Of a stretch of DNA of 41,127 nt, positions 1 through 41,127 are shown one piece after another. Numbering within the stretch: the first letter of the stretch is position 1; every line of letters starts with the position of its first letter. Origin of the DNA: Thomasclavelia saccharogumia DSM 17460 (GTDB lineage: Bacteria; Bacillota_I; Bacilli_A; Erysipelotrichales; Coprobacillaceae). The notes beneath the pieces are model-generated. The model was given only the letters and a program-made list of their open reading frames with translations. It was not told the DNA's origin and ran no database searches. Where the stretch lies: contig NZ_JMLH01000024.1 of NCBI RefSeq assembly GCF_000686665.1, forward strand, positions 1 through 41,127, written 5' to 3'. A program made the translations under genes and the position numbers.

Positions 1-2207
1 CCTTTAGCTACTGTTGATCCACTTTCTGGATCACTTGTCTTTGTAATCGTTGGATCTTTTACAACGATTACTGGTGTATTAGCTGTACTTGTTTGTTCTA
101 AATCTTTTTGCGTTGTTTTATCAATCGTTACATCATTACCGCTTTCTGGATCAGTATATGTAGCTGTTCCTTCTGATGTTACCGTATTTAAATATCCTTT
201 ATCATCACTTGCTGGCGTACCTTCATTTACTGTTGCTTTAAATGTTACAGTTTTAGTTTCACCTTTTTCAAGTCTGATACTTGCTTCACTAGCTTCTACA
301 AATGTAAAGTAATCAGCATTTTCAAAGACATCATTTAAATCAATATCTAATCCAAGATCTCCAGTATTTTCAAATGTCACTTTGTATTCGATTACTTCAC
401 CAGCTCCAGCTACAAAGCCTTTTAAACCGTCTTTTGGTTCCGTCACACGAACTTTATTCATCGTATAACTTACTTCTGGTGCAATATAATGTGTAACTTC
501 TTCTGTAAATTGTTCTTTTTCATACTCATCTGTATTACCAATTATTTTCTTAGCTTTTAAACTTGCCTGGTTGGTAATTATATTTTCTTCCATATTCACA
601 GGATCATATTCTTTTGTAACAACTGTTGGAATGATAATTGTTAATGTTGTTTTTGCATCGATTTGACCTGTCCAGCTTCCATTCCAATGATTTCCAGTTG
701 TAACTTCACCATTTTGATCAATAATCGTATATGGTTTACTAGTATCATATTTTACTTCTTCAGGTAATTGATCAGTAACAATAATATCTCTTACCTTATC
801 AGAAGTGTTTTCTACTGTTAAAATATAATCTATTTTTTGATCTTTTTTAACATATTCACCAGAATCAGGATTACTTGTTTTAGTAATTGTTACTGGTTTA
901 TAATTTACTATTTTACCATTTTCAGCTCCATCCCCCTCAATAGTAGCATTACCTTTGTCATCAATAGTAATTGTATAAACAGCTTCATTTTCTACATAAC
1001 CTTCAGGTGTTTTTGTTTCCCTCATAGTATAAGTGACATTTTCTCCCAACTTAGGCATACGTAAAGTTGGCAAATTTACAGTTCCCGCATTATCTGATGT
1101 TGCACTACCAATAACCGAATTTCCATCATATACTGTAAATTCCGCACCTGCAATAGAGTCACCGTTTTCATCTACCTTTGTAAAAGCAACATTTTTCCCA
1201 TATGCTACTTCTATACTAGTTTGTCCCCCAACAACACCAACACTTGTTGCTTGACTTCCTTCACCAGTTAAAGGATCAGCAACTGTTGCATTAGTTGACA
1301 TTACTACAATACTTTCATCAATAGGATTTGTTGCAACATTATAGCTATCGCCATAATTTAATAATGCTTGATCCGTAGTCCCCTCAGGAGCAGTGTAATC
1401 ATTTTCATAAGTGTTGATATTTCCATTTCTGAAAAATTCTTTATTAACTTCACTAATTTTTGGAACATCTACTGGTGTATTATTACCTCCTATCGTAGGT
1501 GTTCCCCCAGCCGTAACAGGTTTAATATCAACAGTATATTTAACATTCATTGGTACTTCAAAGTGCCAAGCAGCATTGTTAGAACTAGTCAATTCAGTAC
1601 CATTAGAAGCTATATATTTTACTCCTGGACTATAATGAAGTGTTCCCGAATTATAAGTATATGTATAATTATTTTCTTTCATCAAAGAATGTAAATTTTG
1701 AACATTAATTTTTGTACTTTCAGACAACTCATTTGGTTTAGTTTCATTAAAAATCCATGAACCTGCCTGTTCACCCTCTTCAAAATAAAAAGGTACTGGG
1801 ACATTTATAGATTCAGGAACTTTATTCACAAATGTAAGTGGTTCTAAAGTACGTAATTGCTGAGTTCCCCAGTTAAATGTAAAAGTTGAAGCATGCTCTA
1901 ATTTTATGTTCGAATCATATTCTTTTTTTATCGGATTAGATGGAGTTCCATAGATAAGACCATTTCTAATACTTAAATTAATATCAAGCTCTTCATTATT
2001 TGTAAAAACAACATTCTCTGCATTTGTTAAATCTGTAATAAAAGAATCATCCGCTCCACGAACAGTATTTTCATACAAATCTAAATCAACGTCTATTCCA
2101 CCAAAAGGTCTAGTTTCTGCATAACTTGTTATACCCGACATAGTAAATACTGTTACTATAGCAAGCAGTAATATCAGTATTTTTTTAATGTTTTTTAAAT
2201 TTTTCAT
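1..2207 (-). CDS. Large secreted surface adhesin with SpaA and DUF11 domains (3' end outside window)
   Basis: The open frame has no stop through about 735 residues before the window edge, so the C-terminus and any sorting signal are missing. It opens with a Lys-rich n-region, a hydrophobic core and a likely signal-peptidase site after SYA (residue 30). A head region follows to about residue 330. Next comes a SpaA/prealbumin-like fold (about 334-425, AFTKVDENGD...GAEFTVYD, ending RETKTPEGY). After it are repeated DUF11/isopeptide-type domains, two of which open with ITKTSNPDSG (about 440) and ITKTSDPESG (about 720). SpaA and DUF11 domains are typical of sortase-anchored pilins and adhesins, so a cell-wall adhesin is inferred. 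The start is uncertain: ATG 2207 has only a weak GGGA upstream, and in-frame ATG 2219 has none. The strong AGAAAGGAG lies about 40 nt further upstream. Confidence 0.85.
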   Translation of the reverse strand, partial: MKNLKNIKKILILLLAIVTVFTMSGITSYAETRPFGGIDVDLDLYENTVRGADDSFITDLTNAENVVFTNNEELDINLSIRNGLIYGTPSNPIKKEYDSNIKLEHASTFTFNWGTQQLRTLEPLTFVNKVPESINVPVPFYFEEGEQAGSWIFNETKPNELSESTKINVQNLHSLMKENNYTYTYNSGTLHYSPGVKYIASNGTELTSSNNAAWHFEVPMNVKYTVDIKPVTAGGTPTIGGNNTPVDVPKISEVNKEFFRNGNINTYENDYTAPEGTTDQALLNYGDSYNVATNPIDESIVVMSTNATVADPLTGEGSQATSVGVVGGQTSIEVAYGKNVAFTKVDENGDSIAGAEFTVYDGNSVIGSATSDNAGTVNLPTLRMPKLGENVTYTMRETKTPEGYVENEAVYTITIDDKGNATIEGDGAENGKIVNYKPVTITKTSNPDSGEYVKKDQKIDYILTVENTSDKVRDIIVTDQLPEEVKYDTSKPYTIIDQNGEVTTGNHWNGSWTGQIDAKTTLTIIIPTVVTKEYDPVNMEENIITNQASLKAKKIIGNTDEYEKEQFTEEVTHYIAPEVSYTMNKVRVTEPKDGLKGFVAGAGEVIEYKVTFENTGDLGLDIDLNDVFENADYFTFVEASEASIRLEKGETKTVTFKATVNEGTPASDDKGYLNTVTSEGTATYTDPESGNDVTIDKTTQKDLEQTSTANTPVIVVKDPTITKTSDPESGSTVAK

Positions 2208-2333
2208 CTTTTTTCCCATAATAAATTAGACTATTTAATCTACGTAAAATTTATTAATCTCCTTTCTTTAAAATTTTTATTTGTTACTGGTATATTGATG
2301 TACATATCCTAATATTAAGTAGTACATACTTTA

Positions 2334-2361
2334 ATTATAGCACTCTCATTTCTCAAGTCAA
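2334..2361 (-). promoter_or_regulatory. Sigma-A-type promoter of the adhesin gene
   Basis: On the minus strand there is TTGACT, a 16-bp spacer and TATAAT. This predicts a 5' UTR of about 120 nt before the adhesin start. The rest of the 2208-2470 gap holds that leader and the terminator of the next gene. Confidence 0.7.
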
Positions 2362-2435
2362 ATGTAAAAGATTTCTGTCATTGATAAAATCTTTTAACCT
2401 TAAATATTTAAAATCATTGAATAAACTTAATCAAT

Positions 2436-2461
2436 AAAAAGCTGTAACAAATCGTTACAGC
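2436..2461 (-). terminator. Intrinsic terminator after the dehydrogenase gene
   Basis: On the minus strand an 8-bp stem GCTGTAAC/GTTACAGC with a 5-nt loop is followed by five T. It ends the two-gene unit 5332-2471 and separates it from the adhesin promoter. Confidence 0.85.
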
Positions 2462-2470
2462 CCTCTTTTT

Positions 2471-3859
2471 TTAAAAACTAGTACAAACATTTCTCAATTT
2501 ATTATTTTTATAACCCTCAATATTTAAACAAACCTCTTCAATTACACGATTACGTGTTTCAATCGGTGCCCACGCAATATGTGGTGTCATAAGCAATTTT
2601 GTTGCATCTTTTACTGATAATAAAGGTGATTCATTATCAAAAGGTTCATTTTCAAAAACATCCAAACCAGCTCCAGCAATTTGATAATCCTTTAATGCTT
2701 CGACTAAATCCTTTTCATTTACTATTTTACCTCTTCCCACATTAATGAGATATGCTGAAGTTTTCATTTTTCTAAAAGCTTCTTTATCAAAAAGATTTTG
2801 TGTTTGCGCATTTAATGGAGCATGAATAGAAATAACATCACTAGTTTTTAATAACGTATCAAAATCTACCTGTTGATAACTTTGTTGATTATTCTTTCCG
2901 CTAGTTGAAAAATACTGAACCTTACAATCAAAAGCACTTGCGATACCTGCTACTTTACGACCAATTTCTCCCATTCCAACAATTCCCCATGTTTTCCCTG
3001 CTAATTCATGGAAAGTATGACCTAAATGAGTGAACATTGAACTTGAGGAATAATTTCCAGAATCTATGTAATTATGATAATAATGATTTTTATTATAAAG
3101 GTCTAAAAGTAAAGCAAATGTATGCTGTGCTACTGCATTTGTAGAATAACCTTTTACATTACAAACTACGATTTTAGCCTTATTACAATATTCTAAATCA
3201 ATATTATTTACTCCAGTTGCCGTTACACAAATCAATTTCAACTTTGAAGCATCTTTTAATTGCTCTGCTCCTAAGTAATGTTTATTAGTAATTACAACAC
3301 TAGCATCTTTAATTCTTTCTTTTATTTCTTCTTTTGAACTTTGATCATAAACTGTTACAGCCCCATATTTATTTAATTTAGACAAATCAACATCTTTTCC
3401 TAATGTCTCACTATCCAAAAAAACAATTTTTAAATCTTCTTGAAGAATCTCTATTACATCTTTTAATGTTTTTCCACTTAACATTTTACCTAACAAAATA
3501 GCTTCATTCAAATCTAAGATCTTTGATGGCTTCCAATTACCACTCATCACACCACTATTTATTTTAAAACTAAGAGCTTTATTCAATAAAGCAATTCCTA
3601 ACGCCCGATTAGTCATATCATCCATCTTTTCAATATCAGCCATGATCTTATCTGTAAAATTAGGATCTATTCCAGAACAAGACTTGACACAATCTAAAAA
3701 AGTATCAAACTTATTTATTTCTTCCCTAAAAATATCATTAAACAATAAAGGTAAAACTATATTATAAAGATCCATTGGTACAGAACCATATCCCTTTGTG
3801 AAATTATATAATATTGCACTCCCTAATTTTTCATCTTTCATTCCATCAACTAACTTCAT
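2471..3859 (-). CDS. D-2-hydroxyacid dehydrogenase with an unusual N-terminal domain
   Basis: Residues 143-462 form a complete NAD-dependent D-2-hydroxyacid dehydrogenase. It has the GMGEIG Rossmann motif, the catalytic Arg in NVGRGKIVN, the Glu in LDVFENEP and the His in TPHIAWAP. This is closest in style to glycerate/hydroxypyruvate reductases, which normally are about 315-330 residues. The first 142 residues are extra. Their layout (LGSAILYNFTKGYG, then a hydrophobic IVLPLLF stretch, then RALGIALLNKAL, then ILLGKMLSGKTLKDVIEIL) recalls the middle component (MC) of three-component ABC (ABC-3C) systems. That resemblance is from memory and tentative. The SD AGGAG overlaps the TAG stop of the upstream metallophosphoesterase, so translation is coupled. 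The substrate is unknown. Confidence 0.85.
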   Translation of the reverse strand: MKLVDGMKDEKLGSAILYNFTKGYGSVPMDLYNIVLPLLFNDIFREEINKFDTFLDCVKSCSGIDPNFTDKIMADIEKMDDMTNRALGIALLNKALSFKINSGVMSGNWKPSKILDLNEAILLGKMLSGKTLKDVIEILQEDLKIVFLDSETLGKDVDLSKLNKYGAVTVYDQSSKEEIKERIKDASVVITNKHYLGAEQLKDASKLKLICVTATGVNNIDLEYCNKAKIVVCNVKGYSTNAVAQHTFALLLDLYNKNHYYHNYIDSGNYSSSSMFTHLGHTFHELAGKTWGIVGMGEIGRKVAGIASAFDCKVQYFSTSGKNNQQSYQQVDFDTLLKTSDVISIHAPLNAQTQNLFDKEAFRKMKTSAYLINVGRGKIVNEKDLVEALKDYQIAGAGLDVFENEPFDNESPLLSVKDATKLLMTPHIAWAPIETRNRVIEEVCLNIEGYKNNKLRNVCTSF

Positions 3860-3868
3860 CTTTTTCTC

Positions 3869-5332
3869 CTAAAACATATTCACTATAATTCTTTGTCGAT
3901 CTTGTAAAGTCATATCATCATATATAATAAAGCAATACTTAAATCTTTTATAACGATGATCATATTTCAATACATTATAGCTCAAATAACGACTATCACA
4001 TTCTTTAGCTCCACTACCACATGAAGAACCTGCAGCAATTACATACATCCCATCATGATTCGTAAAAAACGGTAAATGTTTATGACCATGTAAAACATAC
4101 TGAATCTGATGTTTTCGAAGCCATTCAACTAGTTCCTGACTATCAACTAAGGCCTTAGAACTATCCATAATTCTACCAACAAACATCTTTTCCCGCCATC
4201 TCTGTTTCAAAAATTCATCTCTTGTAATCGGAAATAAATGATGATGTAACATTGCTACTAATGTATAGTTTTTTAAATTAGGAATATTTTCTAATTCTTC
4301 ATCAATATTAGCTAACTGCTCCTGTCCCACTTTACCCCGAGCTAGATTCCCTTCAACTGTAGAGTCGATTTTAATTAAAATAATTTTTTCTTCTTCAAAT
4401 ACTTTAATACTTTCATTCAATAAAAAAGCAATCACTTTACTCTTTTGTTTCTTAAAAATATTAAAACCATTTACAATAACATCATGATTACCTAAAATAA
4501 ATGAAACATCGCCCCCATACCTATTTTTTAATAGCTTCATAAACCCCGCTGCTTCGTACATATTCTTTCGATTTGGTGAATTCATTAAATCACCAGTAAT
4601 TAAAAACTTTAACTGATAATATGAACGTAATTGTTTACAAGTATCATCTAAACTTTCCTCTAAAGCCAAACGACCCTGATTTTTCTTTTTGTTACCTAAA
4701 TGCAAATCACTCAACTGAACAAAATAACTATCATAAGGACTTAAATATTTACTTGAAAAGATCGTCCCATGTTCTATTTTGAACATTGCATCCTCAATAT
4801 CTTTGACCGTATATACCGGTACAAAAGCCCAATCATCACCTTTAAAAATTAATAAACCCGGCCAGCGATCAATTTGATATAAAGCATTAACAAAATGCTT
4901 ATACGGACCATAAAATGATAGATCATTCTTTTTTAATAAACTATGGCAATTTAATACACTTACTTTATCACTGCTTAAATCTTCAACCAGCTGAGTCGAA
5001 GTTAAATAAATATTGATTGACTCATCATAATTAAAACTAGATAATGCTACAATTTGATATTTATCCCTTTCCACTTTTATATAATCAATTAACTCCTGAT
5101 AATGCTTAGGGTCAAATTTATCAATTATCTGTTCTACTCTCTTAGCTTTAATAATTGCCATAAATGTATCATAACCAATATTTTCGATTGCATTTATGTT
5201 AATATTACGTTTATACATCCACTTTCTAAACTGACATAAGCCACGATATCCATCAAGAATGCGACTAAAATAAGTTACACTATTATCATAAATCAAATTC
5301 AAATAACAGTTGATCAAATCATACTCATTCAT
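3869..5332 (-). CDS. Calcineurin-like metallophosphoesterase with unknown N-terminal domain
   Basis: The C-terminal half (about 203-487) holds the complete metal-binding set of calcineurin-type phosphoesterases: SDLHLG (D209, H211), TGDLMNSP, GNHDV, MLHHHLFP and HGHKHLPFF. It should therefore be a dinuclear-metal phosphohydrolase. The substrate (phosphodiester, nucleotide or nucleic acid) cannot be read from sequence. Residues 1-200 match no family I recognise. No signal peptide or membrane segment is seen, so it is probably cytoplasmic. The start has a good SD (AGGAGG, 8 nt before ATG). Its stop codon TAG lies inside the SD of the dehydrogenase gene that follows, and the pair ends at a terminator, so they form a bicistronic unit. 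No partner ATPase or nuclease is adjacent. Confidence 0.85.
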   Translation of the reverse strand: MNEYDLINCYLNLIYDNSVTYFSRILDGYRGLCQFRKWMYKRNININAIENIGYDTFMAIIKAKRVEQIIDKFDPKHYQELIDYIKVERDKYQIVALSSFNYDESINIYLTSTQLVEDLSSDKVSVLNCHSLLKKNDLSFYGPYKHFVNALYQIDRWPGLLIFKGDDWAFVPVYTVKDIEDAMFKIEHGTIFSSKYLSPYDSYFVQLSDLHLGNKKKNQGRLALEESLDDTCKQLRSYYQLKFLITGDLMNSPNRKNMYEAAGFMKLLKNRYGGDVSFILGNHDVIVNGFNIFKKQKSKVIAFLLNESIKVFEEEKIILIKIDSTVEGNLARGKVGQEQLANIDEELENIPNLKNYTLVAMLHHHLFPITRDEFLKQRWREKMFVGRIMDSSKALVDSQELVEWLRKHQIQYVLHGHKHLPFFTNHDGMYVIAAGSSCGSGAKECDSRYLSYNVLKYDHRYKRFKYCFIIYDDMTLQDRQRIIVNMF

Positions 5333-5409
5333 TTTATCGCCTCCTATTTTATATTATACCGCAATCAAGTAAAGAATAAATAATTAAAATATATTAATTC
5401 AACGATTTT

Positions 5410-5435
5410 AAAAAGCCTATAAAAATAGGCTTTTT
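5410..5435 (-). terminator. Intrinsic terminator of asnS
   Basis: Inverted repeat AAAAAGCCTAT/ATAGGCTTTTT with a 4-nt loop. The descending arm supplies the T tract and overlaps the asnS stop codon. It could also act on the other strand. Confidence 0.85.
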
Positions 5436-6819
5436 AGAATTTCAAATTTCTCGGTGTTCTTGGGAATGGTTCAACATCACGAATATTTTGCATACCAGTT
5501 AAATACATTAAGAAACGATCAAATCCTAAACCAAATCCAGCATGTTTACAACCACCAAAACGACGGAGATCCATATACCACTGTAACCCTTCTTTACTCA
5601 TTTTCTTCTCGTCCATAATTTTCTCTAAAACATCATATCTTTCTTCACGCTGACTACCCCCAACTAATTCGCCAATTCCTGGAACTAACAAATCGCAAGC
5701 TGCAACAGTCTTATTGTCATCATTTAAACGCATATAAAACGCTTTGATCTCTTTTGGATAATCAGTTAAAAATACCGGTCCTTTAACAACCTGCTCACAA
5801 ATATAACGTTCATGTTCACTGTTTAAATCCATTCCCCAAGATACTTTGTTCTTAAATTTAACATCTGCTTTTTCTAATATTTCAATTGCCTCTGTATATG
5901 TCATTCGTTTAAATTCACTATCTCTTACTTTAGTAATTCGATTAATACAATCTTTATCGATCATCGATGCAAAAAAGTTCATTTCCTCAGGTGCATTATC
6001 TAAAACATAATCAATACAATATTTAACCATATCCTCAATAAGATCCATATCATCTTCAAGATCTGCAAAAGCTATTTCTGGTTCAATCATCCAGAACTCA
6101 CTAGCATGTCTAGAAGTATTCGAATTTTCTGCTCTAAACGCTGGTCCAAATGTATACACATCTCTAAAAGCCATCGCAAATGCTTCAACATGTAACTGTC
6201 CAGTAACTGTTAAGAAAGCTTCTTTTTCAAAGAAATCTTCTTTGAAATTTGTATCATCAATCGTTGTTGCTCTAAACATTTCTCCAGCACCTTCACCATC
6301 ATTACTAGTAATGATTGGCGTATGAACATAAACAAATCCTTGTGATTGGAAAAATTCATGAATCGCCATTGATAATACACTACGTAATCTAAAAATTGCG
6401 TAAAATGAATTAGCTCTTGGTCTTAAATGAGGAATTTCGCGCATATATTCAAATGAATGCCGTTTCTTTTGTAAAGGAAAATCTTCATCACAGCGACCTT
6501 CAATTTCAATTTCTGTTGCCTCAACTTCAAATGGCTGTTTTCCCTCTGGCGTCAATTTCAATTTACCAACTACTCTAATAGCACTTCCTGTTGATAACTT
6601 ATCAATTTCAGCATAATTTTCAATTCCTTGTTCAGTGTAAACAATTTGTAAGTTTTTAAAATACGTTCCATCGTTAAGTGCAATAAACCCTAATTTACCA
6701 CTATTACGATTAGTTCGAACCCATCCCTCAAGTTCAACATACTCATAACCCTCTAAATCCATTACCTGGTTACTTAAAAACATTTCATATAGTTCTCTAA
6801 CCGTTATAAATTCAAACAT
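5434..6819 (-). CDS. asnS: Asparaginyl-tRNA synthetase
   Basis: This cytoplasmic class IIb aminoacyl-tRNA synthetase charges tRNA-Asn with asparagine. Residues about 15-110 are the OB-fold anticodon-binding domain ([20 protein letters not shown]). The catalytic domain shows class II motif 2 ([21 protein letters not shown], written here only in part) and motif 3 ([15 protein letters not shown]). The 461-residue length is usual for bacterial AsnRS, and the ending [11 protein letters not shown] is typical. The SD AGGAGG precedes ATG by 7 nt. A promoter lies in the 55-bp gap after rex, so it need not depend on the tsa-rex operon. No T-box leader fits in that gap. Confidence 0.97.
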
Positions 6820-6841
6820 ATTAATCCTCCTAGTTTTACAT

Positions 6842-6871
6842 ATTATATACTTTATTCACGCGACTATTCAA
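6842..6871 (-). promoter_or_regulatory. Promoter of asnS
   Basis: On the minus strand TTGAAT, an 18-bp spacer and TATAAT sit between the rex stop and the asnS SD, giving a short leader of about 20 nt. Confidence 0.6.
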
Positions 6872-6874
6872 GTA

Positions 6875-7504
6875 TTATTGCTGATTTGAATCCATCTTAA
6901 TTACTAACTCTTGAATCGCGACGACTACATCGACCTGCTGTACTTCAACCCCTGGTCTAACCGTAAAATGGGTATGGGTAAAATCGACGATTCCTTTTAT
7001 TCCTAAATCCATTAAACGATCAACTGTTGCCTGAACATTTTCTGAAATAGCTAGAATTGCAATCTTACAATCCCTAGGAAATGTTTTTTCTAAATCATCG
7101 ATATTATATAATTTGACCCCAAAACGTTCTCCCTCTTTATTTTTATCCTGATCGTAACCACAGACAATTTTCCCGACTGTATATTGCCAGCGATTATATT
7201 TTAAGATTGCACTGCCTAAATTTCCAACTCCGATCAAAATAATCGACTCATCTAGACCTAAACCAAGCACTTCACTTAAACCATCGATCAAGTGTTTAAC
7301 GTCATAACCTTTACCCCGTTGTCCAAAATTATCTGTTTTTGACAAATAAGTAAAATCCCGACGAATCGTGGTATCCTGGATTCCGGTTAATTCTGATAAT
7401 TCACTAGATAAACAGTTTTCTTTTCCTTCATGCTGCATCTTTCTTAATGCTTTTAAATAAACCGGATAACGCGACATCGTCGCATTAGAGATTTTTTTAT
7501 CCAT
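6875..7504 (-). CDS. rex: Redox-sensing transcriptional repressor Rex
   Basis: Rex senses the NADH/NAD+ ratio and represses fermentative genes when NADH is low. The protein has an N-terminal winged helix (about 15-75, with CLSSELSELTGIQDTTIRRD as recognition region) and a C-terminal Rossmann domain with GVGNLG and a swapped C-terminal helix. I chose ATG 7504 (MDKKISNATMSRY) because GAGG lies 9 nt upstream and Rex proteins normally begin this close to the first helix. A longer frame back to 7537 would overlap tsaD by 41 nt. With this start the ATG overlaps the tsaD stop by 8 nt, which implies coupling. ackA and the ferredoxin genes nearby are plausible targets, but I did not locate a clear Rex operator. 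Confidence 0.93.
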   Translation of the reverse strand: MDKKISNATMSRYPVYLKALRKMQHEGKENCLSSELSELTGIQDTTIRRDFTYLSKTDNFGQRGKGYDVKHLIDGLSEVLGLGLDESIILIGVGNLGSAILKYNRWQYTVGKIVCGYDQDKNKEGERFGVKLYNIDDLEKTFPRDCKIAILAISENVQATVDRLMDLGIKGIVDFTHTHFTVRPGVEVQQVDVVVAIQELVIKMDSNQQ

Positions 7505-8531
7505 TTCGATCAACCTCACTAACCGATTCATTTTCAAGATCCAAATTAGGTTTTATCCCTAAAGATAAATCACTAAACATTTTTAAATCATACATTTCTT
7601 TAGCCGCTAAAGCAATCATCATCGCATTATCGGTACAACAGCTCATTGGCGGTAATAATAATTCAACCCCATCTAAATCTTTAACAGCTGTTTCCATAGC
7701 TTTTCTTAATCCCCGATTAGCACTGACACCACCAGCCAGCATTACTTGTTTTATCTCATAAGTTTTAGCGGCTCTAATTGTTTTATCGACCAAAACTGCA
7801 ATCACGACTTCTTGAAAAGAAGCAGCTAAATCATTTTTATTTATTATTTCACCACGCTGCTTAGCTTTATGATTTAAATTAATTACTGCTGATTTTAACC
7901 CGCTAAAACTAAAATTATAACTATCATCATCTAAAGGAACAGGCAAATCATAAGTATGTTTACCAGCACTTGCCATTTTATCGATCACCGGCCCACCAGG
8001 ATATGGTAAGTTTAATACCCGCCCTACTTTATCATAAGCCTCGCCAACAGCATCATCTAAAGTTGTCCCAATTACTTCAAATTCAAATGGTGCTTTCAAC
8101 AAAACCAGTTCACTATGGCCACCGCTTACAACTAAGCATAAACTTGGATAAATCATATCTTGATTATAATTATTAGCGTATATATGTCCAGCAATATGAT
8201 GAACTCCGATCAATGGTTTATGATATGCCATGGCTATCGTCTTAGCCGCCTGCAAACCAATATGCAGTGATCCAACCAGCCCCGGTCCTTTAGTAACCGC
8301 TATGGCATCAATTTCATCAATCGTGATATTGGCCTTTTTTAAAGTTTCTTTTAATACTAGACTTACACACTCTACATGTTTTCTACTGGCAATTTCTGGA
8401 ACAACGCCTCCATATAAAGCATGAACATCAATTTGTGAAGCTACAACACTCGATAAAAATTCCCGCTTATCTTTTAATATTGCCATTGCCATTTCATCAC
8501 AACTTGATTCGATTGCTAAAATCAGTGACAT
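7497..8531 (-). CDS. tsaD: tRNA threonylcarbamoyladenosine transferase TsaD
   Basis: This is the catalytic subunit of the bacterial t6A complex. It transfers the threonylcarbamoyl group to A37 of ANN-decoding tRNAs. Seen in the sequence are the ASKH-fold start ILAIESSCDEMAMAIL, the metal-binding HHIAGHIYAN, VSGGHSELVLL, and the ATP-site segments DDAVGEAYDKVGR and LAGGVSANRGLR. The length of 344 is usual. The partners tsaB and tsaE lie just upstream in the same operon. The gap to rimI is only 2 nt and the stop overlaps the rex start. Confidence 0.97.
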   Translation of the reverse strand: MSLILAIESSCDEMAMAILKDKREFLSSVVASQIDVHALYGGVVPEIASRKHVECVSLVLKETLKKANITIDEIDAIAVTKGPGLVGSLHIGLQAAKTIAMAYHKPLIGVHHIAGHIYANNYNQDMIYPSLCLVVSGGHSELVLLKAPFEFEVIGTTLDDAVGEAYDKVGRVLNLPYPGGPVIDKMASAGKHTYDLPVPLDDDSYNFSFSGLKSAVINLNHKAKQRGEIINKNDLAASFQEVVIAVLVDKTIRAAKTYEIKQVMLAGGVSANRGLRKAMETAVKDLDGVELLLPPMSCCTDNAMMIALAAKEMYDLKMFSDLSLGIKPNLDLENESVSEVDRNG

Positions 8532-8533
8532 CT

Positions 8534-8977
8534 TTATACCTCCATTTCTTTTATCATTAAATATGCATCTTCATGATTATCCTGATAATAGTTCTTTCTA
8601 ATTGCCACGATCTTGAAACCACATTTTTCATACAGCTTGATTGCTTTTTGGTTTGATATCCTAACTTCTAAATTAATATTAGCATATCCCATCGTTTTCG
8701 TGATTTCTTCACATTTATCCATTAATTTTTTGGCATAACCACTACCTTGATATGCTTTCTTTATCCCTAAAGTCGTTATTTGCGTCTGATCACCTAATAA
8801 CCACATCCCAATATATCCAATTATTTCTAACTCATCTTCTAAAACTAGAATCGTTGAAAACGCATTTTTTTCCAATTCATAATAAAACGCTTCTTTATCC
8901 CAAGGGGAACTAAACAGTTCCTGCTCTAAAGCAACGATTTTATCAATATCTAAAAGATCCATCCGTCTAATCAGCAT
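8534..8977 (-). CDS. rimI: Ribosomal-protein-alanine N-acetyltransferase RimI
   Basis: This is a GNAT-family acetyltransferase of 147 residues. It starts MLIRRMDLLDIDKIVALE and has the acetyl-CoA loop region YQGSGYAKKLMDKCEE and the C-terminal EVRISNQKAIKLYEKCGF characteristic of RimI. The family acetylates the N-terminal alanine of ribosomal protein S18. Its position between tsaB and tsaD is the classic arrangement. It overlaps tsaB by 7 nt. Confidence 0.92.
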   Translation of the reverse strand: MLIRRMDLLDIDKIVALEQELFSSPWDKEAFYYELEKNAFSTILVLEDELEIIGYIGMWLLGDQTQITTLGIKKAYQGSGYAKKLMDKCEEITKTMGYANINLEVRISNQKAIKLYEKCGFKIVAIRKNYYQDNHEDAYLMIKEMEV

Positions 8978-9573
8978 ATCTTTTTAGCCTCAACATCTTT
9001 TAAATACTGTGGTACTAGATTATCGACATCCTTTACATAATCGACACTTTTAGCAGCCTGATATATATTATTACTTAAATCAATTTCAACTTTATCATGA
9101 CCCACTATTTCACTATCACCCCAAACAGGGTAATTGGCATATTGCTTTTTAAAAGCCGCAAATTCTTCAATCAACATGATTTGATCAGCGACAACGCTAT
9201 GATTATTATCATAAACACCAACAAATATTTTTTTACTGCGAGCATCAATAACACTGATTGCTTTATTTTTCCCGACATAACCATGTAAAGAAGATACTGC
9301 TTTGATTTTGATCTTACTTATCGCTGCTAAAGTTTTAGCAATCGTTAATGCGACTCTTTGTCCAGTATAGGAACCAGGCCCGATCGTTATGATCATTTCA
9401 TCAACATCGAGAACATTAAAACTATTTTTTTCTAACATCGCATTTAAATATGTTAAAGCATATTCTGACTGGCGCCGATTGCCTTTTTCTTGATATTTGT
9501 CAATACATTGACCATCTTCATACAAAGCTATTACTAAATAAATATTTGATGTATCCATTACAATTGTTTTCAT
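8971..9573 (-). CDS. tsaB: tRNA t6A biosynthesis dimerisation protein TsaB
   Basis: This is a catalytically inactive paralogue of TsaD that bridges TsaD and TsaE in the t6A complex. The N-terminal MDTSNIYLVIALYEDG, the IGPGSYTGQRVALTIAKTL segment and VIDARSKKIFVGVY are family hallmarks. At 200 residues it is slightly shorter than E. coli TsaB. Its start overlaps the tsaE stop by 4 nt. Confidence 0.93.
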   Translation of the reverse strand: MKTIVMDTSNIYLVIALYEDGQCIDKYQEKGNRRQSEYALTYLNAMLEKNSFNVLDVDEMIITIGPGSYTGQRVALTIAKTLAAISKIKIKAVSSLHGYVGKNKAISVIDARSKKIFVGVYDNNHSVVADQIMLIEEFAAFKKQYANYPVWGDSEIVGHDKVEIDLSNNIYQAAKSVDYVKDVDNLVPQYLKDVEAKKIC

Positions 9574-10019
9574 TTAAAGTCCTCCATCAATTGTTCATAT
9601 TTGGAACCTACTGCTTTAAAAGTAAACTCACGAGCATCTTCATCGATTTTTTTAATTATGATTTCTAATCTTTCTTCTGGTAAAATATCAGCAATAAATT
9701 CTGCCCATTCAATCACACAAATATCATCACTATCAAAAATTTCTTCAAAACCTAGATCATCATCTTGATCTTCTAAACGATAAGCATCAAAATGTGATAG
9801 ATTTGATCTGCCATGATATTGTTTTAAGATGGTAAAAGTAGGACTATTTATGATCTTTTCAATTCCTAATCCTAAACCAATTCCTTTAGTAAAAGTAGTT
9901 TTACCAGCCCCTAGATCACCGCTTAAAGTAATCAGCATCTGGGGTTTTAATTTTTCGCCTAATCTTTTACCTAATTCAATTGTTTCTTCGAGATTATTTA
10001 CTTTGATTACTTTCTCCAT
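9570..10019 (-). CDS. tsaE: tRNA t6A biosynthesis ATPase TsaE
   Basis: This small P-loop ATPase is needed for turnover of the t6A complex. The Walker A motif is GDLGAGKTTFTKG, followed by the family signature VNSPTF-like INSPTFTILKQY and SHFDAYRLED, with IEWAEF as Walker-B-like strand. The length of 149 is normal. The SD AAGGAG lies before ATG, 10 nt after ntdP. It is the first t6A gene of the overlapping series tsaE-tsaB-rimI-tsaD-rex. Confidence 0.95.
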   Translation of the reverse strand: MEKVIKVNNLEETIELGKRLGEKLKPQMLITLSGDLGAGKTTFTKGIGLGLGIEKIINSPTFTILKQYHGRSNLSHFDAYRLEDQDDDLGFEEIFDSDDICVIEWAEFIADILPEERLEIIIKKIDEDAREFTFKAVGSKYEQLMEDFK

Positions 10020-10029
10020 CTTTAACTCC

Positions 10030-10557
10030 TTATGTTAAATCTTCATAAACATGATACCAGTGTTTAGTAAAGTCTTCATTAAAAGGCTTTTCACCCTTTG
10101 AAGCATGATCAATTAAGATACTTAACTGTTTTTTCAATATTTTATCTAATTCTTTTGAATAATTCATTTGTTTAGCATGCTGCTTATACTCTTCTTCATC
10201 TAAGATCCGATAATTTCCATCAGGAAACACCTTTAGATCCAAATCATAATCAATATACTTTAAAGCTTCACCATCATATAAAGTTGGAGAAGCAATATTA
10301 CAATAATAATAGACTCCAGTTTTACGAATCATACAAATAACATTATACCATTTTTTCTTTGGAAAATAACAAATCGCCGGTTCTCTTGTATGCCACATTC
10401 TCCCATCTGCTTCCGTTACCAAAGTACGATTATTTATCGCAATAAAATGTTCCTCATTTTCATCTAAGATAAATCCCTTGGACCAGCAGCGATGAATACT
10501 TCCATCATGCTTATAACAATGAATTAATACTTTTTTTCCTATCAGGGAATTTGACAT
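10030..10557 (-). CDS. ntdP: Nucleoside tri-/diphosphate phosphatase (DUF402, YgaC/Sa1684-like)
   Basis: The 175-residue DUF402 protein resembles B. subtilis YgaC along its length: KVLIHCYKHDGSIHR, VTEADGRMWHTREPAICYF, VYYYCNIASPTLYDGEALKY, IDYDLDLKVFPDG, and a Trp-Tyr ending. The acidic clusters (DYDLD, EAD, DEEE) are the likely metal ligands. Family members hydrolyse nucleoside tri- and diphosphates. It is the first gene before the t6A cluster and follows the thiT terminator. A candidate promoter (TTTAAA, 17 bp, TATAAT, roughly 10583-10611 on the minus strand) precedes it. Confidence 0.85.
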   Translation of the reverse strand: MSNSLIGKKVLIHCYKHDGSIHRCWSKGFILDENEEHFIAINNRTLVTEADGRMWHTREPAICYFPKKKWYNVICMIRKTGVYYYCNIASPTLYDGEALKYIDYDLDLKVFPDGNYRILDEEEYKQHAKQMNYSKELDKILKKQLSILIDHASKGEKPFNEDFTKHWYHVYEDLT

Positions 10558-10644
10558 CTTTTACTACCTCTCTTTTATAACAGTAACATTATACACAAAT
10601 TGAGTATCTTTTTAAAGATGTAACTTTAATTCTTGATACCAATC

Positions 10645-10675
10645 AAAAAATCTCACTACCTAGTAATGAGATTTA
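10645..10675 (-). terminator. Intrinsic terminator of thiT
   Basis: On the minus strand AAATCTCA pairs with TGAGATTT around a loop of about 11 nt, and the descending arm continues into a T6 run. It separates thiT from ntdP. Confidence 0.75.
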
Positions 10676-10683
10676 AAAGACTA

Positions 10684-11208
10684 TTATTTGATTGTATTTT
10701 TCAACCGTGGATATAGAATCATAAATAAAACAAAGCAAACTACTAAAGTTGCTAGATTATATGGAACATTATAAGCTAAATTAGCTTGTAATGGTGTTGC
10801 AAAAGCATACCATCCTGAAATTAAATGACAAATCGTTTTTAATACCATTACAACAATGATTCCAATCGGAAGATCAAAATTTTTGATCTTGATCAAGGGA
10901 ATAAATCCAACCATTCCCACGATTGCCATTGGCAGTAAATAATCAAATATTACTGACAGTGCCCCATAAAAAGTTGCTAATCCTAAGACAAAATGTAATC
11001 CGACACAGACTAACGAAACGACGATTCCATAGCAGGCTCCCATCAAATAACTGCAAAGCATTAAAACTACTAGTGAAAATGCAACGTTTCCCCCCTGTGG
11101 CATAGTTGGTGTAAATTGTGTTAGATATTCTAAAACAATTTGTAATGCTGCAAATATTGCCATATAAGTCATGGTTTTGGTGTTGATTTCAAATTTTTTG
11201 TTTTTCAT
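10684..11208 (-). CDS. thiT: ECF thiamine transporter substrate-binding subunit ThiT
   Basis: This is an integral membrane S-component with six hydrophobic segments over about 174 residues. It includes AIFAALQIVLEYLTQFTP, the glycine-rich PQGGNVAFSLVVLML region typical of ThiT, and GWYAFATPLQANLAYN. The family binds thiamine and uses a shared ECF ATPase/EcfT module, which is not in this window. The annotation is strongly supported by the TPP riboswitch just upstream. I use ATG 11208 (MKNKKFEINTK) because AAAGGGG lies upstream. The open frame extends to a TTG at 11244, but that lies close behind the terminator. Confidence 0.92.
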   Translation of the reverse strand: MKNKKFEINTKTMTYMAIFAALQIVLEYLTQFTPTMPQGGNVAFSLVVLMLCSYLMGACYGIVVSLVCVGLHFVLGLATFYGALSVIFDYLLPMAIVGMVGFIPLIKIKNFDLPIGIIVVMVLKTICHLISGWYAFATPLQANLAYNVPYNLATLVVCFVLFMILYPRLKNTIK

Positions 11209-11252
11209 TCTTCTTTGTTTCCCCTTTCTTATAAAAAGAGCCAAACAAAATT

Positions 11253-11282
11253 AAAAAAGCTTTTTTACAAGCGCAAAAAAGC
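11253..11282 (-). terminator. Riboswitch-controlled terminator in the thiT leader
   Basis: On the minus strand an 8-bp stem GCTTTTTT/AAAAAAGC with an 8-nt loop is followed by T6. It lies between the TPP aptamer and thiT, so TPP binding probably stops transcription here. Confidence 0.8.
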
Positions 11283-11298
11283 AAATAATTTAAAATTG

Positions 11299-11380
11299 CT
11301 CTCTCTACGCTGGCATTACCCAGTTCAGATGATAAGGGACAAGGTTTTACCCTTTCTCAGCTAACGCGCCCCTGGCTCAT
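11299..11380 (-). ncRNA. TPP riboswitch (THI box)
   Basis: The minus strand reads GAGCCAGGGGCGCGTTAGCT, then GAGAAAGGGTAAAACC, then CTGAACTGGGTAATGCCAGC. These carry the conserved THI-box elements GGGGNGC, CTGAGA, ACC and CTGAACTGGGTAATGCCAGCG. It controls thiT, which is consistent with thiamine uptake. Confidence 0.97.
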
Positions 11381-11384
11381 TTAT

Positions 11385-11412
11385 ATTATAAATGTTATCG
11401 ACAAAATAGCAA
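11385..11412 (-). promoter_or_regulatory. Promoter of the TPP riboswitch-thiT transcript
   Basis: On the minus strand TTGCTA, a 16-bp spacer and TATAAT would start transcription a few bases before the aptamer. Confidence 0.55.
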
Positions 11413-11462
11413 GAAAAAAAACAATAAAGCTAATGTATTTAACTAGTAATTTTATAAAATGA

Positions 11463-11471
11463 TGTTATAAT
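11463..11471 (+). promoter_or_regulatory. Extended -10 promoter of ackA
   Basis: TGTTATAAT (extended -10) stands 28 nt before the ackA start. No good -35 is visible. The same TGTTATAAT precedes the RluA gene at 20693. Confidence 0.55.
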
Positions 11472-11499
11472 GTCCATAGATTAAGGAGGCTTTGTGAAA

Positions 11500-12690
11500 A
11501 TGGCAAAAATTATTTCTGTAAACGCAGGTAGTTCTTCATTAAAATTTCAACTATTTGAAATGGATGATGAATCTGTTATTACTTCTGGGGTAATCGAGAG
11601 AATTGGTTTAAATGATTCAATTTTTACGATCAAATACAATGGTAAAAAAACCGTGACAACTAGTTCGATCGAAAACCATAAAGTTGCTGTGCAGCTTTTA
11701 TTAGATACATTAATTGAAAAAGGAATTGTAAAAGATTTAAATGAAATCAAAGGGGTTGGACATCGTGTTGTTCAAGGGGGCGCTTATTTCAGCTCATCAG
11801 CAGTTATTGATGAAGATGTTGTAAAGAAGATCGATGAATTAAAATCACTTGCACCTTTACACAATCCAGCTCATTTGACAGGGTATTATGCATTTAAAGA
11901 AGCTATTCCTAATGCTGGTGCTGTAGCTGTATTTGATACAGCTTTCCATCAAACATTAGAACCAAAATGTTATATTTATCCTATTCCATATAAATACTAT
12001 ACTGATTATAAAGTTCGTAAATACGGTGCTCATGGAACTAGTCATTACTATGTTTCTCATCGCTGTATTGAAATGATGGGAAATCCTGAACATTCAAAGA
12101 TCATTGTTGCTCATTTAGGAGCCGGCGGATCTTTAAGCGCTGTTAAAGATGGAATCTCTATAAATACCTCAATGGGCTTTACACCATTAGCAGGTATCAT
12201 GATGGGAACTCGCAGCGGTGATGTCGATCCTTCAGTAATCGATTATTTGATTGAAGAAGTTGGGATGGATATGAAAGAAGTTATCAAGATGTTGAATAAA
12301 GAATCTGGGTTATTAGGTATTTCAGGAATATCCAGCGATTTTAGAGATGTTCAAAATGCTGCGATGGAAGGAAATGAAAGAGCCCAATTAGCAATCGATA
12401 TTTTCTATCGTCGTGTTATTGCTTATATTGGACGTTATTTCATTGCTTTAGGTGGTGTAGATGCAATTTGCTTTACAGCTGGAATTGGTGAAAATTCTTT
12501 CTTTGCTCGTAAAGGAATTTGTGATTTATTAAAAGATGCCTTAGGTATTGAAATTGATGAAGATGCAAATGTAAATGGTCAGGGAGATCGTTTGATCAGC
12601 ACCCCTGATTCAAAAGTAAAAGTTTTTGTAATCCCAACTAATGAAGAGTTAGTTATCGCTCGCGATACTAAACGTTTATTAAATTTATAA
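11500..12690 (+). CDS. ackA: Acetate kinase
   Basis: The enzyme converts acetyl phosphate and ADP to acetate and ATP, a main energy-yielding step of fermentation. ASKHA-family motifs are seen: KIISVNAGSSSLKFQLFE at the start, VAVFDTAFHQT, YGAHGTSHYYVSHR, IVAHLGAGGSLSAV, GTRSGDVDPS and CFTAGIGENS. The length of 396 residues is typical. I choose ATG 11500 (10 nt after AGGAGG) over the in-frame GTG at 11494, which would leave only 4 nt from the SD. No pta lies next to it. The gene is monocistronic up to a strong hairpin directly after the stop. Confidence 0.97.
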   Translation: MAKIISVNAGSSSLKFQLFEMDDESVITSGVIERIGLNDSIFTIKYNGKKTVTTSSIENHKVAVQLLLDTLIEKGIVKDLNEIKGVGHRVVQGGAYFSSSAVIDEDVVKKIDELKSLAPLHNPAHLTGYYAFKEAIPNAGAVAVFDTAFHQTLEPKCYIYPIPYKYYTDYKVRKYGAHGTSHYYVSHRCIEMMGNPEHSKIIVAHLGAGGSLSAVKDGISINTSMGFTPLAGIMMGTRSGDVDPSVIDYLIEEVGMDMKEVIKMLNKESGLLGISGISSDFRDVQNAAMEGNERAQLAIDIFYRRVIAYIGRYFIALGGVDAICFTAGIGENSFFARKGICDLLKDALGIEIDEDANVNGQGDRLISTPDSKVKVFVIPTNEELVIARDTKRLLNL

Positions 12691-12694
12691 AAAT

Positions 12695-12720
12695 ACATGT
12701 AGCTTAAAGCTACATGTTTT
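12695..12720 (+). terminator. Hairpin terminator after ackA
   Basis: ACATGTAGCT/AGCTACATGT forms a 10-bp stem with a 3-nt loop, followed by T4 only. It ends 4 nt before the next ATG, so it may be leaky or may regulate the downstream gene. Confidence 0.65.
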
Positions 12721-12724
12721 GTCT

Positions 12725-13390
12725 ATGAAGATCAAAAATTTTTTTAAAGCAACGATTCACGAATCACTGCTTATCGGCATTCTACTTGCTTTAGTTGGGG
12801 GTTTTTTAGATATTTATACTTACATTCTAAAAGGTAATGTTTTTGCCAATGCCCAAACTGGGAATATGGTTTTAATGGGGTTAAAATTAGCTAATCAGGA
12901 TTATCTTGGTGCTTTTTACTATTTGATTCCTATATCAGCCTTTTTTTTGGGAATTATCATTAGCGAATATATAAAACATAAATTAAGTAAAGTTCAATAC
13001 ATCGAATGGCAGCACTTGATCATCATTATTGAAATCATCATTCTAGTAATTATTGCTTTTCTTCCTAAAAATGTCCCAAATCTAATTTGTAACGTTACGA
13101 TCGGTTTAGTTTGTTCTTTACAGGTAAATGCTTTTAGAACTACAAACGGTCTACCTTATGCATCAACTATGTGTACAGGTAATTTAAGATCAGCGGGACA
13201 AAAATTAGCTTCTTATTTATTTAAAGACGATAAAGATGCTTTAAGCCATTGTTTTCGTTATTTGATCATCATTGCTTCTTTTATTTTAGGTGCCATTATT
13301 GCAACTATTTTAGTTAGTATTTTTGATCATATGGCTTTATTATTTTGCTGTCTTATTCTAATTATCATTTTACTTATTTTAGTTTATTAG
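12725..13390 (+). CDS. YoaK/DUF1275 family membrane protein
   Basis: This 222-residue protein has about six transmembrane segments. The N-terminal signature GGFLDIYTYILKGNVFANAQ followed by TGNMVLMGL, and the later TTNGLPYASTMCTGNLRSAG, place it in DUF1275 (YoaK family). The family's function is unknown; transport has been suggested. ATG 12725 is preferred to the TTG at 12719, but neither has an SD: the upstream bases are the arm and T run of the ackA hairpin. Expression may depend on read-through from ackA and on weak initiation. A terminator follows. Confidence 0.8.
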   Translation: MKIKNFFKATIHESLLIGILLALVGGFLDIYTYILKGNVFANAQTGNMVLMGLKLANQDYLGAFYYLIPISAFFLGIIISEYIKHKLSKVQYIEWQHLIIIIEIIILVIIAFLPKNVPNLICNVTIGLVCSLQVNAFRTTNGLPYASTMCTGNLRSAGQKLASYLFKDDKDALSHCFRYLIIIASFILGAIIATILVSIFDHMALLFCCLILIIILLILVY

Positions 13391-13413
13391 CCTATTAATT
13401 AGGCTCTTTTTTT
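13389..13413 (+). terminator. Intrinsic terminator of the YoaK-type gene
   Basis: AGCCTA/TAGGCT with a short loop is followed by a C and T7 on the plus strand. It overlaps the stop codon and faces the convergent gene at 13412-13930. Confidence 0.8.
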
Positions 13414-13930
13414 ATTTTAATAAATGCTCTTCTACATAATCGATAATTTCCTGACGATTGCTTAAAACTTCACAAAACGGTTTTCTTAAATCTAAACGCT
13501 GCATATCCACACAACGAATCTCACTTAATTGTAAACGGCTCTTGGTTTTGGTTTTTGACATCATTACATCAATATCGAGTTCAAATTCCGGATTACAGCT
13601 AGTCCCTTTCAACGAAGTGCAGGGAATGATCAACATTTTATACCCTAGATCTTTAAGTACATAACACCAATGTCCATCCATTAGTTCTTTAGGAAAACCA
13701 CGGCCGATATTGAAATAAGCCAACTGATGAATCTTAGGTCGACAAGGTAAATGATAATATGTACTGTCAATATCACGACCCCCATCTTTAACTAAGTGAC
13801 AGTAAAAATATTCTAACTGATTTGTTAAATGTTTTAACGAACAGCTGTATTTTTCTACATCATAAATGCCAGTTTCTTCAAGGTTTTCTAATGATTTACT
13901 GATTTCAGCTAAATTATCATGAATACTCAT
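13412..13930 (-). CDS. PemK/MazF-like protein, no adjacent antitoxin
   Basis: The 172-residue protein has a helical N-terminal part (about 1-70) and a C-terminal PemK/MazF-like fold: YFNIGRGFPKELMDGHWCYV, KMLIIPCTSLKG, then RLQLSEIRCVDMQRLDL. In MazF-type toxins this barrel binds and cleaves mRNA. The pattern here is a variant with a longer N-terminal helix region. I use ATG 13930 because AGGAGG lies 9 nt upstream. An in-frame extension to 14011 has no SD. No small antitoxin ORF precedes or follows it, so it may be solitary, neutralised elsewhere, or not a toxin at all. Confidence 0.7.
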   Translation of the reverse strand: MSIHDNLAEISKSLENLEETGIYDVEKYSCSLKHLTNQLEYFYCHLVKDGGRDIDSTYYHLPCRPKIHQLAYFNIGRGFPKELMDGHWCYVLKDLGYKMLIIPCTSLKGTSCNPEFELDIDVMMSKTKTKSRLQLSEIRCVDMQRLDLRKPFCEVLSNRQEIIDYVEEHLLK

Positions 13931-14080
13931 ATTTTTTATCCTCCTATTATCTTTTACATCACTAATCGTAAAATTACTTTTATTTTTTACTGATTTTATT
14001 TTTTTATTCATTAATAAAACAATTTTTTAATTTTATTATTTTGGCAACGTTTTCAGCAAAAAAACATATAATAATTTAGG

Positions 14081-14109
14081 TTGCTTTTTTATTTCTATTT
14101 GTATATAAT
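14081..14109 (+). promoter_or_regulatory. Promoter of glmS
   Basis: TTGCTT, a 17-bp spacer and TATAAT precede the ribozyme. The predicted start near 14116 leaves about 27 nt ahead of the cleavage site. Confidence 0.65.
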
Positions 14110-14140
14110 AGCAACTGTTATTAAGGAGACAAGTAAAAAA

Positions 14141-14280
14141 TAGCGCCAGGACTAATTCAATTAGTTGACGAGGACTAGGTTTATCGAAATATTCGGCGGG
14201 TGACCTAGAGGTATGATACTACCTAAACAATGAACAAAAATAATGAGTGATCATTAAACAAATTCATTCGGTATCCTCCA
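14141..14280 (+). ncRNA. glmS ribozyme-riboswitch
   Basis: Conserved core elements are seen in order: the cleavage site in TAGCGCCAGGACT (cut expected between A14142 and G14143), GTTGACGAGGACTAGGTTTA, TCGAAATATTCGGCGGGTGA, CCTAG, and a distal AATGA/TCATT helix (P4-like). This RNA cleaves itself when it binds glucosamine-6-phosphate, which lowers glmS expression. It sits directly upstream of glmS. The remaining bases of the 13931-14322 gap hold the promoters and leaders of the two divergent genes. Confidence 0.95.
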
Positions 14281-14322
14281 TTAATAACATAATAAAAACT
14301 AAATATTATGGAGGAATTTTTT

Positions 14323-16140
14323 ATGTGCGGAATTACTGCGTTTTCAGGTAAAGAAGAAGCTTTACCATTCTTATTACAAGGACTTCACAAACTGGAGTAT
14401 CGTGGTTACGACTCAGCTGGAGTGACTCTTGTTGATAAAGATAAACTATTCACGATCAAAGCTAAAGGGAGACTTCAAAATCTAGTCGATCGTTTAGATC
14501 AGGCTGTCCCTAGCGGCTGTGTGGGAATTGGTCATACGCGCTGGGCAACTCATGGAGTTCCATCAAATCTTAATTCTCATCCTCATACCAATAATGACAA
14601 CACTATTTCCTTAGTGCATAATGGAATTATTGAAAATTATCGTGAGTTAAAAGAAAAATTAATTGCTAAAGGCTATACTTTTCATAGTGAAACTGATAGC
14701 GAAGTTGTTGTTCATTTATTAGATTCTTATTATCAAGGAAATATGCTTGAAGCTTTAAGAAAAGTAATTAATCGAATTGAAGGCAGTTATGCTCTTTGTA
14801 TTGTTTCAACTTTAGAACCAGATACAGTTTATGTAACCAAAAAAGACAGTCCTTTAGTTTTAGGAACAAATGATGATGCCAGCTTTGGAGCAAGTGATAT
14901 TCCTGCTTTATTGGATTATACTAAAGATGTTTATTTTATCGAAGATTATGAAATTGCAAAATTATGTAAAAATAAAATCACTTTTTATGATCGTCAAGGT
15001 AACACGATCGATAAGAAGACTACTCATATCCCATATGATAATGAAGCAGCTCAAAAAGGCGGTTATGATACTTTTATGTTAAAAGAAATTCATGAACAGC
15101 CTTATGCCATCAGTGAAACCCTTAGAGGACGCGTTGAAGGTGAAGATCAAATCATTCTACCTGAGCTTGATAATTTAAAAGATCGTTTTGCAACTTTTAA
15201 TAAAGTATACTTCGTTGCCTGTGGTACAGCTTATCATGCGTGTTTATCAGGAGCTAATATTTTAGAAAGACTTACTGGTTTTCCGACTTTTACCCAAGCA
15301 GCCTCTGAATTTAGATATGGTGATCCAATCATTGATGAAAAGACTTTATGTATCTTTGTTTCTCAATCAGGAGAAACTGCTGATACAATGGCAGCTTTAA
15401 GATTAGCTAAAGAAAAAAAGGCAACAACTCTTGCAATTGCAAATGTCCTTGGTTCAAGTATTTCTAGAGAAGCAGAAGCCACTATTTACACTTGTGCCGG
15501 ACCTGAGATTGCTGTTGCTAGTACTAAAGCTTATACAACTCAAGTAATTGTTTTACTATTACTGGCAATCTATATTGCTCAAAGTTTAGGTAAAGAAGAT
15601 GAAATCTATAAAGACCTTATTAAAGGAATTGCTAAATTACCTCAACAAATCGAAGATATTTTAAAAGATGAAAAGATTTTTGAAAATTATGCTAATTATT
15701 TAAAAGATCAGCATGATGCTTATTATATTGGACGTAGTTTAGATTATGCTTCTGTTTTAGAAGGGGCATTAAAATTAAAAGAAGTTTCTTATATTCATGC
15801 CGATGCTTATATTGCTGGAGAATTAAAACATGGACCAATTGCATTAATTGAAAATGGCAGTGTCGTTATTGCTGTTGCAACACAACCGCATATTGCTGCC
15901 AAAACAATCAGCAATATTCAAGAAACGATTGCTCGTGGAGCGAAAGTTATCTTATTTACCTTAGAAGGTGAAGAAGTCGGTAATGTTAACGAAACTTATT
16001 ATATGCCTAATGTAAACCCCATTCTTCAAGCTGTGCTAGTAGCTATTCCTTTACAATTGATTAGCTATTATGCTGCAAAAATTAAAGGATGCGATGTCGA
16101 TAAACCTCGTAACCTTGCAAAATCAGTTACTGTTGAATAA
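14323..16140 (+). CDS. glmS: Glutamine-fructose-6-phosphate aminotransferase (isomerising)
   Basis: The enzyme makes glucosamine-6-phosphate from fructose-6-phosphate and glutamine, the first step of amino-sugar and peptidoglycan precursor synthesis. It begins MCGITAF, so Cys2 becomes the N-terminal nucleophile of the class II glutaminase domain (HTRWATHGVP, HNGIIENY). Two SIS sugar-isomerase domains follow (CGTAYHACLSG, SQSGETADT, STKAYTTQ) and the ending DKPRNLAKSVTVE is canonical. ATG 14323 must be the start. The ATG at 14308 only reads through the SD (GGAGGA) and would bury the catalytic Cys. Length is 605 residues. It is regulated by the upstream ribozyme. Confidence 0.98.
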   Translation: MCGITAFSGKEEALPFLLQGLHKLEYRGYDSAGVTLVDKDKLFTIKAKGRLQNLVDRLDQAVPSGCVGIGHTRWATHGVPSNLNSHPHTNNDNTISLVHNGIIENYRELKEKLIAKGYTFHSETDSEVVVHLLDSYYQGNMLEALRKVINRIEGSYALCIVSTLEPDTVYVTKKDSPLVLGTNDDASFGASDIPALLDYTKDVYFIEDYEIAKLCKNKITFYDRQGNTIDKKTTHIPYDNEAAQKGGYDTFMLKEIHEQPYAISETLRGRVEGEDQIILPELDNLKDRFATFNKVYFVACGTAYHACLSGANILERLTGFPTFTQAASEFRYGDPIIDEKTLCIFVSQSGETADTMAALRLAKEKKATTLAIANVLGSSISREAEATIYTCAGPEIAVASTKAYTTQVIVLLLLAIYIAQSLGKEDEIYKDLIKGIAKLPQQIEDILKDEKIFENYANYLKDQHDAYYIGRSLDYASVLEGALKLKEVSYIHADAYIAGELKHGPIALIENGSVVIAVATQPHIAAKTISNIQETIARGAKVILFTLEGEEVGNVNETYYMPNVNPILQAVLVAIPLQLISYYAAKIKGCDVDKPRNLAKSVTVE

Positions 16141-16164
16141 AGAACGTGAAATCACGTTCTTTTA
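16141..16164 (+). terminator. Intrinsic terminator of glmS
   Basis: AGAACGTG/CACGTTCT with an AAAT loop and a following T4 run, directly after the glmS stop. Confidence 0.85.
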
Positions 16165-16226
16165 TTATAATCGTCTAGTTCATTTTCTTTCTAATACATA
16201 TCTTAAATTAGAAAGGAGATGAGAGA

Positions 16227-16550
16227 ATGGAATCTTATGATAAAAAACATTGTAACGACAAATGGTGCATTGAAGACTGCAACAACATTCACTGTGTTGA
16301 TCAACGCTGCGCTTTAACTGCAATTATTCAATCAGTAGCTATGATAGAAGCTTCTTTGTCTTCAATCATTTGTGTTGAGGCAATGAAATTAAAAAAAGCT
16401 GTTTGTTTAGCTAATGATCTTGATTCGTTAATTAGAATTAATGAATCTGTTCAAGAAACACTTGATGCTATTAGCCAATTAGAAGAATCATTAAAACAAA
16501 AAGCTGTTTATGCAATTGAAGCTCTAAACGAATTATCAAACAAAAAATAA
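16227..16550 (+). CDS. Small Cys-rich protein, possibly spore-associated
   Basis: The 107-residue protein has a strong SD (AGAAAGGAG). The N-terminus has five Cys in about 20 residues (C9, C14, C18, C23, C28; HCNDKWCIEDCNNIHCVDQR). The rest is amphipathic helix: MIEASLSSIICVEAMKLKKA, DLDSLIRINESVQETLDAIS and LEESLKQK. That helical pattern (E.SL..II..E..K..., then DL..L..IN.SV...L......LE..L..K) recalls a domain seen in many Clostridia/Bacilli spore-surface proteins. The link is from memory and tentative. No signal peptide or transmembrane segment is present. It stands alone between two terminators. Confidence 0.75.
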   Translation: MESYDKKHCNDKWCIEDCNNIHCVDQRCALTAIIQSVAMIEASLSSIICVEAMKLKKAVCLANDLDSLIRINESVQETLDAISQLEESLKQKAVYAIEALNELSNKK

Positions 16551-16571
16551 ACTATTAATAATGTACAAACA

Positions 16572-16601
16572 AAAGGAATAAGCTCAATGTCTTATTCCTT
16601 T
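16572..16601. terminator. Probable bidirectional terminator
   Basis: AAAGGAATAAG/CTTATTCCTTT forms an 11-bp stem with an 8-nt loop between convergent genes. T tracts are short (TTT on plus, TTTT on minus), so strength is uncertain. Confidence 0.6.
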
Positions 16602-16665
16602 CATATTCATATCAACATGTATTCAAAAAAGCACCTTCACTTTTTACATTTTGTTTCTTTTCAAA

Positions 16666-17607
16666 TTAGTTATATATCAATTCTTTAAAAACGCTATAAT
16701 TTTTATTAGGAGTTATATTAAATAAACTTAACAATTTATGATCATACAATTCATCTTGATGATATTCAGGAATAAAAACATAATTATCATCAAAACGTTT
16801 ATTTTCATAACTTTTGATTGATAAATATTTTATACACCGATAATCATATTTACGCTTACTGGCAATTGAAGCTGTAACCAATTGTGGAATTACATAATTT
16901 GAACTATAAGTACTCTTTTTATTATTAACTTTAATACTACAAGCCATCAATAACAATAGCTTTAACATTGCCATTTTTATCTCTATTAATGACATTTTTT
17001 CAAGATCTTTTAAAAAGAATGGTGTTAAATCAAAACATTTAAACGGTCTTTTAACCTCAAAATCACCAATAAAAAAATTTTCCGTAAAATCATCTATATT
17101 CAATTCCGCTTTGACACCTTCAATACTGCTAGCTAAATATAAACAAGGAAATCCTGAAATACTATATCTTTCATTACCAACAAGATTTCTTTTATCAAAA
17201 GGAATATGAAAAATTTGTTTCACAAATCTTTTGGCATCAATCAAATCATGATCATTGATGATCCGACCTCGATACAACAAATCAACTTTACTCTCTTTTT
17301 CAAATTCATCAGCTAAAGAATGATTTAAATATTTATTTGAAAAAAGAATATTATAAATAATATTACTGGCACTTCGTATATCACCTTTTTCATAAATACG
17401 CCATGCCTTTAAAATACTATCTCGTAAACGATTAAATACTTTTAAATAAGTTTCATCAAAAATGTTGTCATATTTGATAATAATCTTCCTTAGCTGTAAG
17501 CTTTTTTTCAAAAAAGCTCGATAACACTGATAATCAAATTCACATTCAATAATTATAAAATTCCCAGCTTTTATTTCCTTTTCTAACATCTCAACTATTT
17601 CCATCAT
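16666..17607 (-). CDS. RES-domain protein (possible NAD+-degrading toxin family)
   Basis: Residues about 110-300 look like a RES domain: an early Arg in LYRGRIIND, then IFHIPFDKRNLVGNERYS, FPCLYLASSIEGVKAELN (partner Arg/Tyr region and the Glu of the family), and later SNYVIPQLVTASI with YDYRCIKYLS. RES proteins of RES-Xre toxin-antitoxin systems break down NAD+. The N-terminal 110 residues are helical and of unknown role. No Xre-type antitoxin gene is adjacent, so toxin function is not established. Two adjacent ATGs (17607, 17604) follow AAGGAG; either could start. Confidence 0.7.
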   Translation of the reverse strand: MMEIVEMLEKEIKAGNFIIIECEFDYQCYRAFLKKSLQLRKIIIKYDNIFDETYLKVFNRLRDSILKAWRIYEKGDIRSASNIIYNILFSNKYLNHSLADEFEKESKVDLLYRGRIINDHDLIDAKRFVKQIFHIPFDKRNLVGNERYSISGFPCLYLASSIEGVKAELNIDDFTENFFIGDFEVKRPFKCFDLTPFFLKDLEKMSLIEIKMAMLKLLLLMACSIKVNNKKSTYSSNYVIPQLVTASIASKRKYDYRCIKYLSIKSYENKRFDDNYVFIPEYHQDELYDHKLLSLFNITPNKNYSVFKELIYN

Positions 17608-17647
17608 CACTTCTCCTTTTAAAAAAGAGATTATTTTTCATAATCCC

Positions 17648-18565
17648 TTAATATAACTTATCTGGATAAATACCTGCACTAATCAATTCTTTAATACTAT
17701 CAATTACAGACTGCTTATCCTCTTGATAAGTAACACCAAACCAATTATCTTGTGACTTCAAGACAGTTACATCAGCTTTTTTTTCTTTCAATAAATCCCC
17801 TATTATTGTTGGTAACAAATACTCTGATTTTGTATCTTCATCATCCAACTGAGATAAGAAATTTTTAAATTTCTGTTCTAAAACTGTAAAAATATCTGGC
17901 TGTAAAGCCCACATATTCATTGATACTGGCACTTGTAAATCAATATTGATCATATCTTCACCAGCTTTTACAAATGCACAATCATTGCCTTTTTCAATAT
18001 TATGTGTTTCAACTATATCAATTAAATGATTATCTTCATTCACACTGCAGATTCCTCTAGTTACCCCACCATTATCACTTAAAGTGTTTTTTAAAATAAA
18101 ACTCACCATGGCAATTTGTTCTTTACCGTTACTTACCTGATCATTAACTAAATAGTCATATGCTTCTTTATACGCCTGTTTACCATAATAATCATCAGCA
18201 TTAATTACTAGAAATGGTTCTTTAACTACATTCTTACAACATAAAATAGCCTGCCCTGTTCCCCATGGCTTAGTTCTATTTTTTAATTTTTCTTGATAAA
18301 CTTCAGGAATATTATTTAACTCCTGAAATACATATTCAACATCGATAACTTGTTTGATTCTTGAGCCGATCACCCGATCAAATTCTTCTTCTAAGTCCTT
18401 ACGGATTACAAATACCACTTTATTAAAACCTGCTTCTTTTGCATCATAAATTGAATAATCCATAATAATTTCATCATTTGGTCCCACTGGTGCTAATTGC
18501 TTTATCCCACCACCAAAACGACTGCCGATACCTGCTGCCATAATAACTAATGTAATATTCTTCAT
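17648..18565 (-). CDS. Nucleotidyltransferase (NDP-sugar pyrophosphorylase-like)
   Basis: This is a GT-A fold NTP-transferase. It has the signature MAAGIGSRFGGGIKQLAPVG at residues 9-28, the metal-binding Asp in LVINADDYYG, and TKPWGTGQAIL with VSMNMWALQPDIF. Proteins of this type activate a sugar phosphate or similar substrate with an NTP. The substrate is not evident. ATG 18565 is preferred because GAGGG lies just before it; the upstream in-frame ATG 18577 overlaps that SD. It may share a transcript with the RES gene 40 nt downstream. No partner sugar-pathway genes are adjacent, although the capsule locus is 6 kb away. Confidence 0.85.
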   Translation of the reverse strand: MKNITLVIMAAGIGSRFGGGIKQLAPVGPNDEIIMDYSIYDAKEAGFNKVVFVIRKDLEEEFDRVIGSRIKQVIDVEYVFQELNNIPEVYQEKLKNRTKPWGTGQAILCCKNVVKEPFLVINADDYYGKQAYKEAYDYLVNDQVSNGKEQIAMVSFILKNTLSDNGGVTRGICSVNEDNHLIDIVETHNIEKGNDCAFVKAGEDMINIDLQVPVSMNMWALQPDIFTVLEQKFKNFLSQLDDEDTKSEYLLPTIIGDLLKEKKADVTVLKSQDNWFGVTYQEDKQSVIDSIKELISAGIYPDKLY

Positions 18566-18577
18566 ACTTTCCCTCAT

Positions 18578-19013
18578 TTCTTAGCGTTATCGTATTAATT
18601 ATATACTATAACATCTTTTTTTTCTAGGCAATGTCGTAAATTGCCTTAATTTGTCATAAAAAACAGCGTTGATACAAATACTACTTCCTAATTTAAACTT
18701 TATTGATTCTTCAAGAAATTACTTTAATCAAACACATTTACCCTTTCAACACGATCTTAAATTCATTCACATACTAATAAAATCTTTCTTACTTTTTTAT
18801 CATTTTTACTATATGCAATCATCCTTTTAAAAGCATATTGTATTTTAGTCTTCATAATATTAATAATTTATATTATACTAATTTTATAATAGTTTGTTCT
18901 ATTCAATTAAAACCATCTTGAATAGAACAAATATAATTTACAATCTTCGTTATTTTTAATAAAGATTTTATCTTAATTATGTAACGATACTAAAAGAAAA
19001 GGAGTAATTTTAA
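18578..19013. other. AT-rich intergenic region between divergent genes
   Basis: This stretch of about 435 bp has no plausible gene on either strand. It holds the 14-bp inverted repeat at 18893-18931, a possible plus-strand promoter (TTCATA 18851, 17 bp, TATACT 18874) and the SD (AAAAGGAG) of the lipoprotein gene. Confidence 0.7.
18893..18931. promoter_or_regulatory. Perfect 14-bp inverted repeat upstream of the redox operon
   Basis: TTTGTTCTATTCAA and its exact complement TTGAATAGAACAAA are separated by 11 nt. No T run follows on either strand, so it is not an ordinary terminator. It could be an operator or a leader hairpin for the 19014-20678 operon, 83 bp upstream of its first ATG. Confidence 0.5.
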
Positions 19014-19637
19014 ATGACATTCAAAAATAAAAAAAGTAATAAAATTTTAATTGCTGGGATGCTGTGGCTTACAGCTTTAAGCGCCTGCACTTCTACCGAA
19101 TCCTCAAATAACAATAATATTGATAAAAATAATGTATCAGTAAACGAATCTCTACAATCCGATTTTACTGGTACATCACTAGGTAAATTTACTATCAAAG
19201 ATATCAACGGCAAACAATATAATCAAGATATGTTCAAAGATTATGATTTGACGATGATCAATATATTCACTACCTGGTGTTCGCCTTGTGTAGCTGAAAT
19301 TCCTGACTTAGAAAAAATCCATACTACCATGGCTGAACAAAAAGTTAATGTTGTAGGAGTAGTATTGGATGTCTTAGATGAAAAAGGCAATATTATTCAA
19401 GAATATCTTGAAAAAGCACAATCATTAGCTAAACAAACCGGTGCCACATATCCTATTTTAATACCTGATTCAACTTATATGAATGGGCGATTAATAGGCA
19501 TTGAAGCAATTCCCGAAAGTTTCTTTGTCGATAAAAATGGTAATATCGTTGGTGAAACTTACAGCGGCAGTCGTGATTTTGAAGATTGGAAAAAATTAAT
19601 AGAAGATAATTTAGCTGATTTAAAGAGGGATAATTAA
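19014..19637 (+). CDS. TlpA-like thioredoxin-fold lipoprotein
   Basis: The N-terminus has a lipoprotein signal with the lipobox LSAC (Cys25), then a Ser/Asn-rich linker. The thioredoxin domain from about residue 60 shows the active site TWCSPC and the cis-Pro segment IEAIPESFFVDKNG. TlpA-type proteins act outside the membrane as thiol-disulfide reductants or oxidants. The 1-nt overlap (TAATG) with the next small gene, and the 4Fe-4S membrane protein after it, suggest that electrons or thiols pass between these proteins. Length is 207 residues. Confidence 0.88.
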   Translation: MTFKNKKSNKILIAGMLWLTALSACTSTESSNNNNIDKNNVSVNESLQSDFTGTSLGKFTIKDINGKQYNQDMFKDYDLTMINIFTTWCSPCVAEIPDLEKIHTTMAEQKVNVVGVVLDVLDEKGNIIQEYLEKAQSLAKQTGATYPILIPDSTYMNGRLIGIEAIPESFFVDKNGNIVGETYSGSRDFEDWKKLIEDNLADLKRDN

Positions 19638-19783
19638 TGAAGCGCTATCGTTCATGTGCAAACGGTCTTTTAATAACTGTTTTAGGACTCATAATGATGT
19701 TATTAGGAATCTATCGCGGTGAAGTAGCTGTATTATTTACAAAAGCGATAAATATTTGTTTGGAGTGTATTGGAATTGGATAA
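19637..19783 (+). CDS. CD1871A-family small CxxC membrane protein
   Basis: The 48-residue frame begins at the ATG overlapping the lipoprotein stop. It has one hydrophobic segment (GLLITVLGLIMMLLGIY) and ends NICLECIGIG, the CLEC motif typical of CD1871A-type CxxC proteins. These are recurrently found beside TlpA-like and 4Fe-4S membrane proteins. The CxxC after the membrane helix is a plausible redox thiol pair. It overlaps the next gene by 14 nt, and the SD for that gene (GGAG) lies inside it. Function of the family is not known to me. Confidence 0.85.
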   Translation: MKRYRSCANGLLITVLGLIMMLLGIYRGEVAVLFTKAINICLECIGIG

Positions 19784-20678
19784 GAAAAATATAAAAATAA
19801 AAGAGTGGGGACGACATCGAATTCAAATTTTTTGGATGTTACTAACTAATAGCTATTTAATTGGTTTTATTCAAGGGAAAATCTATAAAGGAAAATTAAA
19901 AAACTTATGTGTTCCAGGCATGAATTGTTACTCTTGTCCAGGAGCATTAGGAGCTTGTCCCATCGGTTCCCTTCAAGCCGTTATTGGAAGCTGGAATTTT
20001 AAGTTTTCTTTTTATGTGATTGGTTTCCTTTTATTTATTGGTGGACTAGTGGGTCGCTTAATTTGTGGCTGGTTATGTCCTTTTGGATTGATTCAGGATC
20101 TACTGCATAAAATTCCTTTTTACAAAAAAATAGAAACATTTCCTGCTGATCGTCTTTTGCGAAAATCAAAGTACGTTATTCTTGTGATTTTTGTAATTCT
20201 GCTGCCATTATTTTTAGTAGATATTCTAGGTCAAGGCACGCCTTATTTTTGTAAATTGATCTGTCCAGTAGGAACTTTAGAAGGCGGAATTCCATTAGTT
20301 TTATTAAACAAATCGATGCATAGTGCTCTTAGCTGGCTATATGTCTGGAAAAATTTTCTTTTAGCATCAATAATTATTTTATCAATTATCATCTATCGTC
20401 CGTTTTGTAAATATCTTTGTCCACTAGGGGCCATCTATTCTTTGTTTAATTCTGTTTCAATCTTTAAATATCGCGTAGATAAAGAAAAATGCTGTCATTG
20501 TAATAACTGTGCTAAAGTTTGTAAAATGCAGGTCGATCCTGTTAAAAATGCTAATTATTTTGAATGTATTCGCTGTGGATCATGTAAAAAAGCATGTCCG
20601 ACTGGTGCAATTACTTCCGGTTATTTAAAAAGTGAATTTGCCAAAACAAATAAAAACTGTAATAAAATAAATATTTAA
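19770..20678 (+). CDS. Polytopic 4Fe-4S membrane protein (NapH/CcdA-associated type)
   Basis: The 302-residue integral membrane protein has about five transmembrane helices. It carries repeated Cys-Pro motifs (NCYSCPGALGACPIG, CGWLCPFG, CKLICPVG, CKYLCPLG) and two C-terminal ferredoxin-type clusters (CCHCNNCAKVC and CIRCGSCKKACPTGAI). NapH-like proteins move electrons between membrane and soluble partners. Together with the TlpA-like lipoprotein and the CxxC protein, it probably drives extracytoplasmic thiol reduction (inference). Initiation is at TTG 19770, with GGAG 4 nt upstream; an in-frame TTG at 19776 is the alternative. Confidence 0.85.
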   Translation: MELDKKNIKIKEWGRHRIQIFWMLLTNSYLIGFIQGKIYKGKLKNLCVPGMNCYSCPGALGACPIGSLQAVIGSWNFKFSFYVIGFLLFIGGLVGRLICGWLCPFGLIQDLLHKIPFYKKIETFPADRLLRKSKYVILVIFVILLPLFLVDILGQGTPYFCKLICPVGTLEGGIPLVLLNKSMHSALSWLYVWKNFLLASIIILSIIIYRPFCKYLCPLGAIYSLFNSVSIFKYRVDKEKCCHCNNCAKVCKMQVDPVKNANYFECIRCGSCKKACPTGAITSGYLKSEFAKTNKNCNKINI

Positions 20679-20692
20679 TAATTTTAATATAA

Positions 20693-20701
20693 TGTTATAA
20701 T
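20693..20701 (+). promoter_or_regulatory. Extended -10 promoter before the RluA-family gene
   Basis: TGTTATAAT, identical to the ackA extended -10, lies 54 bp before the start. No clear -35. Confidence 0.5.
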
Positions 20702-20754
20702 GCAGATGACCTGATTTATTCAAAAACTTTAAATATATAATAGGGGTGAACTAA

Positions 20755-21672
20755 ATGAATTATAAAATTCAGGGGAATTATTTAACATTGATCATTGATG
20801 AACAGTTTACCAATAAAACAGTTAGAGAATTACTAGACTGGTTACATTTATCTAAAAAAACTATTCATCTATTAAAACAAAATAAAGAATATTTTTTAAA
20901 TAATAACTATGTAAATGAAACCCATTTACTAAACAAAAATGATCTATTTAAAATAAAAGCTTTTAATGAAGAATATATCGATTACCTTCCCCAAGCATAT
21001 CCTTTAAAAATAGTTTATGAAGATGATTTTATTTTGATTGTCGATAAACCAATAAACACTATTATATATCCCGAAACAAAAAAAGAATTAAACACATTAT
21101 GTAATTATATAGCTAATTATTATCTAGAAACAAATCAAGCTTTAACAATTCGCCATATCCATCGTCTTGATCAAGATACTACCGGACTAGTAATATTTTG
21201 CAAGTGTCCTCTTATTCAACCATTATTAGACGATATGATGGCTAACAAGCTAATTAAAAGAAGTTATCTAGCTGTTTGTAACGGTATCATCGATCATGAT
21301 ATTACTATTAATAAAGCAATTGCTCGTGATCGTCATCAAAATAAAATGAGAGTCTCAAAAAACGGTCAAAAAGCTGTTACAAAGATAAAAATTTTAGGTT
21401 CTAATCATCAAAAAAACTATACTGTCTGTAAATGTGATCTAGAAACCGGACGCAAACATCAAATTCGTGTTCACTTAGCTTCAATCAATCATCCTTTATT
21501 AAGCGATCCTTTATATGGATATAAAAGTAAACTTATCAAGCGGACTGCTTTACATGCTTATAAATTAGAATTTCTCCATCCAATTACTAATGACCCAATT
21601 ATTGTAAAAACCCCGCTTCCTCAAGATATGGAATTTATCAATGATCAAATAGATTTAAGCAAAAAGGTTTGA
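20755..21672 (+). CDS. RluA-family RNA pseudouridine synthase
   Basis: This converts specific uridines in rRNA or tRNA to pseudouridine. The catalytic Asp lies in HRLDQDTTGLVIF. Other family segments are IVDKPINTIIYP, RSYLAVCNG, ETGRKHQIRVHLA and HPLLSDPLYG. Residues about 18-75 resemble an S4 RNA-binding domain (TVRELLDWLHLSKKTIHLL). The paralogue (RluD, RluB-like or YlyB type) cannot be assigned. SD AGGGGTGA is 7 nt before ATG. The stop codon lies inside the terminator hairpin. Confidence 0.93.
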   Translation: MNYKIQGNYLTLIIDEQFTNKTVRELLDWLHLSKKTIHLLKQNKEYFLNNNYVNETHLLNKNDLFKIKAFNEEYIDYLPQAYPLKIVYEDDFILIVDKPINTIIYPETKKELNTLCNYIANYYLETNQALTIRHIHRLDQDTTGLVIFCKCPLIQPLLDDMMANKLIKRSYLAVCNGIIDHDITINKAIARDRHQNKMRVSKNGQKAVTKIKILGSNHQKNYTVCKCDLETGRKHQIRVHLASINHPLLSDPLYGYKSKLIKRTALHAYKLEFLHPITNDPIIVKTPLPQDMEFINDQIDLSKKV

Positions 21673-21692
21673 AACTGATTTTCAAACCTTTT
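21662..21692. terminator. Bidirectional terminator between the RluA gene and loaP
   Basis: AAAAGGTTTGAAA pairs with TTTCAAACCTTTT around a short loop, with T runs on both strands. It ends both convergent genes. Confidence 0.85.
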
Positions 21693-21709
21693 ACATATCT
21701 AAATATTTT

Positions 21710-22231
21710 CTACATTTCTTTACTAATAATTTCTAAACCAACCTTTACGATAGTAATCTGATCAAATAACTTTAATTCAATATAAGCAACACGTTTATGC
21801 CGGTTTATTTTGATGATTTTACCATGATAATCAACTAAAGGTCCACTAATAATATTAACCTCATCCCCAACAATATAACCCTTTGACATTTCAATAATAT
21901 GCTCGCTCTTACCAAATCTAAGCAACGCTTTTGCTTCTTCTTCAAGAATCGGTAAAATATTACTGCCATCATTTCCTAATACCTTCGTTAAATCAGGAAT
22001 AAGCTTTAATTGGTTAAATAATATATCAATATGATCAGTTATCATAAAGACATAACCTTTAAATAAAATCTCCTCTACTTCACTCCACTTACCACGATAT
22101 TTTTTCATCCGCTTACATTTAGGAATAAAGCATTCTTCATATATTTTTGGTGAAATCAATCGTTGACAAATTTCTTTGATTTTCTCCTCTTTTCCACTTT
22201 TAACCTGAATAACATACCAGTTATCATACAT
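21710..22231 (-). CDS. loaP: NusG-like antiterminator LoaP
   Basis: The 173-residue NusG paralogue has an NGN domain (WYVIQVKSGKEEKIKEICQR, EEILFKGYVFM) and a C-terminal KOW domain (GYIVGDEVNIISGPLVDYHG). The short length and MYDNWYVIQVKSG start fit LoaP rather than housekeeping NusG. LoaP binds a leader RNA hairpin and lets RNA polymerase read through terminators in long polysaccharide or secondary-metabolite operons. Here it lies after the CapD-type gene and is followed at once by a bidirectional terminator, so its target operon is not downstream. SD GGAGGT is well placed. Confidence 0.85.
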   Translation of the reverse strand: MYDNWYVIQVKSGKEEKIKEICQRLISPKIYEECFIPKCKRMKKYRGKWSEVEEILFKGYVFMITDHIDILFNQLKLIPDLTKVLGNDGSNILPILEEEAKALLRFGKSEHIIEMSKGYIVGDEVNIISGPLVDYHGKIIKINRHKRVAYIELKLFDQITIVKVGLEIISKEM

Positions 22232-22261
22232 GAAAATACCTCCATTTGGGCATACTTTACC

Positions 22262-22345
22262 AGTCCGTATTTTTATACCGACTTTTAATAATATTATAGA
22301 TTATCGCCAATAACGCGACATCGCGACGATTATTTTTGATAATCT
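22262..22345 (-). promoter_or_regulatory. Structured segment between capD-like gene and loaP
   Basis: Two hairpins occur. In 22298-22345, AGATTATC/GATAATCT forms the outer stem with GC-rich inner repeats (CGTCGCG/CGCG). In 22262-22284, AGTCCGTAT/ATACCGACT pairs with one mismatch. On the plus strand the first is followed by T6, as in a terminator. On the minus strand they form the loaP leader. A binding site for LoaP itself is possible but unproven. Confidence 0.4.
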
Positions 22346-22348
22346 TTT

Positions 22349-24253
22349 TTAAATTTTTTCTTTAGATTTTACTTCTGGTACTTTTCTTTTAAATGGTTTT
22401 TTATATGTATAAGTTGGTACCAGTTCCTGAATAAATGGCCTGATATCCTCAACTTCTTCGTATACTTCTTTTTTTAATTCTACTAATTTTTCAAAGAAAC
22501 TTTCTTCATCCATCTCAATTGGTTTCCCAATATGAATCAGATTATTTGGTGTCTCCTGTAGCCCCTCTTCTTTCATTAACAGCTCTTCATACAGTTTCTC
22601 CCCTGGTCTAAGTCCCGTATACACGATCTTTATATCTACATCTGGTTCATGTCCTGAAAGCTTGATTAGATTTCTTGCCATATCTGCTATCTTGACTGGT
22701 TTTCCCATATCTAAGATAAATATTTCGCCACCTTTTGCATATGCCCCTGCCTGGAGTACTAGTGACACGGCTTCTGGTATCGTCATGAAATATCTGATGA
22801 TATCTGGATGGGTTACCGTTACTGGTCCCCCTGCTTTGATCTGTTTTTTGAATAATGGAATCACTGATCCATTTGATCCTAAGACATTTCCAAATCTTAC
22901 TGCGACAAACTCTGTCTTTGATCTTTTGTTGAATGACTGCACGATCATCTCACAGATCCTTTTTGTCGCTCCCATGACATTCGTTGGATTTACCGCTTTA
23001 TCGGTCGAAATCAGAATAAAGCGTTTCGCTCCATACTTGTCAGCCACTCTGGCAGTATTCAAGGTTCCAAAAACATTGTTCTTCACTGCTTCATTTGGTG
23101 AATCCTCCATCAGTGGTACATGTTTATGGGCTGCGGCATGATAGACGATTTCGGGATGAAATCTTTCAAACAGACTTTCCATGCGCTTCGTATTTCTTAC
23201 CGATGCAATCATTACTTCTAAATTTAATTTTGGATATTTATCTTTTAGTTCTAATTGAATATCATAAGCATTGTTTTCATAAATATCGACGATGATCAGC
23301 TGTTTTGGTTTGTTGGCTGCTATTTGTCTACATAACTCACTTCCAATCGATCCACCGCCGCCGGTTACCATGATTACTTTATCTGTTACGTATCCCATGA
23401 TATCTTCTAAATTGACTTCGATTGGATCTCGTCCTAATAAGTCCTGAACTTCTACTTCCTTAAAGTCACTGATATGGATATCACCGTTTAGTAACTGATA
23501 GATTCCCGGTAATCTTTTGATCTTGCATTTCGTTTCTTTACAAATGTTTAATACTTCTGCTAATTCCTTTTTATCTGCTGAAGGTATTGCTACGAGAATC
23601 TCTTCGATCTCATATTTTTCAGCTGCTTCAATGATCTTATCTCTGCCGCCATAAATAATTACGCCATGGACGTTTCGTCCCTGCTTTGAGCGATCATCAT
23701 CGATAAAGCACATTACCTGTTTATAGACTTCCTGAGAATTGATGATCTCACGATATACTTTTTCACCGGCAAGACCGGCTCCAATGATCATGACTTTTTC
23801 TAAATCTTTTCTTTTTTTAACATTGCCAAAGCCAATCTTACTTTTTTTTAGTCTAAGCAGACGATAAGTAAAACGGTTCCCGCCTAAAAACATTGTTAAA
23901 AGAAGAAAATAAATAAAGTAACAGCTTCTAGGCAGATCATTACCGGTAATTTCAAGAAGACATACGTTAACGATACTGTCAGCAAAAGTCGCTAATACAA
24001 TATTTTTAAGTTCGATAATTGAGGCAAACTGCCACAAGCTGTGATAAAGTTTAAAATAGAAAAAGACTACTAGACCGCAGGCAATCATCGGTAAAAGCAT
24101 TACTGTCAGGTTTTCTAGATACTGATTAGGTATTGGGCCATTAAATCTAAGCAGCAGTGCACCATATCCTGATAATGCGATACATAATGAATCTACCAGC
24201 ATCAAGATGATTCTTCTAAAATTTAACTGGGATTTATTTCTTGTCTCATCCAT
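22349..24253 (-). CDS. Membrane-bound UDP-sugar 4,6-dehydratase (CapD/PglF/WbpM type)
   Basis: The 634-residue protein has four N-terminal transmembrane helices (to about 140), a first Rossmann fold (GAGLAGEKV, about 158) and a C-terminal SDR domain (TGGGGSIGSE at about 297). The sequence NPTNVMGATKR shows Met in place of the usual SDR Tyr, as in UDP-GlcNAc 4,6-dehydratases of the WbpM/PglF class. It would make a 4-keto-6-deoxy sugar for capsule or glycan. ATG 24253 follows GGGGAGG; the frame runs back to TTG 24286 across that SD. GC looks higher (about 42% in a sampled 60-nt line) than in neighbours, which suggests a different history. Confidence 0.9.
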   Translation of the reverse strand: MDETRNKSQLNFRRIILMLVDSLCIALSGYGALLLRFNGPIPNQYLENLTVMLLPMIACGLVVFFYFKLYHSLWQFASIIELKNIVLATFADSIVNVCLLEITGNDLPRSCYFIYFLLLTMFLGGNRFTYRLLRLKKSKIGFGNVKKRKDLEKVMIIGAGLAGEKVYREIINSQEVYKQVMCFIDDDRSKQGRNVHGVIIYGGRDKIIEAAEKYEIEEILVAIPSADKKELAEVLNICKETKCKIKRLPGIYQLLNGDIHISDFKEVEVQDLLGRDPIEVNLEDIMGYVTDKVIMVTGGGGSIGSELCRQIAANKPKQLIIVDIYENNAYDIQLELKDKYPKLNLEVMIASVRNTKRMESLFERFHPEIVYHAAAHKHVPLMEDSPNEAVKNNVFGTLNTARVADKYGAKRFILISTDKAVNPTNVMGATKRICEMIVQSFNKRSKTEFVAVRFGNVLGSNGSVIPLFKKQIKAGGPVTVTHPDIIRYFMTIPEAVSLVLQAGAYAKGGEIFILDMGKPVKIADMARNLIKLSGHEPDVDIKIVYTGLRPGEKLYEELLMKEEGLQETPNNLIHIGKPIEMDEESFFEKLVELKKEVYEEVEDIRPFIQELVPTYTYKKPFKRKVPEVKSKEKI

Positions 24254-24474
24254 TGAATCAAACCCTCCCCTTTTATAATAAGTCAAAAAAATAAATTAAA
24301 AACATTATATGACAAAATCAACTCTATTATTATAAATTTATAATAATAAATCAAGTGGTTTTTTATTATTTCTTATTTTTCAAAGAAATAATTTAGATTA
24401 TTAGATTTTTATTATTATAGACGTCTAAATTAAATAAAAAAAGTAATTCTTTAACATTTTTTGTCGATAAATTC

Positions 24475-24503
24475 TTGCAATTTATCTGTTAATAAAGCAT
24501 AAT
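24475..24503 (+). promoter_or_regulatory. Promoter of the capsule regulatory operon
   Basis: TTGCAA, a 17-bp spacer and CATAAT. The expected leader is only about 25 nt, leaving no room for a LoaP-type leader hairpin. Confidence 0.6.
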
Positions 24504-24533
24504 ACTCCTGAAACGTATTTATTAGGAGGACTT

Positions 24534-25220
24534 ATGGATAAAACTGAATTAAATGATGAGGTACAAATAGACTTATCAGAATTATTTAAATTAATAAAAA
24601 AACATCTTAAACTAATTATTATTTTTATGTTGGTAGGAGTTATCGTAGCTGGTTCTTATACAACTTTTATGGTTGATAAAAAATATTCTTCTCAAGGAAC
24701 GATTCTTTTAAAAGCACAAGTAGTAGATGGAACGGTTGACTCTACACAGTTAAATTCTAATAATTCCATGATTGCTAATTATATTAAATTATTACAGGGA
24801 AACAATATCCAGGATAAAATTGCAAAAAACTTAGATATTTCGACTAGCTTAGTTCGCGGTGCTTTACAAATTTCTAATACTGAAGACACTCAGATCATTG
24901 AAATTGGGGCAATCACTACTGATCCTGGTCTATCCAAACGAATTGTTGATGAAACGATCAGTGTATTTACAGAAACAGTAAAAGAAATGTTAGATATTTC
25001 CAATATTATCATTGTTGATAATGCTGAAATCAATACCAGTCCCGTTTCTCCAAGTATTAAAAAGAATATGATGTTAGGAGCAGTTGCTGGAGTTGTAATA
25101 TCTTTAGGATATATTTTATTAGCATATTTATTAGATAGTAAAATTAAAAACGGTGAAGTTGCCGAACAAGTTTTAGATTTACCAGTATTAGGTGTCATTC
25201 CATATTTTGAGGATCAATAA
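24534..25220 (+). CDS. Wzz/CpsC-type capsule chain-length regulator and kinase modulator
   Basis: The 228-residue protein has two transmembrane helices (about 28-47 and 177-198) flanking an extracellular region, as in Wzz/YveK/CpsC proteins. The KKYSSQGTILLKAQ segment and the Pro-rich motif before TM2 (INTSPVSPSIKKNMMLGAVA) are family features. In Gram-positives it activates the partner BY-kinase encoded two genes downstream and influences polymer length. SD AGGAGG. Its stop overlaps the next start (TAATG). Confidence 0.9.
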   Translation: MDKTELNDEVQIDLSELFKLIKKHLKLIIIFMLVGVIVAGSYTTFMVDKKYSSQGTILLKAQVVDGTVDSTQLNSNNSMIANYIKLLQGNNIQDKIAKNLDISTSLVRGALQISNTEDTQIIEIGAITTDPGLSKRIVDETISVFTETVKEMLDISNIIIVDNAEINTSPVSPSIKKNMMLGAVAGVVISLGYILLAYLLDSKIKNGEVAEQVLDLPVLGVIPYFEDQ

Positions 25221-25981
25221 TGGAATTTATTGATATACATAGTCATTATGCCTGGGATATTGATGATGGTATTAGTAGTCTTGAGGAGGCTAGATCTGCC
25301 TTAACAAAAGCACAAGCTCAAGGTATCAAACAAATAGTAGCCACACCACATATTATTCCTGAAACAACCACTGATCTTTGTTTAATTAAACAAAGGATCA
25401 AAGAATTTATTGAATTAGCTAAAAATTATGGAATTCAAGGATATTTTGGCAGTGAAGTAATGCTTAATAGTGATTATCTAATGGGTTTGAAAAACAATTT
25501 ATTAATACCTTTGAATAATGGTCCTTATTTATTAGTAGAATTCAATCTTTCTCAAGGTATTAATGACGAAAGTGATGATCGACTTTATGAATATTCTTTA
25601 AGATATAAATTAGTAATTGCTCATGTTGAAAGATACTTTTACAACGAATTAGATTCACAAATGATTCAGTCATGGATCGATAATGGCTATATCATTCAAG
25701 TAAATAGTTCAAGTTTTTTGGGTGAACATGGTAAACATATAAAAAATAATGCTTATAAACTATTAGAGAAAGGTCTTATTCATGTTATTGCCAATGATAC
25801 CCATCGAAGTAACGATCATAGATGTCCAAATTTGAAAGATACTTATGAATTATTAATAAAAAAATATTCACAGGATCAAATAAAACAGTTAATGTATGAT
25901 AATCCCCTTGCAATCATTAACGGGAAAGCTGTTCTACCTGTGAAAGTTACAAAAATACCCTGGTTTAAAAGGAGAAAATAA
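25220..25981 (+). CDS. CpsB/YwqE-type tyrosine-protein phosphatase (PHP domain)
   Basis: This metal-dependent PHP-fold phosphatase of 253 residues has FIDIHSHYAWDIDDG (metal-binding His and Asp), ATPHIIPE, GSEVMLN, AHVERY and ANDTHRSNDHRCPNL. Enzymes of this family dephosphorylate the Tyr tail of the cognate BY-kinase and so control capsule assembly. The gene overlaps the Wzz-type gene at TAATG, and its stop adjoins the next ATG, so the three are one translational series. Confidence 0.93.
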   Translation: MEFIDIHSHYAWDIDDGISSLEEARSALTKAQAQGIKQIVATPHIIPETTTDLCLIKQRIKEFIELAKNYGIQGYFGSEVMLNSDYLMGLKNNLLIPLNNGPYLLVEFNLSQGINDESDDRLYEYSLRYKLVIAHVERYFYNELDSQMIQSWIDNGYIIQVNSSSFLGEHGKHIKNNAYKLLEKGLIHVIANDTHRSNDHRCPNLKDTYELLIKKYSQDQIKQLMYDNPLAIINGKAVLPVKVTKIPWFKRRK

Positions 25982-26713
25982 ATGTTAAAGAAAAAAACAA
26001 AACACGAAAACAAATCAACGTTATTAATAACAAATCCTAAACAAAAAAATAATAAAATAGATTATAAAGAGATTTACCGTCATATTCGTACAAACATTGA
26101 ATATTCAACTGTTGGACAGGATATCAAAGCAATTAACCTTACATCTGCTGTACCAACTGAATCTAAAAGTACCACAGCATTAAATTTAGCGATGATCTAT
26201 GCTACAAAGTATCCTAATATCTTACTGATTGATGCTGATTTAAGAAAACCTGTACAGCATAAATATTTAAATATCTCAAATAGTAGTGGTCTTACTAATG
26301 CATTGATCGATTATGGAAAAACAAAAGAAATCAATCAATCATGTTTTCAAAAAATACAAGATAAATCATTTGTTGGCGATTTGACTGTTTTAACTTCTGG
26401 GGTGAAAGTTCCTAATCCTTCAGAGTTATTAAGTAATCCGGTTTTTGAAGAATTCATTAAAGCTTTAAAGCAAAGTTATGATTTCATTATTGTTGATTGT
26501 CCACCAGTAATGCTAGTAAGTGATGCTATTCCTGTTGGCAACGTAGTAGATGGAACGGTCTTTGTATGTTCATCTAAGACCACAAATCGTAAAGATGCTA
26601 AAGCAGCAGTTGAAGTTTTACAAAAAAATAATGTAAATATTTTAGGGACAGTTTTAACTCAAATTGAAAACGATGGTACAAATTCTGGATATTACTATTA
26701 TTACTATTATTAA
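25982..26713 (+). CDS. CpsD/YwqD-type bacterial tyrosine kinase with poly-Tyr tail
   Basis: The cytoplasmic BY-kinase has 243 residues. Walker A is SAVPTESKSTTALN (K62; a Ser stands where Gly usually precedes the Lys), Walker A' is LLIDADLRKP, and Walker B is FIIVDCPPV. The C-terminus ends in Gly followed by seven Tyr, the cluster that these kinases autophosphorylate. Together with the Wzz-type activator and PHP phosphatase encoded before it, this is the standard phospho-switch for capsule or exopolysaccharide export. No glycosyltransferase, Wzx or Wzy genes lie in the window. Confidence 0.93.
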   Translation: MLKKKTKHENKSTLLITNPKQKNNKIDYKEIYRHIRTNIEYSTVGQDIKAINLTSAVPTESKSTTALNLAMIYATKYPNILLIDADLRKPVQHKYLNISNSSGLTNALIDYGKTKEINQSCFQKIQDKSFVGDLTVLTSGVKVPNPSELLSNPVFEEFIKALKQSYDFIIVDCPPVMLVSDAIPVGNVVDGTVFVCSSKTTNRKDAKAAVEVLQKNNVNILGTVLTQIENDGTNSGYYYYYYY

Positions 26714-27741
26714 TGATTGAGCAAAAGAAAAGTAATCTTATTTTTGCCATCGTTGTCATTGTTCTATGTGCCTTAACTGCTTTAATATTTATTTATGATC
26801 GTAATAAAACACAAAACTTTGCCAATCAATTTACTGATAATAGTACTAGTGAAACAGCTAATATTGAAGAAAATGAAAATAATCAAACAACAAATAATAA
26901 TTCAAATAAAGCTGATTCAACTGATATTCCAACTTTGTATTGTGTCGGTGATAGTACTACTTTAGGAATCGAAGATCAAAACAACGCTTATCCAGCTTAT
27001 ATAGACAATCTTGCCAATTTTAATATCAAATTAATCGGTGATAAAAATATAACAAGTGCTGGTCTGCTAGTAAAATTAGGAGTTACTCCTGTCTACGTTG
27101 ATAAATTAACGATACCAGCCTCAACTACTCCTACCCCAATCGTCTTTTTGAATCAAGGTGGTAAAGCTAATAATGATCTTTTAAAAAGCCAAGGTTCAAT
27201 CGATAGTGTTACAATAAACGGTATTACAGGTAAAATTACTTATCGTTATGAAGGTAACACATTATTATTTACTCGAGATCAGCCTGGTGAACAATCAATC
27301 GTTAACTCACCAACATTGATTCAAGTTAATAATAATATCGAACCTGATGGTATATTAGTTCTTTATAGTGGTGCTTATGAAAAAAGTGTTAACGGAAGTT
27401 TAGTTGAATATCAAAAACAAATCATCAGTGCTTTTAATACTGATAAATATATCGTTGTGTCATTGACCCAAGATGATCGTAATGAAACCAATGAGTCTTT
27501 AGAGACTGCCTTTGGTGAGCATTATCTAGATTTTAAAAGTTATTTGTTAGATGATGGTTTAGCAGATGCTGGAATAACTGCTACTGAACAAGATTTACAA
27601 AATATCTCTAACAACAAAATTCCTGCCAGTCTTCGGGCTAATGATATAAATGGTAATGATAAATATAGTGAATTATTATCGCAACAAATTCTAAATAAAT
27701 TACTTGATTTAGAATATATTAATAAAAATATTTTAAAGTAA
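26713..27741 (+). CDS. Membrane-anchored SGNH/GDSL-like protein
   Basis: One N-terminal transmembrane helix (about 8-27) is followed by an Asn/Thr-rich linker and an extracellular domain starting TLYCVGDSTTLG (GDS block I, Ser81). FLNQGGKANNDLL may represent later SGNH blocks. The C-terminal D-x-x-H block expected of an active esterase is not seen; the matching region reads ANDINGNDKYSELL. It may be an acetyl-esterase or transferase acting on the polysaccharide, or an inactive relative. It overlaps the kinase stop (TAATG) and has no separate SD, so it is translationally coupled. Length is 342 residues. Confidence 0.7.
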   Translation: MIEQKKSNLIFAIVVIVLCALTALIFIYDRNKTQNFANQFTDNSTSETANIEENENNQTTNNNSNKADSTDIPTLYCVGDSTTLGIEDQNNAYPAYIDNLANFNIKLIGDKNITSAGLLVKLGVTPVYVDKLTIPASTTPTPIVFLNQGGKANNDLLKSQGSIDSVTINGITGKITYRYEGNTLLFTRDQPGEQSIVNSPTLIQVNNNIEPDGILVLYSGAYEKSVNGSLVEYQKQIISAFNTDKYIVVSLTQDDRNETNESLETAFGEHYLDFKSYLLDDGLADAGITATEQDLQNISNNKIPASLRANDINGNDKYSELLSQQILNKLLDLEYINKNILK

Positions 27742-27754
27742 TTTGTGAAATTAC

Positions 27755-27783
27755 TTGTCATTTAATAAAAAAAGGGATATTAT
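27755..27783 (+). promoter_or_regulatory. Promoter of the sortase cassette
   Basis: TTGTCA, a 17-bp spacer and TATTAT. A 9-bp hairpin AAGTAATTT/AAATTACTT (27736-27756) overlaps the -35 and the end of the SGNH-like gene. Confidence 0.65.
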
Positions 27784-27828
27784 AAGTATGTATGTACATG
27801 TAAACTCAAAAAGGAGGAAGAAGGAAAT

Positions 27829-28386
27829 ATGAAGAAAATCATCAGTTCACTACTTGTGGCTTGTCTTCTTGCTATTTCAACTATATCACCTACACATGCA
27901 GTAGGATATTTAAATGATAACGAAAAAGAACTTTTAACTGCATTAAATTCTACAGTAAAAGTAGATGGCGTTACACTTAAGTTACAAGCTGCTGATATTA
28001 ATACAGCAGAAAATTATATGATGCAAGATGGATTCGATTTAACTACTGAGCAAAAAAATATTATTATTAACAATATTGAAGCTACTAAAGCTTATATGCA
28101 AGCTAATCATATTACTAATTTTGATGCGATTACAAGAAAACAAGCATATGATATTTTAGAATTTCTTCAAGCAGCGGGAGGTGCAATCGGTTTAACAGTT
28201 ACATTAAATGCTGCTGATAGAACAATTTTATTTTATGATGGTGATAAACTAATTTATACTACAACTCAGGTTATTAAAAAAACTGGTTATGATATAACTC
28301 AAACTGTAGTTATTGCATCAGGTCTAGTTGTTATCTTATTAGGTGCAGGATATTATGCTAAGAAAAAACATTTGTTTTCTAAATAA
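27829..28386 (+). CDS. Secreted protein with non-canonical sorting signal (sortase partner)
   Basis: The 185-residue precursor has a clear signal peptide (cleavage likely after THA, residue 24), a helical ectodomain of about 125 residues, and a C-terminus built like a sorting signal. The latter shows IKKTG at 149-153, a hydrophobic stretch of about 17 residues (VVIASGLVVILLGAGYY), then KKKHLFSK. The usual Leu-Pro of LPxTG is replaced by Ile-Lys. The sortase gene starts within its stop codon (TAATG), so it is very probably the dedicated substrate. It resembles in layout the processed acidic surface proteins linked to class D sortases, but I cannot assign a function. Strong SD AAAGGAGG. Confidence 0.8.
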   Translation: MKKIISSLLVACLLAISTISPTHAVGYLNDNEKELLTALNSTVKVDGVTLKLQAADINTAENYMMQDGFDLTTEQKNIIINNIEATKAYMQANHITNFDAITRKQAYDILEFLQAAGGAIGLTVTLNAADRTILFYDGDKLIYTTTQVIKKTGYDITQTVVIASGLVVILLGAGYYAKKKHLFSK

Positions 28387-29054
28387 TGAAATTAAATCAT
28401 AAACAGCGCAAGGTGATGGCACTAATTTTAGTGCCATTATCTTTTACGCTTCTTTGTTATTTAACATTATATCTATTAATAAGTCCTGTAATTGAGCCAT
28501 TAATGTCTATCTATAGCTTAATTTCCAATGATTATGCACCTACTTTAAATGATGAAAATTCTAAAGATTTATATGCAAATAAATTAGTAGCTTCGGATAC
28601 GATCAATGCATCACAAATAGTTCAGCCAACCTATGGTGATTTATTTGGAAAATTAACCATTGATTCTGTAGATATCAACGTAAATCTATATTACGGAGAT
28701 GGTAGAGACCAGCTTCGTAATGGTGTAGGGCTATTTGGGGGATCTTTTTTACCTGGTTTTAATCGAACAATCTTGATCGCAGGCCATTCAATACCATATT
28801 TTGAACCTTTAGGTGATATTAAAGTTGGCGATATAATTAAAATATCTACACATTATGGAGATTTTGAGTATAAAATTACTAATACTAAAATTTCTGATGC
28901 CAATGATAGCAGTAATTATGATCTCGAACAAGATGAACAAGAACAATTAATTTTATATACATGTTATCCATTTGAAATAATCGGCTATAAATCACAGCGA
29001 TTATTTGTATATGCTGATAAAATAAGTGGACCTACTATAGTGGAGGGACAGTAA
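28386..29054 (+). CDS. Sortase (class D-like)
   Basis: The 222-residue transpeptidase is anchored by an N-terminal transmembrane helix (about 12-35). The catalytic triad is visible: H134 in LIAGHSIPYFEPLGDIKVGD, C193 in LILYTCYPF and R205 in SQRLFVYA. The TCYP context and the short tail fit class D. Sortases cleave a C-terminal motif of a secreted protein and join it to the wall or another protein. Its coupling to the preceding gene suggests it acts on that IKKTG-containing protein. No SD of its own is evident. Confidence 0.92.
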   Translation: MKLNHKQRKVMALILVPLSFTLLCYLTLYLLISPVIEPLMSIYSLISNDYAPTLNDENSKDLYANKLVASDTINASQIVQPTYGDLFGKLTIDSVDINVNLYYGDGRDQLRNGVGLFGGSFLPGFNRTILIAGHSIPYFEPLGDIKVGDIIKISTHYGDFEYKITNTKISDANDSSNYDLEQDEQEQLILYTCYPFEIIGYKSQRLFVYADKISGPTIVEGQ

Positions 29055-29055
29055 G

Positions 29056-29877
29056 ATGAGTAGAAAAAGCAGTCGCAATTATTTATCATATTTAGTAGCT
29101 TTATTATTGACTATATTTATTAGTATCTTCATTGTTTTAACAGTTACTAATGTAACGATCATGAATTCTAGTTATTTAACTTCTAAAATGGAAAGTGCTG
29201 ATTTTTATCGACAATCTGTTATTAATTTAAATAAACAAATTCAGCAGGAGACACAGTCTACGGGATTTCCTCTAGAAATGTTTGAAAATTACGTTGATGA
29301 AGAAACAGCAGATGAAATAATGAAAAACTATATTGAAAATGCTTTTTCAACCGGTAATACTGATATCGATACTACGACATTTGAAACAAAATTAACTGAG
29401 GATATTGATGAATATCTCCAATCAGCTAATATTATCATTAATAGTGAAGAAGAAACAGCTATTGCAACATTAAAAAATAATTTGATTAATTATTATCAAA
29501 CTTATTTAACGATTCCTTATTTAGATTTAATAATTAATCTTATTAATACGTACAATACATATTATTATTTCATTGCAATTATTTTAATTTTATTGATCTT
29601 AATAGCTAGTTTTATTTTATATCATTTACATAGTCATTTTCGTACTAGAAGAAGATATTTTGCTTATGCCCTATCAAGTACAGGGTTAATATGTCTGATT
29701 CTTCCAGCTTTTATCTATTTTGGTAATTTTGTTGGTAAAATAAGCTTATCACCGAAATATTTCTATGATTTTGTTACATCTGCAATTAACAATTATTTAT
29801 TAATATATATTATTATTGGTATTGTTATGATCATTATTGGTAATATAACTGCATATTTAAGATTTAAAAGATATTAA
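29056..29877 (+). CDS. Four-TM membrane protein of the sortase cassette, function unknown
   Basis: I do not recognise this 273-residue protein. Hydrophobicity suggests TM1 at about 12-34, an acidic extracellular domain of about 130 residues (helical, Glu/Asp/Thr-rich), then TM2-TM4 (about 170-192, 206-228 and 246-268) and a basic tail. It follows the sortase by 1 nt with its own SD (GGAGGG). A terminator closes the operon, so its work is likely tied to the sortase and the secreted partner, for example as accessory or receptor (inference). Confidence 0.8.
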   Translation: MSRKSSRNYLSYLVALLLTIFISIFIVLTVTNVTIMNSSYLTSKMESADFYRQSVINLNKQIQQETQSTGFPLEMFENYVDEETADEIMKNYIENAFSTGNTDIDTTTFETKLTEDIDEYLQSANIIINSEEETAIATLKNNLINYYQTYLTIPYLDLIINLINTYNTYYYFIAIILILLILIASFILYHLHSHFRTRRRYFAYALSSTGLICLILPAFIYFGNFVGKISLSPKYFYDFVTSAINNYLLIYIIIGIVMIIIGNITAYLRFKRY

Positions 29878-29905
29878 TCTAGGAAAATTCCTAGATTATT
29901 TTTTA
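29876..29905 (+). terminator. Intrinsic terminator of the sortase cassette
   Basis: AATCTAGGAA/TTCCTAGATT, a 10-bp palindrome with a minimal loop, followed by A then T6. Confidence 0.85.
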
Positions 29906-29907
29906 TC

Positions 29908-29932
29908 AAAAAAAAAGATGCATAAGCATCTT
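29908..29932 (-). terminator. Intrinsic terminator of rpsO
   Basis: On the minus strand AAGATGC/GCATCTT with a 4-nt loop is followed by T9. It lies back to back with the plus-strand terminator. Confidence 0.9.
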
Positions 29933-30199
29933 CTATTTTCTTAATCCTAAGCTTTCACATAAAGCAGAATATCTTTCGATATCTTTATTTTTTAAATATT
30001 TTAATAAATCTCTTCTACGTCCAACTTTTTTTAATAAACCTCTATTTGAATGTTTATCTTTTGGATGTTGTTTAAAATGACCATTCAATTTGTTGATATC
30101 AGCAGTTAATACTGCGATTTGTACTTCTGGAGACCCTGTATCTCCTTCTTTAGTAGCATACTTTTGCATAATTGCGGTTTTTTCTTCTTTAGTTAACAT
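29933..30199 (-). CDS. rpsO: 30S ribosomal protein S15
   Basis: The 88-residue protein starts [20 protein letters not shown] and has the conserved [12 protein letters not shown] and [20 protein letters not shown] segments that contact 16S rRNA helix 22. The length is exact for the family. SD GGAGG precedes ATG. A structured leader of about 85 nt and a good promoter lie upstream, as expected for autoregulated rpsO. Confidence 0.98.
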
Positions 30200-30224
30200 C
30201 TCTTATTTCCTCCATTAATTTAAC

Positions 30225-30270
30225 TTAGCTAACCCCAAGCTATACGTCGAGTATTCGTATATCCTAGCTG
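30225..30270 (-). promoter_or_regulatory. Candidate S15 autoregulatory leader
   Basis: The minus-strand leader has TATACG/CGTATA around a 9-nt loop. Flanking AGCTA and TTAGCT elements, with GGGG between stem and SD, could form a second pairing or pseudoknot. It resembles S15-binding leaders in position and layout only. Confidence 0.5.
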
Positions 30271-30284
30271 TTGCCGCAATCAAC

Positions 30285-30312
30285 ATTTTACCAAATTTCG
30301 TAATAAAGTCAA
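30285..30312 (-). promoter_or_regulatory. Promoter of rpsO
   Basis: On the minus strand TTGACT, a 16-bp spacer and TAAAAT. The -35 overlaps the end of yaaA. Confidence 0.65.
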
Positions 30313-31067
30313 GTGGATTTTCTTTTTTCACGAACAAAAATATAATTTTGAGAATCTGATTTTTCTAAACAAAAACGATATCCTAAGCCACTAAATTTCT
30401 TTACTGATTCAAAAGTAGTAATCCGATTTTTCACGATATAACGAACCATTTCTCCTCGCGCTTGTTTTACATATACGCCAATTTCTTTATACTCATCATT
30501 TACTTTTTCCATAAAATAACATTTAACATATTTTACATCATCATTTAAGTATTTTCTTAATATTCTAGTATATTGTTTTGCCCCTAAATCAAGAATTTCT
30601 TTATCATCCTTAATTAATTCAAGATATATTTTATTACCCCAAAACTCATAAAGATTACGATACTTACCAAAAGATAATTTATTATTTAATTCTAAACGAT
30701 ATGGGACGACCCCATCAAATGGTCTTAATACACCATAAAAACCAGAAAGAATACGAATATATTTGTTAGTAAACTCATAATCTTCAATAGTAAAAATATG
30801 GGCAGCTAGATTATCGTACTGAATTCCTTCATATGATAAAATAGCAGGAACTGTATTTTTCTTTAAATCAATTTTTTGGTAATTAGTATATGCTTCAAAT
30901 GCAATCTTATCACTACATTTTAATAGCTGTTTAATTTTTGAGATTGATAGTTTTTTTAACTGTTTCAATAAAATTTCTGTATCTTTTAAAAATACTGGGC
31001 AGCTTTTGGGTTCAAGATAAGTGATATCATCTTTCATTCTTTTAGATGGTGTTATTATTACTTGCAT
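30309..31067 (-). CDS. yaaA: Peroxide stress protein YaaA (DUF328)
   Basis: This is a full-length YaaA/UPF0246 protein of 252 residues. It begins MQVIITPSKRM and shows KLSISKIKQLLKCSDKIA, RILSGFYGVLRPFDGVVPYRLE and FWGNKIY. YaaA proteins lower free iron and protect against peroxide damage. The start ATG 31067 lies 4 nt after the stop of the ferredoxin gene, with a GAGTGA SD-like sequence. The in-frame ATG 31088 would overlap that gene. Coupling to an iron-sulfur flavodoxin protein fits a role in iron or redox stress (inference). Confidence 0.92.
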   Translation of the reverse strand: MQVIITPSKRMKDDITYLEPKSCPVFLKDTEILLKQLKKLSISKIKQLLKCSDKIAFEAYTNYQKIDLKKNTVPAILSYEGIQYDNLAAHIFTIEDYEFTNKYIRILSGFYGVLRPFDGVVPYRLELNNKLSFGKYRNLYEFWGNKIYLELIKDDKEILDLGAKQYTRILRKYLNDDVKYVKCYFMEKVNDEYKEIGVYVKQARGEMVRYIVKNRITTFESVKKFSGLGYRFCLEKSDSQNYIFVREKRKST

Positions 31068-31071
31068 TTTA

Positions 31072-31827
31072 TCACTCGTAATGTTCATTTAAATAATATC
31101 TAACTTTATTTTGGGTCTTATTTTTATACTCTATAGCCTGCATAGGGCATGAGCCAATGCAGGCCATGCATTGGGTGCAATGATTTGACCACTTAGGTTT
31201 TTCTTCACTTATTTCGATATTATTTAAAGGACATATTTTTTTACAGTTACCACAGCCAGTACAATTTTCATTAACATAAAAACCATCAGCTTTTACAAAT
31301 ATCGTATAAAATAACTTATTTATAAGAGAACTACTTATAATATCACCGAAATGATATTTATCATTTTCAAATTTCTTTTCTTTTTTTATTATTTTACCAA
31401 GTTGTAACGTGGGCTCGATAGCTCTAGCAATAATCTTTTTAGCCTCTCCTGGTTCTGGAGCCTTAAACATCGTAATAAAATTTTCTGGCATTATTACTGC
31501 TTTTATTCCCATAAATTCTAAATTCTTTTTTTGAACAAGTTTTTTTACATATCTTTTGGCATTACCTATTCCACCTCCACAAGTTAAAATAAAATATATT
31601 TTTTTATTACCTTTAAAATTTGTTTGTCTAATAAAATTTTCAACAACCCGTGGAATTTGCCATGCATATGTAGGACAAATAATAACATACGGTTTTTTAC
31701 TAGTAAAAGTATAGCTTTTCTTTGCTTTTAAACAATCATTTATTGAAATAATTTCATCTTTAATTTCTGAATTAAGTACTTCGCTAAGATATCTGCTGTT
31801 ACCAGTTCCACTAAAATATAAAATCAT
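31072..31827 (-). CDS. EFR1-type flavodoxin-ferredoxin fusion protein
   Basis: The N-terminal flavodoxin-like domain (MILYFSGTGNSRYLSEVLNS, with the FMN phosphate loop SGTGNSR) is followed by a C-terminal double 4Fe-4S ferredoxin (CTGCGNCKKICPLNN, then CTQCMACIGSCPMQAI). Proteins of this EFR1 type are common in anaerobes and carry electrons; the partner is unknown. SD AGGAG. It forms an operon with yaaA and follows a terminator. A second protein of the same design lies at 35795-36565. Confidence 0.9.
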   Translation of the reverse strand: MILYFSGTGNSRYLSEVLNSEIKDEIISINDCLKAKKSYTFTSKKPYVIICPTYAWQIPRVVENFIRQTNFKGNKKIYFILTCGGGIGNAKRYVKKLVQKKNLEFMGIKAVIMPENFITMFKAPEPGEAKKIIARAIEPTLQLGKIIKKEKKFENDKYHFGDIISSSLINKLFYTIFVKADGFYVNENCTGCGNCKKICPLNNIEISEEKPKWSNHCTQCMACIGSCPMQAIEYKNKTQNKVRYYLNEHYE

Positions 31828-31855
31828 TGATCCGTCTCCTATATATTTATAATAC

Positions 31856-31884
31856 TAAAAAGTTCAAAGATTTAGTTTGAACTT
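31856..31884 (-). terminator. Intrinsic terminator of the esterase gene
   Basis: On the minus strand AAGTTCAAA/TTTGAACTT with a 7-nt loop runs into a short T run, overlapping the stop codon. Confidence 0.8.
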
Positions 31885-32630
31885 CATTTCCATAAATAAT
31901 TTAAATAAACAATATTTTCTTTTTGCCATGAATTTTCATTATGTTCACCATTTTCAACTACATTAATATAACTACTAGCATTTAAACTAAGCAAATAATC
32001 ATTAAAATAAGAAATATTTTTAAACATCTTATCAACATTTTTGATTTCTTTTGTTCCAAAACTAAAATAAACCCTAGTATCTTCATCAATTTGATTATCT
32101 TTTAACTCCTGCTTAAGTTCATTCATACATATAGATATTGCTGGTGAAATACAAGCTGCTTTAGAAAAATACTGATTATGTCTAATTACAGTATATAAAG
32201 CCATTAAACCACCCATTGAACTACCCGCAACACCAGTGCATTCTCTAAAAGGACAAGTACGATATTTATGATCAATTAGGGGTTTTAATTCATCGATAAG
32301 CCACTCCATCAATTGTTTACCACGACCCTCGATTGGCCCAAAATAGCCTTTCTTAATATCATATGGACAATATTCATTTAAACGCTCATGACCTTCATGA
32401 TTACATTCAATACCAACTATAATTAATGGTTTATCATAATGATCCATAAATTCCTTTAACCCCCATGACTTACCATAAGTTGCATCTTCATCATAAAATA
32501 AATTATGTCCATCAAACATATACATAACAGGATATCTTTCATCACTATAAAAATAATTATCTGGTAAATAGACATGAATCGTTCTAAATAAATTAAAAGG
32601 TGTTATTTTAACATCAAATTTCTCAATCAT
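31884..32630 (-). CDS. Alpha/beta-hydrolase fold putative esterase
   Basis: The 248-residue protein is of the esterase D/Fes-like group. The nucleophile elbow is GVAGSSMGGLMAL. VMYMFDGHNLFYDE and IIVGIECN are conserved neighbours, and a late His in ENGEHNENSW is the probable catalytic base. No signal peptide is present, so it is likely cytoplasmic. It directly follows the aldo/keto reductase; its SD AGGAG overlaps that gene's TAG stop. The substrate is unknown. Confidence 0.85.
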   Translation of the reverse strand: MIEKFDVKITPFNLFRTIHVYLPDNYFYSDERYPVMYMFDGHNLFYDEDATYGKSWGLKEFMDHYDKPLIIVGIECNHEGHERLNEYCPYDIKKGYFGPIEGRGKQLMEWLIDELKPLIDHKYRTCPFRECTGVAGSSMGGLMALYTVIRHNQYFSKAACISPAISICMNELKQELKDNQIDEDTRVYFSFGTKEIKNVDKMFKNISYFNDYLLSLNASSYINVVENGEHNENSWQKENIVYLNYLWK

Positions 32631-32639
32631 CTTCTTCTC

Positions 32640-33788
32640 CTAATAACCAAATATTTCTACTGCTTTTTTCATTTTTGTAATAATATCAACTGCAAAAGGA
32701 CAATTTTTCATACAATTACCACAAGCAATACATTCACTAGCATGATGTTTTAGTGCAGCATAGTGCTCTTTTACAGTTTCAACAACTTCACCTTGAGCTA
32801 TGCATAAGTCCGTAAACTTATTAACATCACTTATCGAAATTTTCTTTGTACATGGAGCACAGTGCCCACAATAAACACAATTACCAAAAAAAGAATGCTT
32901 CTCAACATTTGCAAGTACATTAGCAAAATCTTTTTCTTTTAAAGATGCATTACTATAAGCAGCTGCTTCCTGCATTTGGGCAATCGTATGACTTCCAGCC
33001 ATAACAGAAACGACACCAGGTCTTGTTAAAGCATAATGAATACATTGTAATGGTGTCATCTTTACCTTAAATGGTGATAATTTTTCATCAAGCAGATCCC
33101 CACCGCCAAAAGCTTTCATTACAGTAATAGCAACTTCCTGACTTTGGCATAATTCATATAGTTCTTGACGAACAGGATCAATATTTATCAATGGTTTTTC
33201 ATAATTTTCATCATTCCATAAATCATCAACATCTTCACTTGGCGGTAACATATCATAACAAGGATTTATAGAAAATAAAATTACATCGATCAAACCTGTT
33301 TTAACAGCTTTGATTGCAATATTAGGATTATGAGAACTAATTCCTAAATATTTTATTATTCCCTGCTTTTTTAAACTTAACGCATACTTAATGATTTCAC
33401 CATTAAATACTTCATCAAAATCACTTTGTGCATCAATATAATGAATCATTCCAATATCAATATAATCAGTCTGAAGTCTTGTCAAAAGATCATTAAATCC
33501 TTCTTTTACTTCATCAATTTTACGGGTTCTTAAGTATTGATCATTTCTCCAGATAGTACAAAGATGCCCTTCAATTACCCATTGATCGCGTTTACCTTTT
33601 ATTGCTTCACCAAAAGCACTACGAATATTTGGATTAGAAGAATAAAAATCAATAAAATTAATACCTTCTTCATGGGCTTTTTCAACAAATTCCTTAACTT
33701 CTGCCATGCTTTTCTTCATAAAGCCTTCACAGCCTAACGCTATTTCACTAACCTTTATGCCCGTTTTTCCTAATAAACGATATTTCAT
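32640..33788 (-). CDS. Aldo/keto reductase with C-terminal ferredoxin domain
   Basis: Residues 1-290 are a TIM-barrel aldo/keto reductase (MKYRLLGKTGIKVSEIALGC, INFIDFYSSNPN, IGMIHYIDAQ, KYLGISSHNP). Residues about 305-370 hold Cys clusters (CVYCGHCAPC and CIACGNCMKNCPF) for iron-sulfur binding. The usual AKR catalytic Tyr position reads Phe-Tyr-Ser-Ser-Asn (DFYSSNP). The fusion suggests ferredoxin-linked rather than NADPH-linked chemistry (inference). SD GAGGTGAT. It forms an operon with the esterase. Confidence 0.9.
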   Translation of the reverse strand: MKYRLLGKTGIKVSEIALGCEGFMKKSMAEVKEFVEKAHEEGINFIDFYSSNPNIRSAFGEAIKGKRDQWVIEGHLCTIWRNDQYLRTRKIDEVKEGFNDLLTRLQTDYIDIGMIHYIDAQSDFDEVFNGEIIKYALSLKKQGIIKYLGISSHNPNIAIKAVKTGLIDVILFSINPCYDMLPPSEDVDDLWNDENYEKPLINIDPVRQELYELCQSQEVAITVMKAFGGGDLLDEKLSPFKVKMTPLQCIHYALTRPGVVSVMAGSHTIAQMQEAAAYSNASLKEKDFANVLANVEKHSFFGNCVYCGHCAPCTKKISISDVNKFTDLCIAQGEVVETVKEHYAALKHHASECIACGNCMKNCPFAVDIITKMKKAVEIFGY

Positions 33789-33846
33789 AATTAATCACCT
33801 CAGTTTTATTTTACATGTTAAAGTAATCTTTATGTCAAGTAATATT

Positions 33847-34473
33847 TTATAACCGATTTATTAAATATTGCAATTCATTTACAAAACGGCAAAGATGAAA
33901 ACCATCACATAAAGCATGATGCACCTGAATAGCTAAAGGTAATATCAAACTACCATTTTCTTCATAATATTTTCCTATTGTAAAAATAGGTAATAAACAA
34001 TCCTGCGTTTTTTGTAAATTAAAATTGAAACCTTCAAAAGTAATCCATGGTATCGCAAAGATATTAAAAGTATTAGCTGGCAGATCTGGTTTAGCTTCTC
34101 TTTTATTTACAGATCCAAAAGCCCGCATATCTCGTTTGTATAGTTCATAGAAAACATCATAATCTTCTGTATATTCGGTCCAAACATTTGAAAAAGTTTC
34201 TGTTTCTTTATGGAATATTGTATAATGAGGAAACATATAATCAAAAACTCCTAATTGATTATTTGAATTAAATGCTGTTCTAAATTCCTCATGTCTATTA
34301 ACAATGCTAGTAATACTGTGTAACAATGTTGGATATAATTTTTGTTCAGATTCTTTTATCTTTGTAATATCCAATTTAACTGTCATTGTATATGTACAAG
34401 GTACATTTGAATAATAATGATCAAAATATTCGCTTCTTTTCCAATTTTCTTTGTCAATAACTTTAAACTTCAT
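33847..34473 (-). CDS. Type A chloramphenicol O-acetyltransferase
   Basis: The 208-residue protein matches the CatA fold. The catalytic motif is HHALCDGFH (H186), with IFAIPWITFEGFNFNL and LPLAIQVHHA before it. Family enzymes acetylate chloramphenicol using acetyl-CoA; many chromosomal relatives have other or unproven substrates. The SD GGGGGAT is close to ATG. The 168-bp upstream gap holds an inverted repeat (34539-34570) but no visible leader-peptide attenuator. No mobile element borders it. Confidence 0.85.
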   Translation of the reverse strand: MKFKVIDKENWKRSEYFDHYYSNVPCTYTMTVKLDITKIKESEQKLYPTLLHSITSIVNRHEEFRTAFNSNNQLGVFDYMFPHYTIFHKETETFSNVWTEYTEDYDVFYELYKRDMRAFGSVNKREAKPDLPANTFNIFAIPWITFEGFNFNLQKTQDCLLPIFTIGKYYEENGSLILPLAIQVHHALCDGFHLCRFVNELQYLINRL

Positions 34474-34538
34474 GTGCCATCCCCCACAATTTTTTATTAA
34501 TTATAAATAATTTAATTAAATAATTTTAAATATCTATT

Positions 34539-34570
34539 TTCCTAGCATAATACATCCTAATCGCTAGGAA
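34539..34570. repeat. Inverted repeat between glycerate kinase and cat genes
   Basis: TTCCTAGC and GCTAGGAA, 8 bp each, are separated by 16 nt. No U tract follows on the minus strand beyond AAAATAG. It may be a weak terminator or a leader hairpin; it does not cover the cat SD. Confidence 0.45.
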
Positions 34571-34641
34571 TCTTAATAGACTAATATAAACAATTACTTT
34601 ACAAGCCTTAGCTTAATATTTTCATCGATTCATAATTTATA

Positions 34642-35790
34642 TCACCTGCTTTTTTCACATATTTGCCATAGTCTAAAAACCTGCTCTACAGCATTGATCA
34701 TATTTTCGCTAGCAGTCTGCTGATCCATTGCCTCTGATAGAGTTATAACATCTCTTAAAATAGGAAAATAAGCGTCGATTCCAAGATCATTGCATTTTTC
34801 TGCCCCTTTTGCTACAGCTCCACTAAAAGCAATAACTGGTAATTGATATTTCTTAGCTAATTTAGCGACTCCAGCTGGTGCTTTTCCCATCGCTGTTTGA
34901 AAATCCAGTCGCCCTTCACCAGTAATTACAAGATCAGCATCTTTAATTTCTTCTTCTAATTTAATTTCACGTAAAATCAAATCAATTCCCGATTCTAATT
35001 TAGCATTTAGATAAGTTAAAAAAGCAAAGCCTAAACCACCTGCTGCACCGCTACCGGGAAAACAAGCATCAGCAGCAATAAATTTTTGCTTTGATAATAC
35101 AGCATAGTTATTTAACCACATGTCCATCTCTTTGATCATTTCTTGATCAGCACCTTTTTGTAGTCCATATACAGCACTAGCTCCAAAAGGTCCACATAAA
35201 GGATTTGTTACATCACAAGCAATCATAAATTCACATTCTTTAATTATTGGTAAAACACCATTATCATCAATTTTTTTTAACTTTTTTAATCCTTTAGCCC
35301 CTAATTCAACCTGATTACCATTTTTATCTAACATTTCAAAACCTAATGCCTGTAACATTCCAACTCCACCATCATTAGTTGCACTACCGCCAATTCCTAT
35401 AATAAAATGCCGACAGCCCTGATTAATTGCATCAATGATTATTTGACCAATTCCATATGTAGTAGTATTTAAAGGATTTCTTTGTTCTTTAGCAATCAAA
35501 GTTAAACCAGCTATTTTAGCAATTTCTATAACTGCTGTATTTTTAGCATCAATTATTCCATATGAACATTCAATCATATTACCTAGGGGTCCCATTGCTT
35601 TTAGACTGCGGATCCTTCCCTTCATTCCTTCGACTAAAGTTTCAACTGTGCCTTCACCACCATCAGCTAATGGTTTTATTAAAACTTCACTTTGTAAATA
35701 TACACGTTTGATTCCCTGCTCAATTGCTTTACCAGCCTCAAGTGAAGTTAAACTTCCTTTAAATGAATCAATTGCAATTACAACTTTCAT
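34642..35790 (-). CDS. glxK: Glycerate kinase
   Basis: This phosphorylates glycerate, feeding it into glycolysis. It has the family start MKVVIAIDSFKGSLTSLEAG, KPLADGGEGTVETL, GIGGSATNDGGVGML, PGSGAAGGLGFAF and TGEGRLDFQTAMGKAP. Length is 382. I use ATG 35790 since GGAG lies 8 nt upstream. The frame could extend to 35808 inside the preceding gene. The start is coupled to the ferredoxin-type gene that ends at 35795. The hydroxyacid dehydrogenase at 2471 could supply glycerate chemically, but it is far away. Confidence 0.95.
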   Translation of the reverse strand: MKVVIAIDSFKGSLTSLEAGKAIEQGIKRVYLQSEVLIKPLADGGEGTVETLVEGMKGRIRSLKAMGPLGNMIECSYGIIDAKNTAVIEIAKIAGLTLIAKEQRNPLNTTTYGIGQIIIDAINQGCRHFIIGIGGSATNDGGVGMLQALGFEMLDKNGNQVELGAKGLKKLKKIDDNGVLPIIKECEFMIACDVTNPLCGPFGASAVYGLQKGADQEMIKEMDMWLNNYAVLSKQKFIAADACFPGSGAAGGLGFAFLTYLNAKLESGIDLILREIKLEEEIKDADLVITGEGRLDFQTAMGKAPAGVAKLAKKYQLPVIAFSGAVAKGAEKCNDLGIDAYFPILRDVITLSEAMDQQTASENMINAVEQVFRLWQICEKSR

Positions 35791-35794
35791 CTGT

Positions 35795-36565
35795 TTACTC
35801 CATTTCAAAAAATAACTGATTTTCTTTTCTTAAAGAACATTTTTTTGCCATTAATTTACCCGCTGCTTTTAAAAGCAGTAAATTAACTTGCCGTGCTTGA
35901 TTAGGACAAACTTTTACACAGCGCATACAGGAAATACATTTACTTTTATCAACCTGCTTAGGATCATTCGATGGTATAGCCTGTAAAGGACATGATTTAG
36001 CACAAATGCCACATCTATTACATAGCCTATTTCCTTTTGGTTTAAAAGGAACACCACTATATTTACGGTATGGATAATTACCAGGAACTTTTAATTCCTG
36101 ATATTTTTCTTTAATATCGACCAAATTTTTAATTTCTCGACTAAAAACTTGTAATTCCATCTGATCGATTGCATTTGGTCTATCACTGGCAAACTGATTC
36201 ATAATTGAATGTCTAGCAACCGCAGTAATTGCTGCAATTGGATTAAAACCATGATCTTTTACAGTATTTTTTAATTCCAATAAAGTATCATCATAGTCTC
36301 GATTACCATATACAACAATCAAAATTACTCTAATATGATCCCCTTTAATATTTGCTAGTCTTTCTATTACTATTTCAGGAACTCGTCCTCCATACGAAGG
36401 AATCGCAATCATACAAATATCATTACGATCGAATACTTTTTTTATCTTAAATTGCGGCTGAGTTAAGTCTACTAATTCTGTATCGATCTTCCATTCATTC
36501 ATCAGTATATCTAAAACTTTTTTAGTCCCACCAGTGGGACTAAAATAAATTCCATACAATTTCAT
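35795..36565 (-). CDS. EFR1-type flavodoxin-ferredoxin fusion protein (second copy)
   Basis: The N-terminal flavodoxin-like domain (MKLYGIYFSPTGGTKKVLDI, VYGNRDYDD) is followed by two 4Fe-4S motifs (CNRCGICAKSCPLQAI and CISCMRCVKVCPNQAR). It shares design but clearly not sequence identity with the protein at 31072. Length is 256. SD AAGGTGAT. It is the first gene of a two-gene operon with glycerate kinase. Electron partner unknown. Confidence 0.9.
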   Translation of the reverse strand: MKLYGIYFSPTGGTKKVLDILMNEWKIDTELVDLTQPQFKIKKVFDRNDICMIAIPSYGGRVPEIVIERLANIKGDHIRVILIVVYGNRDYDDTLLELKNTVKDHGFNPIAAITAVARHSIMNQFASDRPNAIDQMELQVFSREIKNLVDIKEKYQELKVPGNYPYRKYSGVPFKPKGNRLCNRCGICAKSCPLQAIPSNDPKQVDKSKCISCMRCVKVCPNQARQVNLLLLKAAGKLMAKKCSLRKENQLFFEME

Positions 36566-36702
36566 CAGTCTATCACCTTCTATTTTTTCATCCTATAGCC
36601 ACTTATAATTATAAGCTACTATTTTTTGATTTGCAATAATACTATCATTTCATTACATCTTTATAGTTTATAAATTAATAAAATCAGCAGCAAAATATTG
36701 AA

Positions 36703-36722
36703 GTACCTAATATTTTAGGTAC
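36703..36722 (-). terminator. Hairpin after the ydjH-like gene (weak terminator)
   Basis: GTACCTAA/TTAGGTAC with a 4-nt loop, about 40 nt after the stop. It lacks a proper T tract on the minus strand. Confidence 0.4.
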
Positions 36723-36761
36723 CCTATCATAATATAAATCATATTCTTATAAATCAAATTT

Positions 36762-38033
36762 TTAAAACTTTCCTCCGCCCCCACCATGAATACGTCCTGA
36801 AAAACTACGATGAGTAGTCGATCGGCTGCTTTTACTACTTGATCTGCTACTAACTTTGCTAGTAGTTTTATGACTTGATGTTTTAGCTCCAGAACTATGA
36901 TAATCTTGTTTTTGCTCTTCTCTACGACGTTTTTTAACATTTGAAAACAAAAATAGATCATTTGATTTAGTTAAAACAAAACTATTTTCTTTGATATAAT
37001 TATTTGCATCATAAACCCTTTGTTTTGTTTTTAGTTTCCTTAATTTCAATCTCCCTATTATATAAGCAATCACAAATCCAATAAGGAGTGATGCCAACAG
37101 GTTTTCAATAAGATAATATTTTTGGTGAGAACTTTGATTATTTTCTGTTGTTACAGTAGTTGAAACAGGCTCACGATAATTTTTAGCATATTCATCAACC
37201 TGATCAACGAAAATATTAAAAGCATTATAATAATTTTCTTCTTTAAGATCAGTCAGTATCGCATCTTTTAAAGCTTCTATTATTGAATCAGTATAAATTT
37301 CAATGGCTTTTCCATGAGTTGTAATATACCACTCACGTTCCTTCATATCTAAAACTAAAAGTAAACCATCGTAAGTATAACCAAGTCCATAATCATTTTC
37401 ATCATAAAAATCATCTGCAAAATTTTGGATTAAACCAATACCATTTGTTGAATATGTTGTTACGATTGCAACATCTAGACTATAAGCTGCAATTATATTA
37501 TTGATTTTTGAAACTAACGCTGTAACTTCTTCATTCGTTAAAAGATTGGCCATATCAACAATACTTTTACAACTTTCTCTACCTTCAATATTTAACCGGA
37601 CTAAATGTAAAATTTGTTGAATCGAATAAGTTTCTTTATATTTGTCGCTTACATGAAAGTAAGGACTAAAATCCATTGTTAGATCAAGATATTCTTTAGC
37701 TTTTCCATAAGTATTGATATACTGGGTTCCATAAAAACCGCCAGATTGATTGACAGCAATAACAATACCATCGCTGTCACCATAGTGATCATAATAATAT
37801 TGGTTTGCATAACTAGATAAATCAAATCCTTCATCATCATTATCGATATATATGATTGATATGTTAAGATTATATTTATCATGAAAACTATTAGTTAGTG
37901 TTTCTAAAACATTTAAACAACTAGTATTAAAATAATTATTGGGATCATAAACATAACTTTCTTGGGCTTGTACAGGAAGAATTGGTAAGCAGATAACTAA
38001 TAGGATCAATAAAATCGTTTTTATTTTTTTCAT
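36762..38033 (-). CDS. TPM-domain membrane protein (YdjH-like)
   Basis: The precursor begins with a signal peptide (to about residue 26), then two TPM-like extracytoplasmic domains (YVYDPNNYFNTSCLNVLETL, and about 155-285 with SIVDMANLLTNEEVTALVSK). A transmembrane helix at about 305-325 leads to a basic, Ser-rich cytoplasmic tail ending GRIHGGGGGKF, as in YgcG/YdjH proteins. In B. subtilis, YdjH works with YdjG and YdjI at the membrane. ATG 38033 is preferred; a GTG at 38042 overlaps the previous stop, and no strong SD is present. Confidence 0.85.
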   Translation of the reverse strand: MKKIKTILLILLVICLPILPVQAQESYVYDPNNYFNTSCLNVLETLTNSFHDKYNLNISIIYIDNDDEGFDLSSYANQYYYDHYGDSDGIVIAVNQSGGFYGTQYINTYGKAKEYLDLTMDFSPYFHVSDKYKETYSIQQILHLVRLNIEGRESCKSIVDMANLLTNEEVTALVSKINNIIAAYSLDVAIVTTYSTNGIGLIQNFADDFYDENDYGLGYTYDGLLLVLDMKEREWYITTHGKAIEIYTDSIIEALKDAILTDLKEENYYNAFNIFVDQVDEYAKNYREPVSTTVTTENNQSSHQKYYLIENLLASLLIGFVIAYIIGRLKLRKLKTKQRVYDANNYIKENSFVLTKSNDLFLFSNVKKRRREEQKQDYHSSGAKTSSHKTTSKVSSRSSSKSSRSTTHRSFSGRIHGGGGGKF

Positions 38034-38041
38034 TTTTACCA

Positions 38042-39109
38042 CTATAAATTATATATAACAAAAATTACCAAAGTAATAATAATGGTGTTTCTTGCTACTA
38101 CTTTCCAAAATTCTTTTTTATCCGCTGGTAAATCACCAATTAATTTACCTGTTTGTCCATTCATCATTAAAGGATAGATCTTATCATCCCAAGATAAGTT
38201 TAAGATCCACACTGGCAAAAAGTAATAGGTTATCTTTTTATTTTTTAATTCAATACTGGAATTTTCTAATATTTTATGATCATATCCACTAATACAATTT
38301 TTAAAAATCGTATTCGTACTATTTCTAATTCGACTATTAGCTTTACTTTCACTGACTTTACTGTTTTCATCATATCGATCAGCAAGATAACCAGCTAAAT
38401 ATGCGCTATCAAAATCAACTGCTTCATTAAAATCAAATGGTTCAATCGACTGCATAAACTCATCATCAATCTTAGATGAACCATCTACTGGAACATTATT
38501 AAATTCGATGTTCCCTTCACGAATCAATGAATAATACTTGGTTTCTGTATAATCATATCTGCTGTCACTATAATGTCTTGTTTTAGTTGCTCGATATTGT
38601 TGTTTTACCTCTGCTGTGCAATTATAGATCCAAAAAGGAACATAAATTCCTTTTATCTCATCTAATGTACTGTTTGTTTTAAATGTCTTGGGTAAAAAGG
38701 GTTTATCTTTAAAAAACTCTTGTAATTTAGCTTTAGCATCTTCTTTATCTAATTTAAAAGGAATGACAAAATCAGGCTTTAACTGATTACTAACGTTTTT
38801 ATTCATAATTACAGGACTATTACAATATGGACATGTAGCAGCAACCGTCTGACTATTTCCAATGATTTCTCCACCGCAGTTTTCACATGAATAAACGCAT
38901 ATACTGTCAGCACTAAAAACATCATGATCTGCTATCTCATCCCAAGCCATTTCATCTTCTTTGATCTCTTGATATTGTTTCTGATATTCTTTTAGTGTTG
39001 CAATCTCAAAAACAGAATCACAATATGGACAAGCTAATTTTTGTTTATCACTATCAAATTTGATTTCCCCACCACAATTAGGGCATCGATATACTATCAT
39101 CGTCTCCAT
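38042..39109 (-). CDS. Zinc-ribbon membrane protein (YdjG-like)
   Basis: Two N-terminal TFIIB-type zinc ribbons (CPNCGGEI...CPYCDSVFE, then CENCGGEI...CPYCNSPVI) precede a domain with FVIPFKLDKEDAKAKLQEFF and IKGIYVPFWIYN. A single C-terminal transmembrane helix (FWKVVARNTIIITLVIFVIY) follows. This matches B. subtilis YdjG. The gene lies between the SPFH and TPM genes with 12-nt and 1-nt junctions. ATG 39109 has GGAG 8 nt upstream; the third Met codon 39100 is a possible alternative. Confidence 0.88.
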   Translation of the reverse strand: METMIVYRCPNCGGEIKFDSDKQKLACPYCDSVFEIATLKEYQKQYQEIKEDEMAWDEIADHDVFSADSICVYSCENCGGEIIGNSQTVAATCPYCNSPVIMNKNVSNQLKPDFVIPFKLDKEDAKAKLQEFFKDKPFLPKTFKTNSTLDEIKGIYVPFWIYNCTAEVKQQYRATKTRHYSDSRYDYTETKYYSLIREGNIEFNNVPVDGSSKIDDEFMQSIEPFDFNEAVDFDSAYLAGYLADRYDENSKVSESKANSRIRNSTNTIFKNCISGYDHKILENSSIELKNKKITYYFLPVWILNLSWDDKIYPLMMNGQTGKLIGDLPADKKEFWKVVARNTIIITLVIFVIYNL

Positions 39110-39121
39110 AGCTTAGCTCCA

Positions 39122-40417
39122 CTATCTTTTATCATTATCATCAAAAACATCACCGCATTCAGGACAAAATTTTGGGGGATGACGAGGATCTTCGGGCTCC
39201 CAGCCACACTTATCACAACGATATAATGGTTCATCTAACGGTTTCGGTTTTCCACATTCACTACAAAATTTTCCTTTATTAATATTTCCACACTTACAGA
39301 CCCAGCCAACTACTTTAGGTTTGCCACATTCAATGCAAAATTTACCAGTATTTTTTGTTTTGCATGAACATATCCATTCTTCTTTAGCTTTTTTGACTTT
39401 TTCCTGCTGTTTTTGTGACATTTCATATAAATTTTGGGTATTTAGATTATCAACATTTTGAACCATATTCATTCCCATGAAACCAAGCATTGCTCCGCCA
39501 TCATTATCTGCTGCTTTTTTTAAAGCTTCACTTTGAGCTTCAACAAGAGTTGCTGCAGCCATTGAAGGATTCTTTAAAATTGCTGTTCGCTGTGCCTTTT
39601 TAATTAACTCTTCATCTTCTTTATTAGCAACAACAGAATTAATTGCTAATGAAACAATCTTAATTCCTCGTAACTGTTGCCATTTTTCACTTAAAATCTC
39701 GTTTAAAGCATCCACAATTTCAATTGTATGCCCAGGCAGCCTGCTATAACGAATCCCGATATCAGAAATTCTTGCAAAAGCTGGCTGTAATGCTGTCAAC
39801 AGTTCCCCTTTCAAAGTACTGTCAATTTCTTCACGTTTAAATTCATTTCTAACATTACCACAGACATTAACGTAAAAAAGTAATGGATCAACGATTTTAT
39901 AAGAATAAGTCCCATGACAGCGAATCGAAATATCAATATCTAAACCAATATTATCATCAACAACTCTAAAAGGAATTGGATTTGCTGTACCATACTTATT
40001 ATCAATTATTTCCTTTAAATTAAGATAATAGATTCTTTGGTCTTTACCTGTATCTCCACCATAAGTAAATCTTTTGATCATAGTTCCAAATGTTTCCATC
40101 ACAGAATCACCTAAATTTCCAGTAAATATACTTGGCTCAGTTGAACTATCAAAAGTAAATTCACCAGGCTCAGCACACATTTCAACAATTTTTCCCTGCT
40201 GAACAATGATCATGCATTGCCCATCAGCAACAGCAATTCCACTCCCCCTAGAAATAATATTGTCATCACCTTTACTATTTGACGAACGATTAGATGACTT
40301 TTTCACACCTTTTGTAACTAATACATCTTTGTTCATTGCCTCACAATAAAAAAACTCTTTCCATTGATTAGCCAAAGTGCCTCCCATAGAACCACTTATT
40401 GCTTTAATTAAACCCAT
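39122..40417 (-). CDS. SPFH-domain protein with C-terminal zinc ribbons (YdjI-like)
   Basis: The 431-residue protein starts MGLIKAISGSMGGTLANQWKEFF, with SRGSGIAVADGQCMIIVQQG and an SPFH (flotillin/stomatin-like) core to about residue 300, as in B. subtilis YdjI. The C-terminus adds three zinc ribbons (CSCKTKNTGKFCIECG, CKCGNINKGKFCSECG, and CDKCGW...CPECG). SPFH proteins form membrane-associated assemblies. With YdjG and YdjH homologues it forms the ydjGHI-type complex, which in B. subtilis anchors PspA. No pspA-like gene is in the window. SD AAAGGAG. First gene of the operon. Confidence 0.9.
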   Translation of the reverse strand: MGLIKAISGSMGGTLANQWKEFFYCEAMNKDVLVTKGVKKSSNRSSNSKGDDNIISRGSGIAVADGQCMIIVQQGKIVEMCAEPGEFTFDSSTEPSIFTGNLGDSVMETFGTMIKRFTYGGDTGKDQRIYYLNLKEIIDNKYGTANPIPFRVVDDNIGLDIDISIRCHGTYSYKIVDPLLFYVNVCGNVRNEFKREEIDSTLKGELLTALQPAFARISDIGIRYSRLPGHTIEIVDALNEILSEKWQQLRGIKIVSLAINSVVANKEDEELIKKAQRTAILKNPSMAAATLVEAQSEALKKAADNDGGAMLGFMGMNMVQNVDNLNTQNLYEMSQKQQEKVKKAKEEWICSCKTKNTGKFCIECGKPKVVGWVCKCGNINKGKFCSECGKPKPLDEPLYRCDKCGWEPEDPRHPPKFCPECGDVFDDNDKR

Positions 40418-40473
40418 ATTTTTCTCCTTTCAATCCCCTATTTAACAACTCTAGAATATATCAAAACACGATC

Positions 40474-40569
40474 CTAGAGGGTAAAATCAACACCAGCATT
40501 ATTTGCTGCTTGATAATAATTTAATGAATTATCAATAAAAAGCGCCTCATCAAATCTAATTTCTATTTT
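40474..40569 (-). pseudogene. Remnant of a HAD-superfamily hydrolase gene
   Basis: A 31-codon open stretch on the minus strand reads RFDEALFIDNSLNYYQAANN, then AGVDFTL and a stop. This looks like the C-terminal Asp motif of HAD phosphatases (ALFIDDS...AAxxAG). A stop codon lies just upstream and no start or SD is seen, so it is probably decayed. The rest of the 40418-40728 gap is AT-rich sequence in which I see no gene. Confidence 0.45.
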
Positions 40570-40728
40570 TTATTACTCATTATCAAGCAATAACCAAATC
40601 ACTTAGTTATTTCTTAAATTATAACTTCTTTCTAATATTCATCTATTACATAATCTAAAAATCTTTAATAATAAAATTTGCAAATATATTTTACTAACCA
40701 ATAAATTTTTTAATCGCATCTTATTATA

Positions 40729-41127
40729 TTAATTAATATTCTCTATCTTACACATATGTTTTTTACTCTTTTTATCATAACTGATTCCTACTAATATTAG
40801 ATCATCTAAATATTTCTCTAATCCATAATAATATTTCTTCGCTTTGATTTGATTAATAGCTGTCTCTACTTCCTGATTCCACTTCAATTCTACTATCATT
40901 GCTGGTTTATCATCTTTTGGAATAAACACCATATCTGCATACCCTTTACCACTTGGCATCTCTCTTATTATCGTATAATGATTTCTGGCATATATATACG
41001 CAATCGAAATCGTATATGACAGGGCATTTTCATTATTATATGTTAGTATCGCTGTATCCAAATGCGCTTCTTCGATATACTTAGCTACTAATTCTTCATC
41101 TTTATTCCATGTCGCTTCTAATAAGGC
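40729..41127 (-). CDS. PD-(D/E)XK nuclease-like protein, C-terminal part (DUF1703 type; 5' end outside window)
   Basis: The frame is open to the window edge (133 codons), so only the C-terminal part is seen. It contains YTISIAYIYARNHYTIIREM, then GYADMVFIPKDDKPAMIVELKW, with the nuclease-like Asp (YADMVF) and the E-L-K triad (VELKW), and AINQIKAKKYYYGLEKYLDD. This is the DUF1703 domain usually fused to an N-terminal AAA-ATPase domain in large, repeatedly duplicated proteins of gut Firmicutes and Bacteroidetes. Nuclease activity is predicted, not known. Confidence 0.8.
   Translation of the reverse strand, partial: ALLEATWNKDEELVAKYIEEAHLDTAILTYNNENALSYTISIAYIYARNHYTIIREMPSGKGYADMVFIPKDDKPAMIVELKWNQEVETAINQIKAKKYYYGLEKYLDDLILVGISYDKKSKKHMCKIENIN

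Follow-up and report, generated by a model that had tools for sequence, protein, structure and literature searches.

Class D sortases are represented by the LPNTA sortase of B. anthracis and by SrtD of C. perfringens (LPQTGS; PDB 4d70) (PMC4498605). The three-gene set that we describe here, termed the trio, encodes a secreted substrate, a sortase and a membrane protein with four transmembrane (TM) helices, termed TM4. The trio resembles the class D systems in that its sortase shares the TCYP active site and has class D as its nearest NCBIfam class, and in that the gene for C. perfringens SrtD likewise stands in one operon with that for a hypothetical anchor protein. However, the T. saccharogumia trio sortase stays under the class D cut-offs, its signal has Lys where class D has Pro, and neither a constant four-TM partner nor linkage to capsule genes is described for class D in the literature that we searched.

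A second point of comparison is SrtB4 of M. gnavus, whose deletion removes the capsule from the cell surface and whose complementation restores it (PMC13121745, Nat Commun 2026). The srtB4 gene belongs to a capsule cluster that encodes a tyrosine phosphatase among other capsule functions, and the trio sortase gene often sits near capsule genes as well. In contrast to the trio, SrtB4 is assigned by its authors to class B and no four-TM partner is mentioned, and the main text leaves its substrate unidentified (PMC13121745). Homology between the two sortases has not been shown. The srtB4 gene is the only experimental precedent in the literature searched for sortase genes in capsule clusters.

Two further systems offer partial parallels. 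In the PEP-CTERM/exosortase (EpsH) system, protein sorting is tied to exopolysaccharide genes (PMC1569441), and the trio's coupling of protein sorting to polysaccharide genes is conceptually similar. However, that system occurs in outer-membrane bacteria, its enzyme is the membrane protein EpsH and not a sortase, and each genome has many Pro-Glu-Pro substrates, whereas the trio has one [ILV]KxTG substrate. The Pro-Glu-Pro motif is absent from the aligned trio signals, and the trio enzyme is a sortase, not of the EpsH type. The lipoprotein intramolecular transacylase Lit has four TM helices and a helical outer cap with two catalytic histidines (PMC8275575). The model of TM4 likewise has four TM helices and a helical outer domain, but no conserved counterpart of these two histidines.

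The trio in Thomasclavelia saccharogumia

The window (the whole stretch of DNA analysed, 41,127 nucleotides from T. saccharogumia DSM 17460) contains the trio as three plus-strand genes within 27829-29877, with neighbours touching or overlapping. The first gene (27829-28386) encodes a secreted sortase substrate of 185 amino acids, with a signal peptide, an alpha/beta body, a sorting signal, a TM helix and a basic tail; the sorting motif IKKTG, a member of the [ILV]KxTG family recognized in aligned substrate C-termini, is encoded at 28273-28287. The second (28386-29054) encodes a sortase of 222 amino acids with catalytic His134, Cys193 and Arg205, whose match to PF04203 (66.4 bits against a cut-off of 26.6, E 2.7e-18) places it in the sortase superfamily. 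The third (29056-29877) encodes TM4, of 273 amino acids, with an acidic outer domain (residues 36-155) and a possible Lit-like fold that lacks Lit's catalytic histidines.

A strong intrinsic terminator on the same strand (29875-29904) consists of a 10-bp stem and a T-run (z -4.5). The intergenic gap preceding the trio holds a sigma-70-type promoter-like site, TTGTCA-N17-TATTAT (27755-27783, plus strand), with 10 of 12 matches, the joint best score. As 21 such sites occur in this AT-rich stretch and 20.3 are expected by chance, a promoter at this position is plausible but not shown. The earlier note had proposed a self-contained cassette of promoter, sortase trio and terminator; the genes and the terminator held, while the promoter remains only plausible.

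Upstream of the trio, on the same strand (24534-26713), are genes for a Wzz/CpsC-like chain-length determinant (24534-25220; PF02706, E 2.7e-12, and TIGR01006), a CpsB-type tyrosine phosphatase (25220-25981; PF19567, E 7.9e-50) and a CpsD-type tyrosine autokinase (25982-26713; TIGR01007 above cut-off). Between the CpsD gene and the trio, a plus-strand gene (26713-27741) encodes a secreted protein with a GDST motif (GDSTTLG). This protein appears SGNH-hydrolase-like by eye, has no Pfam match above cut-off, and was seen at this position in no other genus. Also near the capsule genes is a minus-strand gene (21710-22231) for a LoaP-type transcription antiterminator (NCBIfam NF033641 above cut-off), which likely controls the polysaccharide operon.

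Distribution

The trio is present in six of the nine genomes of the genus, in the same gene order and with the same capsule genes adjoining, and this order of the three genes is also found in four other lineages. A scan of 84,980 species, with one genome per species, for the sortase signature E[QR]L[IM]L[YF]TCY yielded 46 loci, mostly in Clostridia. The TM4 profile matches 45 of these loci and the substrate profile 44, with the gaps falling at contig ends (one TM4 match, at L054 near a contig end, is spurious). In Lachnospiraceae, a TM4 match at E 1e-3 is present in 56 of 397 genomes, and is strong in about 35 of them; in a class sampled around a member of Oscillospiraceae type, 15 of 391 genomes have one at 1e-8. 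Trios also occur in other settings, such as beside PTS and parAB genes in Longibaculum muris (G028/L025), and further related trios were found in G456 (L041), G449 and G471 (L042, L043) and G379 (L045). The trio is a sporadic, widespread system, conserved far beyond the genus and in capsule-linked and unrelated contexts alike.

Several individual loci have additional or missing components. In Clostridiales bacterium VE202-01 (L046 4220-4848; the same record as L022, G038) the substrate gene appears to be frameshifted, through a sequencing error or as a pseudogene, and the sortase and TM4 genes are intact. Two orphan sortases (L177 6617-7384 and L180 6632-7399) are very near the trio type and have no adjacent substrate or TM4 gene. 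In Anaerocolumna sedimenticola (L063; G579:C1:807171 and 813916), two sortases that lie among three CpsB genes, a few kb from each other, are each paired with a substrate of the [ILV]KxTG type. At L134, L135 and L136, a second, different sortase gene is found a few kb from the trio.

The substrate and its sorting signal

The substrate consists, in order, of a signal peptide, a folded body, the C-terminus VIKKTGYDITQT, a TM helix and the tail KKKHLFSK. It thus has the motif, hydrophobic helix and basic tail that LPXTG-type signals require, and it passes the NCBIfam LPXTG-anchor model TIGR01167 (18.6 bits, cut-off 15.9). Unlike LPXTG signals, it has no Leu-Pro at positions 1 and 2, but reads IKKTG instead. 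In the structure model, a confident alpha/beta body (residues ~28-145) is followed by the motif in a low-confidence stretch (149-153) and then by a helix (156-179), so that the predicted layout is the one expected for a sortase substrate. An alignment of relatives shows that the substrate is a conserved family. Its body belongs to no Pfam family, with only scattered weak matches in Pfam and NCBIfam scans, and fold searches with its model gave no match (best Foldseek E 1.2; best VIA Z 4.0). As VIA is not an independent search, this lack of a match does not show that the fold is new.

The consensus [ILV]-K-x-T-G was derived from 44 distinct C-terminal signals adjoining trio sortases. The Thr and Gly are present in all 44, position 3 can be any residue, and position 2 is Lys in 39 and never Pro (one exception to the Lys, at L069, reads VRKTG). 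An Asp or Asn stands two residues beyond the signal in 35 of the 44. Five substrates with unusual bodies (L134, L136, L142, L158 and L161) nevertheless carry the same signal. In the window's own genome this signal is confined to one protein: the next-best match (E 0.05) is without the motif. We found no report of IKNTG, IKTTG, IKKTG, LKVTG, VKNTG or IKQTG as a sorting signal in the open-access literature searched (subscription papers were mostly outside this search), and no description of the [ILV]KxTG signal or the trio in the literature searched. Within the scope of this search, [ILV]KxTG, in which Lys replaces Pro, is a new sorting-signal consensus.

Five sortase-bearing loci (L083, L085, L084, L090 and L091) lack TG at the expected place. 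The first two encode fusions of substrate and sortase in which IKNTD replaces IKNTG, and which are perhaps no longer cut. The last two are divergent trios whose substrates end in AKTDV-TM and not in KxTG; these ends could reflect another specificity.

The sortase

Among relatives, the catalytic His and Cys are each conserved in 44 of 44 sortases and the Arg in 43 of 44. Class D is the best-scoring NCBIfam class for all 44 trio sortases. The nearest models for the window's sortase are those of class D, NF033746 and NF058671, and it misses the cut-offs of both (107.4 against 165 and 113.7 against 140). The cognate signals of class D have Pro at position 2 (LPxTA, LPQTG), in contrast to the trio signals. 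Elsewhere, the window's genome encodes one class-B-like sortase and two class-C-type sortases, the latter clustered with proteins that have NLPMTG and NLPNTG as terminal signals.

Fused genes and loci without a sortase

Substrate and sortase form one polypeptide at six loci (L073, L074, L079, L082, L083 and L085). A further 14 loci, all in Lachnospiraceae, have no sortase, and here the substrate domain is fused to TM4 in 11 cases and separate in three. These substrate-TM4 fusions stand directly before CpsB-Wzz-CpsD. The signal precedes the TM helix in 24 of 24 Lachnospiraceae loci with a sortase, versus none of the 14 without one (Fisher p ~1e-10). One sortase-less locus, L162, has IGQTG about 25 residues further upstream than the signal position, and counting it changes the p value to 3e-9. 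This table counts related loci, and the association rests on about three independent changes: the TM4 tree shows three changes of the sortase label, including one loss (L141 beside L086) that is nested with strong support (99*).

Since the signal tracks the presence of the sortase, unlike bodies carry the same signal, and fusions occur, we infer that the motif is the sortase's recognition signal, although cleavage itself is inferred. The fusions to the sortase and to TM4 further tie the substrate body to both partners. The sortase-less loci, for their part, evidently function without anchoring.

The membrane partner TM4

The AlphaFold model of TM4 is confident (pLDDT 89, pTM 0.80) and contains a helix (residues 3-33), the outer helical domain, and helices 156-191, 195-222 and 234-267. 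The outer domain (36-155) has 21 Asp or Glu versus six Lys or Arg, with a pI of 4.1, and 37 of 39 relatives share its negative charge. A conserved basic loop, HRxxRY, between TM2 and TM3 (positions 196-204) is cytoplasmic in the predicted topology. TM4 belongs to no Pfam family, scans of Pfam and NCBIfam gave only scattered weak matches, and the TM4 profile found no credible match in the PDB.

With TM4 as query, the only long match among solved structures to cover most of both chains is Lit (PF07314, PDB 7b0p; Z 10.1 over 176 of 215 residues at 3.3 A), although helical proteins can reach such a Z by chance. Foldseek gives this pair a probability of 0.72 at E 1.0. The corresponding profile comparison is not significant (probability 1.9%), and the Pfam Lit model matches only one of 39 relatives (E 0.017) and not the window's TM4. 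The conserved cap histidine pair is absent from the TM4 alignment, in which the only His-rich columns are 192 and 196, in the cytoplasmic loop, and 235 (seven of 39 rows). Because Lit's catalytic histidines are missing and there is no profile similarity, we ruled out that TM4 is a Lit-type acyltransferase; a true Lit is encoded elsewhere in the window's genome. TM4 could instead be a binding or presenting partner with a Lit-like fold, for which there are no binding data. A distant TM4 relative (L044 6118-6963, in G027) is encoded next to ilv/leu and pgk genes, at a locus that has neither a sortase nor a substrate.

Association with capsule genes

We built HMMs for Wzz, CpsB and CpsD from the loci, and considered a locus linked if at least one match lay nearby. 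By this measure, 24 of the 46 loci from the 84,980-species scan and 27 of the 38 Lachnospiraceae loci are linked; a few genomes are common to the two sets. Among distinct loci with enough flank, 47 of 65 are linked to capsule kinase, phosphatase or chain-length genes once L051 is discounted, where a relaxed CpsD threshold had matched ParA. About a quarter lie away from capsule genes, and the tree implies about nine changes in linkage.

In Lachnospiraceae, the capsule triad lies near 13 of 24 trio sortases versus none of 40 other sortases from the same genomes (p 2e-7), for which ~7 kb were taken on each side unless the contig ended sooner. All 14 sortase-less loci are linked to the triad. Between one and three CpsB genes were counted in each genome that was checked (two in the window's own), so linkage by chance would be rare. 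We observed five arrangements: the trio followed by CpsB-Wzz-CpsD; divergent CpsB-CpsD-Wzz; Wzz-CpsB-CpsD followed by the trio (in this genus); CpsB-Wzz-CpsD followed by the trio; and the trio followed by CpsD-CpsB. Given the absence of linkage in the control sortases and its presence at all sortase-less loci, a role in capsule biology, though inferred, is the best reading.

Proposed function and alternative explanations

Most of what the earlier note had read from the window alone was borne out by these comparisons. Its IKKTG signal, with Ile-Lys in place of Leu-Pro and Thr-Gly kept, held: alignment of substrate C-termini defines [ILV]KxTG, a real motif that is present with the sortase and absent without it. 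Its four-TM protein of unknown family with a large acidic outer domain also held, as a widespread and constant component, and the link to capsule genes is far stronger than could be seen from one sequence. Its 'class D-like' sortase held in part, in that class D is only the nearest class. Its suggestion of a specialised surface-processing system is supported computationally, with cleavage between Thr and Gly remaining an inference.

We lean towards the view that the trio is a dedicated sortase system of capsule or exopolysaccharide loci, acting in assembly or retention. The conservation of the trio, the motif, the motif's dependence on the sortase, the fusions to either partner and the linkage to capsule genes are all established by computation. 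Cleavage, the acceptor, binding by TM4 and the capsule role are inferred, and the lack of biochemical or genetic data behind the family counts against this reading. So do the quarter or so of loci that are not linked, the five sortase-bearing loci without TG in place, and the sortase-less loci, which evidently manage without anchoring. In the proposed mechanism, the substrate would be exported and then retained in the membrane by its C-terminal helix, and the sortase would cleave it between the Thr and Gly of [ILV]KxTG. By analogy with sortase-class chemistry, a thioester at Cys193 would pass the substrate on to an amino nucleophile, for which a cell-wall peptide is the presumed candidate. TM4 would bind or present the substrate body at the outer face of the membrane, and the displayed body may aid the CpsB/CpsD/Wzz machine in assembling polysaccharide or retaining it at the surface.

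The alternative that survives best, and which remains possible, is that the trio is a surface-protein sortase system unrelated to polysaccharide, adjoining capsule genes through regulation or hitch-hiking in islands of envelope genes. In its favour, trios are unlinked in Longibaculum muris (L051), L041/L048, L065, L067, Lachnospira (L071, L072) and others, and in T. saccharogumia the trio's own promoter-like site and terminator set it apart from the upstream capsule genes. However, the other sortases of the same genomes are never linked (0 of 40), the linkage comes in several gene orders and orientations with repeated changes on the tree, and every sortase-less locus is linked.

Less probable is that the substrate body, together with TM4, serves as a sensor or checkpoint for capsule synthesis, in which the HRxxRY loop would signal to CpsB/CpsD and the sortase would release or immobilise the sensor domain. 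The position of the substrate-TM4 fusions directly before CpsB-Wzz-CpsD and the predicted cytoplasmic location of the conserved basic loop would fit this idea, but no signalling domain was recognised and there is no evidence of contact with CpsB or CpsD. This sensor reading is compatible with, and not opposed to, the capsule-system explanation. Finally, that the secreted protein is a plain membrane protein which the sortase does not cut could be argued from the missing Leu-Pro and from Lys at position 2, unreported as a sortase specificity in the literature searched, but is very unlikely given the invariant TG across very divergent substrates (including the unrelated bodies of L134, L136, L158 and L161), the loss of the signal where the sortase is lost, the flexible motif that the model places after the body and before the helix, and the substrate-sortase fusions.

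Within the favoured reading of a capsule-dedicated sortase system, a bolder version, which we consider doubtful, is that the sortase links the substrate not to ordinary wall peptide but to the capsule machinery or to the anchor of the polymer itself. If so, the [ILV]KxTG protein would be a covalent capsule clamp, a Gram-positive counterpart of the exosortase/exopolysaccharide system.

Implications

Anchoring by sortases is itself known; what is new here is a dedicated substrate, its signal, a constant membrane partner and a strong association with capsule genes, with the enzymatic step and the capsule role being inferred. The natural fusions of substrate to enzyme and of substrate to partner show which of these components cooperate. 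If cleavage occurs as inferred, Lys in place of an otherwise near-universal Pro would add a sortase specificity that may be useful for protein ligation. Since the three genes recur together in many Clostridia and related bacteria, in most cases next to capsule genes, they probably form a hitherto unnamed system for building or holding the capsule. How sortases bear on the capsule is an open question, with the target of the M. gnavus enzyme unidentified in the main text of that study (PMC13121745). The trio provides a candidate substrate family, enzyme, membrane partner and motif in many gut species, and thereby makes this question directly testable.
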